NCBI GenBank assembly: GCA_030603495.1
Contig: JAUVXR010000010.1
Coordinates: 1 to 64,000, forward strand
Reading direction: 5' to 3'
From: a bacterium
GTDB lineage: Bacteria > Armatimonadota > Zipacnadia > Zipacnadales > Zipacnadaceae
DNA: 64,000 bases
Part shown: positions 1 through 64,000 of the stretch, one piece after another
Layout of the letters: the number at the start of each line of letters is the position of its first letter
Numbering within the stretch: the first letter of the stretch is position 1
The notes under the pieces: model-generated
The model's database searches: none
What the model was told of the DNA's origin: nothing
The model's input: the letters and a program-made list of their open reading frames with translations, nothing else
Position numbers and translations under genes: made by a program

Positions 1-300
1 CTGGGCGGCGCCGGTAATCATATTTTTGATATAGTCGGCGTGGCCCGGACAGTCAATATGGGCATAGTGGCGGTTCGCCGTCTCGTACTCGGCGTGATAG
101 ATAGCGATAGTCAGACCCCGTTCTCGCTCTTCGGGGGCCGCATCAATCTGCTCGTAAGCCAGCGCCGCAGCAGCACCTTCGTCGGAGGCGGCCAGACACT
201 TGGTGATCGCTGAAGTCAGCGTGGTCTTGCCGTGATCTACGTGCCCGATCGTCCCGACATTTAGATGTGGCTTGGTCCTCTCAAATTTCTCCTTGGCCAT
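1..300 (-). CDS. tuf: Elongation factor Tu, N-terminal part (cut by window edge)
   Basis: Delivers aminoacyl-tRNA to the ribosome as a GTP complex. The 100 visible residues begin [16 protein letters not shown] and contain the P-loop GHVDHGKTT, the switch I threonine in the RGLTI motif and the G3 motif DCPGH, all standard for EF-Tu. The ATG at 298-300 is the canonical start. The gene is the last visible member of the str operon, 52 bases after fusA, and runs off the left edge of the window. Identity is certain; only the C-terminal three quarters are missing. Confidence 0.97.
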
Positions 301-352
301 TGGGGAATCTCCCTTCTGTCTCTTTCTATCCACTTTCTGTACAACCGCAAAG

Positions 353-2419
353 TCACTTACTCTCAGTGGTAGTCTGGTAGCCGTGCGGCTCCATCACATA
401 GGTACCGCGGCCCTGAGTAAGATTGCGCAGGGAAGTGGAATACCCAAACATATTCGCGAGCGGGACCAGTGCCTGGATCATCCGCGTTTGGCCGGGCGTC
501 GCGCGCATCTGCTGGATGTCGGCCCCCCGTCTGCTCAAATCATGGACTACTTCCCCCGTATGTTCCTCAGGAGTGACCACCTCGACAGCCATTATTGGCT
601 CCAGAAGCACCGGTTGGGCCTTGCTGTAGGCATCCTGGAATGCCTCGTGCGCTGCGATCCGGAAGGCCAGGTCGCTGGAGTCCACCTCGTGAGACGAGCC
701 GTCAAAGACGGTCACAGCAACATCCACCACCGGATAGCCGCCGACGCTGCCTGAGTCCATGGCTTCGCGGACGCCGATTCCCGCCGCCTTAATGAACTCG
801 GCGGAGATGGTGCCACCTTTGACATCGTGGTCAAATGTCAGACCGCTGCCCGGCACGCCCGGCGCCATGCGCAGGACGACATGCCCGTACTGCCCCCGAC
901 CTCCCGTCTGGCGGACAAATCGCCCCTCACCGACTGCCTGGGCAGTAACAGTTTCCTTGTAGGCCACCTCCGGCTTACCCAGATTGGCCTCAACTTTGAA
1001 CTCGCGGAGCAGCCGGTCCTTGATTATCTCCAGGTGCAACTCCCCCATACCCGCAATAATCCGTTGGTCGGTCTCCGAATTAACCCGGGTGGTGAAAGTA
1101 GGGTCCTCAATGACCAGGACACGCAGCGCTTCGTCCAGTTTGTCCTCGGCCGCGGCTGTCCGCGGCTCGATAGCCATAGCGATAACCGGCTCGGGAAAGG
1201 CGATCTTTTCCAGGACGGTGCGCTGGTTTAGGTCGCAGAGCGTGTCGCCAGTTCGGATCTCATCCAAACCCAGTATGCCCACAATGTCCCCAGGCCAGAT
1301 CTCGTCCACATCCTCCCGCCGGTTGGCGTGCATCCGCAGTATTCGCCCGACACGGTAGCTGGTACCGTTGGTGGTGTTGTAGACCTTCTTGCCCTTCTTA
1401 ACCGTGCCAGAATAAACCCGTATGTAACACAGTTGCCCGACAAACGGATCGCTGACCACCTTAAAGACCAACGCGGAGAAAGGCTGGTCCGGATCCGCTG
1501 TTCGCAGCACCACCTGCTCGGTCTTGGGATCCTTTCCCTGGATACTGCGGACATCCACTGGCGATGGCAGAAAATCAACGATGCCATCCAGCAGCAGCTG
1601 AACACCTCGGTTCTTCAGCGCCGTTCCGTACAGAACCGGCACCAGAATCCCACTGACGGTGCCCGCGCGCAGTGCAGCGACGATCTCTGCTTCCGTCGGC
1701 TCCTGTTCATCAAAGAACTTCTCTTCGAGTTGTGGATTTATCTCGGCCAGCGAAACGATCAAATACTCGCGAAACTTACCCGCAATATTCTGGTATTCAG
1801 CAGGGATCTCAGCATATTCCAGTTCCGTCCCCAGTTCATCGAGCCAGCGGACGCTACGCATCTTGATTAGGTCCACGACCCCCTCAAATTTATCCGCCGA
1901 GCCCATCGGAATCTGAGTAGCAACAAAGTTGCCCGCCAGCCGCGTCCTCATCTCGTGCAGGACCTCATGGAAGTCCCCGCCGACCCGGTCCATCTTATTG
2001 ACAAATACTACCCGTGGTACATCGTACTTGTCAGCCTGCCGCCAGACCGTTTCGGTCTGGGGCTGAACGCCGCCGACCGCACATATGACCAGCACTAGCC
2101 CGTCCAGGACACGCAAACTGCGCTCGACTTCGACAGTGAAGTCAACGTGCCCCGGTGTGTCAATGATGTTGATACGACTACTCCGCCAATTGCAGGTGGT
2201 CGCCGCGGAGGTAATAGTAATGCCCCGCTGCATCTCCTCGGGCATCCAGTCCATCGTGGCGTCACCATCGTCAACCTCGCCCATGCGATGGACCCTGCCG
2301 GTGTAGAACAAGATCCGCTCAGTCGTGGTTGTCTTGCCTGCATCAATATGCGCAGCCAAGCCGATGTTTCTCGTTTTCGCCAGATCCACTTCAGGTTGCA
2401 CAGTTATACCTGCATTCAT
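353..2419 (-). CDS. fusA: Elongation factor G
   Basis: Translocation GTPase. The G domain has the P-loop AHIDAGKTT, switch I RGITI, DTPGH and NKMD. Domains II to V follow, with domain IV containing GGRGQYGHV, giving 688 residues, the usual EF-G length. The frame is open back to a TTG at 2449 that abuts the rpsG stop. The ATG at 2419 places the protein start 20 residues before the conserved [15 protein letters not shown] segment, as in other EF-Gs, so it is preferred. Neither start has a clear ribosome binding site, so coupling to rpsG translation is possible. Sits between rpsG and tuf in the str operon. Confidence 0.97.
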
Positions 2420-2449
2420 GTTGACGAGTAGACTCGCTGGGCGAAGCAA

Positions 2450-2920
2450 CTACCAGCGGTAATGAGCGTAGGCCTTGTTAGCCGCAGCCATACGCTGTAT
2501 ATCCTCGCGGCGCTTAACGGATACTCCATCGTTGCTAGCGGCGTCCATAAGCTCATTAGCCAGCCGCTCCACCATTGTTTTCTCATGTCGGGCACGGCTG
2601 GCCGCAATCAGCCAGCGCAGGGATAGAGTGACCTGGCGCTGGGCCGGCACCTCCATCGGAATCTGATAGGTCGCACCCCCAACTCGGCGCGGGCGGACCT
2701 CCAGGCGTGGCATCACGTTTTGGAGCGCCTCTGTGAATACCTCCAGTGGATTGCGCCCAGTGCTGTCCTGCATTATCTCCATTGCGCCGTAGAAGATCTT
2801 CTCGGCAGCCGTCCTCTTGCCGCCCATCATCAGCATGTTGATGAACTGGGTAACAACGGTGCTGCCAAACACAATATCCGGCGTTAGCTGACGACGGCCT
2901 ATCCCTGATCTCCTAGGCAT
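2450..2920 (-). CDS. rpsG: 30S ribosomal protein S7
   Basis: Primary 16S rRNA-binding protein that nucleates assembly of the 30S head. Its 156 residues are the normal bacterial length. Recognisable S7 segments include PRRSGIGRRQLTPDI at the start, the KRTAAEKIFYGAME helix, PRRVGGATYQIP and ARHEKTMVERLANELMDA. It lies between rpsL and fusA in standard str order. In E. coli S7 is the autogenous repressor of this operon; no S7 target site was identified here. Confidence 0.97.
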   Translation of the reverse strand: MPRRSGIGRRQLTPDIVFGSTVVTQFINMLMMGGKRTAAEKIFYGAMEIMQDSTGRNPLEVFTEALQNVMPRLEVRPRRVGGATYQIPMEVPAQRQVTLSLRWLIAASRARHEKTMVERLANELMDAASNDGVSVKRREDIQRMAAANKAYAHYRW

Positions 2921-3012
2921 CTACGTATCTCTCCCTCGCCGAGCACGTCGCACCCGCGGGCCAGCCAGTTGACTAAGTATGCCGGCCGAGGCTGCACGAA
3001 CTAGTCGGCTTG

Positions 3013-3420
3013 TCACCTTCTGGTCCCATACTTTGACCGCGAGCTGCGGCGACCTTCGACACCTGCAGCATCCAGCGTCCCGCGTACAATGTGATACTTC
3101 ACCGCGGGGAGGTCCTTGACCCGTCCGCCGCGCACCAAAACCACGGAGTGCTCGGCCAGATTGTGGCCCTCCCCCGGGATGTAAGCCGTAACCTCTTGAC
3201 GGTTGAACAGCCGGACCCGCGCACACTTGCGCAGCGCCGAATTCGGCTTCTTGGGTGTCTGAGCCCAGACCCGCGTGCACACCCCACGACGCTGGGGCGC
3301 GCCCCCCAGTGACTTGCCCTTGCGCTTCAATGCATTCCACGTCACCTTTAGCGCCGGAGTGGTTGGTTTTTTCACTTTCTTCTTGCGACCCTTGCGCACC
3401 AACTGGTTAATGGTCGGCAC
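3013..3420 (-). CDS. rpsL: 30S ribosomal protein S12
   Basis: Decoding-centre protein. The frame is open upstream, but a strong AGAAGGAG ribosome binding site eight bases before a GTG at 3418-3420 fixes the start at [12 protein letters not shown], giving 135 residues. The conserved [11 protein letters not shown] and [23 protein letters not shown] segments are present. The lysines that mutate in streptomycin resistance and the aspartate modified by RimO look wild type. An insertion of about 13 residues precedes [10 protein letters not shown], as in Firmicutes S12 and unlike E. coli. First gene of the str operon. Confidence 0.96.
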
Positions 3421-3530
3421 TAACTTCACTCCTTCTAACTCTCGTTGGCACAAAGACAGCCAAGCTATCACGGCATACAGCTCGAGCAGGACTCCTCGCA
3501 GACAGTCGCAACTTACCCAAACACGACGCA

Positions 3531-3555
3531 CCCCTCTTGCTGCTGGGAAGAGGGG
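3531..3555 (-). promoter_or_regulatory. Hairpin in the str operon leader
   Basis: Perfect 8-bp inverted repeat with a 9-base loop, about 110 bases upstream of the rpsL start and inside the predicted transcript. No poly-U tail follows. Possible autoregulatory or antitermination structure; function unknown. Confidence 0.4.
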
Positions 3556-3728
3556 CACAAATAGTGCATACCACACATCCAAGAAGCTTCTGTTACCTCG
3601 ACGGAGGCTTTCTCTAAGCTTCAGCCCCTTTCGGTTTCACCGTTAACTTGCCAAACCCCGGCCGCCCCTCCAATGCCAGGCCTCGTGCCCTGTCCCCGCA
3701 ACTGCTCCGCCATTCCCACGATAAGTTG

Positions 3729-3757
3729 ATTATAGCCCCACACGCCTGACTTGTCAA
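3729..3757 (-). promoter_or_regulatory. Sigma-70-type promoter of the str operon
   Basis: On the minus strand a perfect TTGACA (-35, complement of 3752-3757) and a perfect TATAAT (-10, complement of 3729-3734) are separated by exactly 17 bases. It points at rpsL-rpsG-fusA-tuf, with a predicted transcription start near 3722. Confidence 0.9.
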
Positions 3758-3823
3758 GCGAAATCAGCAGTTTGTCGCCCCTTTTTTCCAGCCTATCCAG
3801 CAGTAGACGCCTACCAACTCCGC

Positions 3824-6800
3824 CTACTCGTCCTCTTCGTCCACCTCGAGCTCGTCGCTGTCGGCCTCGGAGACAAACTCAGGGTCAACCTCGTCGGGGA
3901 CCTGCGTCTCGGACGAGTTCGCCTCACGGGCTGCCTCAATGTCCGCGAGGAGTTGTTGCATCGCGTCTTTCTTCTCAGCACTCACTCGCACTGCACGCCG
4001 CAGTTCCGCCTGGACATCCTCGGCGTAATCAATCTCCCGACTGCGATGAATCGGCATGCCACTGCCTGCGGGTATCAGGCGTCCAATTATGACGTTTTCC
4101 TTCAGACCCCTGAGCGGATCGCGTTTTTCCTCGCACGCTGCTTCGGTTAGCACCCGGGTAGTGCGCTGGAAGCTGGCCGCTGACAGAAAGCTCTCCGTGG
4201 CCAGCGAGGCCTGAGTGATGCCCAGGAGCAGCGGTTCAGCCGTCGCCGGAGTGCCACCCAGTTCAGTAATGCGTCCGTTCTCCTGAGTAAAAGCAAACTT
4301 ATCAACGACCTCACCAGGTAGGAAACGAGTGTCCCCATGGTCGAGGATCTTGCGTTTCTTGAGCATCTGGCGAATTATCGTTTCAATGTGCTTGTCGTTA
4401 ATCTTTTCGCCCTGAGCGTTATAGACAGCCTGAATCTCGCGCACCAGGTACTCCTGGACGCCACGGATGCCTCTTTCCCTCAGGATAGTATGGGGATCAA
4501 CTGGTCCGCCGGTTAACTGATCCCCCGCGCGGACCTCCGTGCCCTCACGCACGTAGAGCCGGCCCCGATGCGGCACCAGGTGGGAAATCCGAATCGGCAC
4601 ACTAGTTATGCCCGCTTCGATCAGGCGGTCGCGAACCTTCTTGAGCAGCTTCTGCCCTTTGCGGCCAACTGCCTCGTCGCCGGACCCGACTACATCCTCG
4701 GCGAGCTGCTGGCCCCGAATGGCCTCGACATCCGTCAAAGATTGCTCCGACCGGATGACCACCGTGCGCAGCCCCTTGGTTTCGATGGCTTCGACTACGC
4801 CGTCAACTTCGGCGGTAATAGCCTGACCTTTGGGCGTACGGGCCTCAAACAGCTCGACTACGCGCAATAGACCATGTACCGAGCTCTCCAAAACCTTGAG
4901 CATGTCCTTGATTGCCTTGGTCCGCGCTCGGGCGCCACCACCGACCACATCAAGCGAGACACGGCCCTGCTCAATATCCTCGCTCAGGCTTTGCAGCGCC
5001 TGCTGCTTACGCTTCTTGACATCCGCCACGCCGGTGATGTACTCCGCGGCCACACCACCCATGTGGAAGGTGCGCATAGTGAGCTGGGTACCCGGCTCCC
5101 CGATAGACTGGGCTGCGATTATCCCGATGGCGGTGCCAATCTCCACCGGCTTGCGCCGACCGATGTCACGGCCATAGCACTTCGCGCAAACCCCGTCGGG
5201 AAGCTCACAGGTCAAAGTAGAACGCACCTTGACACTCTTGATGCCGGCTTGCGCGATCCGGTCGGCGATGCGCTCGTCAATCTCCTGCCCAGCTTCGGCA
5301 ATTAACTCCTTAGCCCCTGGTTCATGTATATCGTCTGTTGCAGTACGCCCAATAATCCGCGTCGGCAGCAAGCAGATTACCTCATCATCTTCGGGAATCG
5401 ACAATTCTGCGCCACAGTATTGACACTTGCTCTCCCGGTAGTTATCAAGCTGACCGCACTCCGCGCAGTGCAAGTTCTGGGCGTAGATCGTCGTCATTTC
5501 GATACCGTCGCTGGTCCCGCAGTCTTCACCAGTGATAATCACATCCTGGGCCACATCCACCAGCCGGCGGGTAAGATATCCCGCGTCGGCGGTGCGCAGT
5601 GCGGTATCTGCCAGACCCTTGCGCGCGCCGTGGGTAGCTACGAAGTACTCAAGCGGATTCAGCCCTTCGTGGAAGTTGCTGCGCACAGGCAGGTCTTCGA
5701 TGAGCCGACCCATCGGATCGCTCATCAGTCCACGCATGCCGGCAATCTGCGAGATGTGCGAGCGGTTGGCCCGCGCGCCACTGTCCACCATCATCCAGAT
5801 CGAGTTGAACTCGCCAATATTGCTGAGAATATCGTCAACGGTGTCCTCGCGCGCCTGCGTCCACTTCTGCAGGACCTGCTGCTCGCGTTCATCCTCGGCG
5901 ATGACCCCGGCCCGCGCCTGCCGGTTGATGCGGACCACTTCGCGTTCGGTTCGCTCGATAATCTCGTCGCGCCGGGTCGGCACGTCGGTGTCGGCCAGGC
6001 AGATGCTTACACCAGCACGAGTGGCGAATTGGAAGCCGATATCTTTGAGATCGTCCAGCATCTGGGCAGTACGCGCCTCGCCATACTGCTGGTAGCACAT
6101 CATAGTCAACTCGGACAGCTCATCCTTGCTGAGCGGATGATTGAAGAACGGTAGGTCCAGCGGCAGATAATGGTTGAAAATTACCCGACCGACGGTCGTC
6201 TCGACCAGCACGCGCCGCAGGCTCACCGTCAATGTCGTCCCCACCGGACACCGGCCCTGCTCACACGCCTGCGCGCCGATACGCGCCACCTCGTGCTCGA
6301 TCCACTCATTTGTGTCGGCGTACAGCTGGCGATGCCTATTCCCGCCGTTACCGCCGAACTGCTTCATTATCTCCTTGGTAAGAGTAACGGCTACAGTACG
6401 CTTCTTGGGCGGGTGCTCGTCGCTGGCGCCAACAGCGACCACGTGCTTGAGCTGACCATCCAGGCTACGATCTATCTCGACCTCCTTGCCCTTCGTCCCC
6501 GTGGCTGCGACCTCAATGATCGGCAGGCGCGCCGTAATGTTGGCGTGTAAGTCAATCTTGCGATGCTCGTACGCCGTGATGACGGCTTCGGCACTCTCGA
6601 AGATCTTGCCTGTACCGGGGACTTCGGGACTCTGTTGGGTCAGATAGTAGCAGCCTATGACTATATCATACAGCGGTTGGGCGATAGGGCTGCCGTCCGA
6701 AGGCTTAAACAGGTTGCGCGATGCCATCATCAGCACCCGCGCTTCGGCTTGCGCGTAGGCCGACAGCGGCACGTGCACCGCCATCTGGTCACCGTCAAAG

Positions 6801-8494
6801 TCAGCATTAAAGGCCTGACAGACCAGTGGGTGAAGTTGAATTGCCTTGCCCTCTACCAGAACCGGCTCAAAGGCCTGGATGCCCAACCGGTGCAGCGTCG
6901 GCGCCCGATTAAGTAGTACGGGATGCCCCTGAATAACCTCGTCCAGCGCGTCCCAGACCTCCGGATGCATCCGGTCAATCATCCGTTTGGCCGTCTTGAT
7001 GTTGGTGGTATGCCCCTCATCAACCAGCCGATTCATCACAAATGGCTTGAACAGCTCCAAAGCCATCTGCCGCGGCAAGCCACACTGATGCAACTTCAGC
7101 TCGGGGCCGACGACGATAACCGAGCGCCCCGAATAGTCCACGCGTTTGCCCAGCAGATTTTTGCGGAACCGCCCTTCTTTGCCTTTGAGTTGGTCGCTCA
7201 GCGACTTGAGCGGCCGCCGATTCGTGCCGGTGACCGGACGGCGCCGTCGCCCATTATCTATCAGGGCATCTACTGCCTCCTGGAGTAGACGCCGCTCGTG
7301 ATTGACGATTGATTCGGGAGCATTGATCTCGATGATACGCCGCAGACGGTTGTTGCGGTTAATAACGCGGCGATACAAGTCGTTCAGATCAGAGGTGGCG
7401 AAGCGCCCACCATCCAGTTGCACCATCGGTCGCAGCTCTGGCGGCAGGACGGGAACGACATCCATAATCATCCACTCAGGACGGTTCTTGCAGTTGCGGA
7501 AGGCCTCGACGATCTTCAATCGCTTAACTGCGCGCGCCCGCCGGGCCCCACTACGTTCCTCGATCTCATTGCGCAGCTCGTGAGCGAGTTCATCCAGATC
7601 GATCTTGGCCAGAAGATCTCGGATGGCCTGCGCTCCCAATCCAGCCTCAAACAGCTTCTTGAACTCCTGGCCCAGACGCCGCGCGCAGATCTCTTCAATC
7701 TGGCGCAGCTTGCGATACTCGACCTCGGTAATCGCCTGCTTCGGCATAAGCTCGAACAACAGCTCCGCCGCCTCCTCCAGCTCTTGGATGCGCTCGGTTG
7801 CCAACCTCTGCTGCTCCTGGATTCGCTGCCCTAGCTCAGCCTCATCCATCTCTGCAGGCAGCGGCTTCTGGCTGAACCCGAAACCGAGCAAGCCCTCCGG
7901 TGCATCTTCCTCCTCGGCCTCTGCTACCTCCTCGCCGGCTGCACGTCTGAGGCAGTTCTCGTAGTGCTGACGCAGTCGCTCGAGGATCGCATCGCACGCC
8001 TCCCGTATCTCCTGCTTTTCCTCTTCCAGCGCCTCCCGGATCAGCTCGCGCTGCGTTTCGATGGTTTCACGCTCAGCGGCAATGACGATGTACGAGGCGA
8101 AGTAGACCACTTCCTGGAGCACCGGACTGGAAACATCCAGCAGCAGACTGATGGGGCTGGGCACCCCCTTCAAGTACCAGCTATGGCAAACTGGCGAGGC
8201 CAACTCGACGTGACCCATCCGCTCCCGGCGCACCTTCCGTCGCGTAACCTCGACCCCGCACCTGTCGCAGATAATCCCCTTGAACTTAACCTTCTTGTAC
8301 TTGCCGCAATGGCACTCCCAGTCCTTGGTCGGCCCAAATATCCGCTCACAGAACAGGCCATCGCGCTCGGGCCGGTAAGTTCGATAGTTGATCGTCTCGG
8401 GCTTCTTGACCTCGCCGTGTGACCACCGGCGGATGGCCTCAGGTGAAGCTAGTCCCACCGTAATGGCTGCAAAATCAGTGCTGGACTCGGCCAA
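3824..8494 (-). CDS. rpoC: RNA polymerase beta' subunit
   Basis: Catalytic subunit of RNA polymerase. The Mg-binding NADFDGD motif lies at residues 563-569 and the trigger-loop entry [10 protein letters not shown] near 1138-1147. The first zinc site is C61, C63, C76 and C79; the second is C992 with C1096, C1103 and C1106. At 1556 residues it is longer than the E. coli subunit (1407). Part of the excess is a charged, coiled-coil-like stretch around residues 140-310. A second extra piece is CxxC-x10-CxxC at 1010-1027, between the CGTSDG motif and the next conserved block, which resembles an additional zinc ribbon. The start is TTG at 8494, supported by GGAGG eight bases upstream. Follows rpoB by 88 bases. 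Confidence 0.97.
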
Positions 8495-8582
8495 CTATCT
8501 CGCCTCCGAAGAAAAGCTGTTCAGTAGTGAACTATATCTGGCCCGAAAGGACCTATGCAAAACCGAACTGCAGCCCGGCGGA

Positions 8583-11500
8583 CTATTGTAGCGTTCGCCC
8601 GTCGCTGCTCAGGTCAATTGCCTCGCCGTCCTCGCCTTCTACCTTTACGTCCAGCGCCAGGCTTTGCATCTCCCGCACCAGAATCTTGAAGGACTCCGGT
8701 ATCCCGGGCTCGCTGATATTCTCGTTCTTGACAATGGCCTCGTAGGTCTGCACCCGCCCCTGGACGTCGTCGGACTTCACCGTCAGCATCTCCTGAAGAG
8801 TATGGGCAGCCCCGTAAGCTTCCAACGCCCAGACCTCCATCTCGCCGAACCGCTGTCCCCCCATCTGCGCCTTACCGCCCAGCGGCTGCTGCGTAATCAG
8901 TGAGTATGGCCCGGTCGAACGGGCATGGATCTTATCCTCGGCTAGGTGGTGAAGCTTAAGGATGTACATGTAGCCCACGGCTATGGGTTGGTTGAACGGC
9001 TCCCCGGTGCGACCGTCGTAGACTACCGATTTCCCTTTCTCCGGGTCAAACTGTACGCGCTGCCAGGCGCGCTCGGTCGCCACGTCCGTGATGAGTTGCC
9101 CGGCCCCGTTCCCGCCGGCTTGTTCCCAAACGTGTGGCTCGATAGCCAACCAATCAGTCAGAGTCGTTAGCTCTTCCTTCTGGTACTGGTTGAGCTGCTG
9201 CGTTATCTCCGCCTGCAATTCCTCGACGCTATCCGACTCGAACTCAAGCAGATCAACGATCGGCTCAAACCGATTCAGCTCCATCTGGGCGTACCCGAAT
9301 AGGGCTTTGTACCGGAGCTTCTGCTGTACGGCCGCCATACCTCGCTTGATCTCGGGCGCTGAATATCCGTCGAAGACCGGACAGACGAAATTCTGTCCGA
9401 GGTGGTGGGCGACATAGCCCAGGTGCGTCTCCAGAATCTGACCGATATTCATACGCGAGGGTACGCTCAACGGGTTGAGGCAGATGTCAACCGGGGTGCC
9501 ATCAGCCAGGTACGGCATGTCCTCAACCGGCATAATCTTGGAGATGACCCCCTTATTGCCGTGGCGACCGGTAAGCTTGTCGCCGACCATGACCTTACGC
9601 CGCTGCGCCACGAACACTTGCACCATTTGGTTGACACCCGGATTAAGCTGGTCAGTGGGCAACTTTCTCAGACTGCCCTCGCAGCGTTTGCACTCGAGGC
9701 GCTCCGGCTTCAGCCCATAGGCGAAATCCGCTTGGCACTTCTTGCACTTGTAGTGGTAGCGCGAAAAGACCCGCGTCGCGATGACGATCCCACCCTCACC
9801 GTGGGGCACGCGCAACGAGACATCCCGCATCTCTTCGGCTTTCTTCCCGAAGATAGCAATGACCAGCTTCTCTTCCGCCGTCAATTCTGACTGCCCCTTG
9901 GGCGCAACCTTACCAACGATGATGTCCCCGGCCCGGATCTCCGCCCCAATCCGTACTATGCCGCCGTCGTCTAGGTCCCTAAGCGCCTCCTCGCCGACAT
10001 TGGGGATGTCCCTGGTGATCTCCTCCGACCCCAGCTTGGTGTCCCGGGCCTCGCATTCGTACCTTTCAATATGGACTGAGGTCAGCACGTCATCCAAGAC
10101 CAGCCGTTCGCTAATCAGGATAGCGTCCTCGTAGTTGTAACCCTCGAAGGGGATAAACGCCACGAGTACGTTCTTGCCCAAGGCCAGCTCTCCCTGGCTG
10201 GTGGAAGCACCATCCGCCAGCACCCGCCCCGCCCTGATCTTCTCCCCTTGTCGGACTAAGGCGCGCTGATTGATGCAGGTGCCCATATTTGTCCGAACGA
10301 ATTTACTGAGCACAAAGTTCTCTTCACTTCCGTCTTCGTGCTCGACCAACAGATGCTCACCGTCGAGCTCAGTGACCTGGCCATCCGCGGCAGCGACCAG
10401 CAGCGCTCCAGAATCGCGGGCGGTCGTCGATTCTATGCCCGTCTTGATCAACGGCCCTTCTGTCACCACCAACGGCACGGCCTGCCGCTGCATGTTTGAC
10501 CCGGCTAAGGCTCGGACTGCGTCGTTGTTCTCTAGGAACGGGATTAACGCCGTGGCCACTGAGAATATCTGGCATGCCGAGATGTCCCGGTAGTCTATCT
10601 CCGTCCTCGCCACCCGCGGGAAGCTCCCGCCATGGCGGACAGTGATCTCATCATTAGCGAACCTGCCACCCTTGCCCAATGGCTCTGAGCTGGTAGCGAT
10701 GCGATAGTGCTCCTCATTCGCCGCATCGAGGTAATCAACTTCGTCCGTCACCCGGCCATTGCTTACCCGATAGTAAGGGGTCTCAATGAAGCCAAATTCG
10801 TTGACCTTGGCGTGCAGGGCCAGGTAACCAATCAGACCGACATTAGGGCCCTCCGGTGTCTCGATCGGACAGATCCGGCCATAGTGGGAGTGGTGGACGT
10901 CGCGAACTTCCAACTTAGCACTCTGTTTTGACAGTCCCCCCGGCCCCAGCGCGGAGAGCCGGCGCTTGTGTGCCAGCTCTGCCAAGGGATTGATCTGGTC
11001 CATAAACTGCGAGAGCTGCCCGCTCCCGAAGAAGCTGTTGATGGCCGCGGTTACCGGCTTGATGCTGATGACCGAAGCCGGGATCATCTCGTCGGGCTCC
11101 TGACTGGTCATCCGCTCCCGCGCTACTCGCTCCATCCGGAAAAAGCCGGTGCGCAACTGTGCCTGGAGCAATTCCCCGACGGCGCGCACCCGCTTGTTCT
11201 GCAAATGATCAATGTCGTCCACTTCACCCTCGCCCCGAGGTAGCTGCAGCAGGTAATCTAGGACGGCCAGCAGATCCGTACGCGACAACTGGCCGACATC
11301 CTCGCCAATACTGATATTGAGCTTCTGGTTTATCTTGTAACGCCCGACCCGGCTGAGATCATAGCGCTTTATGTCAAAGAAATAAGCCTGAAGTAGCGAT
11401 TCAGCGCTCTCAATCGTAGGGGGATCGCCCGGATGCATCTTGCGGTAGACGTCAAGCAGCCCCTCCTCCGCCGAATGGGTATCGTCGTCCTCCAATGTGG

Positions 11501-12389
11501 CGTGAACCTCGTAGGGCACCGCCACTACCCGCACCTGTCGCCGGCCCATACTCTCTAGTTTCTTGGCTATAGTCTCACTGATATACCCATACGAGCCGAC
11601 CAGTACCCCGCCCTCACCGCTGGCTATCTGATCGAGTGAATAGTAGACGTCGTAGGCCTCGATGCCCGGCATCCCCCCGGCTTCGCGCTGCGCGAAGCTC
11701 TTCACCAGTGCCTTCACGTCGAGGTAATGATGCTCGCCGAAGTATTCCAGAATCTCCACATCAGTGCCGACCGCCGGGACCTCGGCGCCTTCTGCATCCT
11801 CAAACCAATCCAGTGCACGCAGCAGCGTCGTTACCGGAAACTTACGGGTCTGCCCGGTCTTTACGCTCATGACTCCGCTGCTAGCAGTGCTGATCTCCAC
11901 CCAGGCCCCTTCGGCAGGAATAATCTGCGCTGTATAGAGTACCTTACCTGCCGAATCAATGGTGTCGCGAAAATAGGCACCTGGAGAGCGCGACAGTTGA
12001 CTGATGACAACCCGCTCCGCCCCGTTGATCAAGAAGGTGCCTTGCGGCGTCATCTTGGGCAGTTCGCCCATGTACAACTCGCTCTCCTTGATCTCCCCCG
12101 TTTCCCGGTTAACCAGGCGCACTCGCGCGTGGATGGGCTGCTCGAAGGTGATGTCGGCCTCTCGGCACTCCTCCAGACTGCGTTTCGGCTCACCCAGCCA
12201 GTAGTCCAGGAACTCCAACGCCAGAACTCCGGTGTAGTCCTCAACGGGACTGAAATTGTGGAAAAGCTCGGCGAGGCCCTGCGCCACAAACCACCGGTAC
12301 GATTCAGTCTGGATCTCGATGAGGTCAGGCAACAACTCTGCATCTACGGGGTTTTGCTGTCGGGGCTCAAGCGGAATTACCTGCGCCAT
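8583..12389 (-). CDS. rpoB: RNA polymerase beta subunit
   Basis: Core RNA polymerase subunit of 1268 residues. The rifampicin pocket (453-481) keeps Q461, D464, H474 and S479, equivalent to E. coli Q513, D516, H526 and S531. Three pocket positions differ: G457, I466 and A470. [12 protein letters not shown] and [12 protein letters not shown] are intact. At residues 882-903 there is a four-cysteine segment (CKKC...CKRC) between the VFSR and LNPGVNQ blocks. E. coli carries its large lineage insertion at this same place, but here it is a compact zinc-ribbon-like module. The ATG at 12389 is preceded by GAGGAG. Transcribed with rpoC from the promoter at 12589-12617. Confidence 0.97.
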
Positions 12390-12446
12390 AGTATCGCTAG
12401 ACTCCTCGTCGGCCGGCCTCGGCCCTAGGGCGCCGGCACCCTAATA

Positions 12447-12510
12447 CGGATGCAGCACATCAGTGTCTCACGCCAAGCGCCCGCTTGCACTGATCTATGG
12501 TATGCATCCG
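12447..12510 (-). promoter_or_regulatory. Nested stem structure in the rpoBC 5' leader
   Basis: Three coaxial inverted repeats lie inside one another: an outer 8 bp (CGGATGCA 12447-12454 with TGCATCCG 12503-12510), a middle 7 bp (ATCAGTG 12459-12465 with CACTGAT 12488-12494) and an inner 6 bp (CAAGCG 12474-12479 with CGCTTG 12482-12487). The element is transcribed in the leader between the promoter and the rpoB start. There is no U-tract, so a simple terminator is unlikely. Confidence 0.6.
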
Positions 12511-12588
12511 CTGGAGGTGAGGCTACAGCATCCGGCTATGCGTGCATGCGTAAGGTGTGTGCTGGGATATATCCTCTTAGAAAGATAG

Positions 12589-12617
12589 AGTATACACAAT
12601 TCTTGGTTTTGTGTCAA
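12589..12617 (-). promoter_or_regulatory. Sigma-70-type promoter of rpoBC
   Basis: Minus-strand TTGACA (complement of 12612-12617) and TATACT (complement of 12589-12594) with a 17-base spacer. The predicted transcript start is near 12582, about 190 bases before rpoB. Confidence 0.88.
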
Positions 12618-12782
12618 CCCCCCCCAAGCCACTAAGCCACCATTTGCCCTCATCCGGGCAATTACGCGTTGCTGCTGCTCACCCGGCCACAGACTATTGC
12701 TACCACACAGCAGCAGAATGGCGTTCAGTTCACCCTAGCTCGCATGCGCATCTCTGCTCTCCGGACCTCGAGGAACCACCAG

Positions 12783-13946
12783 CTAGTAGCCAGAGCGTTT
12801 CCCAGCCACAGTCATCTGTCGGTACAGGGCAGCAGTAGCTGCAGCCTGTGCCTCGACCGTGAAGAGCTTCTCAGCGCGCTGCCGCCCGCTCTCGCCCAGC
12901 CGACGCCTAAGCTCCGAGTCAGCCAGCAGGCGATCCATACCTTCAGCCAGTGCCGTGGCATCGCCAGGCGGAACTAGCAGGCCGGTCTCACCGTCCACAA
13001 TGGCCTCATCTATGCCCGGCGCCTGGCTGCCAACGGTCGGTACCCCCACGAAGGCCGCCTCAATCAGGCAGAGGCCCAGCCCCTCTTTCGCGACCGACGG
13101 TAGCGCCACGATGTCGCAGAGCTGCATTATCGCCACGGCATCCTCCCGGTACCCCAGGAAATAGGTCCGCTCTGCAATGCGTAACTGCTCGGCCAACCGC
13201 GGCAGCCTGGCGGCCAGCGGCCCGCTACCCACGATCAGGCAGTGCAGTTCGGGGTGACGACCGCTGAGCTTAGCTACCGCCTCCAGTAGGTACTTGTGCC
13301 CCTTCTTGGGCGATAAGTGCGCCACTACACCGACCACCGTTACTCCCTCGGGCAGCCCCAGCTCCTCCCGCACCTGCTGGGGGGGCGGGAGGCTGGCAAA
13401 ACGCTCCGCCGGGATACCGTTGTAGATTGCGTGGATGCAAGCAGGGTCCACACCCTGGCCGATGAGATGCTGCCGGACGCCCTGCGACGGCGTCACTATT
13501 GCGTCAGCCATTCCGTACCACCACCTGCGGTTCAGCGCGTGGACGTGAGCCAGAGCGGGAATGTCCATGCGCCGCGCCGCCACGCTGCCCCACAGACTGG
13601 CCGTGGACAGATGTGTGTGAATGATGTCGGCGTCAATCTCCCGAGCCAGCCGGGCAATCCGTCCGGGCGCTGCCAGATTCGTCTTCCCGGCAATCCCCGG
13701 GGTATGCACCTCCACGCCCCGCTTCGCCAGTTCGTCCTCCAGGCGCTCGTTGGCCTTGGTCGCTACCACCACCTGGTGTCCCGCTTGCTCAAGAGCCGCC
13801 GAGAGAAAGACGACCACCTGCTCCGCCCCCGAGTAGCGCGACGGGGTAATGACTTGTAGGATTGACAACCGGTCTGACACGCCGCGAAGCCTCCAGTACG
13901 GGATGCCTGTAACTTCCTCTTCTGCTGGAAGTTCGCTCTCGGACAC
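12783..13946 (-). CDS. GT4-family glycosyltransferase
   Basis: Probable retaining glycosyltransferase transferring a sugar from a nucleotide-sugar donor, likely in cell-surface glycan or lipid-sugar synthesis; donor and acceptor unknown. The 387 residues show a GT-B plan. The N-terminal acceptor half has SRYSGAEQVVVFLSAAL and IIHTHLSTASLWG. The C-terminal donor half has LIVGSGPL, YFLGYREDAVAIMQLCDIVALPS and the EGLGLCLIEA motif (E-x7-E type). Start is GTG at 13946 with an AGGAGG site just upstream. It occupies the position upstream of rpoB usually held by rplL. Divergent from the UroD-like gene at 14060. Confidence 0.85.
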   Translation of the reverse strand: MSESELPAEEEVTGIPYWRLRGVSDRLSILQVITPSRYSGAEQVVVFLSAALEQAGHQVVVATKANERLEDELAKRGVEVHTPGIAGKTNLAAPGRIARLAREIDADIIHTHLSTASLWGSVAARRMDIPALAHVHALNRRWWYGMADAIVTPSQGVRQHLIGQGVDPACIHAIYNGIPAERFASLPPPQQVREELGLPEGVTVVGVVAHLSPKKGHKYLLEAVAKLSGRHPELHCLIVGSGPLAARLPRLAEQLRIAERTYFLGYREDAVAIMQLCDIVALPSVAKEGLGLCLIEAAFVGVPTVGSQAPGIDEAIVDGETGLLVPPGDATALAEGMDRLLADSELRRRLGESGRQRAEKLFTVEAQAAATAALYRQMTVAGKRSGY

Positions 13947-14059
13947 CTACCCTCCTGCGATGACCTGAGCATAATCCCGATGCGAATAGAAGGTAACCGC
14001 TGCCCGGCGGCGAACATACTTCATACCGCTAATTCCAAACGCTGCACCCAATTAACCTC

Positions 14060-15169
14060 GTGTCCACCCGAGCCCGAGAACCAAACTTCGAACGATTGCG
14101 CCAGGTGCTGCTCCGTCAGGGAGAGTCGGATCTACTTCCCTTTATGGAGCTAAAATATGATCACGAAATAATGGAGGCGATTCTGGGACGCCCAATACCC
14201 AAAGCTGGCTATTCCAGTCAGCAACAGCGTAGTGCGACTGATGCTGAAGCTCTGCGGGAGTATTACCATCTGCTAGCCGAGTTCTATCGCCGAATGGGTC
14301 ATGATTATGTTCGCGGCCGCCTGGGCCTGATGCTACCCTTGCACGATCTGCACGCACAGGACACCGCGCAACTCGCCAGCGGCAACCGTAGTTGGCGTAA
14401 TGAGACGCGCGGTCCCATCAATAGCTGGGAGGACTTTGAAAAGTATCCCTGGCCCGACTCATCTGATATTGATTTCCGTCCACTGGAATACGCCGCCGAG
14501 GCGATGGTTGAGGGGATGAAGGTCATCGGGATGGCCAGCGGCATATTTGAGAACACCTCGTGGCTGTTCGGTACTGAAAACCTTTGCTACGCCCTTTTCG
14601 ATCAGCCCGACCTCGTCAAAGCTGTCGCTGACCGCGTGGGCGAACTCTGGGTGGCCGCTGTTGGGGGAATGGCCAGTATGGAAAGCGTGGGTGCAATCTG
14701 TGCTGGCGACGATATGGGCTTTAAGACCGGCACCCTGGTAGCACCTGAAGTCCTGCGCGAATACATCTTGCCGTGGCATAAGAAGTGCGTTCAGGCTGCC
14801 CATACCTACGACAAACCGTACGTCCTGCACAGTTGCGGGGACGTCAGCGCCATTATGGACGATCTGATTGACGACGTGGGAATTGATGCCAAACATTCCT
14901 TCGAGGATGTGATCATGCCCATCACTGAAGTCAAGAAGCGATGGGGAGAGCGCGTAGCCCTGGTTGGTGGTGTGGATGTTGATGTCCTGGCCCGTCGTGA
15001 CGAGACCTATGTACGCGACTACACCCGCGAGATAATCCTGGGCTGTGCCCCCGGCGGCGGCTACGTGCTGGGCTCAGGCAACAGCATCGCCAACTACTGC
15101 AAGGTCGAAAACGTTTTGGCTATGTACGATGAGGGGCGTAAACTGGGCATCTATCCTATCGTAGAGTGA
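14060..15169 (+). CDS. UroD-superfamily protein (uroporphyrinogen decarboxylase / MtaA-CmuA-like)
   Basis: 369 residues of the uroporphyrinogen decarboxylase fold. Visible pieces are FMELKYDHEIMEAILG near the N-terminus, GIFENTSWLFGTENLCYAL, the LHSCGDVSAIMDDLIDDVGIDAKHSFED block and a C-terminal GGGYVLGSGNSI segment. HSCGD followed by an acidic/His segment is typical of the methylcobamide methyltransferase-like and uncharacterised branches rather than true HemE, so a haem role is unlikely. The substrate cannot be told from sequence. The start is GTG without a clear ribosome binding site and is less certain. Followed after 33 bases by thiE, so the pair may be co-transcribed. Confidence 0.85.
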   Translation: MSTRAREPNFERLRQVLLRQGESDLLPFMELKYDHEIMEAILGRPIPKAGYSSQQQRSATDAEALREYYHLLAEFYRRMGHDYVRGRLGLMLPLHDLHAQDTAQLASGNRSWRNETRGPINSWEDFEKYPWPDSSDIDFRPLEYAAEAMVEGMKVIGMASGIFENTSWLFGTENLCYALFDQPDLVKAVADRVGELWVAAVGGMASMESVGAICAGDDMGFKTGTLVAPEVLREYILPWHKKCVQAAHTYDKPYVLHSCGDVSAIMDDLIDDVGIDAKHSFEDVIMPITEVKKRWGERVALVGGVDVDVLARRDETYVRDYTREIILGCAPGGGYVLGSGNSIANYCKVENVLAMYDEGRKLGIYPIVE

Positions 15170-15202
15170 ACAAGCCCAATTAACCTAAGGAAGTGAGCCA
15201 CG

Positions 15203-15859
15203 GTGATTGCCAGTATTCGCTCAAAGATATACTTCGTCACTCCGCCTGACGTTGCCGATCTTCGTTGCCTGCTTGACCTGGTGCGGGCAGCCATCCGTGG
15301 CGGCGCGGGCATGATTCAGTACCGCACCAAGAATCGCTCCACCCGAATCATGGTGGAAGAAGCGCGATCCCTGCTTAAACTTACCCGCCCCGCTGAGGTG
15401 CCGCTTATCGTCAACGACCGCGTGGACGTGGCCCTGGCAGTAGGCGCCGACGGGGTCCATATCGGCCAACAAGAGGATATGCCCGTGGCTGACGCTCGAC
15501 GCCTCATCGGCCCACATGCTATCTTAGGCGTCACTGCACCCGTCCTGGCCGAAGCCCACCAGGCCCAGCGCGCCGCCGCCACCTACGTCTCCTGTGGTCC
15601 GGTTTTCGCCTCCCCGACCAAGCCAGACAAGCCCCCCCTCGGCCCGCTGGCGGTGCAACACCTTCAGACGACCATCTCGCTGCCCATCTGCGCCATCGGT
15701 GGAATCACCGAGAACACCTTGCCGCACCTGAGCGAGGTCAATCCCGCTCTCGTCGCAGTATCTTCGGCGATCAGCCAAGCCGCTGAGGCTCAGGCCGCCA
15801 CTGAGCGTTTGGTCCAGTTGGCCGAGCAAGTCATACCTCGGCCCACCTTTGGCCCGTGA
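15203..15859 (+). CDS. thiE: Thiamine-phosphate synthase
   Basis: Couples HMP pyrophosphate with thiazole phosphate to make thiamine phosphate. 218-residue TIM barrel with the family landmarks: GGAGMIQYRTKN, PLIVNDRVDVALAVGADGVHIGQQEDMP, YVSCGPVFASPTKPD and a phosphate-binding ICAIGGITENTL. Start is GTG at 15203 behind AAGGAAGTGA. It probably shares a transcript with the UroD-like gene. No other thiamine genes and no TPP riboswitch are visible nearby. Confidence 0.93.
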   Translation: MIASIRSKIYFVTPPDVADLRCLLDLVRAAIRGGAGMIQYRTKNRSTRIMVEEARSLLKLTRPAEVPLIVNDRVDVALAVGADGVHIGQQEDMPVADARRLIGPHAILGVTAPVLAEAHQAQRAAATYVSCGPVFASPTKPDKPPLGPLAVQHLQTTISLPICAIGGITENTLPHLSEVNPALVAVSSAISQAAEAQAATERLVQLAEQVIPRPTFGP

Positions 15860-15965
15860 GACCAGACGGCCCCCCCAGTCCACTCTTGCTCTTTTGCGGT
15901 CTTCGAAGCTGTCTCGTGCCGATATCTCACGGCTGCACTGCCGCTGGGCTACCGTTCTTCCTGCA

Positions 15966-17378
15966 TCACAGATGCGTGGCACTGCCCAGTGGTCCGTCAC
16001 CGCCCGTGGGCATATTGCCGCTGTGAATAGGCATAGCGCCGTTATCATCGTAACACGGCGTCTCTGGCCTTCCGTCGTGGCTCTGGGCATAGTTGAATGC
16101 TTCGACCATCGAGATATTGCCATTGCCGTTGGCGTCGGCATTAACTGCACCGCTCCCATCCGGCTTCTGGCCCGTCAGGGCGGCGAAGTAGTGGTACGTG
16201 AACTCACCGTAGTGCTGGCTGATGGTGTCGGCCCAGGAAGCCTGAACCGGAGAACAGGAGGCCATCACTATCCGATTAGTCCCCAGCAGGTCTTTCACGA
16301 AGCCACCGCTGAAGCACTGCTTCATCTGGAAGATCATCTTGGAGTAGTGTGTGATCTTGTTGACCTCGACGGCGAACTCGTCGTCGCTGATGCGGTCACC
16401 CCATAGGCTGACGGTCTCATCGAATGCCAACATGTCAGTCCTGTCGCCGTCGCCGTTGAAGTCGCGGTTGTAGGCGGCCTCCGAGATGTTTTCTGCACCC
16501 TCATCACCGTTGGTGTCAATCTGCCCACCATAGATGCCCGGGCCATAGCCGGCGATGGCTTGGGCAAGGAACCCGCCGCCGTGGTCATTTATCATCACGT
16601 AGAGAGTGTCCGAGGACTTCATCTTCCCGGCAAGCTCGTTGAAGACCGTGGCAATGTTGGCCTTGCTAGCCGAGTAGTTGACCGGCACGTCCGCGTCGCG
16701 GCCGGTGCCGCTGGCATAGATGACGTAGATGTTAGCAGCGGCGTAGCCCTCCGAACGTAAGATATTGTACATCGTCTTAAGGTCACGCCAGTAGCGGTAG
16801 TGGTTGCTGGCGGCACTGCCGCCTCCAACGATAAGCACGGCATACTTCTTGGCCATAAGTAGCGGACCCAATACCCAAGGCTTTATCCTCAACAACGGGC
16901 GATACTGCACCACCCGCCGCGCCGTAGCCCGCTGGAGTATGGTCGGCTGGGCGGTTGCACTTGTCTCCAGAATAATCAATTCAGGCTGCATCCAGGCCGG
17001 ATCCTGGCCGCCGGGCTGCCGGAGTACGCCCTGTATCTTGATCGTATCCCCGGACTTGACGCCCGCCAGCGGCGGCCCAGAGAGCAGGATGTACGACTCC
17101 GGCGGCAACTCCATATCGCACAGCGCCCTGTTGTTGTCGTCAATTATCATCGGGACTGAGCCGTCGTAGTAGTATCCCTCCATAACCACACTCTTGTTCA
17201 GCAACTGTAGACGCTGGACGCCTTTGGCCTGGCTAAGCGTAGGTGTCGCCAGCTTGAGTTGCACTTGCACCGGTGCGCGCAGGCTTGGCCCGGGCAGCTT
17301 GACTTGGGTCAGGGCTGGCAGCCCCGTGCTCACCCCCATCACAATGACTAACACGACCTGTAGACTTCGCTTCAACAT
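15966..17378 (-). CDS. Secreted legumain-like (C13, clan CD) cysteine peptidase homologue with calcium-binding repeats
   Basis: 470 residues beginning with a clear signal peptide. An N-terminal beta region (about 50-140) is followed by a caspase/legumain-like fold from about 175, starting KYAVLIVGGGSAASNHYRYW. The predicted dyad is H266 in NDHGGG and C355 in KQCFSGGF. Three DxNGDxxxxD-type loops at about 288-296, 306-315 and 415-423 resemble dockerin or EF-hand calcium sites, two of them inserted between the catalytic residues. This suggests a calcium-dependent extracellular peptidase. An ideal AAGGAGG site precedes the ATG. It is monocistronic by appearance, with flanking genes convergent or co-directional at a distance. 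Activity is inferred, not shown. Confidence 0.8.
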   Translation of the reverse strand: MLKRSLQVVLVIVMGVSTGLPALTQVKLPGPSLRAPVQVQLKLATPTLSQAKGVQRLQLLNKSVVMEGYYYDGSVPMIIDDNNRALCDMELPPESYILLSGPPLAGVKSGDTIKIQGVLRQPGGQDPAWMQPELIILETSATAQPTILQRATARRVVQYRPLLRIKPWVLGPLLMAKKYAVLIVGGGSAASNHYRYWRDLKTMYNILRSEGYAAANIYVIYASGTGRDADVPVNYSASKANIATVFNELAGKMKSSDTLYVMINDHGGGFLAQAIAGYGPGIYGGQIDTNGDEGAENISEAAYNRDFNGDGDRTDMLAFDETVSLWGDRISDDEFAVEVNKITHYSKMIFQMKQCFSGGFVKDLLGTNRIVMASCSPVQASWADTISQHYGEFTYHYFAALTGQKPDGSGAVNADANGNGNISMVEAFNYAQSHDGRPETPCYDDNGAMPIHSGNMPTGGDGPLGSATHL

Positions 17379-17479
17379 TTTGATACCTCCTTGTGGGTAT
17401 GCTGCGTCTTCACATAGGTACGATACGGCTTCTCCTTCGCCGCAGCTGCAGACAATACCTCCCCAGACCCAGAAGCCGC

Positions 17480-18688
17480 CTAGAGCGGTTCGCTAGTTAC
17501 CACCCGGGCAAGCAACGCGACCGCCTCCGCAGCAATGCCCTCCTCACGCCCCACGAAGCCCAGCCCTTCGGTAGTGGTAGCTTTGACGCTCACCGCTTGC
17601 GCATCTAGTTGCAGTATTGCGGCAATGCGGTTGCACATCGCCGGAACATACCGCGCCAACCGCGGCTGCTCGGCCATTATGGTGACGTCAACGTTGACTG
17701 GGCGGTAGCCGGCCTTGGCAACGAGTCTGACCACCTCAGCAAGCAAGGCAGCGCTGTCGGCATCCTGGAACGCCGGGTCGCTATCTGCAAAGTGCGTGCC
17801 AATGTCCCCTAGAGCCACACCGCCCAGCAGCGCATCGGCGATGGCGTGGAGGGCAACGTCGGCATCCGAATGGCCGGCGAGCCCGCGGTCGTGAGGCACC
17901 TCGACGCCACCCAGCATAAGGCGGCGCCCCTCGGCGAGGCGGTGGACGTCGTAGCCGTGGCCTATGCGCACCGTCTCGGGGCCTGCCACCAACGCTTGGG
18001 CGCGGGTCCAGTCCTCCGGCAGTGTGATCTTGAAATTCCCCGGATCATCTTCCACCACCGTTACCTGTGCACCAGCTCTCTCCACAAGCGCGGCGTCGTC
18101 GGTATCTTCCCAGTCTTCCGCTCGGGCCTGGCGATAAGCATCGTGAATGGTGCTAAAGCGAAAGGTCTGAGGAGTCTGGGCCTGCCAGAACTTGGCCCGG
18201 TCCGCGGTGCCAGCGACCCGGCCATCACTAGTGACCTCTTTGAGCGTGTCGGTGAGGGGTCGGGCTGCGATGGCCGCGCCAGTTCGCTGCGCGTCGTCGA
18301 TGGTCCGGATGATAATAGCCGGGCTTACAAAGGGCCGGGCTCCGTCGTGTATCGCTACGAGCTCCGGAGCCTGACTGCTGAGGCTCTCGAGGCCAGCATA
18401 GACTGATTCTGCGCGGGTCCTGCCCCCGGGGATCACGGCCGCAACCTTGGTCAAGCCGGCCTGCTGGCACAGCGAGCGGGCCAGCCCCTGACGATCGGCC
18501 GGGACGACCAGGACAATCCTGGCAATCTGCTCGACCCCCTGAAATGTACGCAGTGACCAGAGGAAAAGCGGACTCGTACCTAGCTGGAGGAAGGCTTTCG
18601 GGATACTGGCACCCAACCGGTGGCCTTCTCCTGCTGCAACGATGAGGCCGGCAGTCTCGGGGATTGCCGATGCGCCGAGGGAACTCAC
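17480..18688 (-). CDS. ispDF: Bifunctional IspD-IspF isoprenoid enzyme
   Basis: Catalyses two steps of the MEP pathway: CTP-dependent formation of CDP-methylerythritol (IspD) and the 2,4-cyclodiphosphate cyclisation (IspF). Residues 1 to about 235 are IspD (LIVAAGEGHRLG, IHDGARPFV, QTPQTFRF, EDDPGNFKIT). Residues about 240-402 are IspF (GHGYDVHRL, GHSDADVALHAIADALLG, GDIGTHF, the KATTTEGLGFVGR block). Start is GTG at 18688, overlapping the yacL stop by four bases (GTGA), implying translational coupling. The intermediate enzyme IspE is not encoded here. Confidence 0.95.
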   Translation of the reverse strand: MSSLGASAIPETAGLIVAAGEGHRLGASIPKAFLQLGTSPLFLWSLRTFQGVEQIARIVLVVPADRQGLARSLCQQAGLTKVAAVIPGGRTRAESVYAGLESLSSQAPELVAIHDGARPFVSPAIIIRTIDDAQRTGAAIAARPLTDTLKEVTSDGRVAGTADRAKFWQAQTPQTFRFSTIHDAYRQARAEDWEDTDDAALVERAGAQVTVVEDDPGNFKITLPEDWTRAQALVAGPETVRIGHGYDVHRLAEGRRLMLGGVEVPHDRGLAGHSDADVALHAIADALLGGVALGDIGTHFADSDPAFQDADSAALLAEVVRLVAKAGYRPVNVDVTIMAEQPRLARYVPAMCNRIAAILQLDAQAVSVKATTTEGLGFVGREEGIAAEAVALLARVVTSEPL

Positions 18689-19800
18689 AGTGCGTTCGTG
18701 CCCCTGCCGCGACCCGTATGTTCACGGGGCAGCTCAGCAAAGATCATCTTGCCCGCACTGGTTTGCAGGACACTGGTGACCGTCACCGGCTGCAGCCGCC
18801 CCACAGCGTCGGCACCATTCTCGACCACGACCATCGTGCCATCGTCGAGATAGCCAATACCCTGGCTGGGCTCTTTGCCCTCTTTGACGATGGTGACGGT
18901 TAACTCTTCGCCCGGCAAGAACACTGGCTTCAGGGCATTGGCCAGTTCGTTGACGTTGAGCACAGGCACACCACTCAATTTGGCGATCTCGTTGACGCTG
19001 TAATCATTGGTGACAACGGCGGCGTGCTTGGCCTTGGCTAGTTTCACCAGCCGGGTGTCAACATCGTCATAGGGGACTTCCTCGCTATTGTAGTCCTCGT
19101 ACACAGCGATATCAACCTGATCCAGGTTCTTCAGCGTGTTGAGCATGTCCAGGCCGCGGCGGCCCCGGGATCGCTTGAGGTTGTCACTGGAGTCGGCAAT
19201 GTGATGAAGCTCCTGGAGGATGAAGTCAGGCACCAATAGCGGCCCCTCCAAGAAACTAGTCGCAGCAATGTCAGCGATTCGTCCGTCAATGATGATATTA
19301 GTATCGAGCATCTTGGGCATACTGTGAACGACTCCAGTGATCTTGCCCAATGATGGCAAACGTCCCAGGCTGGGGAAGATGTAGACAATCTGTCCACGGG
19401 CGCTCATGGCAAAACCTACGCCCAGCGCCACGCCCACAACGCTGGCGAATATCCGGATCGGCAGACCGAAGCCCCGGACTTCAGCGAAAGGCACTGTTAC
19501 CAGCAGCGCAACTACCAAGCCTAGCACTACACCGATCGCGCCAGCAATCTTGTCTACCAGCGAGACTCGCTCAAAGTAGTTGACCCAGCTGACAATCTTT
19601 CGGAAGGAGAATAATGAGAAGAGGAAGCCCAACAGCCCCCCTACCACGTTTACACCGATGGTAAAGAGAAGCGCGTCACGCCCGCCTTCTTCCAGATGTA
19701 CTCGCGGTAGTAGTCCTTTGGCGATGAGATTACCGACGATGACTCCGACAAGCACGACAGCGGCGACAAACAATGCCCACAGGCCCCTCAATATGATCAT
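18685..19800 (-). CDS. yacL: YacL-type membrane protein with PIN and TRAM domains
   Basis: Predicted membrane-anchored nuclease/RNA-binding protein of 371 residues. Four hydrophobic helices occupy about 1-150. A PIN domain follows (LDTNIIIDGRIADIA with early Asp, later VVTNDYSVNEIAKLSGVPVLNVNEL), then a C-terminal TRAM domain (EGKEPSQGIGYLDDGTMVVVE). A GTG lies three codons earlier, but AGGAG eight bases before the ATG at 19800 sets the start. In Firmicutes yacL also precedes ispD and ispF, and the same order holds here, with a four-base overlap into ispDF. Biological target unknown. Confidence 0.88.
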   Translation of the reverse strand: MIILRGLWALFVAAVVLVGVIVGNLIAKGLLPRVHLEEGGRDALLFTIGVNVVGGLLGFLFSLFSFRKIVSWVNYFERVSLVDKIAGAIGVVLGLVVALLVTVPFAEVRGFGLPIRIFASVVGVALGVGFAMSARGQIVYIFPSLGRLPSLGKITGVVHSMPKMLDTNIIIDGRIADIAATSFLEGPLLVPDFILQELHHIADSSDNLKRSRGRRGLDMLNTLKNLDQVDIAVYEDYNSEEVPYDDVDTRLVKLAKAKHAAVVTNDYSVNEIAKLSGVPVLNVNELANALKPVFLPGEELTVTIVKEGKEPSQGIGYLDDGTMVVVENGADAVGRLQPVTVTSVLQTSAGKMIFAELPREHTGRGRGTNAL

Positions 19801-20125
19801 AATGGTCACTCCTATTGACGTATCTGGCCATGATTAACGACAGGATATGTGTATAATAAACCCGCTCGCTTACGTGGCAGCAGGCTAGTTAGCTTTGCCA
19901 TATACCTCAACCGAGGCTAATCGAGTATATTCTACCTCATTTCCCCACGATTCGCCAAGTCTGCAGGTGCTTCTACTGTCGTGGTCACTTGTCCACCAGT
20001 CCCAGATAACGCTTCTCCCCGCGGAATTGTACGGGACAATCAGGCCTAACCAACACGAGGAGCAAGGTCCACTGGCCCCACCCCCTACATTGTATCGCCA
20101 CAAGAGCCGTCGGCCATATCGTAAA
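19801..20125 (-). other. Intergenic region between nrdJ and yacL
   Basis: 325 bases without a gene. It contains the yacL ribosome binding site (AGGAG, 19809-19813). An AT-rich stretch at 19845-19860 could include a -10 element, but no convincing -35 partner was found. No terminator hairpin was seen after nrdJ. Confidence 0.4.
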
Positions 20126-22372
20126 TTAGTCGCACTGGCTGAAGCCACAGCCGTAGCACTTGCGGCAGCCCTCCTCGTGATACAGCACACCACCACACTC
20201 CGGACACGCGCCGGCATGACCGTTGCGCTCGGGGTTGAAGTCAATCCGGAGCTGGGCTGCCTCGGAGAGCACGGTTCGTTCGATGGCCCGGGCGAAAGCA
20301 TCAGCGCACGAGAGTACCTTTCTCCCGCCCGCTTCCCAGGCCGGCATGTGACAGCTTATGCCCTTGAGCTGCTTGACAACGTGTTCCGGGCCAATGCCCG
20401 ACCTGAGCGATAGCGAGATAAGCCGAGCCAGCGCCTCCGTCTGGGAGGCCACGCAGCCGCCGGCCTTGCCCATATTGCCGAATAGCTCAAAGGGACCGCG
20501 TTCGTCGGAGTTTATGGTCACGTAGAGGTTGCCACAGCCGGTGCTCATATTTCGCGTCTCGCCAGTGACCGCTTCGGGTCTCGGTCGCGGCTGCAGCGGC
20601 GCGCCCAGCGCCTGTTCGGTTTTCCCCGTGCTCAGCACCTGGGCCTCGCGGCAGCCATCGCGGTAGATCGTCACACCTTTGCAGCCCAGTTCGTAGGCGA
20701 ACATGTAGGCCGCACGGATATCCTCGACCGTCGCCTCGTTTGCCAGGTTAATTGTCTTGGAGACCGCATTATCGGTGTACTTCTGGAACGCCGCCTGAAT
20801 CTGGATATGCCACTCGGGACTGATATCATGGGCAGTGCGGAATAGGTCACGCACATCGGCGGGGATCTCCTCAATCTCTGCCAGGCTACCGTGGGCGGCA
20901 ATGGCCTTCATCAGCTCAGGTGAGTGGAAGCCGCGATCACAGGCCACCTGCTCGAACAAGGGATTAACCTCGACCAGTTCCTCGCCATCCAGGATACGCC
21001 GCGTAAACGCCACAGCAAATAGGGGCTCAATGCCGCTGGAGGTCCCCGCTATTATACTGATGCTCCCCGTCGGCGCAATGGTCGTAAGCGTCGCATTACG
21101 CAATTTCAACCCGTTCTCGCTGGACCGGTAGATGCTCTTATCCCAGTTAGGGAAGGCGCCCCGCTGCTCAGCCAGCGCAACGGAGGCCTGCTGCGCTTGC
21201 TCTCGGATGAAGCCCATTATCTTCTCTGCCGCCGTCATCGCCTCCTCCGAATCGTAGCGGATCCCCAGATGGATGAGGGCATCGGCAAATCCCATTACGC
21301 CCAGGCCTACTTTGCGGTTGCCCCGCGTCATCTCCGCGATCTGCGGCAGCGGAAATTTATTCATGTCAATGACGTTGTCCAGGAAGCGGACCGCCACCTG
21401 GACGGTATCAGCGAGTGTGTCCCAGTTGATCTGGCCCGTACCGATCTCGCCACTCACCATCTTCGCTAAGTTGATCGAGCCCAGATTACAAGACTCGTAA
21501 GGCAACAGAGGCTGCTCGCCGCAGGGGTTAGTGCTTTCGATCTCGCCGAGTGCAGGCGTCGGATTCTCTGCATTGATCTGGTCAATGAAGACCACGCCTG
21601 GATCGCCGCACTCCCACGCACTTTCAACGATCTCCTCGAATACTGCTCGGGCCGGACGGGCCTCGACTACCTCGGCGCTGCGCGGGTTAATCAGGTCATA
21701 GCTCTGGTCACCAATGACGGCCTGCATAAAGTCGTCAGTGGCTAGGACCGAGATATTGAAGTTGGTGAGTTGACTCTGGTCGCGCTTGACTCGGATAAAC
21801 TCCATTATGTCGGGGTGGTCCACGCGCAGGACGGCCATGTTAGCCCCGCGCCGCGTTCCGCCCTGTTTGATGGCATCAGTCGCGGCATCGAAGACACGCA
21901 TGAACGATACCGGGCCCGAGGAGACCCCCTTAGTAGAACTGACAATATCGTCCTTGGGACGCAGCCGTGAGAACGAAAAACCCGTACCTCCGCCGCTCTT
22001 GTGAATCAGCGCGGTGTGCTTGACCGCATCGAAGATGCTCTCCATTGAGTCATCGATGGGCAGTACAAAACAGGCCGAAAGCTGCTGGAAAGGGCGGCCA
22101 GCGTTCATCAGTGTGGGGCTATTGGGCAGGAACTCCAGCCGGGCCATCACCTCGTAGAAGCGCTGCTCCCACTGAGCGATCTCCTCGTCAGAGGCGCCGT
22201 AGTTGCGCTCTGCCAGGGCGATACTGCCAGCGACACGGTGGAACATATCCTCCGGCCCCTCCTTGGGCTGTCCCTCGTCGTCACGCACTAGGTAGCGGCG
22301 CCGGAGCACCGTTAGCGCATTGGGGGCAAGTTCCAGTTCGTTGCCCTCCACCGCCGGTTGTCTCACGCTCAT
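20126..22372 (-). CDS. nrdJ: Adenosylcobalamin-dependent (class II) ribonucleotide reductase
   Basis: Reduces ribonucleotides to deoxyribonucleotides using a B12-derived radical and works with or without oxygen. 748 residues. The segment LPNSPTLMNAGRP, the glycine-rich KSGGGTGFSFSRLRP, the active-site loop NPCGEQPLLPYESCNLGSINL and TIAPTGSISIIAG are all present. The C-terminus carries a CPECGG...CRKCYGCGFSQC zinc-like tail typical of the NrdJ class. ATG 22372 is preferred because GAGGTGAAG precedes it; the frame is open 11 codons further. It has its own promoter at 22484-22512. No B12 riboswitch was recognised upstream. Confidence 0.95.
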   Translation of the reverse strand: MSVRQPAVEGNELELAPNALTVLRRRYLVRDDEGQPKEGPEDMFHRVAGSIALAERNYGASDEEIAQWEQRFYEVMARLEFLPNSPTLMNAGRPFQQLSACFVLPIDDSMESIFDAVKHTALIHKSGGGTGFSFSRLRPKDDIVSSTKGVSSGPVSFMRVFDAATDAIKQGGTRRGANMAVLRVDHPDIMEFIRVKRDQSQLTNFNISVLATDDFMQAVIGDQSYDLINPRSAEVVEARPARAVFEEIVESAWECGDPGVVFIDQINAENPTPALGEIESTNPCGEQPLLPYESCNLGSINLAKMVSGEIGTGQINWDTLADTVQVAVRFLDNVIDMNKFPLPQIAEMTRGNRKVGLGVMGFADALIHLGIRYDSEEAMTAAEKIMGFIREQAQQASVALAEQRGAFPNWDKSIYRSSENGLKLRNATLTTIAPTGSISIIAGTSSGIEPLFAVAFTRRILDGEELVEVNPLFEQVACDRGFHSPELMKAIAAHGSLAEIEEIPADVRDLFRTAHDISPEWHIQIQAAFQKYTDNAVSKTINLANEATVEDIRAAYMFAYELGCKGVTIYRDGCREAQVLSTGKTEQALGAPLQPRPRPEAVTGETRNMSTGCGNLYVTINSDERGPFELFGNMGKAGGCVASQTEALARLISLSLRSGIGPEHVVKQLKGISCHMPAWEAGGRKVLSCADAFARAIERTVLSEAAQLRIDFNPERNGHAGACPECGGVLYHEEGCRKCYGCGFSQCD

Positions 22373-22483
22373 CACTTCACCTCGCTGCATTACGCTGTCC
22401 AGCAATCCTCATAATCTGCTATCACGCCATCCCCACAGTAGAGGCCTGTATAGCTTTTGGCCCCCCAGCTTGGGTAAGCCTGA

Positions 22484-22512
22484 ATCCTATCACAACTGCT
22501 CAGCCCTGTCAA
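22484..22512 (-). promoter_or_regulatory. Sigma-70-type promoter of nrdJ
   Basis: Minus-strand TTGACA (complement of 22507-22512), 17-base spacer and TAGGAT (complement of 22484-22489). It lies between the gyrA stop and nrdJ, about 105 bases from the probable nrdJ start. Confidence 0.75.
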
Positions 22513-22568
22513 CACCTAATCATCCAACTCCCAAACGCCTCCCAACAACCCCACCTATACAGCTCACC

Positions 22569-25061
22569 TCATGCCTCCTTGGTCGGTTCATTGGTGCAGT
22601 AGCGTACCACCTTCGCAACGGCGGAAACTGTGGTGCCCTCGTCCAGGGCGACGATCTTCACACCTTGAGCGTTGCGCCCGGTGCGCCGGATATTGCCGAC
22701 CGGCACGCGGATCAGCACTCCCGCAGAGGTTATGCACATAACCTCATCGTCATCATCCACCACTTCAACACCCACCACCAGTCCAGTTCTGGCAGTGACA
22801 TTCAGCGTTGTTACGCCGTGGATGTTTCGCCCCTTGCGCCTGTATTCCGCCAGCGCCGTGCGCTTACCCAGCCCTTTCTCACCGACTACCAATAGGTCCC
22901 GCGGGTCCTTCTTGTCCACTACCGCCGTCGCGATCAACTCATCGCCCTTGCGCAGTCTGATGGCCCTAACTCCAGCAGCACTGCGGCCCATCGCCCGGAC
23001 ATCGGCTTCGTCGAAGCGCACTGCCTTGCCCTTCCGTGTAGCCAGCATAATATCCTTCGTCCCGTCGCTCCACATCACCCAGGTCAGCTCATCGTTCTTG
23101 TTCAGTTTGATGGCGATCAAGCCCTTGCTGCGCAGCGGCGTATCGTACGCCGAAAGCGCTGTCTTCTTGATCATGCCCTGCTTGGTCACCATCACCAGAT
23201 AGCCACCCTGGTCGAAGTCCTGCACCGGTATCGTTGCAGTTATCATCTCACCGGGTTCAATGGGCAGGATATTGATGATCGGCGTACCCCGCGCCTGCCG
23301 GCTGGCCAGCGGTACCTGATACCCCTTGGCCCGGTAGACCAGCCCGCGATTGGTGAAGCCCAGGACCAAATGATGGGTGCTGGCCACGAACACATCGGCT
23401 ACATTATCCTCTTCTTTCTTGCTCAGCGCCAGGACGCCGCGCCCGCCGCGGTGCTGCACGCGATACGTATCCAACGGCAAGCGCTTGACGTAGCCGTCGT
23501 GGGTGATGGTAATGCACATATCCTCCTGCGCGATGAGGTCCTCGGTGCTGATATCCTCCGCTTCGTCAGGGACGATGCGCGTACGCCGCTCGTCGCCCAG
23601 CTTGTTCTTAACTGCGCGCAGCTCCTTCTTGATGACTGCCGACTTCTTTTCTTCCGAGCCCAGAATGCTCTCGTACTCGGCGATGTCCACCTCAAGCTGC
23701 TCGTACTCCTTGCGCAGCTCCTCCGCCGAGAGCCGGGTTAACCGACCTAGCTGCATATTGAGGATTTCGTCGGCCTGCACCTCGCTGAAGCCCAGTTTCT
23801 TCATCAGGCCCTGGCGGGCGGCGTCGCGCGTGTCACTGCCCCGAATCAGCGCGATCACTTCATCAATAATGTCCAGCGCCTTGAGCAGGCCCTCGACGAT
23901 ATGCGCGCGGGCCTTGGCCTTATCCAGAAGAAATTGCGTCCGCCGGGTTATGACCTCGCGCCGGTGCGTGAGGAAGTTCGTCAGCATATCCTTCAGGCCG
24001 CAGAGCTGCGGGACCAGCGCCCCGCCCTTGACGGGCACCAGCGCCAGGCAGTTCGCCCCGAAGCTGGTACGCAAATTGGTGCGCTTGTAAAGCTGGTTGA
24101 GGACGACCTGCGGATTGATGTCGCGGCGCAGCTCAATGACAACCCGCATGCCCTTGCGGTCGGACTCGTCGCGCAGGTCGGCGATGCCCTCAATACTGCT
24201 GCTGTCGTGGAGCTTGGCAATCTGCTGGAGCAGGCTGTCCTTGCGCACCTGGTAGGGCAGCTCGGTGACGATGATCGCCTGGCGGTTGCGGTCCAGTGGC
24301 TCGATGATCGCCCGCGCCTGCATCGTGATCGAGCCGCGGCCGGTCTCAAAGTAATCCAGGATGCCGCGCTGCCCCAGGATCAGCCCCGCCGTCGGGAAGT
24401 CGGGCCCGTGTACGTACTTCATAAGCTGCTTGACATCGAGGTCCGGCTTGTCCAGCAGGAGGATGCAGGCGTCCACAATCTCGCCGAGATTGTGGGGCGG
24501 GATGTTCGTCGCATAGCCCACCGCTATGCCCGACGCGCCGTTGGACAGTAGATTAGGCACGCCACCCGGCAGGACCACCGGCTCGGTCGTCTTCTCGTCG
24601 TAGGTCGGCTGGTAGTCCACCGTGTCCTTGTCGAGGTCAGCGAGCATCGCCATTGCCACCGGCGACAGCCGTGCCTCAGTATATCGGGCGGCACCGGCAG
24701 GATCGCCGTCCAGCGAGCCGAAGTTGCCCTGGGGATCAATCAGCGGGTAGCGCGCGGCAAAGTTCTGGCCCATGCGCACCAGCGTATCGTAGATAGCCAT
24801 ATCGCCGTGGGGATGATAGGTCTTCATCGTCTCCCCCACTATCGCCGCGCACTTGGAGTGTGAGCGGTCGGGCGTGAGGCCCTCGCCGTTCATCGCCACG
24901 AGGATGCGGCGCTGCGAGGGCTTCAGCCCGTCGCGGACATCGGGCAGCGCCCGGGCCATAATCGCACTCATGGCAAACTGCATATAGGAGGAGGTCATCT
25001 CCTCCTGCAGCGAGATCTCTTCTACTTTGCCAATATCTTGTGTCTCTGTTGCGTCAGGCAT
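22569..25061 (-). CDS. gyrA: DNA gyrase subunit A
   Basis: Breakage-reunion subunit of gyrase, 830 residues. The catalytic tyrosine is Y127 in AARYTEA. The C-terminal half has the GyrA box in the form QHRGGRG (536-542), marking it as gyrase rather than topoisomerase IV ParC. In the quinolone pocket the sequence is HPHGDMAIYD, so M88 replaces the serine at E. coli position 83 while D92 (E. coli D87) is kept. ATG 25061 follows AGGAG. gyrB lies 3.5 kb upstream on the same strand, separated by an accessory block. Confidence 0.96.
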   Translation of the reverse strand: MPDATETQDIGKVEEISLQEEMTSSYMQFAMSAIMARALPDVRDGLKPSQRRILVAMNGEGLTPDRSHSKCAAIVGETMKTYHPHGDMAIYDTLVRMGQNFAARYPLIDPQGNFGSLDGDPAGAARYTEARLSPVAMAMLADLDKDTVDYQPTYDEKTTEPVVLPGGVPNLLSNGASGIAVGYATNIPPHNLGEIVDACILLLDKPDLDVKQLMKYVHGPDFPTAGLILGQRGILDYFETGRGSITMQARAIIEPLDRNRQAIIVTELPYQVRKDSLLQQIAKLHDSSSIEGIADLRDESDRKGMRVVIELRRDINPQVVLNQLYKRTNLRTSFGANCLALVPVKGGALVPQLCGLKDMLTNFLTHRREVITRRTQFLLDKAKARAHIVEGLLKALDIIDEVIALIRGSDTRDAARQGLMKKLGFSEVQADEILNMQLGRLTRLSAEELRKEYEQLEVDIAEYESILGSEEKKSAVIKKELRAVKNKLGDERRTRIVPDEAEDISTEDLIAQEDMCITITHDGYVKRLPLDTYRVQHRGGRGVLALSKKEEDNVADVFVASTHHLVLGFTNRGLVYRAKGYQVPLASRQARGTPIINILPIEPGEMITATIPVQDFDQGGYLVMVTKQGMIKKTALSAYDTPLRSKGLIAIKLNKNDELTWVMWSDGTKDIMLATRKGKAVRFDEADVRAMGRSAAGVRAIRLRKGDELIATAVVDKKDPRDLLVVGEKGLGKRTALAEYRRKGRNIHGVTTLNVTARTGLVVGVEVVDDDDEVMCITSAGVLIRVPVGNIRRTGRNAQGVKIVALDEGTTVSAVAKVVRYCTNEPTKEA

Positions 25062-25099
25062 TTATAACTCCTATAACGGATGATTCAGGAATGGGCTTT

Positions 25100-25185
25100 G
25101 CGGGAAACCCGCTTTTTGAAAAAAGCCGGTTTCCCCCTTGGGCTGAGTTCACCGAAGCCCGCACCCTTCCGGCAAAAACTTTCAA
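25100..25185 (+). repeat. Intergenic hairpin repeat, family A, copy 1
   Basis: Begins with an inverted repeat, GGGAAACCCGCTTTTT against AAAAAAGCCGGTTTCCC, followed by a tail ending CCTTCCGGCAAAAACTTTC. It is related to the elements at 32134 and 39315 and lies in the same orientation, but contains about 25 extra bases between hairpin and tail. Located between the unknown gene at 25246 and gyrA. Confidence 0.75.
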
Positions 25186-25245
25186 TATTGCACAGGTACT
25201 CAACACTGTCTCAATCGAGACGTGCTACATGCTCAAGGTCTGTCG

Positions 25246-26154
25246 CTAGGGCGCCCGCCACAGCACGTCACCGTTCTCCTTCAATAGCGTGATCGTGGAC
25301 TCCGGGTGCTCAGTTTCCGCGCCAGTGCGCTTGGTCACTGTTCTGGTACTGCCCACAACCGCGCGTTCCTGACCCTCAGCGTCACATATAGTAAGCCCAG
25401 CGCCCTCCGGGGACGCGGCCAGGAGAACCCGCGGTTCCCCTTTGTCGCTAAACAACGATAAGCGTCCGCGTTCGCCCAGTACCATCAGACTAGCCCGCGG
25501 CCTTCCGCCGGCATCTGCAAGCGATAGTGCTCCGCCGTGGCCACCCGCCGTGTTCAGGCCCACCTGCGGCTTGCCAGTGTCATCCAACAGCCAGAGCCCT
25601 GGCGCAGAGCTTAGCTGGGCACCTGTCTTGCAGGCGTCGTGCAGGTTTAGCAAAGACCTGCCGTGCTCATCAAACCCGAGTGTGACCATCGCCTTCTCCG
25701 CCCCAAAGACCCCTGACAATTCTAAGAAAGGCTGCTCATCACCATCGAGCCCAATAGTGGCGCGTTGTTTCTGAGCCGCGTCCCATAGGCACAACGCGGG
25801 CTGTCCATCCTCAATACCAAGGCCAATAAGCTGAACGTGTTCCTGTCCCGTCCCGTCATACAGGGCCACGCCAGCGCCTTCGTCCTCCGAAACTAAGAGT
25901 TGTAGGCGCAGCTCACCTTCTGCATCGTACATAAACAGCGCAGGGTTCCCTACAACGTTGAACGCCAGCGCGGCGCGATTGTTGCCTGCCTCGTCCACCA
26001 GCCGGAACTCCTGCGCCTCGATGACCTTAGGAGCAGTCGTAGTCTGCGCCGCCCTCGCCGGCAAACCTCGAAACAACAGATCCGACAACGCTCCGCCCAC
26101 TAGTCCCGACACGACCGTCAACAGCATTAAGATACGAAACTGTGCCTTGCTCAT
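25246..26154 (-). CDS. Secreted or membrane-anchored protein with degenerate beta repeats, unknown function
   Basis: 302 residues. A hydrophobic N-terminus (residues 8-26, ending near ARA) could be a signal peptide or anchor. The rest is about eight degenerate repeats of roughly 25-30 residues built on hydrophobic-x-Leu-x-Asp-x-x-Gly-x-x-Arg-Ala, for example FRLVDEAGNNRAALAF and LSLADAGGRPRASLMV, suggesting a repeating beta-hairpin structure outside the membrane. No catalytic motif is visible. Last gene of the block between gyrB and gyrA. Function not recognised. Confidence 0.7.
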   Translation of the reverse strand: MSKAQFRILMLLTVVSGLVGGALSDLLFRGLPARAAQTTTAPKVIEAQEFRLVDEAGNNRAALAFNVVGNPALFMYDAEGELRLQLLVSEDEGAGVALYDGTGQEHVQLIGLGIEDGQPALCLWDAAQKQRATIGLDGDEQPFLELSGVFGAEKAMVTLGFDEHGRSLLNLHDACKTGAQLSSAPGLWLLDDTGKPQVGLNTAGGHGGALSLADAGGRPRASLMVLGERGRLSLFSDKGEPRVLLAASPEGAGLTICDAEGQERAVVGSTRTVTKRTGAETEHPESTITLLKENGDVLWRAP

Positions 26155-26187
26155 GGTAAAGTCTCCCTTGGATCTTATGCTTTTCTA

Positions 26188-26763
26188 CTATTGCACCCAC
26201 GGCAGCCACCACTCGCCCGTAATATGCAATTCCGGTATGCGCAAGGCCCCCCTCATCGCCATTACACACTCACCATAGGCGCACCGCAGGCGTGTCTCAT
26301 ACTCCTCAAGTTGATCTCTGCTAATGCACTCTCGCGCTGCGAACATATTCTTCCCAACATTTATAAAATCAACGATCCTCGGATAGACATCCTCATGCAC
26401 CAAGAGAAGTTGCCTCGTGAAAGAGTCTTGAAGCGAGTTATACACGCACGAGATTTTTTCCCGGAACTGGTCACTGTCCTTGCGAGTTGTTCCCACTAAG
26501 ACTAGCACCTCGGCCATATCGTGGGTCAGGTTCCGATATTCCTCAATGCATTGGCGATGAACTTCATGACTCAATGCATCGTGGCGCTTCCTCTGGTCAG
26601 CTAGCCACATCGCCCAGCCTGCAAGGAGAGCGAACCAGGGGGCCAGCACCTTCAACGCATCCACGTACCCGGGTGGTGCCTCCGCGAGCGCCACCAACAG
26701 CACGCCTCCAATGAAACCTATTATCGCACCAAGCAACGGTCCAGACATGGATTTCCCGCTCAT
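26188..26763 (-). CDS. Two-helix membrane protein of unknown function
   Basis: 191 residues if started at the ATG at 26763, which follows a GGGAGAGAGGG purine stretch; the frame is open 30 codons further upstream. Two transmembrane segments lie at about 8-30 and 38-58, followed by a soluble, mostly helical domain of about 130 residues with several Cys and His residues (HRQC, SCVYNS, RCAYGEC). No family recognised. Sits 33 bases upstream of the repeat protein at 25246, so the two may be co-expressed. Confidence 0.6.
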   Translation of the reverse strand: MSGKSMSGPLLGAIIGFIGGVLLVALAEAPPGYVDALKVLAPWFALLAGWAMWLADQRKRHDALSHEVHRQCIEEYRNLTHDMAEVLVLVGTTRKDSDQFREKISCVYNSLQDSFTRQLLLVHEDVYPRIVDFINVGKNMFAARECISRDQLEEYETRLRCAYGECVMAMRGALRIPELHITGEWWLPWVQ

Positions 26764-26818
26764 TCTAGTCCCTCTCTCCCTAGCGCTCTTCGGCGCTGAG
26801 GCTGCGCCACCCGCCGGG

Positions 26819-26950
26819 CTATTCCCGCTGCCGGGCGCCGTACCACAACGCAAATATCACCCAAGCCAATACAACTACCACGCCCAGCGCGTAGGCCCAG
26901 GAACCCACCCCCCGCCACCACTCAACTGCCTCCCTACCGCTTTCGTTCAC
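26819..26950 (-). CDS. Single-helix membrane microprotein (paralogue of the one at 27309)
   Basis: 43 residues. The GTG start at 26950 overlaps the stop of the HTH gene (GTGA), an arrangement typical of real coupled genes. It contains one transmembrane helix, WAYALGVVVVLAWVIFALWY, ending in basic residues. The helix matches the microprotein at 27309 (YAYALGAGVILLWVVIALWY) almost position for position. Function unknown; a small holin-like or regulatory membrane peptide is possible. Confidence 0.55.
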   Translation of the reverse strand: MNESGREAVEWWRGVGSWAYALGVVVVLAWVIFALWYGARQRE

Positions 26951-27165
26951 CGCTCCCGCTGGGCCCGGGCCTCTTTTACCCGCTTGCGAAGCTCGCGATA
27001 CTTCGGCCCGGGATACACTCTCGGGGTCAGCCAGCGGTGGAAGGTACTTCGGTCTACCCGCACCGCACGACAGATTGCTGAGACAGACTCGCCTATCCTC
27101 AGCATATTGCAAATCCTGGTCTGTAGCCTATCCGTCAGTTTGGTGGGCCGGCCTGTAATGGCCAC
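26947..27165 (-). CDS. Small helix-turn-helix protein, phage terminase small-subunit-like
   Basis: 72 residues beginning ITGRPTKLTDRLQTRICNML, then a predicted HTH (ESVSAICRAVRVDRSTFHRWL) and a basic C-terminal helix. The layout GRPTKLT...HTH...STFHRWL resembles the DNA-binding N-terminus of phage terminase small subunits and related HTH proteins. GTG start at 27165 with GGAGG nine bases upstream. No terminase large subunit or other phage structural gene is nearby, so a domesticated relic or a standalone regulator is likely. Confidence 0.6.
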   Translation of the reverse strand: MAITGRPTKLTDRLQTRICNMLRIGESVSAICRAVRVDRSTFHRWLTPRVYPGPKYRELRKRVKEARAQRER

Positions 27166-27308
27166 TTCCTACCACCTCCATGCCGCAAGATGTCCGATTT
27201 GGGTAATGCGCTATCCTTCTGCTTATACTGTCATCGCCAAGTACAGAATCCTCAGCCGTTCTGTGGCTACCCGACCGCGTCCCCGTGCTCCGGGGCCCCA
27301 CGCCGCCA

Positions 27309-27506
27309 TTAGCGCCGGCTGCTGTACCACAAGGCGATCACGACCCATAGTAGTATAACTCCTGCCCCGAGGGCATAGGCATACACGCCCAGATCACGCA
27401 CCCAGTAAGCTGCCTCCACAGCCAGCTCCTGCGCCAGGTCACCGAGCCAGAGCAGACGGTCGGCCAGCCAGTCAATTACCCGCTCCGTCGCGTCCTGTCG
27501 CATCAT
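27309..27506 (-). CDS. Single-helix membrane microprotein
   Basis: About 65 residues from the ATG at 27506; GTG codons at 27515 and 27518 are alternative starts. An amphipathic N-terminal part (ERVIDWLADRLLWLGDLAQELAVEAAYWVRD) precedes a transmembrane helix YAYALGAGVILLWVVIALWY and a basic tail. Shares the helix with the product at 26819. Lies about 35 bases downstream of the GT2 gene. No function recognised. Confidence 0.55.
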   Translation of the reverse strand: MMRQDATERVIDWLADRLLWLGDLAQELAVEAAYWVRDLGVYAYALGAGVILLWVVIALWYSSRR

Positions 27507-27540
27507 CAGTCTCACCACCCCGGTTCCTACCACTACCGGA

Positions 27541-28479
27541 TCACGTCTTCGCGTTGTCTCGCCCTGGCCCGGGCCGATGCCCCGGCGGCAGGTTGCGCAG
27601 CAGGCGGTCCAGGTACAGAAGGCGCAGGGCGGCATGGACCGTGAACCGTACACAGATGCCCAGCAATACCAGCCAGTTGGTCAGAAGACTGCGGCGCGCC
27701 GCGTAACGCTTCCAGTACATCCGCAGCATGCCCCGGTGGAAGTCCCAGAGCTGGCGCAGCGTCTTCAGCCCCATCGTCTGCCCGCCGCGATGAACCGCCT
27801 CGGCCTCGGCGACCAGCCAGACCTCCCAGCCCCTCTCCCCTATCCGCCAGTTCAAATCCAGATCGCAAAAGTTTATGGGAAAGGCCTCGTCCAGCCCGCC
27901 GACCTGCTCCAGACATTCCCGCCGCACGACGTATGCCGTGGTGCCAATTGACTCGGCGGGCTGCGTCTGGCTGTAGTCCACGTCCGGCGCGTAGTAGCCG
28001 CCCGTCCACGGGTTGCCCGGCCAGAAGCGGTGCAAGAACAACGACTGGGCCAGAGCCGCGCCGAGCGTCGGGAAGCGGCGCACGCACGGCTGGACTGTCC
28101 CGTCGGGATTAAGCAGCTTCGGGCTGGCCGCGCCGGCCGCAGGATGTTCGTCCAGGAACTGCACTACCCGATTCAATGCCCCCGGAGCCAGCACTACATC
28201 GTCGTTGAGCAGCATCACGTACCGCCCCTGCGCCGCCGCCAGGCCCTGATTATTCGTCACGGGATACGGCCGCTTGACCGAATTGGTGATTAACTGCACC
28301 TGCGGGAAATGCTGGCGAACTCTCCCCGTCGTACCGTCCCGCGAAAAGTCGTCAACGCAAGTGACCTCCACCACACCACGCGTGAAGCTGTCATAAACCG
28401 ACTCCAGGCACGGACGCAGGTCCGACCAGTTGTCAGCGGTGACGATGATAACGGAAAGGTCGGGTTCTGAATCTGGCAT
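27541..28479 (-). CDS. GT2-family glycosyltransferase
   Basis: Probable inverting glycosyltransferase of the GT-A fold, 312 residues. The start is LSVIIVTADNWSDLRPCLESV. The metal-binding motif is LLNDDVVLAPGAL, and the acceptor-side motif NFCDLDLNWRI is like that of rhamnosyl-transferase (WbbL/RfbF) relatives. The C-terminal 60 residues are hydrophobic and basic, suggesting membrane association. ATG start at 28479 with GAGG upstream. It lies directly downstream of gyrB, separated by two palindromic repeats. Sugar and acceptor unknown. Confidence 0.82.
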   Translation of the reverse strand: MPDSEPDLSVIIVTADNWSDLRPCLESVYDSFTRGVVEVTCVDDFSRDGTTGRVRQHFPQVQLITNSVKRPYPVTNNQGLAAAQGRYVMLLNDDVVLAPGALNRVVQFLDEHPAAGAASPKLLNPDGTVQPCVRRFPTLGAALAQSLFLHRFWPGNPWTGGYYAPDVDYSQTQPAESIGTTAYVVRRECLEQVGGLDEAFPINFCDLDLNWRIGERGWEVWLVAEAEAVHRGGQTMGLKTLRQLWDFHRGMLRMYWKRYAARRSLLTNWLVLLGICVRFTVHAALRLLYLDRLLRNLPPGHRPGPGRDNAKT

Positions 28480-28494
28480 TATTCCTCACCAGTA

Positions 28495-28515
28495 CGACGG
28501 GCGTCCCGCCCGTCG
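28495..28515. repeat. Palindromic repeat, family B
   Basis: Perfect 9-bp inverted repeat CGACGGGCG / CGCCCGTCG with a 3-base loop, directly after the gyrB stop. Paired with a second palindrome 16 bases away. Confidence 0.8.
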
Positions 28516-28531
28516 AGGGATAGTGGAAATG

Positions 28532-28552
28532 GGACAGGCGAGACGCCTGTCC
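28532..28552. repeat. Palindromic repeat, family B
   Basis: Perfect 9-bp inverted repeat GGACAGGCG / CGCCTGTCC with loop AGA, 10 bases downstream of the gyrB stop. The same 21-base sequence recurs at 50488-50508, and a 17-base version at 44077. Confidence 0.85.
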
Positions 28553-28562
28553 GAGAGATCGG

Positions 28563-31100
<2,538 letters not shown>

Positions 31101-32108
31101 ATGACTCAAGCTGCACCGATTAGAGTAGGTCTCATCGGCTGTGGGGGCTATGGTCGACAACATCTCCAACGGATGAGCGAGATCAGGGCTGTAGAGCTCG
31201 TTGGGCTGGCTGATCCCAGCACCAAGGCCCGCGCTCTGGCGCGGGAGGTTGTCGAGCAGCCCGACCTGCCTGGATTTCGCGACCACCGCAGTCTTCTGCT
31301 CAAGATTCAGCCTGACGCGGTGGTGATCAGCACGCCTCACACACTGCATCATCGCCAGATACTGGACTGTCTGGAGGCGGGCTGTCACGTGCTGTGCGAG
31401 AAGCCGCTGATCTGTAGTACCCAAGATGCGCGAGACGTGATAGCTGCCCGTGATGCCACCGGCCGAATCTTGGGCATCGCCTACCAGCGGCACACCTTAC
31501 CGCCGTATATGTACTGCCGCGAGGTGATCGCCGCCGGTGCCATAGGTGAGGTTACCTTTGTTTCATGCTGGCAGGCACAGGCCTGGTATGATCTGAGTCG
31601 CGGTACCTGGCGCGTCAAACCCGAGCTGTCCGGCGGTGGGCAACTCAATGATGCCGGTAGCCATCTGCTCGACGCGGTGTTGTGGATGACACAACTCCAG
31701 CCCGAGGTGGTCGCGGCCTTCGTTGATAAATTGGATACCGAGGTGGATATCGTATCGGCGGCCAGTGTCCGGTGCCGCGGTGATTCATTGTGTAGCTTTT
31801 CCATAGTTGGCAATGCACCACTACCTGGTTTCGGCGTCTGGGAAGACATCGTGATCTGGGGCACCACAGGGACATTGACCATCCGCAACATGCAGGACGT
31901 CTACTGCTTGAGACCGACTCACCCCCAACAGAAGGTTCCCCGGCGTGAGATGCCCAAAGGCAGCGGCCCCGACACCAATTTCATCGCTGCTATCCGCGGC
32001 GCCGAGGAGATCGCCGCACCCGCCGAGTGCGGCCTATCTGTCATACAACTCACCGAAGGAATCTTGCGCGCCGCTGAGAGCGGCAAAGCGGTGAAGATCA
32101 AGCAGTGA
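31101..32108 (+). CDS. Gfo/Idh/MocA-family oxidoreductase
   Basis: NAD(P)-dependent sugar or cyclitol dehydrogenase-type protein, 335 residues. Rossmann motif VGLIGCGGYGRQH near the N-terminus, then the CEKPL motif that supplies the conserved lysine, then a C-terminal substrate domain containing GGGQLNDAGSHLLDAVLW. The frame is open 73 codons upstream, but AAGGGAG seven bases before the ATG at 31101 and the Rossmann motif set the start. One of four such paralogues in the window. The only plus-strand gene in the neighbourhood. Substrate unknown. Confidence 0.88.
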   Translation: MTQAAPIRVGLIGCGGYGRQHLQRMSEIRAVELVGLADPSTKARALAREVVEQPDLPGFRDHRSLLLKIQPDAVVISTPHTLHHRQILDCLEAGCHVLCEKPLICSTQDARDVIAARDATGRILGIAYQRHTLPPYMYCREVIAAGAIGEVTFVSCWQAQAWYDLSRGTWRVKPELSGGGQLNDAGSHLLDAVLWMTQLQPEVVAAFVDKLDTEVDIVSAASVRCRGDSLCSFSIVGNAPLPGFGVWEDIVIWGTTGTLTIRNMQDVYCLRPTHPQQKVPRREMPKGSGPDTNFIAAIRGAEEIAAPAECGLSVIQLTEGILRAAESGKAVKIKQ

Positions 32109-32133
32109 GGCACAGAAGTCATGAAGAGTTGTG

Positions 32134-32196
32134 GCGGGCAACCCGCTTTTTGGGAAAAAGCCGGTTTCCCGCACCTTTCCGGCAAAAACTTTTCAA
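32134..32196 (+). repeat. Intergenic hairpin repeat, family A, copy 2
   Basis: Inverted repeat GCGGGCAACCCGCTTTTT / AAAAAGCCGGTTTCCCGC followed by CACCTTTCCGGCAAAAACTTTTC. It lies between two convergent genes, 25 bases after the Gfo/Idh stop, where it could act as a terminator. Confidence 0.8.
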
Positions 32197-32304
32197 AGTG
32201 GAAGTGTCAGCAGGAGCCCGTTCAATGGGTATCGCTTAAGCCCTAAGAGCTGCCCAAAGCACTACACCAACACCACTGACATGCGCCACTCAAAGTGTGC
32301 CCTA

Positions 32305-33615
32305 TCACCCCAGGAGGAGGTGGTCGGCGCATTCCGTGGCGCGGGTGATGATCTCGGCCTCGTCTACGGTCAGTATCTCGCCGTCATCCATAACGACCTC
32401 CCCACCAACAATGGTCGTTATAACGTCCGCGCTGCGGGCGGCATAGACCAGGTGGGAGACGGGATCGCGCGGCGGCTGAAGATGTACGCCCGTCATATCC
32501 ACTATAATGATGTCTGCGTGCTTGCCCGGCTCAAGCGTACCGATCACGTCGCTCAGGCCCAACGCCCGCGCCGACAGGCGAGTGGCCATGGTCAAGGCCA
32601 GCGGCGCCGGCAGTGCGGTTGGGTTGCCCGAATAGCCCTTCTCCAGCAGCGCAGCCAGGTGTACTTCCTCGAGCAAGTCGAGGTTGTTGTTCGAAGCGCA
32701 GCCGTCGGTTCCGAGGCCCACAACCGCTCCCGCCGCCAGCAACGCCGTCACCGGCGCAAAGCCGCTGGCCAGCTTCATATTGCTGCTAGGACAATGGGCG
32801 ATGCCCGTCTGCTTCTCGGCGAGAATCGCGATATCATTTTTGCTCAAATGAACGCAGTGCACGGCCAGGACGGGCAAATCGAGCAATCCCAGGCTATTCA
32901 AGTGCTCTACGGGGCTTTGCCCACGGTCGTCGTAGCTGTCCTGGACTTCCGAAGCGGTCTCGGATAGATGGATGTGAATGGGAACCTCCAGATTCGCGGC
33001 GGCCTCCCCCACCTTCACGAGCAACTCGTCGGGGCAGGTATAGATCGCGTGCGGTGCCAACATCGGATGCACTCGGGGGTGCGCTTCTCGTCTCAGTTCG
33101 CCGACGAAGGCGATGGCCTCCTCAAACAGCTCCTGCGCATTGGGCAGAAACCCCAGGAGCACACCTGACGGGCAGGCCCTGATGCCACCGTCAATTGCGG
33201 CGCGTACGGTCTGCTCGGGCATATGATACATATCATTGAAGCAGGTCACCCCCGCGCGAAGCATCTCGCAGGTTCCCAGCAGACTGCCCCAGTAGACGTC
33301 GTCCGGTGTCAGGCGCATCTCCGCCGGCCAGATCCAGTCCTCCAGCCACGTCTGGAGGGCCATATCGTCAGCATAGCCGCGAAACAGGGTCATGGCCAGG
33401 TGTGTGTGCGCATTGACCAGCCCGGGCAGCACTACACAGTCGCTGGCGTCAATAGTCCTCTCGCCGCTCGGCTCCGGGGCAGCATCCGCCGGCCCGGCGT
33501 AGCTGATTAGGCCGCCGTCTGCACAGACGATGCCGTCACCAATCGGCTGCGAGTCCGCCGTCATCGTCAGCACAGTCCCGTTTACGATGCGCAGGCTGCT
33601 CAAGTCAACCGTCAC
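32305..33615 (-). CDS. mtaD: Amidohydrolase, 5-methylthioadenosine/S-adenosylhomocysteine deaminase-like
   Basis: Metal-dependent deaminase of the TrzA/ATZ/SsnA group, 436 residues. Metal ligands: H70 and H72 in NAHTHLAMTLFRGYADD, later HIHLSET, VHCVHLSKNDI and GLGTDG. This set, with the RGYADDMALQTWL segment, fits MTA/SAH deaminases best, but guanine deaminase or other relatives cannot be excluded. GTG start at 33615, six bases after the MBL hydrolase stop, so the two are probably co-transcribed. Family A copy 2 lies beyond its 3' end. Confidence 0.85.
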   Translation of the reverse strand: MTVDLSSLRIVNGTVLTMTADSQPIGDGIVCADGGLISYAGPADAAPEPSGERTIDASDCVVLPGLVNAHTHLAMTLFRGYADDMALQTWLEDWIWPAEMRLTPDDVYWGSLLGTCEMLRAGVTCFNDMYHMPEQTVRAAIDGGIRACPSGVLLGFLPNAQELFEEAIAFVGELRREAHPRVHPMLAPHAIYTCPDELLVKVGEAAANLEVPIHIHLSETASEVQDSYDDRGQSPVEHLNSLGLLDLPVLAVHCVHLSKNDIAILAEKQTGIAHCPSSNMKLASGFAPVTALLAAGAVVGLGTDGCASNNNLDLLEEVHLAALLEKGYSGNPTALPAPLALTMATRLSARALGLSDVIGTLEPGKHADIIIVDMTGVHLQPPRDPVSHLVYAARSADVITTIVGGEVVMDDGEILTVDEAEIITRATECADHLLLG

Positions 33616-33621
33616 CTCGGT

Positions 33622-34242
33622 TCAGGCCAGCTCCACCAGCCACGGATTGCTCCGCAACTCAGCGGCCAGCGTTGTTGTGGGGCCATGCCCTGGATAGAGA
33701 GCCGTATTCTCGGGAAACTCGTTGATTATCCGTCGCAGGGAGGCCTGGAGCACCGGTAAGCTGCCTCCGGGCAGGTCGGTGCGGCCAACCCCGCCCGCGA
33801 AGATGAGATCCCCGGTCAGCAGCGCGTTCTCGCTGTCCACCGCCAGACAGACACTGCCCGGGGAGTGCCCGGGTGTGTGGAGAATGCGAACGACCAGTTG
33901 ACCGATCTCTATCCGGTCGCCCTCGCCGTAGGCCTGAAGCTGGGACAAAGGAGCCACGCCTAGCCCCGGCAGTGCGTAATCATCCAGCATAGGTACCTCA
34001 TCCGGGTGCATGTAGACATCAGAGACTCCGGTTTCCTCGACCAGAGTCTGGACGGCGCCCACGTGGTCGGGATGACCGTGCGTGCACAGGATAGCCGTCA
34101 GTGCGGTCTGCTGCTGGTCCAACTCCCGCAGGATGAGGCCCGCATCACCACCTGGGTCAACTACCGCCGCCTCGGCGGTCGCGGGATCGGTCAATATATA
34201 ACAACTGGTCATCAACGGACCAACAGTCAACGGGATTATCAT
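33622..34242 (-). CDS. Metallo-beta-lactamase-fold hydrolase (glyoxalase II-like)
   Basis: 206 residues with the full metal motif CTHGHPDHVGA, then HTPGHSPGSVCL, LTGDLIFAGGVGRTD and the C-terminal YPGHGPTTTLAAE. This is the small YcbL/glyoxalase II-like class acting on thioesters or similar hydrolysable substrates; the true substrate is not known. Cytoplasmic, no signal peptide. Directly upstream of the deaminase in a likely operon. Confidence 0.88.
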   Translation of the reverse strand: MIIPLTVGPLMTSCYILTDPATAEAAVVDPGGDAGLILRELDQQQTALTAILCTHGHPDHVGAVQTLVEETGVSDVYMHPDEVPMLDDYALPGLGVAPLSQLQAYGEGDRIEIGQLVVRILHTPGHSPGSVCLAVDSENALLTGDLIFAGGVGRTDLPGGSLPVLQASLRRIINEFPENTALYPGHGPTTTLAAELRSNPWLVELA

Positions 34243-34339
34243 ATTCAGCCTGCTCTTACCTTCTCTCTATATGTCACCACGCCCCCGCCGAATCGGTGGA
34301 GGCGCATAGATCTGTGAGTTGCTCAGTCTTTGCCTTCCA

Positions 34340-35176
34340 TCAAGCGCGGACACCCGAGCAGCTATCGGCTGGAACCGGCCCGCAGCGTTCCTGGACCCGT
34401 CGGACCAAATCCCGATCGTATTCGTCGAGTGCGCCGGCTCGTTGGTAATGAGGCTTCGCCTCTGGGGCCTGGCCCATGAACTCAAGATGCTCCGCCAGCA
34501 GGTAACGGTAGGCGGCATTGTCCGGAGTAATCTCTACACTACGCTGAAGCATTGCCAGGGCTTCTTCATCGGATCGCTGGCGGATGTAGGCCGTGGCCAG
34601 CCGCACGTGGTAAAAGTCGTCCCACGGACAGCACTCCACCGCCACCTGGTACGCCGCGGCGGCGGCCGCCCAATCCTGTTTGCGGAAGTATAGCTCGCCG
34701 AGCTTGAAATGGTAAAAGCCATGCCGCGGCGCGAGCCTTGCCGCTTGACGCAACGACTTTTCAGCCTGTTTGATCTTGCCGGCGCTTAGACATAGCCAAC
34801 CGAGCCGGTAGTGGTAGTAGGGCCGCTCCGGCTCACAGGCCACGGCCCGCTGCAAGGCGCTCTGGGCCGCGGTGAGCCGCCCACGGTAGCTCAAGAAATC
34901 GCCCAGGCTCAGGTAGGAATCGCCGTGCCCTGGTGAGACGCGCAGCGCCTGTCGGTATATCTTAAGCGCCTTGTCCTCGTGCCCGGAGACAAAATAGGCA
35001 TCAGCCAACCGCACCCGCACCTCGACGTCGCTGGCATCGAGGTTCGCTGCTTTCTTATACTGGGCGATTGCCTCGTCCATACGCTCCTTCTCGGCAAGCT
35101 CATCACCTAGCGACAAGTGAACCAGCATTTGGGTCCGGCGGAACTTCTTCTTGCGTCTAACACTGCTTCTGCTCAT
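34340..35176 (-). CDS. TPR-repeat protein
   Basis: 278 residues: a basic N-terminus (SRSSVRRKKKFRRTQ), then about six tandem tetratricopeptide repeats of 34 residues (for example LSLGDELAEKERMDEAIAQYKKAANLDAS) and a short C-terminal tail. No signal peptide or membrane helix, so it is probably a cytoplasmic scaffold. Lies between dtd and the MBL hydrolase on the same strand, about 30 bases after dtd. The partner is unknown. Confidence 0.8.
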   Translation of the reverse strand: MSRSSVRRKKKFRRTQMLVHLSLGDELAEKERMDEAIAQYKKAANLDASDVEVRVRLADAYFVSGHEDKALKIYRQALRVSPGHGDSYLSLGDFLSYRGRLTAAQSALQRAVACEPERPYYHYRLGWLCLSAGKIKQAEKSLRQAARLAPRHGFYHFKLGELYFRKQDWAAAAAAYQVAVECCPWDDFYHVRLATAYIRQRSDEEALAMLQRSVEITPDNAAYRYLLAEHLEFMGQAPEAKPHYQRAGALDEYDRDLVRRVQERCGPVPADSCSGVRA

Positions 35177-35206
35177 ACCAGCCCTTGTTGCTCCCGTCTA
35201 GCCCCC

Positions 35207-35656
35207 TTAGCTGTGCGGCTCAGTATCTATAATCAAGGTCACCGGGCCGTCGTTGACCAGCTCAATCTGCATGGAAGCGCCGAACTGGCCCTGCCCCACT
35301 GTCACGCCCCGTTCGCGCACAGCTGCTATAAATTGCTGGAACAGCTCCTCCGCCCGGCGCGGCTCTGCCGCCTGGGAGAAGCTAGGCCGGCGGCCCCTGG
35401 CCACATCGCCGTACAACGTAAAGTTCGGCACGACCAGCACCTGTCCCTCCACGTCGGCTAATCCCAGATTCATTTTGCCCCCCGAGTCCTCAAATATCCG
35501 CAGGCCGGCGACTTTGCGCGCCATCCAGTTGATCTGCTCGACCTCGTCGCTATCGGTAAAGCCGACCAGCACCACCATCCCCCGCTGAATCTGTCCGACC
35601 ACCTGCCCTTCAACCGTTACCTGGGCATGCGAGACTCGTTGGATTACCGTACGCAT
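35207..35656 (-). CDS. dtd: D-aminoacyl-tRNA deacylase
   Basis: Removes D-amino acids mischarged on tRNA. 149 residues, the standard length. Family landmarks: MRTVIQRVSHAQVTVEGQVVG, LVGFTDSD, the VPNFTLYGD variant of the SQFTLYGD motif, and the NDGPVTLIID segment carrying the Gly-cis-Pro motif. Followed closely by the TPR gene and preceded by the lipoprotein at 35672. Confidence 0.95.
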   Translation of the reverse strand: MRTVIQRVSHAQVTVEGQVVGQIQRGMVVLVGFTDSDEVEQINWMARKVAGLRIFEDSGGKMNLGLADVEGQVLVVPNFTLYGDVARGRRPSFSQAAEPRRAEELFQQFIAAVRERGVTVGQGQFGASMQIELVNDGPVTLIIDTEPHS

Positions 35657-35671
35657 TGGCCACCTTCGCTG

Positions 35672-36940
35672 CTACCATAGCAGTTGGGGAGTGATCTCCC
35701 AGTCTACGATATCTACCGCTGCTTGTTCCTGTGGGCTCGTTGGCCCCGCCAATGTACTATCACCGCTCTCCTCGCGGATGAAGGCCCCATCGTTGTTGAT
35801 CTGGACGAATTCGGTGGGGTCAAATATGCGAATGGCATCGTTGCCCAGCGGTCCGAGTCCGTCGTAGGTATTAGCATCGGGATCGGTGACAATTGGATCG
35901 AAAATGAGGTCGGTCGTGGTGATGAAGTTGATGCTGATATTGGTGATGTTGGTGCCTAGTTTCGCCAAGTCAATCGTCGCCTGCAGTGTGTCGCTGCCAT
36001 CAGGCGGGACGGACGTATATGGAGGCCCCAGGGAGGTGGCTGTCGTGCCAAGCTCCAGTCCGACCACGGCCCGGTCACCAACCGCCAAGTCACCTGTTAC
36101 GAAGGCCACCCCGGGGATCGGGGGATTCCCCGTTGACTGCGAGGAGTTCGCCGTCACTGTGGCAGCACTAGTCGTAACATCCCCCGTGCTGGCGCTCTCG
36201 AAGGCAACGTCTACATCGGCGGTTGCGGGGGCGATGTCAATGCTCTGGCTGCCGCTGAAATCCGGGCCGGAGGCCAGGGTGAGGGTCAGCCCGAGCTCGT
36301 CCAACGAATCTGCTGCCAGCAATGCACCGCCGTTGAGTGTGTCAACCTGCGCTTGTTCGGCAGCATCTAGCACCCGTCCGCCGTCGGCGGCAGGTGTGAA
36401 GACCACCGACCCAAGCACCACGGTCCCGTCGGCATTAGTCGCCAACGCCAACGTGCCCGCATTCTGGTCGGAATCGTTGGTCACCGCGTCAATCGCACCG
36501 GTGCCCGTCAGTATCACTGCTCCCAGCGTCACTGCCGTGACCGTAACGGTGCACTCACCGGCATCTCCACCAGTAACATCACCAACCACATCTAAAAAAC
36601 CGCCCGAAAGACTGCGGATCACCACGTCAAGGTCGGCGCGCCACAGCTCGTAGTCGCCGTGGCTATACTCCAGGAAATGCGTAATCGAGCCCGTACCCCA
36701 GCCGTTGCCCCAGTACGGCCCGGCAGCCACCGGCACGGGGAAGTCGGCCCCCTCGTCCGCATCGCTGTCGAACGCGACATAGTAGTAGAAGGCATCGTTG
36801 ACTGGCCCATCCATCTGCCAGACAATCTCCAGTACCGCCTCCGGCACCGGACTGGGTATCCCTTCGCCACCCCGAGCACAGCCCCCCAGTGCGACCACCA
36901 ACGCCAGTACGGACGCTGTCAGAGCGCTCCGCCAGCTCAT
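35672..36940 (-). CDS. Lipoprotein of unknown function
   Basis: 422 residues with a lipoprotein signal (LALVVALGGC, Cys at about residue 21). The mature part is rich in Thr, Val, Ala, Asp and Gly, contains no obvious catalytic motif and looks all-beta, with several stretches such as ATVTANSSQSTGNPPIPG. A conserved-looking early part describes FYYYVAFDSDADEGADFPVPV and YWGNGWGTG. Starts inside the stop of the PHP gene (ATGA overlap), so expression is coupled to it. Surface-exposed role inferred only. Confidence 0.75.
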   Translation of the reverse strand: MSWRSALTASVLALVVALGGCARGGEGIPSPVPEAVLEIVWQMDGPVNDAFYYYVAFDSDADEGADFPVPVAAGPYWGNGWGTGSITHFLEYSHGDYELWRADLDVVIRSLSGGFLDVVGDVTGGDAGECTVTVTAVTLGAVILTGTGAIDAVTNDSDQNAGTLALATNADGTVVLGSVVFTPAADGGRVLDAAEQAQVDTLNGGALLAADSLDELGLTLTLASGPDFSGSQSIDIAPATADVDVAFESASTGDVTTSAATVTANSSQSTGNPPIPGVAFVTGDLAVGDRAVVGLELGTTATSLGPPYTSVPPDGSDTLQATIDLAKLGTNITNISINFITTTDLIFDPIVTDPDANTYDGLGPLGNDAIRIFDPTEFVQINNDGAFIREESGDSTLAGPTSPQEQAAVDIVDWEITPQLLW

Positions 36941-37614
36941 TCCTGCACCCCACGACGAGCTATACCCCGCCGCAAGAGTTCCTGCGGGTTGTCTACCAGA
37001 ACCTGCTGGAGCCGGTCGTCGGGAATGCCTGCCCCCTGCGCGACCTGGCGGGCAAATTCCTCAGTGAGATAATCGCCCGGCGCGTGGCCGTCGCTGTTGA
37101 TGAGCAAGCGAGCCCCCACTGCCAGCGCCAGTCGGGCGACAAGCCCGTTGGTCAAGCAGTGCCCCTGCCGCGAGGTTATCTCGACAAAGACATCATTTTC
37201 CGCCGCCAGATGTGCCTCCTCCTCAGTGAACAGCCCCGGATGCGCCAGGATGTCTACCTGCGGGCAACTGACCGCCGCCAGGTTGGTGCCTGGCTCGACC
37301 GGCTCGACAATGCTCTCTCCGTGGACCACCACCAACTCGGCGCCCAGCTTGCGCGCTTGCGCGGCCAGTTCGGCGACTGCGGAGACCGGGACGTGAGTTA
37401 TCTCCACGCCTACCAGGCAGACGAAGTTCCAACGTTCGGCAGCGAGCCTCGCCTCCCCCCTCACCTCTTCGATAATCCGCTGCATTACCCCCGCACCAAC
37501 GTGGTCGGCGATACCCATTGCGGTATAGTCGTTGGCGATGCAACGGCGTATCAGCTCGATCGGCGACAGCACACCATCACTGAGAAACGTATGAGTGTGA
37601 AAATCGTACAGCAT
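36937..37614 (-). CDS. PHP-domain phosphoesterase (histidinol-phosphatase-like)
   Basis: 225 residues with all PHP metal motifs: DFHTHTFLSDG at the start, ADHVG, GVEITH, VVHGE, DILAHPG and LLINSDGHAPGD. This fits a small histidinol-phosphatase or nucleoside-phosphate PHP hydrolase, but no his genes are nearby, so the substrate is open. ATG at 37614. Overlaps the start of the downstream lipoprotein by four bases. Confidence 0.85.
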   Translation of the reverse strand: MLYDFHTHTFLSDGVLSPIELIRRCIANDYTAMGIADHVGAGVMQRIIEEVRGEARLAAERWNFVCLVGVEITHVPVSAVAELAAQARKLGAELVVVHGESIVEPVEPGTNLAAVSCPQVDILAHPGLFTEEEAHLAAENDVFVEITSRQGHCLTNGLVARLALAVGARLLINSDGHAPGDYLTEEFARQVAQGAGIPDDRLQQVLVDNPQELLRRGIARRGVQE

Positions 37615-37651
37615 TGCCAGAGCTGCTCCTTTCCGATATTTCTCCCTGCGG

Positions 37652-39022
37652 CTACTCGCTCCTCATCAGCCACGGCACTATACGCTCTTTGAGCTGGAGA
37701 CGGTATGCTGCATTCGACAGCAGCGGCCCGGCATCCAGCGCCATCACCCGTCCGCGCTCGAACTCTACATACCCGGCCGCGAGCTGCCTTCCCCCTCTCA
37801 CCGTGATAAGTGGCTGCACCGTCTCTCCGAGCAGCCGCACCCCCCACGGTATCTCTCCCAACTGCTCCAACGGCCCGCCCGCGACTTCCGCCGCCCCCCC
37901 CGACCGTCCCAACGAGCAGACCACACCGAACTGGATAAGCGGCTCGTTAATGTAGACGAGGCGAATCTGCCGGTCGGTATGCGCATGGGCCAAGGCCAGC
38001 AGGCTACCGCCAGAGGCCACGTACTGGTAGATCGCAGCGCACTCGGCGACGCCGTACTGCCGCCAGGAACCGAGCACGACTAGTTGCGGTCGGCTCTGCA
38101 GCGCCTCAACCAGAGGCTCCTGGGTGTCCCGCACTCTCAGCGCCTTGACGGGGAGCCCGCTTTGCTCTAAAGCTGCTGCTACTACCGCTGTAATCTCCGG
38201 CCAGTCGTCTTCGGTCGCCTGACAGTCGTAGAGTATAGCTCCCGCGAAATCCCGCTGCTCCAGCGGCAGATCGGTTTGGCCGGCAGGAAAGTCTATCCCT
38301 GATGGTACTTGGCCGCCGCCAGGCCGCGTAGTCGCCTGTAACTCCGACAGCCGACTGGACCATGCGACCGAGCGCGCCAGCAGGGTCAGACCACTCCGTT
38401 TTCCGGCAGGCTGGTCAATATCGGCCAGCACAAGCTGGGCAGGAATGACGATGATGCCGCCCTTTTCCACCACCACTCCCGCGCATACCACCCGACCGCT
38501 CTGCCGAGCGATGGGCACGATCCCGTTACCGGCCAGGCGCATGCGTAGGGAGCCGGGCTCGGGCAGCATCAACCCCATTGTCAACGGCGTACCAGAGGAT
38601 TCGATCGGCCCGGCGATTCCTGGATCGGGAGTGATCTCAAGCCCCAAGGGCTTCGTAAACGCGTTGGCCTGCTCGATGTGGCGCTGCGAACGGCCTACAA
38701 TCAAGACCATCCCACCCCCCGCACGGATGAACTCCCCCAGGCGTTCGCGCTGCTGCGGATCGCGCACGGTATCGTCGTCGGTTACCAGGCTGGTCGGCGG
38801 CGGCTCGGGCAGGGCACTACCAGCCAACTCAACGAGCTCAATGCCTCGACTTTCCAGCTCCGTGCCCAGATGCTGCGCGACGCCGCGCAGCCTGCCGGCG
38901 GAGGGCAGGTCAATCAGGATACTCTCTTGGGCGTCTGCCACGAGCGGCACGGCCAGGACCATCGCTGCGACTACCATCAGTGCCGACATTAGACAACTGC
39001 CGCTTAGGGCGCTTCTTCTCAT
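37652..39022 (-). CDS. Secreted protein with GATase-like segments, unknown function
   Basis: 456 residues from the ATG at 39022, chosen because GGGAGG lies seven bases upstream and because it gives a clean signal peptide (MRRSALSG... ending VADAQ). Two regions look like Rossmann/flavodoxin-like GATase-type halves: IRAGGGMVLIVGRSQRHIEQ and YVASGGSLLALAHAHTDRQIRL. The latter resembles the beta-helix turns of ThuA- or DUF4350-like domains. No catalytic Cys-His pair is evident. First gene of a cluster with the PHP phosphoesterase and lipoprotein. Confidence 0.65.
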   Translation of the reverse strand: MRRSALSGSCLMSALMVVAAMVLAVPLVADAQESILIDLPSAGRLRGVAQHLGTELESRGIELVELAGSALPEPPPTSLVTDDDTVRDPQQRERLGEFIRAGGGMVLIVGRSQRHIEQANAFTKPLGLEITPDPGIAGPIESSGTPLTMGLMLPEPGSLRMRLAGNGIVPIARQSGRVVCAGVVVEKGGIIVIPAQLVLADIDQPAGKRSGLTLLARSVAWSSRLSELQATTRPGGGQVPSGIDFPAGQTDLPLEQRDFAGAILYDCQATEDDWPEITAVVAAALEQSGLPVKALRVRDTQEPLVEALQSRPQLVVLGSWRQYGVAECAAIYQYVASGGSLLALAHAHTDRQIRLVYINEPLIQFGVVCSLGRSGGAAEVAGGPLEQLGEIPWGVRLLGETVQPLITVRGGRQLAAGYVEFERGRVMALDAGPLLSNAAYRLQLKERIVPWLMRSE

Positions 39023-39139
39023 CGCTGTCCTCCCTGACAACACCCCAGGTTATCCGCCCTTCCCCACCCTATTTTCACCAAATGATGTTGCATTCCTCCT
39101 AAGACTACCCTATCCCTAGCAAAAACGGGCCAGAGAAGA

Positions 39140-39262
39140 ATGCCTGCAACGGACCGACCGCCGAAGCCCGAGCACCGGGCCATCATCGGCCTAATTGACA
39201 CCGAGGACGACTACCGCTGGGACCAGGTCTGGTTCGACTCGGTCCACGAGGGCAGCCGGTAG
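39140..39262 (+). pseudogene. Possible short gene relic interrupted by TAG
   Basis: ATG-initiated 40-residue frame (starting MPATDRPPKPEHRAI and ending HEGSR) of protein-like composition. It stops at TAG but continues in the same frame without another stop for 37 codons, running through repeat copy 3 and ending at TGA 39374-39376. No ribosome binding site is visible. It may be a decayed gene into which the repeat inserted, or chance. Confidence 0.3.
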
Positions 39263-39314
39263 ATCTACGTGGTTGACGTGGGGGAGTTAGTGGAGAGTCA
39301 ACGGCAACAGCTTC

Positions 39315-39376
39315 GCGGGGAAACCCCTTTCTGGAGAAAGCGGCTTTCCCCGCACCCCTTCCGCAAAGACTTTTGA
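39315..39376 (+). repeat. Intergenic hairpin repeat, family A, copy 3
   Basis: GCGGGGAAACCCCTTTCT / AGAAAGCGGCTTTCCCCGC hairpin followed by ACCCCTTCCGCAAAGACTTTT. Same layout and orientation as copies 1 and 2. It lies 46 bases beyond the feoB stop, in a position suited to transcription termination. Confidence 0.8.
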
Positions 39377-39421
39377 GAAGAGGATGGTGTAAGCGGCAAG
39401 CAGGACACGCGGGGGCAAGTC

Positions 39422-41134
39422 CTACAGCACCAGGTTCAGCAGCCCGCCGACGGTGAGGGCGACTGTGGTCATTAGCAGGGCGGCCTTGGCCATGCGGCGC
39501 AGGCCAAACTCACGCACCAGAACCGCAAAGGTGGCCGCACAGGGGAAATAGATCGTCAGTACTGTACAGGCAATAATGAGCTGCTTGAGGCTGAGTCCCA
39601 AAGGTGCGAGCATACCGATGGCGACGTCCTTGCGCAGAAAGCCAATCAGCAACGCTGCAATCGCCTCCTCCGGCAGACCCCAAAGACGGGTGACAACCGG
39701 AGAAACGACATTGCCTAAGAACTGTATCACATTCAGTAAGCACAAGATGTTGACGATGAAAACGCCCAGCAAGACGTAGGGAACCGCCTCGCTGATGAAC
39801 TGCCGAGTGCGCAGCCAGACCTTCTGAGCGACAGCCTTAGCATACGGGATGCGATACGGCGGTATCTCGACAAAGATCTCGGGGGCCTCGCCGGGCAGCA
39901 CACGCCTAAATATCAGGGCAAGGGCCACCCACAGCACGGCCAGGGTGCCGAACACGGCGAAAAGACCCATCGTGAAGTTATCTGACTGGCCCATCAGCCC
40001 TACTACCATCGCGATCTGCGCCATACAGGGGACACAGATAGCCATAAGCGTCGCGGCAATGAAGCGCTCGCGGCGCGTTTCCAGAATACGCGTGCTCAGC
40101 GCCCCGGGCACGTTGCAACCCAGCCCCAGCATCATCGGGATCACGGTCAGCCCGTGCAGGCCCATACGGTGCATTATCGTGTCCACCAGCACCCCCAGCC
40201 GCGGCAGGTAGCCGACATCCTCGATGAGACCCAGTACCAGGTAGAAGGCGAAGATGTAGGGCAATACCATGCCAATAGGCACGAACAAACCGGTAGTCAA
40301 CATACCCAGGGATTCAACGAAATCAATCTGGCCATCCACGAGGCTGCCGATGAGCAGTTCGTGCCAGAAGGTGCCAGGGCCAAGCAGTGCCGACAGACTA
40401 GCCATCAATGGTCGCCACAGATTCTCAAACAGCGGCTCAAACAGGTAGCCAATAAGGCCCTCGCCGATCAGTCTGATGAGCGCAAACGCCAGGAATCCAA
40501 AGACTACCGCAAGCGGGATGCCTGTCCAGGGCTTCAGCGAGATGTCGGCGAGGCTCTCCAGGACTGTATGGTGACGGTGCTCGACAACCTGGACTTGCTC
40601 AACGATTTCCCCGATCTGGCTCCAGCGCTCGTCCGGTTCATAGCTGCGGGTCCCCGCCGCGGCTTGCTCCAGGCGCCCAACGAGCTCATTGATGCCGCGG
40701 CCGCTGGGGGCCACGGTGGAAACGACCGGCACACCCAGGAGCTCTTCGAGCTTGGCCACGTCAATGCGGATGCCCTTGTGCTCCGCCGCGTCCCACATAT
40801 TCAGGGCGACGACCATCGGCTTACCCGAGCTGAGCAGTTGGAGGGTGAGATTCAGGTTGCGCTCGAGGTTGGTGGCGTCTACGATGTTGACAACCACATC
40901 GCCTGCAGCGAGCATATCAGTGGCCACTTGCTCGGCAGGAGTAGTGGGATCAAGGCTATAAGTGCCGGGAACGTCAATGACCTCGGCGCGAGTACTGTCC
41001 AACTTCATGCGGCCATTGGTGAACTCGACGGTAGTGCCGGGGTAGTTGGAGACGATGACGTCGGTGCCGGTGAGACGGGAGAAGACTACGCTCTTGCCGA
41101 CGTTGGGATTGCCCATCAACAGAATCTGCTTCAC
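39422..41134 (-). CDS. feoB: Ferrous iron transporter FeoB
   Basis: GTP-gated Fe(II) uptake permease in the inner membrane, 570 residues. G-protein domain: GNPNVGKS (8-15), DVPGTYS, NMWD. Membrane core: the paired gate regions including MLGLGCNVPGALSTRILE and the C-terminal IYFPCAATFAVLVREFG with its conserved cysteine. It is shorter than E. coli FeoB (773). The loss is in the linker between G domain and membrane core and at the C-terminus, as in compact FeoBs, with no sign of a frameshift. ATG overlaps the feoA stop by four bases. Confidence 0.95.
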   Translation of the reverse strand: MKQILLMGNPNVGKSVVFSRLTGTDVIVSNYPGTTVEFTNGRMKLDSTRAEVIDVPGTYSLDPTTPAEQVATDMLAAGDVVVNIVDATNLERNLNLTLQLLSSGKPMVVALNMWDAAEHKGIRIDVAKLEELLGVPVVSTVAPSGRGINELVGRLEQAAAGTRSYEPDERWSQIGEIVEQVQVVEHRHHTVLESLADISLKPWTGIPLAVVFGFLAFALIRLIGEGLIGYLFEPLFENLWRPLMASLSALLGPGTFWHELLIGSLVDGQIDFVESLGMLTTGLFVPIGMVLPYIFAFYLVLGLIEDVGYLPRLGVLVDTIMHRMGLHGLTVIPMMLGLGCNVPGALSTRILETRRERFIAATLMAICVPCMAQIAMVVGLMGQSDNFTMGLFAVFGTLAVLWVALALIFRRVLPGEAPEIFVEIPPYRIPYAKAVAQKVWLRTRQFISEAVPYVLLGVFIVNILCLLNVIQFLGNVVSPVVTRLWGLPEEAIAALLIGFLRKDVAIGMLAPLGLSLKQLIIACTVLTIYFPCAATFAVLVREFGLRRMAKAALLMTTVALTVGGLLNLVL

Positions 41135-41364
41135 CCGGGCACCTCGACCATGATCCGACGGGCAAGCCCAAAGCCGAGCGCAACTTCGGTATTGCCTACC
41201 TGAACGCTAACTGGTCCCCGGAACGGCTGACTGGTTGTCTTGGTGATCGGCACTCCCGGCCGGATGCCCATAGCCTGCATCCGTCGGACCATCCCCCAGC
41301 CGCCGTCCAATGAGGCAACAATCCCGGATTGTCCGGGCGCCATTTCTGTCAACGATACAATCAA
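41131..41364 (-). CDS. feoA: FeoA-like SH3-fold protein
   Basis: Small cytoplasmic partner of FeoB. The frame is open to 41472, which would overlap fur by 56 bases. A GGGAGG site seven bases before a TTG at 41364 gives a 77-residue protein starting IVSLTEMAPGQSGIV, the normal FeoA size. Typical pattern: GGWGMVRRMQAMGIRPGVPI, then GPVSVQVGNTEVALGFGLARRIMV. The stop overlaps the feoB start, so production is coupled. Confidence 0.9.
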   Translation of the reverse strand: MIVSLTEMAPGQSGIVASLDGGWGMVRRMQAMGIRPGVPITKTTSQPFRGPVSVQVGNTEVALGFGLARRIMVEVPG

Positions 41365-41416
41365 GTTACTTCCTCCCGAGCTAATCGGTGCCACCGCACT
41401 TGTTACTACCAGCGCG

Positions 41417-41887
41417 TCAGCAGCCCGATAGATTCTGCTGGTTTCGGTCAACTTCCTTCTGGCATTGTTCACACAACCCGGTTATCTCCAGCCCGTGTTG
41501 GTAATGACGAAAATGGTGCTCGCGGCATACGCCGATAATTGCTCCTTCTATCGCCGGACAGACAAACTCGACTACCCGACCGCACTTGTGGCAGATAAGG
41601 TGCTCGTGATGCGCGCGATCACGTACCAGCTCGTAATGGCTGTGGTCGCAGCCGTGTTCGACCTCACGCAGTACCCCCACCTCAACCAGCGCAGGGATCA
41701 GTCGGTATATGGTCGCGCGGGAGGGTTTTGCATCCTTGTGCTGCAAAGCGAGGAACAAGTCATCAGCGCTGAAGTGGCCGGGCATGGCCAGCACTTGGCG
41801 TACAACGGCCCGCCGCTGCGGCGTAATCCGCAGTTCCAGGTACTGCAGGAGGTCGAATATTTCGGCTTCCAGTTCTTGGTTATCCAT
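41417..41887 (-). CDS. fur: Fur-family metalloregulator
   Basis: 156 residues. The winged helix (ITPQRRAVVRQVLA, then PSRATIYRLIPALVEVGVLREV) precedes a metal-binding domain with the HYELVRDRAHHEHLICHKCG segment and two CxxC pairs (CHKC and CEQC) for structural zinc. A TTG at 41923 extends the frame, but it lies at or before the predicted transcription start, so ATG 41887 is chosen although its ribosome binding site is weak. Heads fur-feoA-feoB, strongly suggesting iron-responsive Fur proper. Its promoter is overlapped by a palindrome that may be its own operator. Confidence 0.92.
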   Translation of the reverse strand: MDNQELEAEIFDLLQYLELRITPQRRAVVRQVLAMPGHFSADDLFLALQHKDAKPSRATIYRLIPALVEVGVLREVEHGCDHSHYELVRDRAHHEHLICHKCGRVVEFVCPAIEGAIIGVCREHHFRHYQHGLEITGLCEQCQKEVDRNQQNLSGC

Positions 41888-41921
41888 AGCTAAGTGAGAT
41901 TGAGACTCAGTCGCGCCCGTC

Positions 41922-41937
41922 AATCAGTATACTTATT
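41922..41937 (-). promoter_or_regulatory. Palindrome overlapping the -10 of the fur-feo promoter (candidate Fur box)
   Basis: The 16-base sequence AATAAGTATACTGATT (minus strand) is an inverted repeat with a single mismatched pair. It covers the -10 element, as expected for a repressor operator. It is AT-rich like Fur sites but does not match the E. coli Fur box closely. Confidence 0.5.
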
Positions 41938-41954
41938 ATACACACCTGTGTCAA
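41926..41954 (-). promoter_or_regulatory. Sigma-70-type promoter of fur-feoA-feoB
   Basis: Minus-strand TTGACA (complement of 41949-41954), 17-base spacer and TATACT (complement of 41926-41931). The predicted start is near 41919, about 30 bases before the fur ATG. Confidence 0.85.
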
Positions 41955-42103
41955 GACCTATTGCCAGATTTCTTAGAGATTTTTCCCAGTACGCTAACGC
42001 AGCCCACTCCCTTTATCAGCCTCGAACTTGACGAAATCTGCATTTTGCAATACGCTTTATAGCCGTAGAGGGCGATTGACACCAACATTGGCGCGGGAGA
42101 CGA

Positions 42104-42970
42104 ATGATGGAAGACCTGCAGAAACGTGCGGATACCCTGATCGAAGCTCTCCCCTATATCCAACAGTGGGCGGGTAAGAGCATCGTGGTCAAATACGGCG
42201 GGGCAGCGATGACTGACCCCGAGATGCAGCGCAGCGTCGCCCAGGACGTGGTCCTGCTACGCTACGTGGGCATCGAGGTGGTTGTCGTCCACGGCGGCGG
42301 GAACCGGATCACTGAAATGATGGACCGCCTGGACATTGAGTCCAAATTTGTGGGCGGCCTGCGCGTCACCGATGCCGAGACTATGCAGATCGCGCAGATG
42401 GTCCTTGTCGGTGAGGTCAATCCGCAGCTCGTCTCCCTGATTAACGCTGCCGGCGGGCGCACTGTCGGGCTGTCGGGCAAGGATGCCAACACTATCCTGT
42501 GCTGCAAGAAGGAAAGCACCCAGGGGGACCTGGGCTTTGTCGGCGAGATAGTCGAGATTGATACCGAAGTTCTCCATGCGCTGACCGAGGCGGGCTACAT
42601 TCCGGTGCTCTCCTCGATCGGCACGGATACTGACGGCCAGAGCTACAATATCAATGCCGACACCGTCGCGGGGGAGCTGGCGGCGGCACTGCCAGCGTGT
42701 AAGCTGGTCACACTCAGCGATGTGCCCGGCTTGCTGGCTGACCCAGCCGACCCAGATACGCTGATCAGTGAGCTGACCGCCAGCGAGGCGGAGGCGCGGC
42801 TGGCTGAGAGCAATGTCAACGAGGGGATGATCCCCAAGCTGGAGAGCTGTATCCGGGCGGTGCGCAGCGGCGTGGACTACGCGCACCTCATTGACGGCCG
42901 CATCCCCCATGCGCTGTTGATGGAGCTGTTCACCGACGCGGGCATCGGCACGATGATCAATTCGGGATAG
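42104..42970 (+). CDS. argB: Acetylglutamate kinase
   Basis: Second step of arginine biosynthesis, phosphorylating N-acetylglutamate. 288 residues with VVKYGGAAM, VVVHGGGNRITEMM, GLSGKDAN, SYNINADTVAGELAAAL and LSDVPGLL, all characteristic of ArgB. The N-terminal helix before SIVVKYGG (LQKRADTLIEALPYIQQWAG) is the type found in hexameric, arginine-inhibited enzymes. ATG at 42104 in a good purine context (GAGACGA); a second ATG follows immediately. No other arg gene is adjacent. Confidence 0.95.
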   Translation: MMEDLQKRADTLIEALPYIQQWAGKSIVVKYGGAAMTDPEMQRSVAQDVVLLRYVGIEVVVVHGGGNRITEMMDRLDIESKFVGGLRVTDAETMQIAQMVLVGEVNPQLVSLINAAGGRTVGLSGKDANTILCCKKESTQGDLGFVGEIVEIDTEVLHALTEAGYIPVLSSIGTDTDGQSYNINADTVAGELAAALPACKLVTLSDVPGLLADPADPDTLISELTASEAEARLAESNVNEGMIPKLESCIRAVRSGVDYAHLIDGRIPHALLMELFTDAGIGTMINSG

Positions 42971-43027
42971 CCCCGTCGTTAACACTGTGGGAGGGGGACA
43001 CCCTTCCACGATGCCAATAACGGTCTA

Positions 43028-44053
43028 CTACGGGCACGGGGGCTTGAGCGTCCTGCCCTGCTTGGCGGAGCGCTCGGCATATTCGATTACCGCAATGGCG
43101 CGGGCGGCCTGCTCGGGCTTGACGATCAGCTCGGCGCCCCGGGTCAAGTGGGCGGCGATGTTCTGGTAGTACTGCGGGCGCTGGCCCTCCTGGTACTTGA
43201 CGTCCATCTCGGCGGGATAGCCCTTGACCCGGGTGTAGACGGTGAAACTGCCTCCGTTCCAGTCCTCAATTGCCCCCTTAGTTCCCAGAATTCGCCAGCG
43301 CGGCCGCGCAGCAAGGGCTACGTCGGACATCTGGATGTCGGCGACGCAGCCGTCATCGAACCGGACTAGCGCCTGGACCTGGTCCTCGTTGGTGACATTC
43401 TTCCAGACCACGTCCTGGTGGAAGAAGCCCGTGACGCTCTCCAGCTTGGCGTCCGGCACTAGACCCAGGACCCAATCCATGTAGTGTGCACCCCAGTCGT
43501 AGAAGGCTCCACCAGATATCTTCTTGTCCGCCCGCCACCGCTTGCGCGGCTTTGACCAGCCGCCCATGTACGCCTCGATGTGAAATATCTGACCCAGCAA
43601 TCCATCAGCAATAGCCTGCTTGATCGCCAGGTAGTCGCCGTCCCAGCGCCGGTTGTGGAAGATCGACAGCATCACCTCGTTTTCACGCGCAGCCTGGATC
43701 ATCTTTGTCGCCTCGTTGTAAGTGATACACATCGGCTTTTCCACAACGACGTGCTTGCCCGCTCTGCTGCACTGGATCGCCAGCTTAGCATGGGTGTTGT
43801 GCGGAGTGATAACCACGCACATATCCACCACGTCAGCGGCCAGCAGCTTGTCAAGCCGCGAGTAGGTCAGAATCTCGCCCCCGAAATCCTCCCGGGCTTC
43901 GCACAGACATTTGGGGTCAACATCACAAACCGCCACCACATTGAGTACCCCGGCCGGGTTCATCTGCTCGGTATGATGCCAGCCCATCTTGAACCCCCCG
44001 CCGTAACCAACTAGACCAACTCTGATATTATTGGGCTTAGCTTTCGGGCTCAT
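43028..44053 (-). CDS. Gfo/Idh/MocA-family oxidoreductase (second gene after the kinase)
   Basis: 341 residues from ATG 44053, which is seven bases after GGAGGG; two in-frame ATGs upstream fall on that site. Rossmann segment IRVGLVGYGGGFKMGWHH, VVEKPMCITYNEA with the conserved lysine, then a substrate domain with KKISGGAFYDWGAHYMDWVLGL. Third gene of the fucK-Gfo-Gfo run; a family B palindrome separates it from the second. Probably oxidises a sugar or polyol derivative in the same pathway; substrate unknown. Confidence 0.87.
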   Translation of the reverse strand: MSPKAKPNNIRVGLVGYGGGFKMGWHHTEQMNPAGVLNVVAVCDVDPKCLCEAREDFGGEILTYSRLDKLLAADVVDMCVVITPHNTHAKLAIQCSRAGKHVVVEKPMCITYNEATKMIQAARENEVMLSIFHNRRWDGDYLAIKQAIADGLLGQIFHIEAYMGGWSKPRKRWRADKKISGGAFYDWGAHYMDWVLGLVPDAKLESVTGFFHQDVVWKNVTNEDQVQALVRFDDGCVADIQMSDVALAARPRWRILGTKGAIEDWNGGSFTVYTRVKGYPAEMDVKYQEGQRPQYYQNIAAHLTRGAELIVKPEQAARAIAVIEYAERSAKQGRTLKPPCP

Positions 44054-44076
44054 TTGCATTCCCTCCATTTAATATG

Positions 44077-44093
44077 ACAGGCGAAACGCCTGT
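44077..44093. repeat. Palindromic repeat, family B (short copy)
   Basis: ACAGGCG-AAA-CGCCTGT, a perfect 7-bp stem with a 3-base loop between two Gfo/Idh genes. A shortened version of the 28532 and 50488 copies. Confidence 0.75.
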
Positions 44094-44118
44094 TATACTG
44101 AAAAGGCATCCTGTTCGG

Positions 44119-45183
44119 CTAACCGAAGTTCACCCACTCGCCGCTATCCGAGGACTGGTAGACCGCTTCAATGATCGCGACGGTCTTACGCCCCTCATAA
44201 CCGTCGCACTGCACCGGCTTGCCATCGCGGACTGCTGCGACCATGTCCTCAATGATGTTAGCGGGCAGGTCAGCGGGCGAGATGAAGTCATCGGGGTTAA
44301 GCTGGACCTCGTCAGGCTGCGCTGCTTGCTCGGGCCGCACGTACTCAGGGTCGTCGCCGGCGTCAATCTCCTGGACCGCCGCCGCTGTGAATATGGTGAT
44401 CTGCTGGTCTTTCCAGGCCATTGTACCCCTGGTCCCGGTGATTTCAATTGCTGAGCCCAGATCGGGGAAGCTGCATGTGGTGGTCAAGACCATAGCGTGC
44501 GCGCCCGAGGCGAACTCCAGCATGCTCAGGCTAGCGTCTTCGGTTTGGATATCATGGGCGTAAGTACCCTTATGACCGATGACTCGTGTCACTGGGCCCA
44601 GCCACCACTGCAGCAGATCCAGGTAGTGGACCGCCTGGTTGGCCAGGGAGCCACCTTCAGTCACTATCCGACTGCGCCAACCCGGCAGATGTCCGGAGTT
44701 GTAGTAATCCTGACCACGATACCACTTCATGCGCAGATCGCCAAAGATTACGTCGCCGATCGCTCCCGACTGGATGGCGCCACGAATCTGGTGGTTAATC
44801 GGGTTGTACCGGCTCTCGAAGTCCACGGCCAGCACCAACCCCTGATCCTCCGCAGCCTGGATAGCGGCGTCGCAGGAATCCACCCGGATATCCATCGGCT
44901 TGGTCATACAGACGTGCTTACCCGCTTCCAGGGCCCGCACCGCGAAGGGGCAGTGCAGCCCGCTGGGCGTCCAGACGCCGATAACGTCAATGTCATCGCG
45001 TGCCAGCATCTCGTCATAGTCCTTGATCCATGGCACGCCCAGCGCCTCCGCCACGTCTCGACCGCGCTCCTCCCAGGTGTCACACACGGCTGCCAGTTGC
45101 GCACCGGGCGTCGTGGTACACTCCTCGGCCCGCGGGCGGCCCATACCCAAACCCACGATTCCAAAACGTACTACGTCTGACAT
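44119..45183 (-). CDS. Gfo/Idh/MocA-family oxidoreductase
   Basis: 354 residues from ATG 45183, preceded by AGGAGG at six bases; the frame is open 19 codons further. Rossmann motif FGIVGLGMGRPRAEE, CMTKPMDI with the conserved lysine, YRGQDYYNSGHLPGWRSRIVTEGGSLANQAVHYLDLLQWWLGP in the substrate domain. It is more like the myo-inositol or scyllo-inositol dehydrogenase branch than the 43028 paralogue, but assignment is uncertain. Lies 93 bases after the kinase stop. Confidence 0.87.
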   Translation of the reverse strand: MSDVVRFGIVGLGMGRPRAEECTTTPGAQLAAVCDTWEERGRDVAEALGVPWIKDYDEMLARDDIDVIGVWTPSGLHCPFAVRALEAGKHVCMTKPMDIRVDSCDAAIQAAEDQGLVLAVDFESRYNPINHQIRGAIQSGAIGDVIFGDLRMKWYRGQDYYNSGHLPGWRSRIVTEGGSLANQAVHYLDLLQWWLGPVTRVIGHKGTYAHDIQTEDASLSMLEFASGAHAMVLTTTCSFPDLGSAIEITGTRGTMAWKDQQITIFTAAAVQEIDAGDDPEYVRPEQAAQPDEVQLNPDDFISPADLPANIIEDMVAAVRDGKPVQCDGYEGRKTVAIIEAVYQSSDSGEWVNFG

Positions 45184-45276
45184 AGCAATCCTCCTGCCGA
45201 CACTATGTGTCTTAGTCTGCTCCGACATCGCCAGAGCCACAGCCAGCCACGTTCGGCAACCATTGCCAAAAGTCCT

Positions 45277-46788
45277 CTATACACCGTAGAAATCCTTCAG
45301 CGCCGGTGGAACCAGCATATACCGCTCGTATAGCGGGGCGTAGGCTGCCGCATCTGCCGACGGTTCGTGCACGACCTCACCCATCTCCACACTGGCCACC
45401 GCCTCGTCAATTGACGGAAAGACTCCCGCCCCGACAAGCGCAAACAGCGCCGCGCCCAGCACCGTGGCCTCCTGTTCGGAGGTAGTCACCACAGGCAGGC
45501 CGGTGACGTCGGCGCGGATCTGGTTCCATAGTTGGTTGCGTGCGCCGCCCCCGACCACGCGAATGCCCTCGGCGCTGAATCCAGTAGCCTTCTGGAGTAT
45601 CTCCAGTGCGGCGTACATCTGGAAGCTAAGGCCCTCCAAGGCGCTGCGGTAGATCTCGGCCGGAGTGGCGTTCATGGTCAGGCCCAGTATCGAGCCCCCA
45701 GTAGCGTACTGTTTGGCCGGTCCGGTATCGGACACGAAGGCAGGGACTAAGGTTATGCCGCCTGCTCCGGCGGGGATCTTGCGCGCCATCTCAATCATAA
45801 GCTCGTAGGTCTGCGTACGGTCCTCCTCCCCCGCGAAGAACTGCTCGCGGATCCACTCGAGTACGCCGCTGCCCATCATCAGCAGTTGCGGGTTCCACAA
45901 GCCAGGCAGCGCATCGCACTCAAACATCAAACCCTCGTTGAACCCGAACTCATTTGGGCTGAAGCTGTCCACTCGCAGCAAGAGAATCTCCCAGGTGCCG
46001 CTGCTCAGCAGCGCCTCACCCGGCTGCACGCCTGAGCCGTACGGCGCGAACTGGGTATCGTGCCCGGTTGCCACCACCGGCGTACCCTGGGGTAGCCCGG
46101 TCTCCTGCGCCGCCTGGGTGTGCACCTGGCCGATCACCCCCCCGGGTTCGACCCAGTCCGGGAAGAAAGATGCGTCCAGGTCGGCCAGCGCCAGCATCCG
46201 GGGCGACCAGTCGCGGCAGGCCATATCCATCGCCATCATCGTTCCGGCGGCAGTTGGGTCAATGGATAGCTCGCCACACAGCTTCATACTCAGCACACCC
46301 GGCATCATCAGCCAGCAGTCCGCTGACGCGAGCGCCTCCGGGGCATTCTGCTGCAACCACATCAGGCGCAGGAGCGAGTTGAAATAGATGATCTGGTAAC
46401 CGGTCTCGGTAAAGATATCCCACGGGTCCATCAGCTCGGTGATATCGGCGGTGAGCTGCTGGGCACGCGCACCCTGCCAGGAGATTATCGGATAGGTCAG
46501 CGTCCCGTCGGCCCTGACCGGTGCACCGTCTGCGCCGAAGGTGGTAACCGTCACCGCAGCGATGCGAGCGGTGTCAATCTGCTCGCAGACTCTATGGCAG
46601 GCGTCGGCCAGCTTTCCGTACACTTCATCCAAGTCCCAGATGCGCCAGCTCTCGTCCGACGCTCCGGGCTGCGACATGGCCGCGTTGGGCTGACTGGCTG
46701 AGGCGAGCATCTGGCCGTCACTGTCAACGGCAATCACGCGCACGTTGGTAGCACCACAGTCAAAAACAATAGCCACGTCACCGGGCAT
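45277..46788 (-). CDS. fucK: FGGY-family carbohydrate kinase, L-fuculokinase-like
   Basis: Predicted to phosphorylate a ketose, most likely L-fuculose. 503 residues. The N-terminus VAIVFDCGATNVRVIAVDSDG and the block GHDTQFAPYGSG...LLSSGTWEILLLR resemble E. coli FucK closely as I recall it, more than xylulokinase or rhamnulokinase. The FGGY C-terminal signature ALEGLSFQ...VVGGGARNQLWNQI is intact. ATG at 46788 behind GGGAGGG. First gene of a three-gene operon with two Gfo/Idh enzymes; no fuculose aldolase or isomerase is present, so the pathway may differ. Confidence 0.85.
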   Translation of the reverse strand: MPGDVAIVFDCGATNVRVIAVDSDGQMLASASQPNAAMSQPGASDESWRIWDLDEVYGKLADACHRVCEQIDTARIAAVTVTTFGADGAPVRADGTLTYPIISWQGARAQQLTADITELMDPWDIFTETGYQIIYFNSLLRLMWLQQNAPEALASADCWLMMPGVLSMKLCGELSIDPTAAGTMMAMDMACRDWSPRMLALADLDASFFPDWVEPGGVIGQVHTQAAQETGLPQGTPVVATGHDTQFAPYGSGVQPGEALLSSGTWEILLLRVDSFSPNEFGFNEGLMFECDALPGLWNPQLLMMGSGVLEWIREQFFAGEEDRTQTYELMIEMARKIPAGAGGITLVPAFVSDTGPAKQYATGGSILGLTMNATPAEIYRSALEGLSFQMYAALEILQKATGFSAEGIRVVGGGARNQLWNQIRADVTGLPVVTTSEQEATVLGAALFALVGAGVFPSIDEAVASVEMGEVVHEPSADAAAYAPLYERYMLVPPALKDFYGV

Positions 46789-46987
46789 AGCTTGGCCCTC
46801 CCGTCTCTGCTTGTTGCACTGCTCACTGCCCAGCCACTATTCCGCGGGCGCCGAGCTATTCCCTTCCTTGCTAACCCCAGCGAAATGCGGTACGATACCT
46901 ACACTCAGACAAAGGAGGATTCTTCGAGCCGACGGCGAACGTGACAATTGATGTCGCCTGGGCAGCGCCAAGCGAGCATGAGGGGGC

Positions 46988-47392
46988 ATGGCTCGTATGG
47001 ACGAGCGGGTCGCACAATTCATCCGGGACGCGGCTCAGACCATTATCGGTCTGGACCTGGCGCTGTACCTGCAGGCCAACCCCAACACCTTCGACACCGC
47101 TGCCGGCTTGGCCCTGCGCCTGCGCTACCCGGTGGAAGACATCGAGCCCGCCGCCGAGCAGTTAGCCAAGCACGGGATTCTGCGCAAGGTCAGCTCGCCG
47201 AGCCAAAGCTACCACTGCTACACGCTGCAGCGCACGGCCGAGGTATGGCACCTACTCTGCCTGGTCAGCGAATCGTACATTGATAACCCCGAAACCCGTA
47301 TGCAGATTGTCAAGATGCTTATCCGCCAGCGCCAGCGCCACCGCGACCAAACGAGCACCGCCACCAATCAGACTGCCCCCGCCGACGACTAG
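46988..47392 (+). CDS. Small winged-helix-like protein
   Basis: 134 residues. The pattern of short helices followed by DIEPAAEQLAKHGILRKVSSPSQSYHCYTL looks like a winged-helix DNA-binding domain of the MarR or ArsR type, with a basic Arg/Gln-rich tail (MLIRQRQRHRDQ). No ligand motif is visible. A weak promoter (TTGCTA-N17-TACGAT, 46868-46896) lies upstream. Its stop overlaps the convergent stop of the amidotransferase by four bases. Regulator of the neighbouring fucK operon is possible but unproven. Confidence 0.6.
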   Translation: MARMDERVAQFIRDAAQTIIGLDLALYLQANPNTFDTAAGLALRLRYPVEDIEPAAEQLAKHGILRKVSSPSQSYHCYTLQRTAEVWHLLCLVSESYIDNPETRMQIVKMLIRQRQRHRDQTSTATNQTAPADD

Positions 47393-48090
47393 GCTCCCGC
47401 TTGCTCACCGGCCATCTGGAAGAAATTGCTCAGGATCTCGCGGCCGTGCGGGTAGTACTCGGTGTAGGCTTCCGGGTGAAACTGCACGCTGTATATGGGC
47501 CGGTGGCGATGGCGCATCGCCTGCAGCCGGCAGTGGTCGTTACTCGCCAGCAGGCGGAAGTCAGGTGAAAGCTGCTTGACCTCGCAGTAGTGGGCCTGCC
47601 GCAGGTAGAGCACCTCGGGCAGGCCGGCGAAGAGCGGATCGGGGTGCACCACGCGCACGGGCTGCATACCCTTCTCCACAAAATAGCCGGGCTGATAGTC
47701 CGGCTCCCAGTCGGCTTCCCCGGGCTGAAGCCGGCGCATCGGCTCGTCGTGCAAGGTCTGTACCACCCGGAAATCCTCGGTGAAGGCGTGCGCTACGAGC
47801 TGATGGCCTCCGCATATCCCCAGTACCGGCAGCTCAGTGCTGTGCAGCAGATCGTAGAGGCCGTACAGCTCGGTCATCTCCATCTCGTCCCAGCCGTGCC
47901 CGAAGCCGCTGATGATGACTGCGCGGAAGGGATAGTGACTCGCCGCTTCCGGGGTTATCCAGGGATAGCGCACCATCAGGCAGGGGCTACCGGAAAGCTG
48001 CTCAAAGCGCAGCTTGTGCTCGAAGGCCGACTGGCTCGCCCGCTCCAGGTAGTCTTCCTTCGATTTCGCCATCACCACATACAGAACCAT
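47389..48090 (-). CDS. Class I glutamine amidotransferase
   Basis: 233 residues of the GATase1 fold. Nucleophile C93 sits in LGICGGHQLVAH; the His-Glu pair is in VQFHPEAYTE near the C-terminus. It resembles standalone GMP-synthase-like or GATase domains that act on an unknown acceptor. ATG 48090 follows AGAGGTG. A degraded copy of its first 20 codons and its upstream region lies about 303 bases upstream (48343-48592), showing a local tandem duplication. Confidence 0.83.
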   Translation of the reverse strand: MVLYVVMAKSKEDYLERASQSAFEHKLRFEQLSGSPCLMVRYPWITPEAASHYPFRAVIISGFGHGWDEMEMTELYGLYDLLHSTELPVLGICGGHQLVAHAFTEDFRVVQTLHDEPMRRLQPGEADWEPDYQPGYFVEKGMQPVRVVHPDPLFAGLPEVLYLRQAHYCEVKQLSPDFRLLASNDHCRLQAMRHRHRPIYSVQFHPEAYTEYYPHGREILSNFFQMAGEQAGA

Positions 48091-48160
48091 TTGGGCACCT
48101 CTTTCGTTTAAGTACGCGAGCGTCAGAGGACAGCGGGAAGACCAATCAGAAAAACCCCGT

Positions 48161-48288
48161 GGAAAGTTCTTCGGAAAAAAGGTTTAAGGTGCCGCTTTAC
48201 CTGGTATTATCTAGACAATTAGCTACTCGATTAGAGTAAAACCGGACGATACTGCCTGAGCCATCCGCTCAGGCAGTCGTCTTTTGGG
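48161..48288. repeat. Direct repeat unit, copy 1 (with hairpin)
   Basis: Aligns with 48464-48592. The last 56 bases (48233-48288) match copy 2 (48537-48592) at 54 positions and contain a hairpin: CTGCCTGAGC / GCTCAGGCAG, extended by GACGA / TCGTC with a two-base bulge and followed by TTTT on the plus strand. The older 5' part is more diverged. Confidence 0.85.
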
Positions 48289-48315
48289 GTCCGTGCGGGT
48301 AGCGCACCCTCAGGC

Positions 48316-48393
48316 ACGGTCAACCAGCCAGCTCCGCGGACCACACGCTGAGATAGTCTTTTTCCGACTTCGCCATCACTGCAAACAGAACAT
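48316..48393 (-). pseudogene. Truncated duplicate of the amidotransferase start
   Basis: Reads VLFAVMAKSEKDYLSVWSAELAG before a stop, parallel to MVLYVVMAKSKEDYLERASQ of the intact gene at 48090. It keeps a GGAGGAG ribosome binding site upstream, but the former ATG is one base out of frame with the rest of the copy. The offset from the intact copy is 303 bases. Confidence 0.75.
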
Positions 48394-48463
48394 TTTGGTC
48401 TCCTCCGGCGTCTATAGCAATTGACGGCCAGAGGGCACACCCAAGCTAATCTAAAGAATTGCT

Positions 48464-48592
48464 GGAAAATTCTTTGGAAAAAGCTTCAGGAAACCGCCCG
48501 ATGTGCCGATACCAGTAGTCGAGCAGCAACTCAATCAGAGTAAAACCGGACGATACTGCCTGAGCTACCCGCTCAGGCAGTCGTCTTTTGGG
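48464..48592. repeat. Direct repeat unit, copy 2 (with hairpin)
   Basis: Second copy of the element at 48161-48288. On the minus strand, immediately after the hairpin, it reads SSGFTLIELLL in an open frame, a match to the type IV prepilin cleavage motif. Copy 1 reads GFTLIE and then stops. Confidence 0.85.
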
Positions 48593-48631
48593 CTGCCGAT
48601 TTGCCAGCTCTAGTCTGCTGTTGCTGTCTGT

Positions 48632-48672
48632 ACGGGCGAATGTCCTGAGAGTGTCGAAGGACATCCGCCCGT
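48632..48672. repeat. Long inverted repeat after the channel gene
   Basis: 15-bp stem (ACGGGCGAATGTCCT against AGGACATCCGCCCGT, one mismatch) with an 11-base loop, 12 bases from the stop of the gene ending at 48685. Probably a terminator-like or REP-like structure; there is no U-run on the minus strand. Confidence 0.65.
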
Positions 48673-48684
48673 TGTGCTTACCGC

Positions 48685-50331
48685 TCACCGACTATACTTC
48701 CTGACGATGCAGATCAAGAACAGCGACATCATCACGATCCCCAACACGGCCTCCAGGCCAGCCAGAGCGCGACCAATTCCTGGAGCTGGGGCCAGGTCAG
48801 CATAGCCCAGACTGGTAAAGGTTATCACACTGAAATAGAGCGCCGTCCAAAAGCTGTGCACAACGCCATTCGGGGTGGCGGCATCAACCTCGGTCCCAGC
48901 CTTCAGGTCAGCCACGCCAGCCCATGTATGGCAGCCAGCAAAGATCAAGATGAGAGCGAGAATCCACCCCACAATCCAACTGGGCCGCTCGCCATAGCCG
49001 CACAAGAGGTACATCGCCGCCCACATCGCCCGGTAGCCCATCAGCCACGCCCACACAGCAAACGGCACCGAGGCACCTGCGAGGGCGAACCACCACGGAT
49101 TCTCAGCCGGCACGCGAGCCATACCTAGAACGAGCGCCACTGCGACTGGGAAGAGTAGGAGAAGGACGCCGCAGCGGCCCCAGAAAGCAGCAAAGAAAGC
49201 CTGCTTCTGGTCTTGCACCATTTGGGCCCGCTTGCACTCCATCTCGCGGACGAAAAACTCTCCGGCGGTCTGATAATCTCCTGATTCCTGATAATTCAGC
49301 TTGAGCTGGCGGTATACTGCCTCGCATTCGCTGAAGCTCGGACGATTGTCCTCCTTCAGCCCATCGTGCAGCGCTTTGGCTTTCTCCCATTCTTGATCGC
49401 TGTAGGCACAGCGTTCGTCACGGATATGGTATTCGGTCCAGCGCATCTTGCGCAGACGCCACCACCGGCAGATTCCGCGCAGGCCGATCCAGCCACACCT
49501 CTGCCAGGGGAACCAGCGCCGCGTCACAGAAAACCCGAAGGTTGCGTGGGCGAGATTGGCTTCGGGAGCAATGGTCGCCGCCGCCAAGAGTGCTCCTTGT
49601 AGACGCGCATGTCGCAGCACCGGGATCTCTGTGATAGCAAGGTCCATGTCACGGTCAGTCTTCTGGCAGGGCACAATGATGGCGTGGCGTAAGTGAGCGT
49701 TGAATAGTCTTGCCCCGCCCAGCTTAGCGCCGTGCAGATTGGCGCCGCCCAAGTTGGCGCTGTGCAAGTCAATGTCCCCCATCTTGGCAAGTTGCAGCTT
49801 GGCGCGCCCAAGGTTTGCGCCTCGCAGTTTGGCACATCCCAGGTCGGCGCCCCGCAGGTCCGTAGCTCGCAGGGAAGCACGCTGCAGGTTGGCATCTCCC
49901 AGGTGAGCGCGCTGCAGGTTCGCACCGAAGAAGTCAGCGCCCTGCAGATTGGCATCTTGGAGGTAAGCGCTCTGCAGGTTCGCACCTCGCAGGTAAGCGC
50001 GCTGCAGGTTCCCATCTACCAGGTAAGCACCCTCCAAGTTGCCACGGAAGAGGTTAGCGCGCTGCAGGTAGGCGCCCCGCTCCACCACTTCCTCCAGCCG
50101 GGCCTTCAGGTCAAGATCGGTTTTTCGGTCTCGCTGGGAGTGGAAGTAGCACAGGCGCTCGTCGCGGCCAATATCGTCATCGGGCACGCACAGCCCGCAG
50201 CGCCGGTCCTGAACGCTTCTTCTCTCGTACTCGTAATCTTCCTCGAACTCATACTGGCAGCGCTGCTCTGGTGGCAAGTCATCCAGCTCCGGCCCGTGAT
50301 TGACCCAGTCTGGCTCGTTGGCGTTGCACAT
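48685..50331 (-). CDS. Pentapeptide-repeat potassium-channel-like membrane protein
   Basis: 548 residues from ATG 50331 (a GTG three codons earlier is possible). Order of parts: a Cys-rich acidic N-terminus with CGLC...RLCYFH that may bind zinc (about 25-65), then about 25 tandem A(N/D)LxxA pentapeptides (about 88-217) forming a right-handed beta-helix. A soluble helical region (about 300-375) follows. Three to four transmembrane helices come next (about 385-470), then a pore loop ITFTSLGYAD and a final helix. The filter differs from the canonical TVGYGD type (SLGYAD). Probably a two-pore-helix ion channel gated by its cytoplasmic domains. Such fusions exist in other bacteria; its ligand is unknown. 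Confidence 0.82.
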   Translation of the reverse strand: MCNANEPDWVNHGPELDDLPPEQRCQYEFEEDYEYERRSVQDRRCGLCVPDDDIGRDERLCYFHSQRDRKTDLDLKARLEEVVERGAYLQRANLFRGNLEGAYLVDGNLQRAYLRGANLQSAYLQDANLQGADFFGANLQRAHLGDANLQRASLRATDLRGADLGCAKLRGANLGRAKLQLAKMGDIDLHSANLGGANLHGAKLGGARLFNAHLRHAIIVPCQKTDRDMDLAITEIPVLRHARLQGALLAAATIAPEANLAHATFGFSVTRRWFPWQRCGWIGLRGICRWWRLRKMRWTEYHIRDERCAYSDQEWEKAKALHDGLKEDNRPSFSECEAVYRQLKLNYQESGDYQTAGEFFVREMECKRAQMVQDQKQAFFAAFWGRCGVLLLLFPVAVALVLGMARVPAENPWWFALAGASVPFAVWAWLMGYRAMWAAMYLLCGYGERPSWIVGWILALILIFAGCHTWAGVADLKAGTEVDAATPNGVVHSFWTALYFSVITFTSLGYADLAPAPGIGRALAGLEAVLGIVMMSLFLICIVRKYSR

Positions 50332-50451
50332 TGTTCTCACCCCAGGCCTATTTCGCTAGGGAGGGGTGGGAGTCCTGCGTGGGCGGGCGGCGGATAGAGG
50401 CAGACAACAGCAGACAGGAACAGAGAAAGGCAGAATGACGGCAGAAACGGC

Positions 50452-50473
50452 GGGGCGCAGCAAGCAGCGCCCC
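50452..50473. repeat. Palindromic repeat GGGGCGC / GCGCCCC
   Basis: A 7-bp perfect stem with loop AGCAAGCA, 15 bases before a family B palindrome. Part of a cluster of three palindromes between the channel gene and the RmlC-like gene. Confidence 0.6.
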
Positions 50474-50487
50474 TACAAGTGAAAGGT

Positions 50488-50508
50488 GGACAGGCGAGAC
50501 GCCTGTCC
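50488..50508. repeat. Palindromic repeat, family B
   Basis: Identical 21 bases to 28532-28552: GGACAGGCG-AGA-CGCCTGTCC. Confidence 0.85.
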
Positions 50509-50527
50509 TACCGGGCCGGGGGTATAT

Positions 50528-50548
50528 GGACAGGCGGGACGCCCTGCC
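50528..50548. repeat. Palindromic repeat, family B (variant)
   Basis: Imperfect copy (GGACAGGCG-GGA-CGCCCTGCC) whose right end touches the stop codon of the RmlC-like gene, as if it arrived at the very 3' end of the reading frame. Confidence 0.65.
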
Positions 50549-51042
50549 TATCCTCCCCGAGTGTGCCATTCGAAGGGGATGTCGGGGTCGAAGGGGTCGC
50601 GGCGGAGCTCGTCGGGGTCGTCAGCGACGTAGTGCTCCGTCGGGATATTGAGCATGATGACCGTTTCCTCGTCCGCCGGCGTGAAGCCGTGCCAGACCAG
50701 CGGGGGAACACGCACCAGCAGTGGCTCGACAGGCTCACCATCCCGAGCAACGCCGAGGGACGGGTTGAGCATCCCGAGCATAATGGCCTGGGTCTGCCCA
50801 CGGGTGGGCGAGTCTTCACGATCGTCGTACAGCCCCAGCTTGGCGGTGCCCCGCAGACAACAGAGGTGATCGTACTGGCGGGCGTGCGCGTGCCAGGCCT
50901 TGACTACCCCGGGATAGCACGTAGTTATGTAGACCTGCCCGAACTTGCTGAATAGCTCGTCATCGTCGCGCAGGATCTCCATTAGATAGCCACGCTCATC
51001 GGCAATTGGGCGCAGTTGCTTGGTGACTACCCCCTCAATCAT
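50548..51042 (-). CDS. RmlC-like cupin, dTDP-4-dehydrorhamnose 3,5-epimerase-related
   Basis: 164-residue cupin. The pattern KAWHAHARQYDHLCCLRGTAKLGLYDDRE followed by VPPLVWHGF and a DPDELRR segment matches short RmlC-like sugar epimerases and related ketoisomerases. The classical RmlC catalytic Lys/Tyr neighbourhood is not clearly complete, so the reaction is uncertain. ATG at 51042, 23 bases after the stop of the M16 homologue upstream. Last gene of the ten-gene minus-strand run. Confidence 0.75.
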   Translation of the reverse strand: MIEGVVTKQLRPIADERGYLMEILRDDDELFSKFGQVYITTCYPGVVKAWHAHARQYDHLCCLRGTAKLGLYDDREDSPTRGQTQAIMLGMLNPSLGVARDGEPVEPLLVRVPPLVWHGFTPADEETVIMLNIPTEHYVADDPDELRRDPFDPDIPFEWHTRGG

Positions 51043-51065
51043 AAGCCGCTTCCCCTCGAGTTAGA

Positions 51066-52436
51066 TTACAGATTGCCGCGGTGTAATTCAGCGGTGGTCT
51101 CGGGCATTTGCACGCCGATATAGTGATTCTGAAAGTGCGCCTGCGTCGTGGCGATTATGTCTCCTTTGGTAATCCCCTGGATTTCGGCGGCTATCTGGTC
51201 AAAGCTGGCCGGGCCACCGCCCAGCACCTCGATCTCCCCGAGATGTGCCGCCAGTGTCGTCGGCCCCAGCATAATCCGGGCATGGCCGTTGATCAGGTTC
51301 TGCTTGGCCCGGCCTAGCTCCTCGGGACGGATCGCCCCATCGCGCAGTGAGTTGAGGTGGCGCAGAAGGGCCTGGTGAGTCTCTTCGACGGCACCAGGAT
51401 CGCACTCGGCATAGATTGCCAGGTGAGGTTGCCGGCTCAGCGCCACCGGCAGCACCTTCACCGGCGTGCGCTGCGCCAGCAAGCGAAAGGGGAGGTTCAA
51501 CGCCAGGCTGTGCAGTAGTCCCCGGTCGCGCATCAGCCGCCCTTGTGCCCCACTCAGCACGTGATACAGGAGTTGACCGATTCGGAAGCCTTTGCCAGGA
51601 GGCGGTGATACGGGCACCCCCACTACCACCGTGGCCAGCCCGGTCAAGGGGTTACTGCCCGCCCGAACGCGGGAGTACTTATGTAGGACACGCTCCGGAG
51701 ACGGGGCAACTATACCGTGCGCCAGCGAACCCAGTGCACCCTCCGCCATAGCGACAATCTCCTCGCGCGACGCCGGGGCTACCACAACCACTACAGCGTT
51801 CGCCGCCTGGAAATAGTTCTGGGCAAAGGTCCTGACCTGCTCGGTGGTGATCGCCGCTGTTGACTCCGACGTACCGAAAACCGGCCGGGCCGCAGCAACA
51901 TCGCCCAACATCGCTTCGCGGAAGAGGTAATAGGTTTGCTCAGCCACGCGCCTGGGCATATCCTCATATTCCTTGGCGAGACGCTGCCGGGACAGCTCGA
52001 GAAGCTCGGGCTGAATCTGCGGGGAGAATATGCCCTCGCTTACCAGCTCCATCAGGGAGCGGAGCTCTCGGGAGGGACAGCTCGCCCGCATCCGGAGGTA
52101 GTCCCACTCGACTCCCCACGCCGGCGCCCGGCCACTGCGAATGGCCTGCTGCAATGGCGCAAACCTTGCGTCGGTTTCCAGTAGCTCACGAACACGGGCA
52201 CTGTTGTGCTCGTGGATGAGCGCCCGGATGCCGGGGGGCTCGTCCAGGTCAGCTCCTACCCGGAATCCCACAAAGACTCCGGCCACATCTGAGGCATAGT
52301 GCGGGCAAGCGACCACCGTCAAGCCGTTGCCGAGGACGGTCCGGGTGACCGGCGCAGCACCATCAGACGAGGCCGTTACCACGCCCACCAGAGCGGTAAG
52401 CACCAGCACAGGAAAAAGCCGAGTGACATGTCTCAT
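51066..52436 (-). CDS. M16-family peptidase homologue, catalytic motif absent
   Basis: 456 residues with a signal peptide (LVLTALVGVVTASS). M16 fold segments are visible: VTRTVLGNGLTVVACPHYASDVAGVFVGFRVGADLDEPPGIRALIHEH. The HxxEH zinc motif is missing, with IHEHNS in its place. It is therefore likely the non-catalytic half of a heterodimer with the active partner encoded immediately upstream. Its ATG overlaps that gene's stop by four bases. Confidence 0.82.
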   Translation of the reverse strand: MRHVTRLFPVLVLTALVGVVTASSDGAAPVTRTVLGNGLTVVACPHYASDVAGVFVGFRVGADLDEPPGIRALIHEHNSARVRELLETDARFAPLQQAIRSGRAPAWGVEWDYLRMRASCPSRELRSLMELVSEGIFSPQIQPELLELSRQRLAKEYEDMPRRVAEQTYYLFREAMLGDVAAARPVFGTSESTAAITTEQVRTFAQNYFQAANAVVVVVAPASREEIVAMAEGALGSLAHGIVAPSPERVLHKYSRVRAGSNPLTGLATVVVGVPVSPPPGKGFRIGQLLYHVLSGAQGRLMRDRGLLHSLALNLPFRLLAQRTPVKVLPVALSRQPHLAIYAECDPGAVEETHQALLRHLNSLRDGAIRPEELGRAKQNLINGHARIMLGPTTLAAHLGEIEVLGGGPASFDQIAAEIQGITKGDIIATTQAHFQNHYIGVQMPETTAELHRGNL

Positions 52437-53773
52437 GGCAGCCGGGCCTCCCAGCGGTCAGCGGCAGCCGGCTTGGGACGGATAACGACCAAGTTGTAGT
52501 TGTCCGGGCGCAGGTATTTCGCCGCTGTCTGTTGGACATCTTCGGCAGTTACCTCATTGATGAGGTCAATGTAGTCAATCGCGAACTGGTAGTCGTAGAT
52601 CGCTTCATAAAAGGAGAGCGATTCAACCTGGTCAGTATACGCCTCGTTGCTGAAGGCATACTGGCCGTAGATACGCTGCTTGGTCGCCGCGAGCAGCTCG
52701 TCACTGACGGGCGCGGCGCTAAGTTGCTCGATATTCCCGAGGATGGCCGCGCGCAGGTCCACCTCATAGGCTGGCTCAGTGACAGCAGTAATGCTAAACA
52801 GCCCGGGCCAGCGTTGGGTCAGATAGCTAACGACCACGCCCGCCAGCAGCGGCTTGTCGCCCTCGGGTGCTTCCACCATCTGGTTGAGCCAATCGTCCAT
52901 AATCATATAGATGAGGTCCATCGCACAGACCTCGCGCTGGTTGGCAATGCCCGGCGCATGCCAAGCGAACTGAAGCAGAGTTATTGATCTCTCCAACTGC
53001 TCGATGCGCGTGCGGACCTCGGTCTGGGGCGGCTCGGCGGGGACCTGCGGCACCACCTTATCCCCCGGAGCATACCCACCGAAGCTCTCCTCAGCAAGCT
53101 CGAAAAAGGCCTCAGCATCCACATCACCGACCACGACGACAGCGGCGTTGTGGAGCCGATAGAATTGATTGTAGAAGGCGCGCACTGCGTGGACGTCGAG
53201 ATCCTCGAGCTGAGTCGGAGAGCCCGGGATTGGCCGCCCGTAGGGATGCTCAGTATAGGCTAGCTGCCAGGTGAAGATGTTAGTCAGCTCAACGGTCGAG
53301 CTCAACCGATCCGCCATCTCCCGCAGGATGATACGCTTCTGCTGAGCCACCGCTTCAGCGGTGAATTTGGCTGCGAAAATGCTCTGGGCCAGGAGGGGAA
53401 TCATCTGATCGAAGTATTCAGAGGAGCTCGCCAGAGTCACCTGGGTGAAGTCGCGCGTGACCACAGCATTGACGTAGCCGCCCATATCCTCGATCTGTGG
53501 ACCGAACGCGTCTGTGCTCCTGTGTTCTTCGAAGAGTAGATGCTCGACCAGATGAGCCACACCGCTGTTGTGCTCAGTCTCATAACCCGAACCTGCCCCG
53601 ATGACCAAGCCCAGGGCAACAACGGGCCATTGGCGCTCCGACTTGACTATCACCCGCAGTCCATTGTCCAGGGTCTTGGCCTGAATATGAGCGGGATCCA
53701 GGATAGGCGCGGCGACGGCACTCGCAGTCAACACGACTACTAGCAGGAGTGTCCAGGCAATTCGATGACTCAT
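52433..53773 (-). CDS. M16-family zinc peptidase (active partner)
   Basis: 446 residues with a signal peptide (WTLLLVVVLTASAVAA). Zinc ligands H74 and H78 in HLVEHLLFEEH with catalytic E77 (HxxEH); E152 in ILREMADR is the third ligand at the expected spacing. The HPYGRPIPGS segment is also typical. Processing peptidase of the periplasm or cell surface, probably working as a dimer with the next product. ATG at 53773, 13 bases after the Gfo/Idh stop. Confidence 0.9.
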   Translation of the reverse strand: MSHRIAWTLLLVVVLTASAVAAPILDPAHIQAKTLDNGLRVIVKSERQWPVVALGLVIGAGSGYETEHNSGVAHLVEHLLFEEHRSTDAFGPQIEDMGGYVNAVVTRDFTQVTLASSSEYFDQMIPLLAQSIFAAKFTAEAVAQQKRIILREMADRLSSTVELTNIFTWQLAYTEHPYGRPIPGSPTQLEDLDVHAVRAFYNQFYRLHNAAVVVVGDVDAEAFFELAEESFGGYAPGDKVVPQVPAEPPQTEVRTRIEQLERSITLLQFAWHAPGIANQREVCAMDLIYMIMDDWLNQMVEAPEGDKPLLAGVVVSYLTQRWPGLFSITAVTEPAYEVDLRAAILGNIEQLSAAPVSDELLAATKQRIYGQYAFSNEAYTDQVESLSFYEAIYDYQFAIDYIDLINEVTAEDVQQTAAKYLRPDNYNLVVIRPKPAAADRWEARLP

Positions 53774-53786
53774 ATAGCTACCTTCT

Positions 53787-54785
53787 TCATTCGTCAGGCC
53801 ACGCCAGCATGACCGGCTTACCGGTGCGGGCCGATTCAGCAGTCGCGTTTATCACGCGAAGCGTCGTCACCATGTCCTGTATTGTCGCCCGAGGGGCACA
53901 ACCCGTCTCCAGACATTTCAGCAGGTCGGCGGTATACTGGAAGTAAGCCTGGTCGCCGTTAAGACCTTCGAAATCAAGCCGGGTACCGTCGCGGAACAGG
54001 ACAGTGCCTGTAGCTACATTTCCACCAACGTATAGCGCATCAGTGGTAACCGAGAAGTAACGCTCGTACCCCTCAGGCATGACATAGCCCGCCTCACCGA
54101 CACCGATAGCCCCATCCCCTCCTGTCATAACGACACTCACCATGTCTTCAATGTGCAGATTGTGAACGCCGCGGATGACGCGCGCATAGACTTCGACAAT
54201 GGGCTCACCAGCCAAGTAGACAAATGTATCCACCAGATGCGGCCCGAAGTTAAACAGCGCACCGCCCCCGGCTCGCGCCGGATCAAGCATCCAGCCACAG
54301 CCCCAGTCAACGTAGCGGTGGGGCGCGCCGCCCAGCAGGCGATAGTAGTAGTGCTGAACTTGTCCGAGCTTGCCGACCCGCTTCAGTTCAGCAAGCTGTT
54401 CTACCACGCCCAGGTAACGGCTGACCAGAGCCACGCTGGTAAAGACTCGCTCGCTTTGAGCCTTCGCGGCAACTGGTGCGAGCTTGCGCCAGTCTATGCC
54501 CATCGGCTTTTCCATGTGAAAGGGCTGATGCCGCGCGACCAGCTCAGCGGCCAGCTCGGTCATCTCATCGTGGGGGGCATGGGCCATTACCAGATCCACG
54601 TCTTCGCTGCCAAGAAGCTCCCGGTAGTCGCGGTAGCGACTCGCCGACAGCCCCTCGCCGATCTTAGTCAGGGCCTCCTCAGAGGGGTCGCTGATGGCTA
54701 CGATCTCCGCGCCCAGCTTCTGAAGCGCCGGCAGATAGTATATGGCAGTATGCCAGTGACTTACTCCGACGAGCGCAACTCTCAC
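53787..54785 (-). CDS. Gfo/Idh/MocA-family oxidoreductase
   Basis: 332 residues from GTG 54785 (VRVALVGVSHWHTAIYYLP). The open frame extends 51 codons into the upstream gene, but GGAG lies about 10 bases before this GTG. Rossmann N-terminus, MEKPMGIDWRK with the conserved lysine, and a GGGALFNFGPHLVDTFVYLAG substrate block. It is more diverged from the other three paralogues in the window. Fourth Gfo/Idh enzyme; substrate unknown. Confidence 0.85.
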   Translation of the reverse strand: MRVALVGVSHWHTAIYYLPALQKLGAEIVAISDPSEEALTKIGEGLSASRYRDYRELLGSEDVDLVMAHAPHDEMTELAAELVARHQPFHMEKPMGIDWRKLAPVAAKAQSERVFTSVALVSRYLGVVEQLAELKRVGKLGQVQHYYYRLLGGAPHRYVDWGCGWMLDPARAGGGALFNFGPHLVDTFVYLAGEPIVEVYARVIRGVHNLHIEDMVSVVMTGGDGAIGVGEAGYVMPEGYERYFSVTTDALYVGGNVATGTVLFRDGTRLDFEGLNGDQAYFQYTADLLKCLETGCAPRATIQDMVTTLRVINATAESARTGKPVMLAWPDE

Positions 54786-54852
54786 TGTGACTAGTCTCCG
54801 TTCAGCCGATTCAACTCGGCGCATTGAGCCGGCTGGAGCTTCTTTCTCCGTA

Positions 54853-55704
54853 CTATGGTCTCTCACCTTGCCCCTCCGGGCACGGCAGCACTTCTCCCTG
54901 CCAACATGCCGCCAGTTCGGCGGTGGTGAGCAGGTCAATCTGGTTGTGCTGAAGGATCAGCGCCATCTCGTCGGTCGCGCCGGTATCCACAAAGCGGTGG
55001 TAGGCTGCCGGAATAAGCTCGCCGGGAATGTCGCCGCCCCGCCGCCGCCCACACAGATAGCTCTCCAGAGTAACCAGGCGATGGTCGGGCACTGGCAGGT
55101 CCCGTTGGCGGCGGGCTACCCAGAGTATGTCCAGATGCTGCTGGGGCTGCACAGTCCATTCCATGCGATGATAGCGACTGCGATCACGCAGGAAGGGTAC
55201 GTCAAAGGCCCGTCCATTGAAGCTGACCAGGATTTTCGCCTCAGCTAGCATCTCCAGAGCTGCTGCCAGAGTTGCGGCCTCCTCCGCATAGTCCCGGGCG
55301 AGCAGTTGATGGAAATGGGGGCCGTCGGCTCCGACGTGTAGCACGCCAACCAAGAACAGCGGTGTCGAGGAGAGACCCGTCGTCTCAATGTCCAGGAATG
55401 CCACTTCGTGACGGGCCTCTACCGCGAAGGCCTCGTTCTGCACCAGTTCCTCGAATAGATCCACCGCGAGCTGCTCTGCCCATTGGCCAATGTCAGCGGG
55501 CATAAGCCGAATGCTGAGATAACTGCCGCGGCTGTGCTCCACCACCAGTCCGGGCGGCATTGTCGGGTTCGGGGCTATCACCGTGTCTGCCGGGCTGCCA
55601 GCGGGCGGAGCCTGCTCGGTAGGCTGCACCGCATCGCCGCCCGCATACTGGCCTCCAGCACGCAAAGCAGATAGTCGTCGCCGAGTGTGACGAGGTAGTA
55701 GCAT
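54853..55704 (-). CDS. RNase H-fold 3'-5' exonuclease (YprB-like)
   Basis: 283 residues from ATG 55704. A DEDD-type exonuclease core: FLDIETTGLS (exo I), LVSFNGRAFDVPFLRDR (exo II) and HNQIDLLTTAELAA near the end (exo III region). The segment SSTPLFLVGVLHV and the long N-terminal extension are like B. subtilis YprB. The frame is open 43 codons further, but that would enter the gene upstream. Ribosome binding site weak. Substrate, DNA or RNA, unknown. Confidence 0.82.
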   Translation of the reverse strand: MLLPRHTRRRLSALRAGGQYAGGDAVQPTEQAPPAGSPADTVIAPNPTMPPGLVVEHSRGSYLSIRLMPADIGQWAEQLAVDLFEELVQNEAFAVEARHEVAFLDIETTGLSSTPLFLVGVLHVGADGPHFHQLLARDYAEEAATLAAALEMLAEAKILVSFNGRAFDVPFLRDRSRYHRMEWTVQPQQHLDILWVARRQRDLPVPDHRLVTLESYLCGRRRGGDIPGELIPAAYHRFVDTGATDEMALILQHNQIDLLTTAELAACWQGEVLPCPEGQGERP

Positions 55705-55714
55705 TATTTCCGGC

Positions 55715-57490
55715 TCAATCGGCCAGCGATGAGGCCAACCAGCGCAGGCTCTCCCCTTCCAGACTGGCGAGCTCCTGGGCGGCTTCAACTGCGTTGCGCC
55801 ACGGCTCTGTGCGGTCCGCGGGGAGGGCCTCACCGCCCTCTTCCCCAGCCTCCGTTGGCATCTGCGCCAGCGACTCTCCCAGGCTTTCCCAGCGGTTAGC
55901 GATCTGCTGATAACGGTCGCTGGCCCCCAGGAGGACGGTCTGATCCCTGCCCCGAGATTCGGCCGCTAGGTCGGCAAAAAAGCGGGCAGCAGCCCGACGC
56001 GTGCTGATGATCAGGGGGACTGCCTGTGTAGCCCAGGACTTGATCTTCTCCCCCTGCTCGAGATCGTCGTCTGCGGCGGCCTGGGCCAACACCTCCAGCA
56101 AGGCCCAATGAGCGGCAGCCCCCGCCGGTTGCCGCATGAGCTCTGTCTGGTCCCAGGCCAGGCTAGCCTGGATGACCACCGACTTCATATTGGCGACCAG
56201 ATCAGGTTGAGTCTGCTGCTGGGTAAGAGCAAACTGGAATCCCGCGATACTACCTTGCGGCCACAAGACGGGTACTTCGCTGGCTTCCCACACCCGGAGG
56301 AATTCATCCGCCGATAGCTTCACAGCCTGCTGGGCACCCGGGCTGAGTAGATGGAGCTCCTTCTCTGCCGGCCGATGGCCAGTAATCAGGCACCATCGGG
56401 CGTTAGGCCGACCGTATATGACCAGCAAAGGCCGGTTGTTCATCAGGCAGCCAGTGGCGGTGTCGAGCACGCTCGCACCGCCAGCAGAAGTTCGCAGGTC
56501 ATAAGCGAAACCCATCTGGTCACTAATCGCTGCCGCGGGATTGCGGTAGAAGGTCTGGACCAGACTGGGGCGCTCGGCGGCAAAGGTAAAGGTGAAGGGC
56601 AGGCCGGAGCTGACGACGAGCTGGTCCATGGAAACTTCCGTCCCAGCCTGACGAAGCAAGGAGCGCAGGGCCGCTAGCAACTCCATTGCCGGCGCACCGG
56701 GAAATTCGTCAATTGGCGGGACGTTCTCCAGCACACGGGCCTGCTCGCGCAGTCGTTCCAATCGTGCCTTCTCGGTCTCCGTTTTTTCGTCGTAGTAGGC
56801 CCAGCCAACGGCCTGCCGGGCGGCAGCCGCCGCCTCAGTATCCGGGTATTGTTCCACTACTTTTACGTACAGGGCCAGGCTCTCCTCGCGATCCTCAGTG
56901 GTTTTGCGCATGATATTAGCCTGCATCAGCAGCGCTTGTGCGGCAATGCTGGGACGATCGCTGAACTCTTCGCTGACCCGCGCATACCACTCCTGGGCAT
57001 CAGCCAGCCGCTCGGCCTCCATGTAAGCACGCGCCACCTCCAGATGCACCCGGCCCCGCAGCTCTTGATACGTCGGGAAGCGCTGGTCAATCTCTCGACA
57101 CGTCGCTGCTGCCATGTCTGGGTCGCGTAGGTGCCGCCGCTGTAGATACACGATCCAGAATAGCGCGTCATCCACGTAGTTGCTACCCCGATACTCGTCC
57201 GCGAGGCGGCGGTAGTATCTAAGGGCCCCCGAGGGATTATCAAGCTCTTCGCGGTACAGATAGGCGAGCTTGTACAAGGCGTCGTCGGCCAGCGGATCGC
57301 CGGCTGCCTCCTGCACGATCCGCGCATACTCCCGCGCCGCCAGCTCGTACTCACCCTGCCTGAAGAAAGCCTCGGCGCGGCGATACAATCGCTGGGACTT
57401 GGTGGAACAGCCAGCCACCACCAGCACCACGGCGAGCACTGCTATCGCCCAGACCGGCCCTACAGACTTAGCAGAACCTGAGGGTCTCAC
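55715..57490 (-). CDS. TPR lipoprotein with a C39-like domain
   Basis: 591 residues. Lipoprotein signal ending VVLVVAGC (C28). Residues about 30-250 are tandem TPR-like repeats similar to BamD/YbgF-type proteins. A segment at about 280-430 (MELLAALRSLLRQAG, then CLMNNRPLLVIYGRPNARWCLITGHRPAEKELHLLSPG) resembles a C39/BtrH-like papain-fold domain but lacks an N-terminal nucleophile cysteine, so it may only bind peptides. The C-terminal 150 residues are helical. GTG start overlaps the previous stop (GTGA). Confidence 0.7.
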   Translation of the reverse strand: MRPSGSAKSVGPVWAIAVLAVVLVVAGCSTKSQRLYRRAEAFFRQGEYELAAREYARIVQEAAGDPLADDALYKLAYLYREELDNPSGALRYYRRLADEYRGSNYVDDALFWIVYLQRRHLRDPDMAAATCREIDQRFPTYQELRGRVHLEVARAYMEAERLADAQEWYARVSEEFSDRPSIAAQALLMQANIMRKTTEDREESLALYVKVVEQYPDTEAAAAARQAVGWAYYDEKTETEKARLERLREQARVLENVPPIDEFPGAPAMELLAALRSLLRQAGTEVSMDQLVVSSGLPFTFTFAAERPSLVQTFYRNPAAAISDQMGFAYDLRTSAGGASVLDTATGCLMNNRPLLVIYGRPNARWCLITGHRPAEKELHLLSPGAQQAVKLSADEFLRVWEASEVPVLWPQGSIAGFQFALTQQQTQPDLVANMKSVVIQASLAWDQTELMRQPAGAAAHWALLEVLAQAAADDDLEQGEKIKSWATQAVPLIISTRRAAARFFADLAAESRGRDQTVLLGASDRYQQIANRWESLGESLAQMPTEAGEEGGEALPADRTEPWRNAVEAAQELASLEGESLRWLASSLAD

Positions 57491-58326
57491 AGATTTACGG
57501 CCTCTTCCAGCACCAGCATTACTGACATTAGTTTCTCCCGCCTTGGGCCAGCCGCGTCTTCCGCCGCGTGGCGCACTATTTCGATCAGCCCTTGAGCTGC
57601 GATCCGCTCCTTGACGAACCGTAGATGGCCCGTCTCGTACAGACTCCTGGCGTTGGTAATCTCCTCCAAGACCAGCCCGAGGCGCTGGTAGGCCTCTGCT
57701 TGAACGGCTTGCGCGTCTTCCGGATCAAGCAAGCTCAGATAAGCCTCCTGTACCGCCGCCGGCAATTCCATCTGCGCAATACGCTGCTGAAGCATCTCGA
57801 ACTGCAACTGAGGGCTGCGGCGGTTCAGTGCTCCGTGGTACAGTGCCGAACTGATACCGACCAGTACGGCCACCGCTACTATACTCAGAGCCAAAGCCAC
57901 CCGCCGCGCGCCGCGCCGGCGCCCCGCCGCCCCGGCGAGAACCGGGGACATGCGATCGCCCGCCGCAACCAGGTATTCCACAAGGTCCGGCGGCGCCGCC
58001 GAGAGTTCTTCCTGCTCTCGACGCGAGGCGATGCCAGCCATAGCCTGACGCACCTGCTGCGGATCGGCGATTCTTGCCATTACGCGTCCCAGCACAGATT
58101 CCGCCTCTGTAGGCAGGTCGCGATCGAAGCGCCACCGGCCCAGTGACGCCAGTAGACGCCGCCACGTCTCGATCACCGCCGCTCGGGCCAACACTTCATT
58201 GTCCAGCGCGGTCAACGCGAGCGTGTACAACTCGTCGGCCAGTTGATATGCCACGGCGCGCAGTGCGTCAGCATCACCAGCGCGGCAGCGGCGCAGTATC
58301 TTGTCCTGAACTCCGTTCTCGCTCAT
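57487..58326 (-). CDS. Membrane protein with sigma-region-2-like N-terminus
   Basis: 279 residues from ATG 58326 (GAGGAG 10 bases upstream; the open frame runs 41 codons further). Residues 1-75, with ILRRCRAGDADALRAVAYQLADELYTLALTALD and a following VLARAAVIETWRRL, resemble region 2 of ECF sigma factors. No region 4 follows. Instead there is a linker, a single transmembrane helix (VALALSIVAVAVLVGISSALY) and a helical extracytoplasmic part. A membrane-tethered sigma-like scaffold or anti-sigma-type protein is possible; the resemblance is weak. Stop overlaps the TPR lipoprotein start. Confidence 0.6.
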   Translation of the reverse strand: MSENGVQDKILRRCRAGDADALRAVAYQLADELYTLALTALDNEVLARAAVIETWRRLLASLGRWRFDRDLPTEAESVLGRVMARIADPQQVRQAMAGIASRREQEELSAAPPDLVEYLVAAGDRMSPVLAGAAGRRRGARRVALALSIVAVAVLVGISSALYHGALNRRSPQLQFEMLQQRIAQMELPAAVQEAYLSLLDPEDAQAVQAEAYQRLGLVLEEITNARSLYETGHLRFVKERIAAQGLIEIVRHAAEDAAGPRREKLMSVMLVLEEAVNL

Positions 58327-58330
58327 GAAC

Positions 58331-58987
58331 CTACGGCTCCTCGCCGCCGAACAACTCGTCACTAAGCCCAGTATTGATCTCGTAGTCCGTGAAGGTAACT
58401 GTAACTGTGCCCGGACCCGCCTGGCCCAGTATACCCCCGCTAATCTCACACTTGACTTCGGCAGGCATCCAGAACCTATCGTTGACCTTCACGTACTTCC
58501 AGTATACCGTCAACAGGCGGTTCATGCCAGCCCATACCTCACTGCGCGTCAGCGTCCAGCGTTCGCCCGTGACCCAGAGCAGGAGCCGATGACGTCTGTC
58601 CATGTTCGCCGGCATGAACTTCAGACAGTAGACTGGCCGGGGGCCATCCCGCCGGACTCCAACTGTTATCACTTGCCCCGCTTCGGCCATATGCTTCTTG
58701 AGATTCCCCAGCAGCAGGACATCCCGCGGCAGGACCACCAGGCTGGTTGATTCGATCTTCACTTTGTCGGGCCGTTTAACGTAGACGGTGAAACTGCGCT
58801 CGGGCATGTCGAAACCAGGCAGATCCGTCACGACCCGGGTTTGTACGGTGAAGTCCTCGACCTCGTCGTGCAGCTCCAGTGCCCGCTCCAGTATCTCAGC
58901 AGGCGGAGGATCCGCAGCAAACGCCGCCGGTCCTATGACCAGGCACGCACCAATGACGACCTGAGCAATTCCGCTCACCCACCGCAT
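58331..58987 (-). CDS. LolA-like periplasmic protein
   Basis: 218 residues from ATG 58987, giving a clean signal peptide (MRWVSGIAQVVIGACLVIGPAAFA); an ATG at 59002 is an alternative. The mature part has a LolA/LppX/DUF4292-like half-barrel pattern, DFTVQTRVVTDLPGFDMPERSFTVYVKRPDKVKIES, suited to holding a lipid chain. It lies between an ABC-2 permease and the sigma-like protein, so it may receive lipid or lipoprotein from the transporter. Confidence 0.72.
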   Translation of the reverse strand: MRWVSGIAQVVIGACLVIGPAAFAADPPPAEILERALELHDEVEDFTVQTRVVTDLPGFDMPERSFTVYVKRPDKVKIESTSLVVLPRDVLLLGNLKKHMAEAGQVITVGVRRDGPRPVYCLKFMPANMDRRHRLLLWVTGERWTLTRSEVWAGMNRLLTVYWKYVKVNDRFWMPAEVKCEISGGILGQAGPGTVTVTFTDYEINTGLSDELFGGEEP

Positions 58988-58988
58988 T

Positions 58989-59837
58989 CTAACACAGCAC
59001 ATCCTTCCGCTGAAATATGATCATGGCCAGGACCGCCGGCACCACGATATAGCCCGCCAGGTAGCTGAGCGAGCTGCGCACTGCTACCCAGTCAACAACC
59101 CCGGCGAAAGCTTCGCGGTAGACCGAAATGTGTTCGGTTACCAGGTACGGCTGCAACCAGACGAAATAAGGCATCAGTTGCAGCGCCTGAAATACGAGCA
59201 GTATGGCTACGGTCACCCCCGCAGCCGTCAGCGGGTTGTCGCAGACAACCGACAGTAGTAGCGCCAGCGAGGCAATCGCCATCATCGCTACCGCCCCCAG
59301 CCCATAGCCCAGGGCTAGCCGGACTAGCGCCTGCGGCTCAGCCAAAACGCCCAACGACGAGCCTTGAAAGTCCATGACGACCAGGTCGCCGCGCCCGAAG
59401 ACGAGATACCCAACCAGGGCACCGAATAGGCCCAGGAATAGCACCAGACTGGCGGCGTGCAGCCAGCCGGCAAACAGTTTCCCGGCCAGCAGGCGCGTGC
59501 GCGGCACCGGCCGGGTTATCACTGTACGCAAGGTCCCGGCACGCTTCTCTCCCGCTACCAGGCCGCTGGCCACGGTGGCGACCAGCAAGGGAATGAGCAA
59601 GTACAAGGCCAGGGGGAGCGTGAGCAACACAAAGGGAAGAAATGGCCCGGTGAGCAGCTTGCCGCCGACAATGAACTGGTCCCCGACGGCTCGCCGGAGA
59701 TCGTCGGGCGGCCCGTGACGCCAGATTCCCCAGACGAATAGCCCGACTAACACCGCCAGCACCACGTAGCCGACATAGGTCCCGCGCTGGGCGAATAGCT
59801 TGCGCAGCTCAATTGCTATCGTCGTGCGCAGTCTCAT
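58989..59837 (-). CDS. ABC-2-type transporter permease
   Basis: 282 residues with six predicted transmembrane helices. The first segment IAIELRKLFAQRGTYVGYVVLAVLVGLFVWG and the cytosolic loop VASGLVAGEKRAGTLRTVITRPVPRTRLLAGKLFAGW are typical of ABC-2 permeases. The start overlaps the ATPase gene by 29 bases. Probably exports a lipid, polysaccharide or antibiotic-like compound; cargo unknown. Confidence 0.88.
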   Translation of the reverse strand: MRLRTTIAIELRKLFAQRGTYVGYVVLAVLVGLFVWGIWRHGPPDDLRRAVGDQFIVGGKLLTGPFLPFVLLTLPLALYLLIPLLVATVASGLVAGEKRAGTLRTVITRPVPRTRLLAGKLFAGWLHAASLVLFLGLFGALVGYLVFGRGDLVVMDFQGSSLGVLAEPQALVRLALGYGLGAVAMMAIASLALLLSVVCDNPLTAAGVTVAILLVFQALQLMPYFVWLQPYLVTEHISVYREAFAGVVDWVAVRSSLSYLAGYIVVPAVLAMIIFQRKDVLC

Positions 59838-60747
59838 TATCCTCCGTCAGCCGCATATACAGTTCCTCAAGGGTCTCGCGATAGGGTATCAGCCCAAAGA
59901 CGCGCAGGTCTTCCGACACCAGCATCTTGTTGATGTCGGCTACCGCATCCGGCGCGCAGTAAAGCTCGACCGTCTTGGCTTTGGCCTCTACCCGCTCGGC
60001 GCCATGGTAACCCGACAGCAGCCGCCCCGCCAGGTGGGGGTTGTTGGTGTAGATCTCCACGCGGATCTGCTCGGCCCCTAGTAGCTCCTCCACCGGCCCG
60101 TCGGCTACTACCTGGCCGCTGACGATGACCGCCACGTGCGTGCAAAGCTGCTCGACCTCGTAGAGCAGGTGACTGGACAAGAAGATGGTCACACCCCGCT
60201 TCTCACTCAGACGCTGCAGCAGCTCTCGCACCTCCACCAGCCCGCGCGGGTCCAGACCCGAGGCTGGCTCGTCGAGGATGAGCAGCTCGGGCTCCGGCAG
60301 CAGCGCTTGGGCCAGGTACAGCCGCCGGCGCATGCCGTGCGAATAGGTGCCGACCTTGTCGTGCTGCCGGCTACTGAGGCCGACGAGCTCCAGAGCTTCG
60401 GAGATAGCCTGCGCCGAGGTGCCGCCGGACAGGGCCGCGAGCAGCTTGAGGTTCTTCCGACCGGACAGGTACTCGTAAAGCGCCGGCTCCTCGACCACCG
60501 CGCCGACCACTGGGCCGCCGCCCCGCCGCAGTGCGCTGACCGGTGCCCCGAACAACCGCGCCCGGCCCCGGGTCGGCCGCACCAGGCCGGTGAGCACGCG
60601 GATAGCCGTGCTCTTGCCGGCGCCGTTAGGCCCGAGCAGCCCGTAGACCTGGCCGCGCTCGACGCGCAGGTCCACCTCGCGCAGCGCCCACGTCCGCCCG
60701 TAGCGCTTGCTGAGTCCTTCGGTTTCGATAATAGCGTCGCCGCTCAA
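59809..60747 (-). CDS. ABC transporter ATP-binding protein
   Basis: 312 residues. Walker A GLLGPNGAGKST, signature YSHGMRRRLYLAQAL (degenerate LSGGQ), Walker B LLILDEPASGLDP, H-loop FLSSHLLYEVE. CcmA/NatA-type partner of the downstream permease. The C-terminal 90 residues are the regulatory domain common in this group. TTG start at 60747 with GGAG nine bases upstream. First gene of the ten-gene run. Confidence 0.93.
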   Translation of the reverse strand: MSGDAIIETEGLSKRYGRTWALREVDLRVERGQVYGLLGPNGAGKSTAIRVLTGLVRPTRGRARLFGAPVSALRRGGGPVVGAVVEEPALYEYLSGRKNLKLLAALSGGTSAQAISEALELVGLSSRQHDKVGTYSHGMRRRLYLAQALLPEPELLILDEPASGLDPRGLVEVRELLQRLSEKRGVTIFLSSHLLYEVEQLCTHVAVIVSGQVVADGPVEELLGAEQIRVEIYTNNPHLAGRLLSGYHGAERVEAKAKTVELYCAPDAVADINKMLVSEDLRVFGLIPYRETLEELYMRLTEDNETAHDDSN

Positions 60748-60918
60748 CTTTGGCGTCTCCGGTGTCTAATGAAGTAAGGATATGATACCACAATCCAAGC
60801 CAGTACGTCCATGATAGCGCACCGGGAGGCAGGGCAGGTCTGCTTCTCACTTACGGCGAAGGTATTTCTAAGAGGACTGTAGGTTGACTTTTGACGGCGA
60901 AGGTTGGAGAGCAAGAAT

Positions 60919-62754
60919 ATGTCAGTTGTGATGGAGTGGCTCAAGATATGGGATGCATTGATCGTTGGCCTTCTCGCTATAGCAGTCATGATAGTACTGC
61001 ACCTGTTGCGACGGACGAGGGTGCCCGAGGTTCTTCGTGAAGAAGGGGCGCTAACTCGAGCGGCAATCGCCAAGTTCGCGGATGGTCTGGCGCAGCACCC
61101 CGAGAAGATGACGTCGACCCTTCCTGAACGGTCGGCTTTGCCCCCGGTCATCGCCGAGGTGGCGGATAGCGCATTGACCAGTCTCACCCAGAGTGCCCAG
61201 ATGATTGCAGGCGGGGACCTAGAGGCCGCCGACCAGAGCACCACTGAAGTCATGGGGGAGCTTGAGGAGACCTTCGAGACCTGGGTTGTCGAGGCGGGCG
61301 ACGAGCCAGGGGACGACATCAGGGATGTCATCACTGGGTTGCTAGGAGGTGCTTATCTGCAACGGGGGACAATTGCCTTCGAGCGGGAAGACTACGAGAC
61401 TGCGGTGGACATGTATAAAAGGGCCTACGGTTATGCCCAGGCCGGCCAAAATGCGCCAAACATGGCCCAGACGCTTCACCAAATCGGCGTCGCTTACGGG
61501 TTTGCGGGCAACCACGAGAAAGCGGAGACGTTCTTCCGCCGGGCTGCACACATCCAGCCCACTGCTCAGGCCTACAACAACCTGGGCGTGGCGCTCGCAG
61601 GACAAGGCGATATCGAAGCAGCTATCGAGGAGTATCGCGAAGCCCTGCGCCTCAATCCCGACTACGCCGAGGCCCACTACAACCTGGGCGTAGCACTGAG
61701 CCAGCAGGGCGAAATCGAAGAGGCCATCGCTGAGTACCGCAAAGCCTTGCGGATTAATCCTGACTCCGCCGAGGCCCACTGTAACCTGGGCGAGGCGCTG
61801 GGCCAGCAGGGCAAGACCGATGAGGCAATTGCCGAGTATCGCGAAGCCCTGCGTATCAACCCTGACTATGCCGATGTCCACAACAATCTGGGCGTGGCGC
61901 TGCGCCAGCAGGGCAAGACCGACGAGACCATCGCCGCGTTTCGCCAGGCAATTGCGCTTAACCCCAACTACGTCGAGGCGCACAGCAGCTTGGGTAACTT
62001 CCTAACAGAATGCGGCAAGATCCAAGAGGCTATCCTTGAGCACCGGGAAGCGCTGCGTATCAATCCTGACGACGCGGATGCCCACTATAGCCTAGGGCTT
62101 ACGTTATGGCAGCACGGTGATATTGAAGACGCAATCACCGAATACCGTGAAGCGCTACAACTGGATCCCAACCACAGCAAGGCGCACAACAACTTGGGCG
62201 CAGCACTATTGCAGCAAGGGAACCTCAAAGAGGCTATCGGGGCGTTTCGTGCGGCATTGCGCATAGATCCTGACTGGGCCGACGTCCGCACAAACCTCAG
62301 AGTTGCCCTCGTAGACCAGGGCAATCTCCTCGCAGAAGAGGGGGATACTAAGGCAGCTATTGAGGCGTATCGGGAAGCCTTGCGCATCAGTCCCGACTTC
62401 GCCGTGGCGCACTATAACTTGGGCACGGTGCTGGACCGAGAGGGCAAGACCGACGAGGCCATTGCTGAGTATCGAAAGGCCATTATGCTCAACCCTGACT
62501 ATTCCGAGGCCCATAACAATCTCGGCAATCGGCTAAGAGAGCAGGGCAATATCGACGAGGCCGTAGCTGAATATCGGAAAGCCTTGCGCATTACTCCCGA
62601 CGACGGCCACACCCATTGGAATCTGGCGGTGGCATTGTGCGGACAGGAACAGTTCGCCGAAGCCAAGGTTGAGGCCGACACGGCGTTGCGACTAGACCCT
62701 AGTAACGAGCAGGCCCAGGGGATGATTGAAGAGCTGACGGAGAAGGGCTATTGA
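60919..62754 (+). CDS. Membrane-anchored protein with about 12 TPR repeats
   Basis: 611 residues from ATG 60919 (GGAGAG seven bases upstream; a TTG at 60904 is in frame). One N-terminal transmembrane helix (WDALIVGLLAIAVMIVLHLL), a spacer with acidic/coiled character, then about a dozen near-identical 34-residue TPRs of the pattern YNNLGVALAxQGDIEAAIxEYREALRLNPDYAEAH from about residue 205 to the end. The 102-base DNA periodicity indicates recent tandem expansion. A scaffold for protein-protein contacts, facing the cytoplasm. It probably begins a plus-strand group with the HtrA-like protease. Confidence 0.82.
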   Translation: MSVVMEWLKIWDALIVGLLAIAVMIVLHLLRRTRVPEVLREEGALTRAAIAKFADGLAQHPEKMTSTLPERSALPPVIAEVADSALTSLTQSAQMIAGGDLEAADQSTTEVMGELEETFETWVVEAGDEPGDDIRDVITGLLGGAYLQRGTIAFEREDYETAVDMYKRAYGYAQAGQNAPNMAQTLHQIGVAYGFAGNHEKAETFFRRAAHIQPTAQAYNNLGVALAGQGDIEAAIEEYREALRLNPDYAEAHYNLGVALSQQGEIEEAIAEYRKALRINPDSAEAHCNLGEALGQQGKTDEAIAEYREALRINPDYADVHNNLGVALRQQGKTDETIAAFRQAIALNPNYVEAHSSLGNFLTECGKIQEAILEHREALRINPDDADAHYSLGLTLWQHGDIEDAITEYREALQLDPNHSKAHNNLGAALLQQGNLKEAIGAFRAALRIDPDWADVRTNLRVALVDQGNLLAEEGDTKAAIEAYREALRISPDFAVAHYNLGTVLDREGKTDEAIAEYRKAIMLNPDYSEAHNNLGNRLREQGNIDEAVAEYRKALRITPDDGHTHWNLAVALCGQEQFAEAKVEADTALRLDPSNEQAQGMIEELTEKGY

Positions 62755-62789
62755 CGCGTCGGTGTGACACGACAGGAGGGTGATACGCT

Positions 62790-63920
62790 ATGCTTAGTAA
62801 GGGGCAGTTGAGTCGCTACCAGTCAGTGCTGCTGGCGCTGATGCTGCTCATTTTACTGCCCTGGGCCAGTTGGGGGCAGATGATCAGCCGGGAGCAGGCG
62901 ATGCTGGCCGCAAGGCAACTCAGTGCCGCCTTCGCCATGGTGGCCAAGCAAGTCAAGCCCGCCGTGGTGAATATCTCTACCACTACCGTAATACCCGGGC
63001 GGCAGTCGCCGTTCTCGTCCGTGTTTCCGGAGTTTGGCTGGCTCTTCCGTGTGCCCGAGCGCGAGAAGACCAGCCTGGGCTCGGGCTTCCTGCTCTCGCC
63101 CAGTGGCCACGTCGTGACGAACCACCACGTCATCCAGGGCGCGCAGCAGATCAAGGTGAAACTCGCCGACGGACGGGAGTTCACCGCCCAGCTCAAGGCC
63201 ACTGATGCCGTGACCGACCTGGCGGTGATTAAGGTGCCCGCGCAGGGTCTCCCCTACCTTACGTGGGGCAACTCGGATCTGCTTCAGGTAGGCGAGTGGG
63301 TACTGGCCATCGGCTCGCCGCTGGGGCTGAGCCAGACGGTTACCGCGGGAATCGTCAGCGCCACGGGGCGCAGCGGGCTGGGACTGACCAGCTACGAAGA
63401 TTTCATCCAGACCGACGCTGCCGTCAACCCGGGCAACAGCGGCGGGCCGCTGGTCAACCTGGAGGGGAAGGTCGTGGGCATCAATACGGCTATTGCCTCA
63501 AGGAGCGGCGGGAGTGAGGGGATCAGCTTTGCCGTGCCCAGCAATATCGCCCAACCCGTCTGTCGCCAGCTCATCGCGCAGGGCAGCGTCACCCGGGGAT
63601 GGCTGGGTATTATTCCCCGGGATCTCACCGCCCAGACCATCCAGCGGTTCGCCCTGAGCATAGACGAGGGGGTACTGGTCTATCAACTGTACCGCAATAG
63701 CCCAGCCTTCGAGGCCAGCATTGCCCCGGGCGAGGTGTTGACCGCCTGGAATGGCCAGCCGCTCAGCGACAGCAATGCTCTGGCTAAACTGGTAGCTAAC
63801 AGCCCGCCCAACACACTGGTGCAGGTTACCATCTGGTCCAACGGCGAAACGCGGACCGTGCCCATGAGACTGGGGCGGCGGCCGCAACCACGGGAGGGTA
63901 GAAGCATAGACGGCATATGA
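62790..63920 (+). CDS. htrA: HtrA/DegP-like trypsin-fold serine protease
   Basis: 376 residues. Signal peptide or anchor (VLLALMLLILLPWASWG), then a trypsin-like domain with catalytic triad H113 (TNHHVI), D143 (TDLAVIK) and S217 (AVNPGNSGGPL), and a single C-terminal PDZ domain (about 260-365; RGWLGIIPRDL, ILVYQLYRNSPAFEASIAPGEVLTAWNGQPL). Envelope protein quality-control or processing protease. ATG with AGGAGG upstream; the stop overlaps the next start by four bases. Confidence 0.92.
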   Translation: MLSKGQLSRYQSVLLALMLLILLPWASWGQMISREQAMLAARQLSAAFAMVAKQVKPAVVNISTTTVIPGRQSPFSSVFPEFGWLFRVPEREKTSLGSGFLLSPSGHVVTNHHVIQGAQQIKVKLADGREFTAQLKATDAVTDLAVIKVPAQGLPYLTWGNSDLLQVGEWVLAIGSPLGLSQTVTAGIVSATGRSGLGLTSYEDFIQTDAAVNPGNSGGPLVNLEGKVVGINTAIASRSGGSEGISFAVPSNIAQPVCRQLIAQGSVTRGWLGIIPRDLTAQTIQRFALSIDEGVLVYQLYRNSPAFEASIAPGEVLTAWNGQPLSDSNALAKLVANSPPNTLVQVTIWSNGETRTVPMRLGRRPQPREGRSIDGI

Positions 63921-64000
63921 TCAAGGCTTACTGGGCCAAATTTGCCGGTAGTGTAGCCTTTTGGGGACGGGTTATTGGGCGGGCCGGGCGCCATTATAAC
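63917..64000 (+). CDS. Start of an unidentified gene (cut by window edge)
   Basis: Starts with ATG inside the htrA stop (ATGA overlap). The 28 visible codons read MIKAYWAKFAGSVAFWGRV and on to GRAGRHYN with no stop to the edge. The translation-coupled position supports a real gene in an operon with htrA. No function can be read from this fragment. Confidence 0.6.
   Translation, partial: MIKAYWAKFAGSVAFWGRVIGRAGRHYN

Follow-up and report, generated by a model that had tools for sequence, protein, structure and literature searches.

The minus strand of the 64-kb window (the whole stretch of DNA analysed, 64,000 nt) carries five open reading frames at positions 55715–60747, where the earlier note had placed them. 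The genes, the parts of their products and the gene that frequently follows them are listed here.

59809..60747, minus strand: ABC transporter ATPase of the DrrA/GldA-like type; TTG start; ABC_tran (PF00005) E 1.4e-27; Walker A, signature, Walker B and H-loop.
58989..59837, minus strand: ABC-2 type permease, 282 aa; ABC2_membrane_2 (PF12679) E 1.2e-14 and PF12730 E 1.8e-9; multiple hydrophobic segments.
58331..59002, minus strand: LolA-like periplasmic carrier; signal peptide-like N-terminus; alternative start possible at 58987; PF17131 in the family.
57487..58326, minus strand: one-helix membrane protein, here called SigTM; degenerate ECF sigma region 2 plus an anti-sigma-like transmembrane and periplasmic domain.
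58027..58305, minus strand: sigma-region-2-like cytosolic domain of SigTM, residues about 8–100; profile, fold and hhalign matches.
57844..57900, minus strand: predicted single transmembrane helix of SigTM, residues 143–161; hydrophobicity 2.51 over 19 residues.
57490..57822, minus strand: periplasmic helical domain of SigTM, residues 169–279; defined by alignment and a model block with pLDDT 74–96.
55715..57490, minus strand: TPR lipoprotein; lipobox Cys28; TPR at about 30–245; BtrH/CtaG/AziU3-like domain at 255–591.
55718..56728, minus strand: BtrH-like C-terminal domain of the TPR lipoprotein; BtrH_N family matches; catalytic residues apparently lost.
54853..55833, minus strand: RNase_H_2 (PF13482) nuclease gene, a frequent sixth gene; E 7.3e-33; start codon uncertain.

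The genes are tightly packed, as the earlier note stated, and its overlaps of 29 and 4 bases and its short gaps are re-derived from the ORFs. The 29-base overlap is between the ATPase and permease genes. The permease and LolA-like genes overlap by 14 bases, or are separated by a 1-base gap if the start is Met6 at 58987. A 4-base gap follows between the LolA-like and SigTM genes (the mechanical ORF of SigTM begins further upstream, at 58449), and the SigTM and TPR lipoprotein genes overlap by 4 bases. All five genes are real, but the count of five leaves out the usually adjacent RNase_H_2 gene, which stands beside the TPR gene at 16 of the 24 loci that have all five. The 64-kb window gave no matches to Rfam and no tRNAs. 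An HtrA protease gene adjoins the operon divergently in the window; as a conserved DegS-like partner it was rejected, since the window and G001 are the only ones of the compared loci to have it.

The genome search for the five-gene order that the earlier note had proposed finds the five genes in identical order and strand in 24 other genomes of the same taxonomic order of Armatimonadota, an uncultured group. Because of this the gene order is far beyond chance, and the claimed envelope set of ABC-2 transporter, LolA-like protein, sigma-region-2-like membrane protein and TPR lipoprotein is confirmed as a conserved one. The 24 loci were found with the TPR family alignment as query; a first search of genome contigs with the single LolA-like protein gave no matches. 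The order is kept across families f1–f5 at a low sequence identity of about 30%, and the genes overlap or nearly touch in many of the genomes that carry the set. Near relatives of the host carry the names Ca. Zipacnadia or candidate division WS1. The neighbourhood is thus conserved as a whole, but in some genomes it divides into two sub-modules. The first (ABC ATPase–ABC-2 permease–LolA-like) is found alone at 14 sampled loci across the phylum, and the second (SigTM–TPR lipoprotein) at several loci. The two halves therefore need not form one machine.

The motifs seen in the ATPase are Walker A GPNGAGKST, the signature, Walker B LLILDEPASGLD and H-loop SSH. It scores best with DrrA-type exporters, though under the cut-off. 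No FtsX family match is found in the permease in the Pfam scan.

LolA_like (PF17131) is weak in the window protein itself (E 0.067) and, with a best value of 3.2e-12, matches 31 of the 32 proteins of the family. MucB_RseB matches 7 of the 32, with a best value of 1.6e-6, so that by profile score LolA_like is the better fit. The family also matches PDB sequences 4z48 (E 3.2e-4) and the LolA-type 3bk5 (E 0.0039). One copy is found in the host genome by the family LolA profile; the canonical LolA model PF03548 and PF17131 at E 0.001 recover no LolA protein from that genome. LolA-like folds also act as stress sensors, as in RseB. At locus L116 (G042), the gene after an ordinary ECF sigma gene encodes an RseB/LolA-like protein.

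The first ~100 residues of SigTM correspond to ECF sigma region 2 by sequence and by fold. In the PDB, the family profile matches SigR region 2 (E 3.5e-5), with another seven ECF sigma sequences below E 0.25. In the reverse direction, a profile restricted to host-genome ECF sigmas, which were selected with a single ECF seed from locus L097, finds SigTM members among 10,316 ORFs at E 7.1e-7 to 8e-4. These values are from the first-round profile; a second-round profile may contain SigTM members and was left out as evidence. Comparison by hhalign with the ECF sigma of locus L096 gives P 3.5e-5. The predicted structure matches AlgU, SigW and sigmaE region 2 with Z 9.4–10, and PhyR chains are also among the Foldseek matches. 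Judged by these alignments and the model, the sigma-like protein is a true sigma relic.

Sigma region 4 is absent from SigTM in the Pfam and NCBIfam scans. About 40 residues connect region 2 to the transmembrane helix, and in the model they form a short helix and the beginning of the transmembrane one; they are too few for a hidden region 4, and a full ECF sigma was rejected. The residues of regions 2.3/2.4 that contact promoters are also lost. The Trp position is aromatic in 11/11 ECFs vs 0/21 SigTM members, the promoter-contacting Asn is present in 8/11 vs 0/21, and the basic stretch is replaced in the 21 members compared. In region 2.2, Gln is found in 8/11 ECFs and in one of 21 SigTM members. 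The acidic residue of this region that contacts beta-prime is Asp in 11/11 ECFs and Asp or Glu in 12/21 SigTM members, so that contact with RNA polymerase could persist. Direct signalling by the sigma-like part to transcription, as the earlier note had suggested, is unsupported because sigma-4 is missing and the promoter contacts of region 2 are lost in 21/21.

The other half of SigTM resembles an anti-sigma factor, and this apparent sigma/anti-sigma chimera was missed in the earlier note. The model shows a continuous helix at residues 113–170, which includes the predicted transmembrane helix, and the periplasmic domain has the motif LVLEE(I/V) twice. Sister families f9 and f10 have an arrangement of ECF sigma, HxxxCxxC anti-sigma and TPR/BtrH genes. 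When the SigTM periplasmic profile is compared with the 10,316 ORFs, the best non-SigTM matches are three f9/f10 anti-sigmas that adjoin TPR homologues, with one unrelated ORF (recovered twice) ranking in between. Single E-values are weak (0.065 to 2.6), and the real scores are reached by 0, 4 and 4 of 3000 shuffles. Comparison by hhalign with the syntenic anti-sigmas gives P 5e-4 over 68 C-terminal columns. No HxxxCxxC zinc finger is found in the aligned SigTM family. The simplest reading is that SigTM is an ancient sigma–anti-sigma fusion without sigma-4 and zinc finger; for the C-terminal half this origin is supported by sequence comparison but not proven. At L096, genes for an ABC ATPase and for a membrane protein similar to an ABC-2 permease come after the ECF–anti-sigma–TPR set. 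The TPR homologues of f14, f18, f33 and f37 (L094, L095, L098–L101) have no adjoining ECF/anti-sigma pair, and the ECF link is thus limited to f9 and f10. A kinship of the periplasmic domain with copper-storage proteins (VIA, Z about 9) was rejected as a common helical bundle with no sequence support. Literature searches for an Armatimonadetes sigma/anti-sigma fusion already described, and for background on BtrH/AziU3/CcbD, gave nothing useful.

The last protein of the set has TPR repeats (TPR_6, E 3.6e-15), and the GC that ends its lipobox is invariant in 24/24 family members. Its model has a pLDDT of 89.6. The protein has matches to CpoB (E 3.6e-10) and YfiO/BamD (E 5.8e-9), and it scores under the curated cut-offs for BamD and YbgF. 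BtrH_N is detected in the C-terminal domain of 14 of the 24 members (best 5.3e-6), and the fold of this domain matches AziU3 with Z 20.0 over 298 residues, and CtaG and CcbD with Z 17–18. The BtrH-like domain alone gives only helical-bundle noise against PDB sequences. The non-catalytic papain-like fold proposed before is thus a BtrH/CtaG/AziU3 fold, and its loss of catalysis is only probable, as read from alignment columns. Cys is not among the residues listed at positions 258–273, which are equated with the BtrH-family catalytic Cys by sequence only. Position 366 is Trp in 24/24, read from sequence columns without residue-level structural superposition, and lies in a strand that we take to be the place where active BtrH-family members carry His. 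This suggests that the catalytic Cys and His are missing.

We give about an even chance to the reading that the locus is an envelope carrier operon of two joined sub-modules, an ABC-2–LolA-like carrier and a TPR scaffold with SigTM as adaptor. The ABC-2 transporter would carry its cargo, taken to be hydrophobic, lipid-like or lipidated, through the inner membrane or out of it and pass it to the periplasmic LolA-like carrier; we infer both the nature of the cargo and the direction of transport. The lipid-anchored TPR protein, with its probably non-catalytic BtrH-like domain, may be a periplasmic scaffold or a docking partner for SigTM. SigTM would be the descendant of a gene pair for an ECF sigma and a zinc-finger anti-sigma, in which sigma region 2 was joined to the transmembrane and periplasmic part of the anti-sigma while sigma region 4 and the zinc-finger domain were lost. 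It most likely acts now as a transmembrane adaptor or sensor, which would use a sigma-2 fold that no longer reads promoters to link the periplasmic proteins with a partner in the cytosol.

A more far-reaching proposal, which is tentative and rather doubtful, is that a sigma/anti-sigma pair has collapsed into the transmembrane adaptor of an ABC-2–LolA-like pathway, which would be a Lol-like route in a lineage of Terrabacteria presumed to lack Lol, so that the sigma-2 fold has left transcription to become a structural or signalling part. If this is right, the change from a sigma/anti-sigma pair to a membrane component without promoter reading would be traceable, with the intact ECF–anti-sigma–TPR sets of the sister families for comparison. 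Armatimonadota would also have, in this operon, a definite candidate for a carrier route of the LolA type that uses an ABC-2 transporter. The operon suggests a way in which a gene switch may come to serve as part of a cell-envelope machine.

SigTM may instead be a sigma mimic, whose sigma-2 domain binds some other anti-sigma factor in the manner of PhyR and NepR. The envelope state, sensed by the LolA-like and TPR proteins, would then release or sequester a genuine ECF sigma encoded elsewhere. This is unlikely, although the sigma-like domain of PhyR is similarly degenerate (PMC8103513, PMC8999054), PhyR chains match the fold, and the host genome has Sigma70_r2 matches at 11 sites. The operon has no anti-sigma partner, SigTM has no response-regulator or other switch domain, and PhyR retains both sigma domains where SigTM has sigma-2 only.

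It is less probable that the operon is mainly stress-sensing, with the LolA-like protein in the role of RseB, SigTM in that of RseA and the ABC-2 pair as an effector such as an antimicrobial exporter. The topology of SigTM is that of RseA (cytosolic N-terminus, one transmembrane helix, periplasmic C-terminus), and the MucB_RseB matches, the L116 gene pair and the sub-threshold DrrA-type score are consistent with this. However, SigTM has no anti-sigma domain, the LolA-like family fits LolA_like better than RseB, and the ABC-ABC-LolA triad is present without SigTM in many loci, which implies that the LolA-like protein needs no RseA-like partner.

A membrane-tethered active sigma, freed by intramembrane proteolysis like IutY (ECF243) and switching on the operon or other genes, is very improbable given the absence of sigma-4, the promoter-contacting residues gone in all 21 members and an HtrA neighbour confined to the window and G001. 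In its favour are that HtrA gene, a known proteolysis-activated membrane anti-sigma fusion (PMC8999054) and the presence of region 2 alone on one protein of SigO-RsoA (PMC8103513). Least probable is that functionally separate neighbours are held together by chance or shared expression, as the separation of the two halves in some genomes and a usual next gene for a nuclease without evident link might suggest, but against which stand the order kept in f1–f5 at such low identity, the overlapping or nearly touching genes and the independent TPR-ABC neighbourhood in L096.

The proposed carrier operon with SigTM as adaptor has partial counterparts among known systems. Sigma factors fused to a membrane anti-sigma have been described, among them one that proteolysis activates (PMC8999054). 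IutY/ECF243, ECF48, ECF52 and ECF53 combine, as SigTM appears to, an ECF sigma domain with an anti-sigma membrane part, a cytosolic N-terminus and a transmembrane helix (PMC8999054). In the descriptions, those proteins are sigma factors fused to a membrane anti-sigma, whereas SigTM lacks sigma-4, the zinc finger and the promoter-contacting residues. In SigO-RsoA, a sigma made of two proteins, region 2 has a polypeptide to itself (PMC8103513). PhyR, like SigTM, has a degenerate sigma-like domain, with altered promoter and core contacts (PMC8103513, PMC8999054), and does not start transcription; it is a response regulator, and its sigma-like domain is more complete, while SigTM is membrane-bound and has sigma-2 only. 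RseA–RseB and MucA–MucB likewise set a membrane protein with one helix next to a periplasmic protein of the LolA/RseB-like kind, but RseA has an anti-sigma cytosolic part where SigTM has a sigma-2 fold, and the operon has no ECF sigma gene.

BtrH, CtaG and AziU3, which are enzymes of acyl or amide transfer, and CcbD have the whole fold of the C-terminal domain in common with the TPR lipoprotein (Z 17–20 over 270–300 residues). In the operon this domain is fused behind a lipid-anchored TPR, and its Cys and His positions are apparently lost. BamD and CpoB are likewise lipid-anchored periplasmic TPR proteins, but the operon's protein has an extra BtrH-like domain of 340 residues. Armatimonadota belong to the diderm Terrabacteria. 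This group is reported to be without Lol, except Halanaerobia, and the origin of LolA has been called completely unclear (PMC11784454). The Lol pathway (LolCDE or LolDF with LolA) resembles the operon in joining an ABC transporter to a periplasmic carrier of the LolA fold, but its permease is of the FtsX/LolC-E type and that of the operon is ABC-2 (PF12679).

The five open reading frames and the spacing claimed for them in the earlier note (55715–60747) are borne out by an ORF check of the window, and all lie on the minus strand. Pfam identifies the ABC ATPase (PF00005), an ABC-2 type permease (PF12679) and TPR repeats in the lipoprotein, where they are preceded by a lipobox in the sequence. 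The third protein was proposed as LolA-like. The window copy alone is weak against PF17131 (LolA_like, E 0.067), but the assignment is clear at the family level, where PF17131 is detected in 31 of 32 homologues, with 3.2e-12 as the best value; seven of the 32 match MucB_RseB. The neighboring genes in the window are:

48685–50340, minus strand, protein with pentapeptide repeats and, at its C-terminus, a stretch similar to potassium channels
51066–53773, minus strand, two adjoining M16-type peptidase genes, downstream of the module
54853–55833, minus strand, RNase_H_2 gene after the TPR lipoprotein gene, part of the conserved run in many genomes
60904–62754, plus strand, TPR-rich membrane protein, divergent from the module
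62790–63920, plus strand, HtrA/DegP-type protease, divergent from the module

M16-type peptidase genes also adjoin the module in several relatives of genera g1 and g3. An HtrA homologue is also found near the module in genome G001 (locus L041), and in none of the other loci compared.

The nearest named relatives of the window are MAGs labelled Candidatus Zipacnadia, candidate division WS1 or Armatimonadetes; PMC10290634 gives a description of the class Zipacnadia. The LolA-like protein has matches in 43 of 61 genomes of relatives. A search for the five-gene order, suggested earlier as a check, finds ATPase–permease–LolA–SigTM–TPR on one strand in 24 genomes besides the window when neighborhoods are read (SigTM being the one-helix membrane protein), with RNase_H_2 directly following in 16 of them. 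The ATPase–permease–LolA triad is present alone at 14 sampled loci, which include all four genomes of family f6 and members of other classes; in two of these cases (G001, G011) SigTM–TPR is on another contig. SigTM–TPR is also present without an adjacent triad in several genomes (genus g3 and G007). Because all three arrangements are seen, the module is real at the level of the order and comprises two sub-modules able to exist apart, the ABC-2 pair and LolA-like protein being the more widely distributed core. Full-length SigTM profile matches (E < 1e-30) are confined to the order; outside it the matches are ordinary sigma factors, mostly across the first 100 columns. In genome G012 (L029/L118), LolA–SigTM–TPR–RNase_H_2 is kept, the LolA gene has a stop codon within the region matched by the profile, and no ABC genes are found upstream within the locus.

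The AlphaFold2 model of SigTM is confident and all-helical (mean pLDDT 91.5), with one helical bundle in the cytosol, a single long membrane-crossing helix and another bundle in the periplasm. The first of these bundles is a sigma region 2. A search with the family profile retrieves region 2 of SigR (E 3.5e-5) and after it other ECF sigmas, and hhalign matches the family to the intact ECF of locus L096 over 97 columns (P 3.5e-5). A profile of ECFs from the host genome only, chosen with one ECF seed from L097, retrieves SigTM members among 10,316 ORFs (E 7.1e-7 to 8e-4). These sequence results outweigh the VIA-align fold match to AlgU, SigW and sigmaE, since Z scores of 9.4–10 are merely suggestive for helical proteins.

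The earlier proposal of signalling to transcription is not supported in the form of direct promoter recognition: column comparison shows that the promoter-DNA-facing aromatic and Asn of region 2.3/2.4 are missing at their positions in 21/21 SigTM, and there is no room for a region 4. The basic promoter-facing residues of region 2.3/2.4 are also among the losses, the region 2.2 Gln is missing in 20/21, and the invariant ECF Asp position is acidic in only 12/21. SigTM may possibly signal instead, most plausibly as a sigma mimic by analogy with PhyR (PMC8103513, PMC8999054).

Two sister families of the same class, f9 and f10, have TPR lipoprotein homologues that come after two other genes, one encoding an intact ECF sigma and the other a one-helix anti-sigma factor with an HxxxCxxC zinc finger. 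These ECF–anti-sigma–TPR loci are:

L096 (genome G045), followed by an ABC ATPase and an ABC-2-permease-like protein
L097 (G043), adjoined by a free-standing BtrH-like protein that carries a PFCC motif (11669–12442, minus strand)
L114 (G044)

When the SigTM periplasmic profile is run against the 10,316 ORFs, the best non-SigTM targets are these three anti-sigma factors, bar one unrelated ORF retrieved from two overlapping loci. Each anti-sigma score is weak by itself (E 0.065 to 2.6); of 3000 shuffles of the tail, 0, 4 and 4 score as high as the real sequences. hhalign gives an alignment of the last 68 columns along their full length (P 5e-4). Taken together, rank, synteny and collinearity make descent of the periplasmic part from the syntenic anti-sigma factors likely. 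We infer as the simplest history that neighboring genes for a sigma and an anti-sigma factor lost sigma-4 and the zinc finger through a deletion or fusion between them, and that the resulting SigTM would occupy the former place of the pair.

The model of the TPR lipoprotein (mean pLDDT 89.6) shows a TPR domain followed at the C-terminus by one of the BtrH/AziU3/CtaG/CcbD type (Z 17–20 by structure comparison), and 14 of 24 family members match Pfam BtrH_N. Catalysis has probably been lost, judging from the residues, because there is no Cys among those listed at positions 258–273, and Trp stands in 24/24 at position 366, which lies in the strand ahead of the conserved Gly. Active members presumably carry His in that strand. 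Family f18 has, at L100 (7838–10905) and L101 (5313–8326), a TPR/BtrH homologue that overlaps or directly adjoins the gene of a full-length ABC exporter of about 600 residues or more.

The simplest reading is that the ABC-2 pair would be an exporter and the LolA-like protein a periplasmic carrier for a hydrophobic cargo, to which the TPR/BtrH-like lipoprotein may add an envelope scaffold and SigTM a transmembrane adaptor. Pfam models detect no other LolA in the host genome, a search of limited sensitivity, since the copy in the window is itself missed at the same threshold; the family LolA profile gives one match there.

G042, of the same class, has an ordinary sigma/RseB-type set, in which the genes after that for the ECF sigma encode an RseB/LolA-like and a FecR-like protein (L116, 4549–6984 and 3052–4524, both minus strand). 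The nearest precedents for SigTM are the known sigma–anti-sigma fusions IutY and ECF48/52/53, but these are described as sigma factors bearing a fused membrane anti-sigma part (PMC8999054). SigO-RsoA illustrates that region 2 can be a protein of its own (PMC8103513). The triad is proposed to act in a manner similar to Lol, but it has an ABC-2 permease where Lol has an FtsX-type permease. Its presence in Armatimonadota is notable because the Lol pathway is reported missing from diderm Terrabacteria, with Halanaerobia as an exception (PMC11784454).
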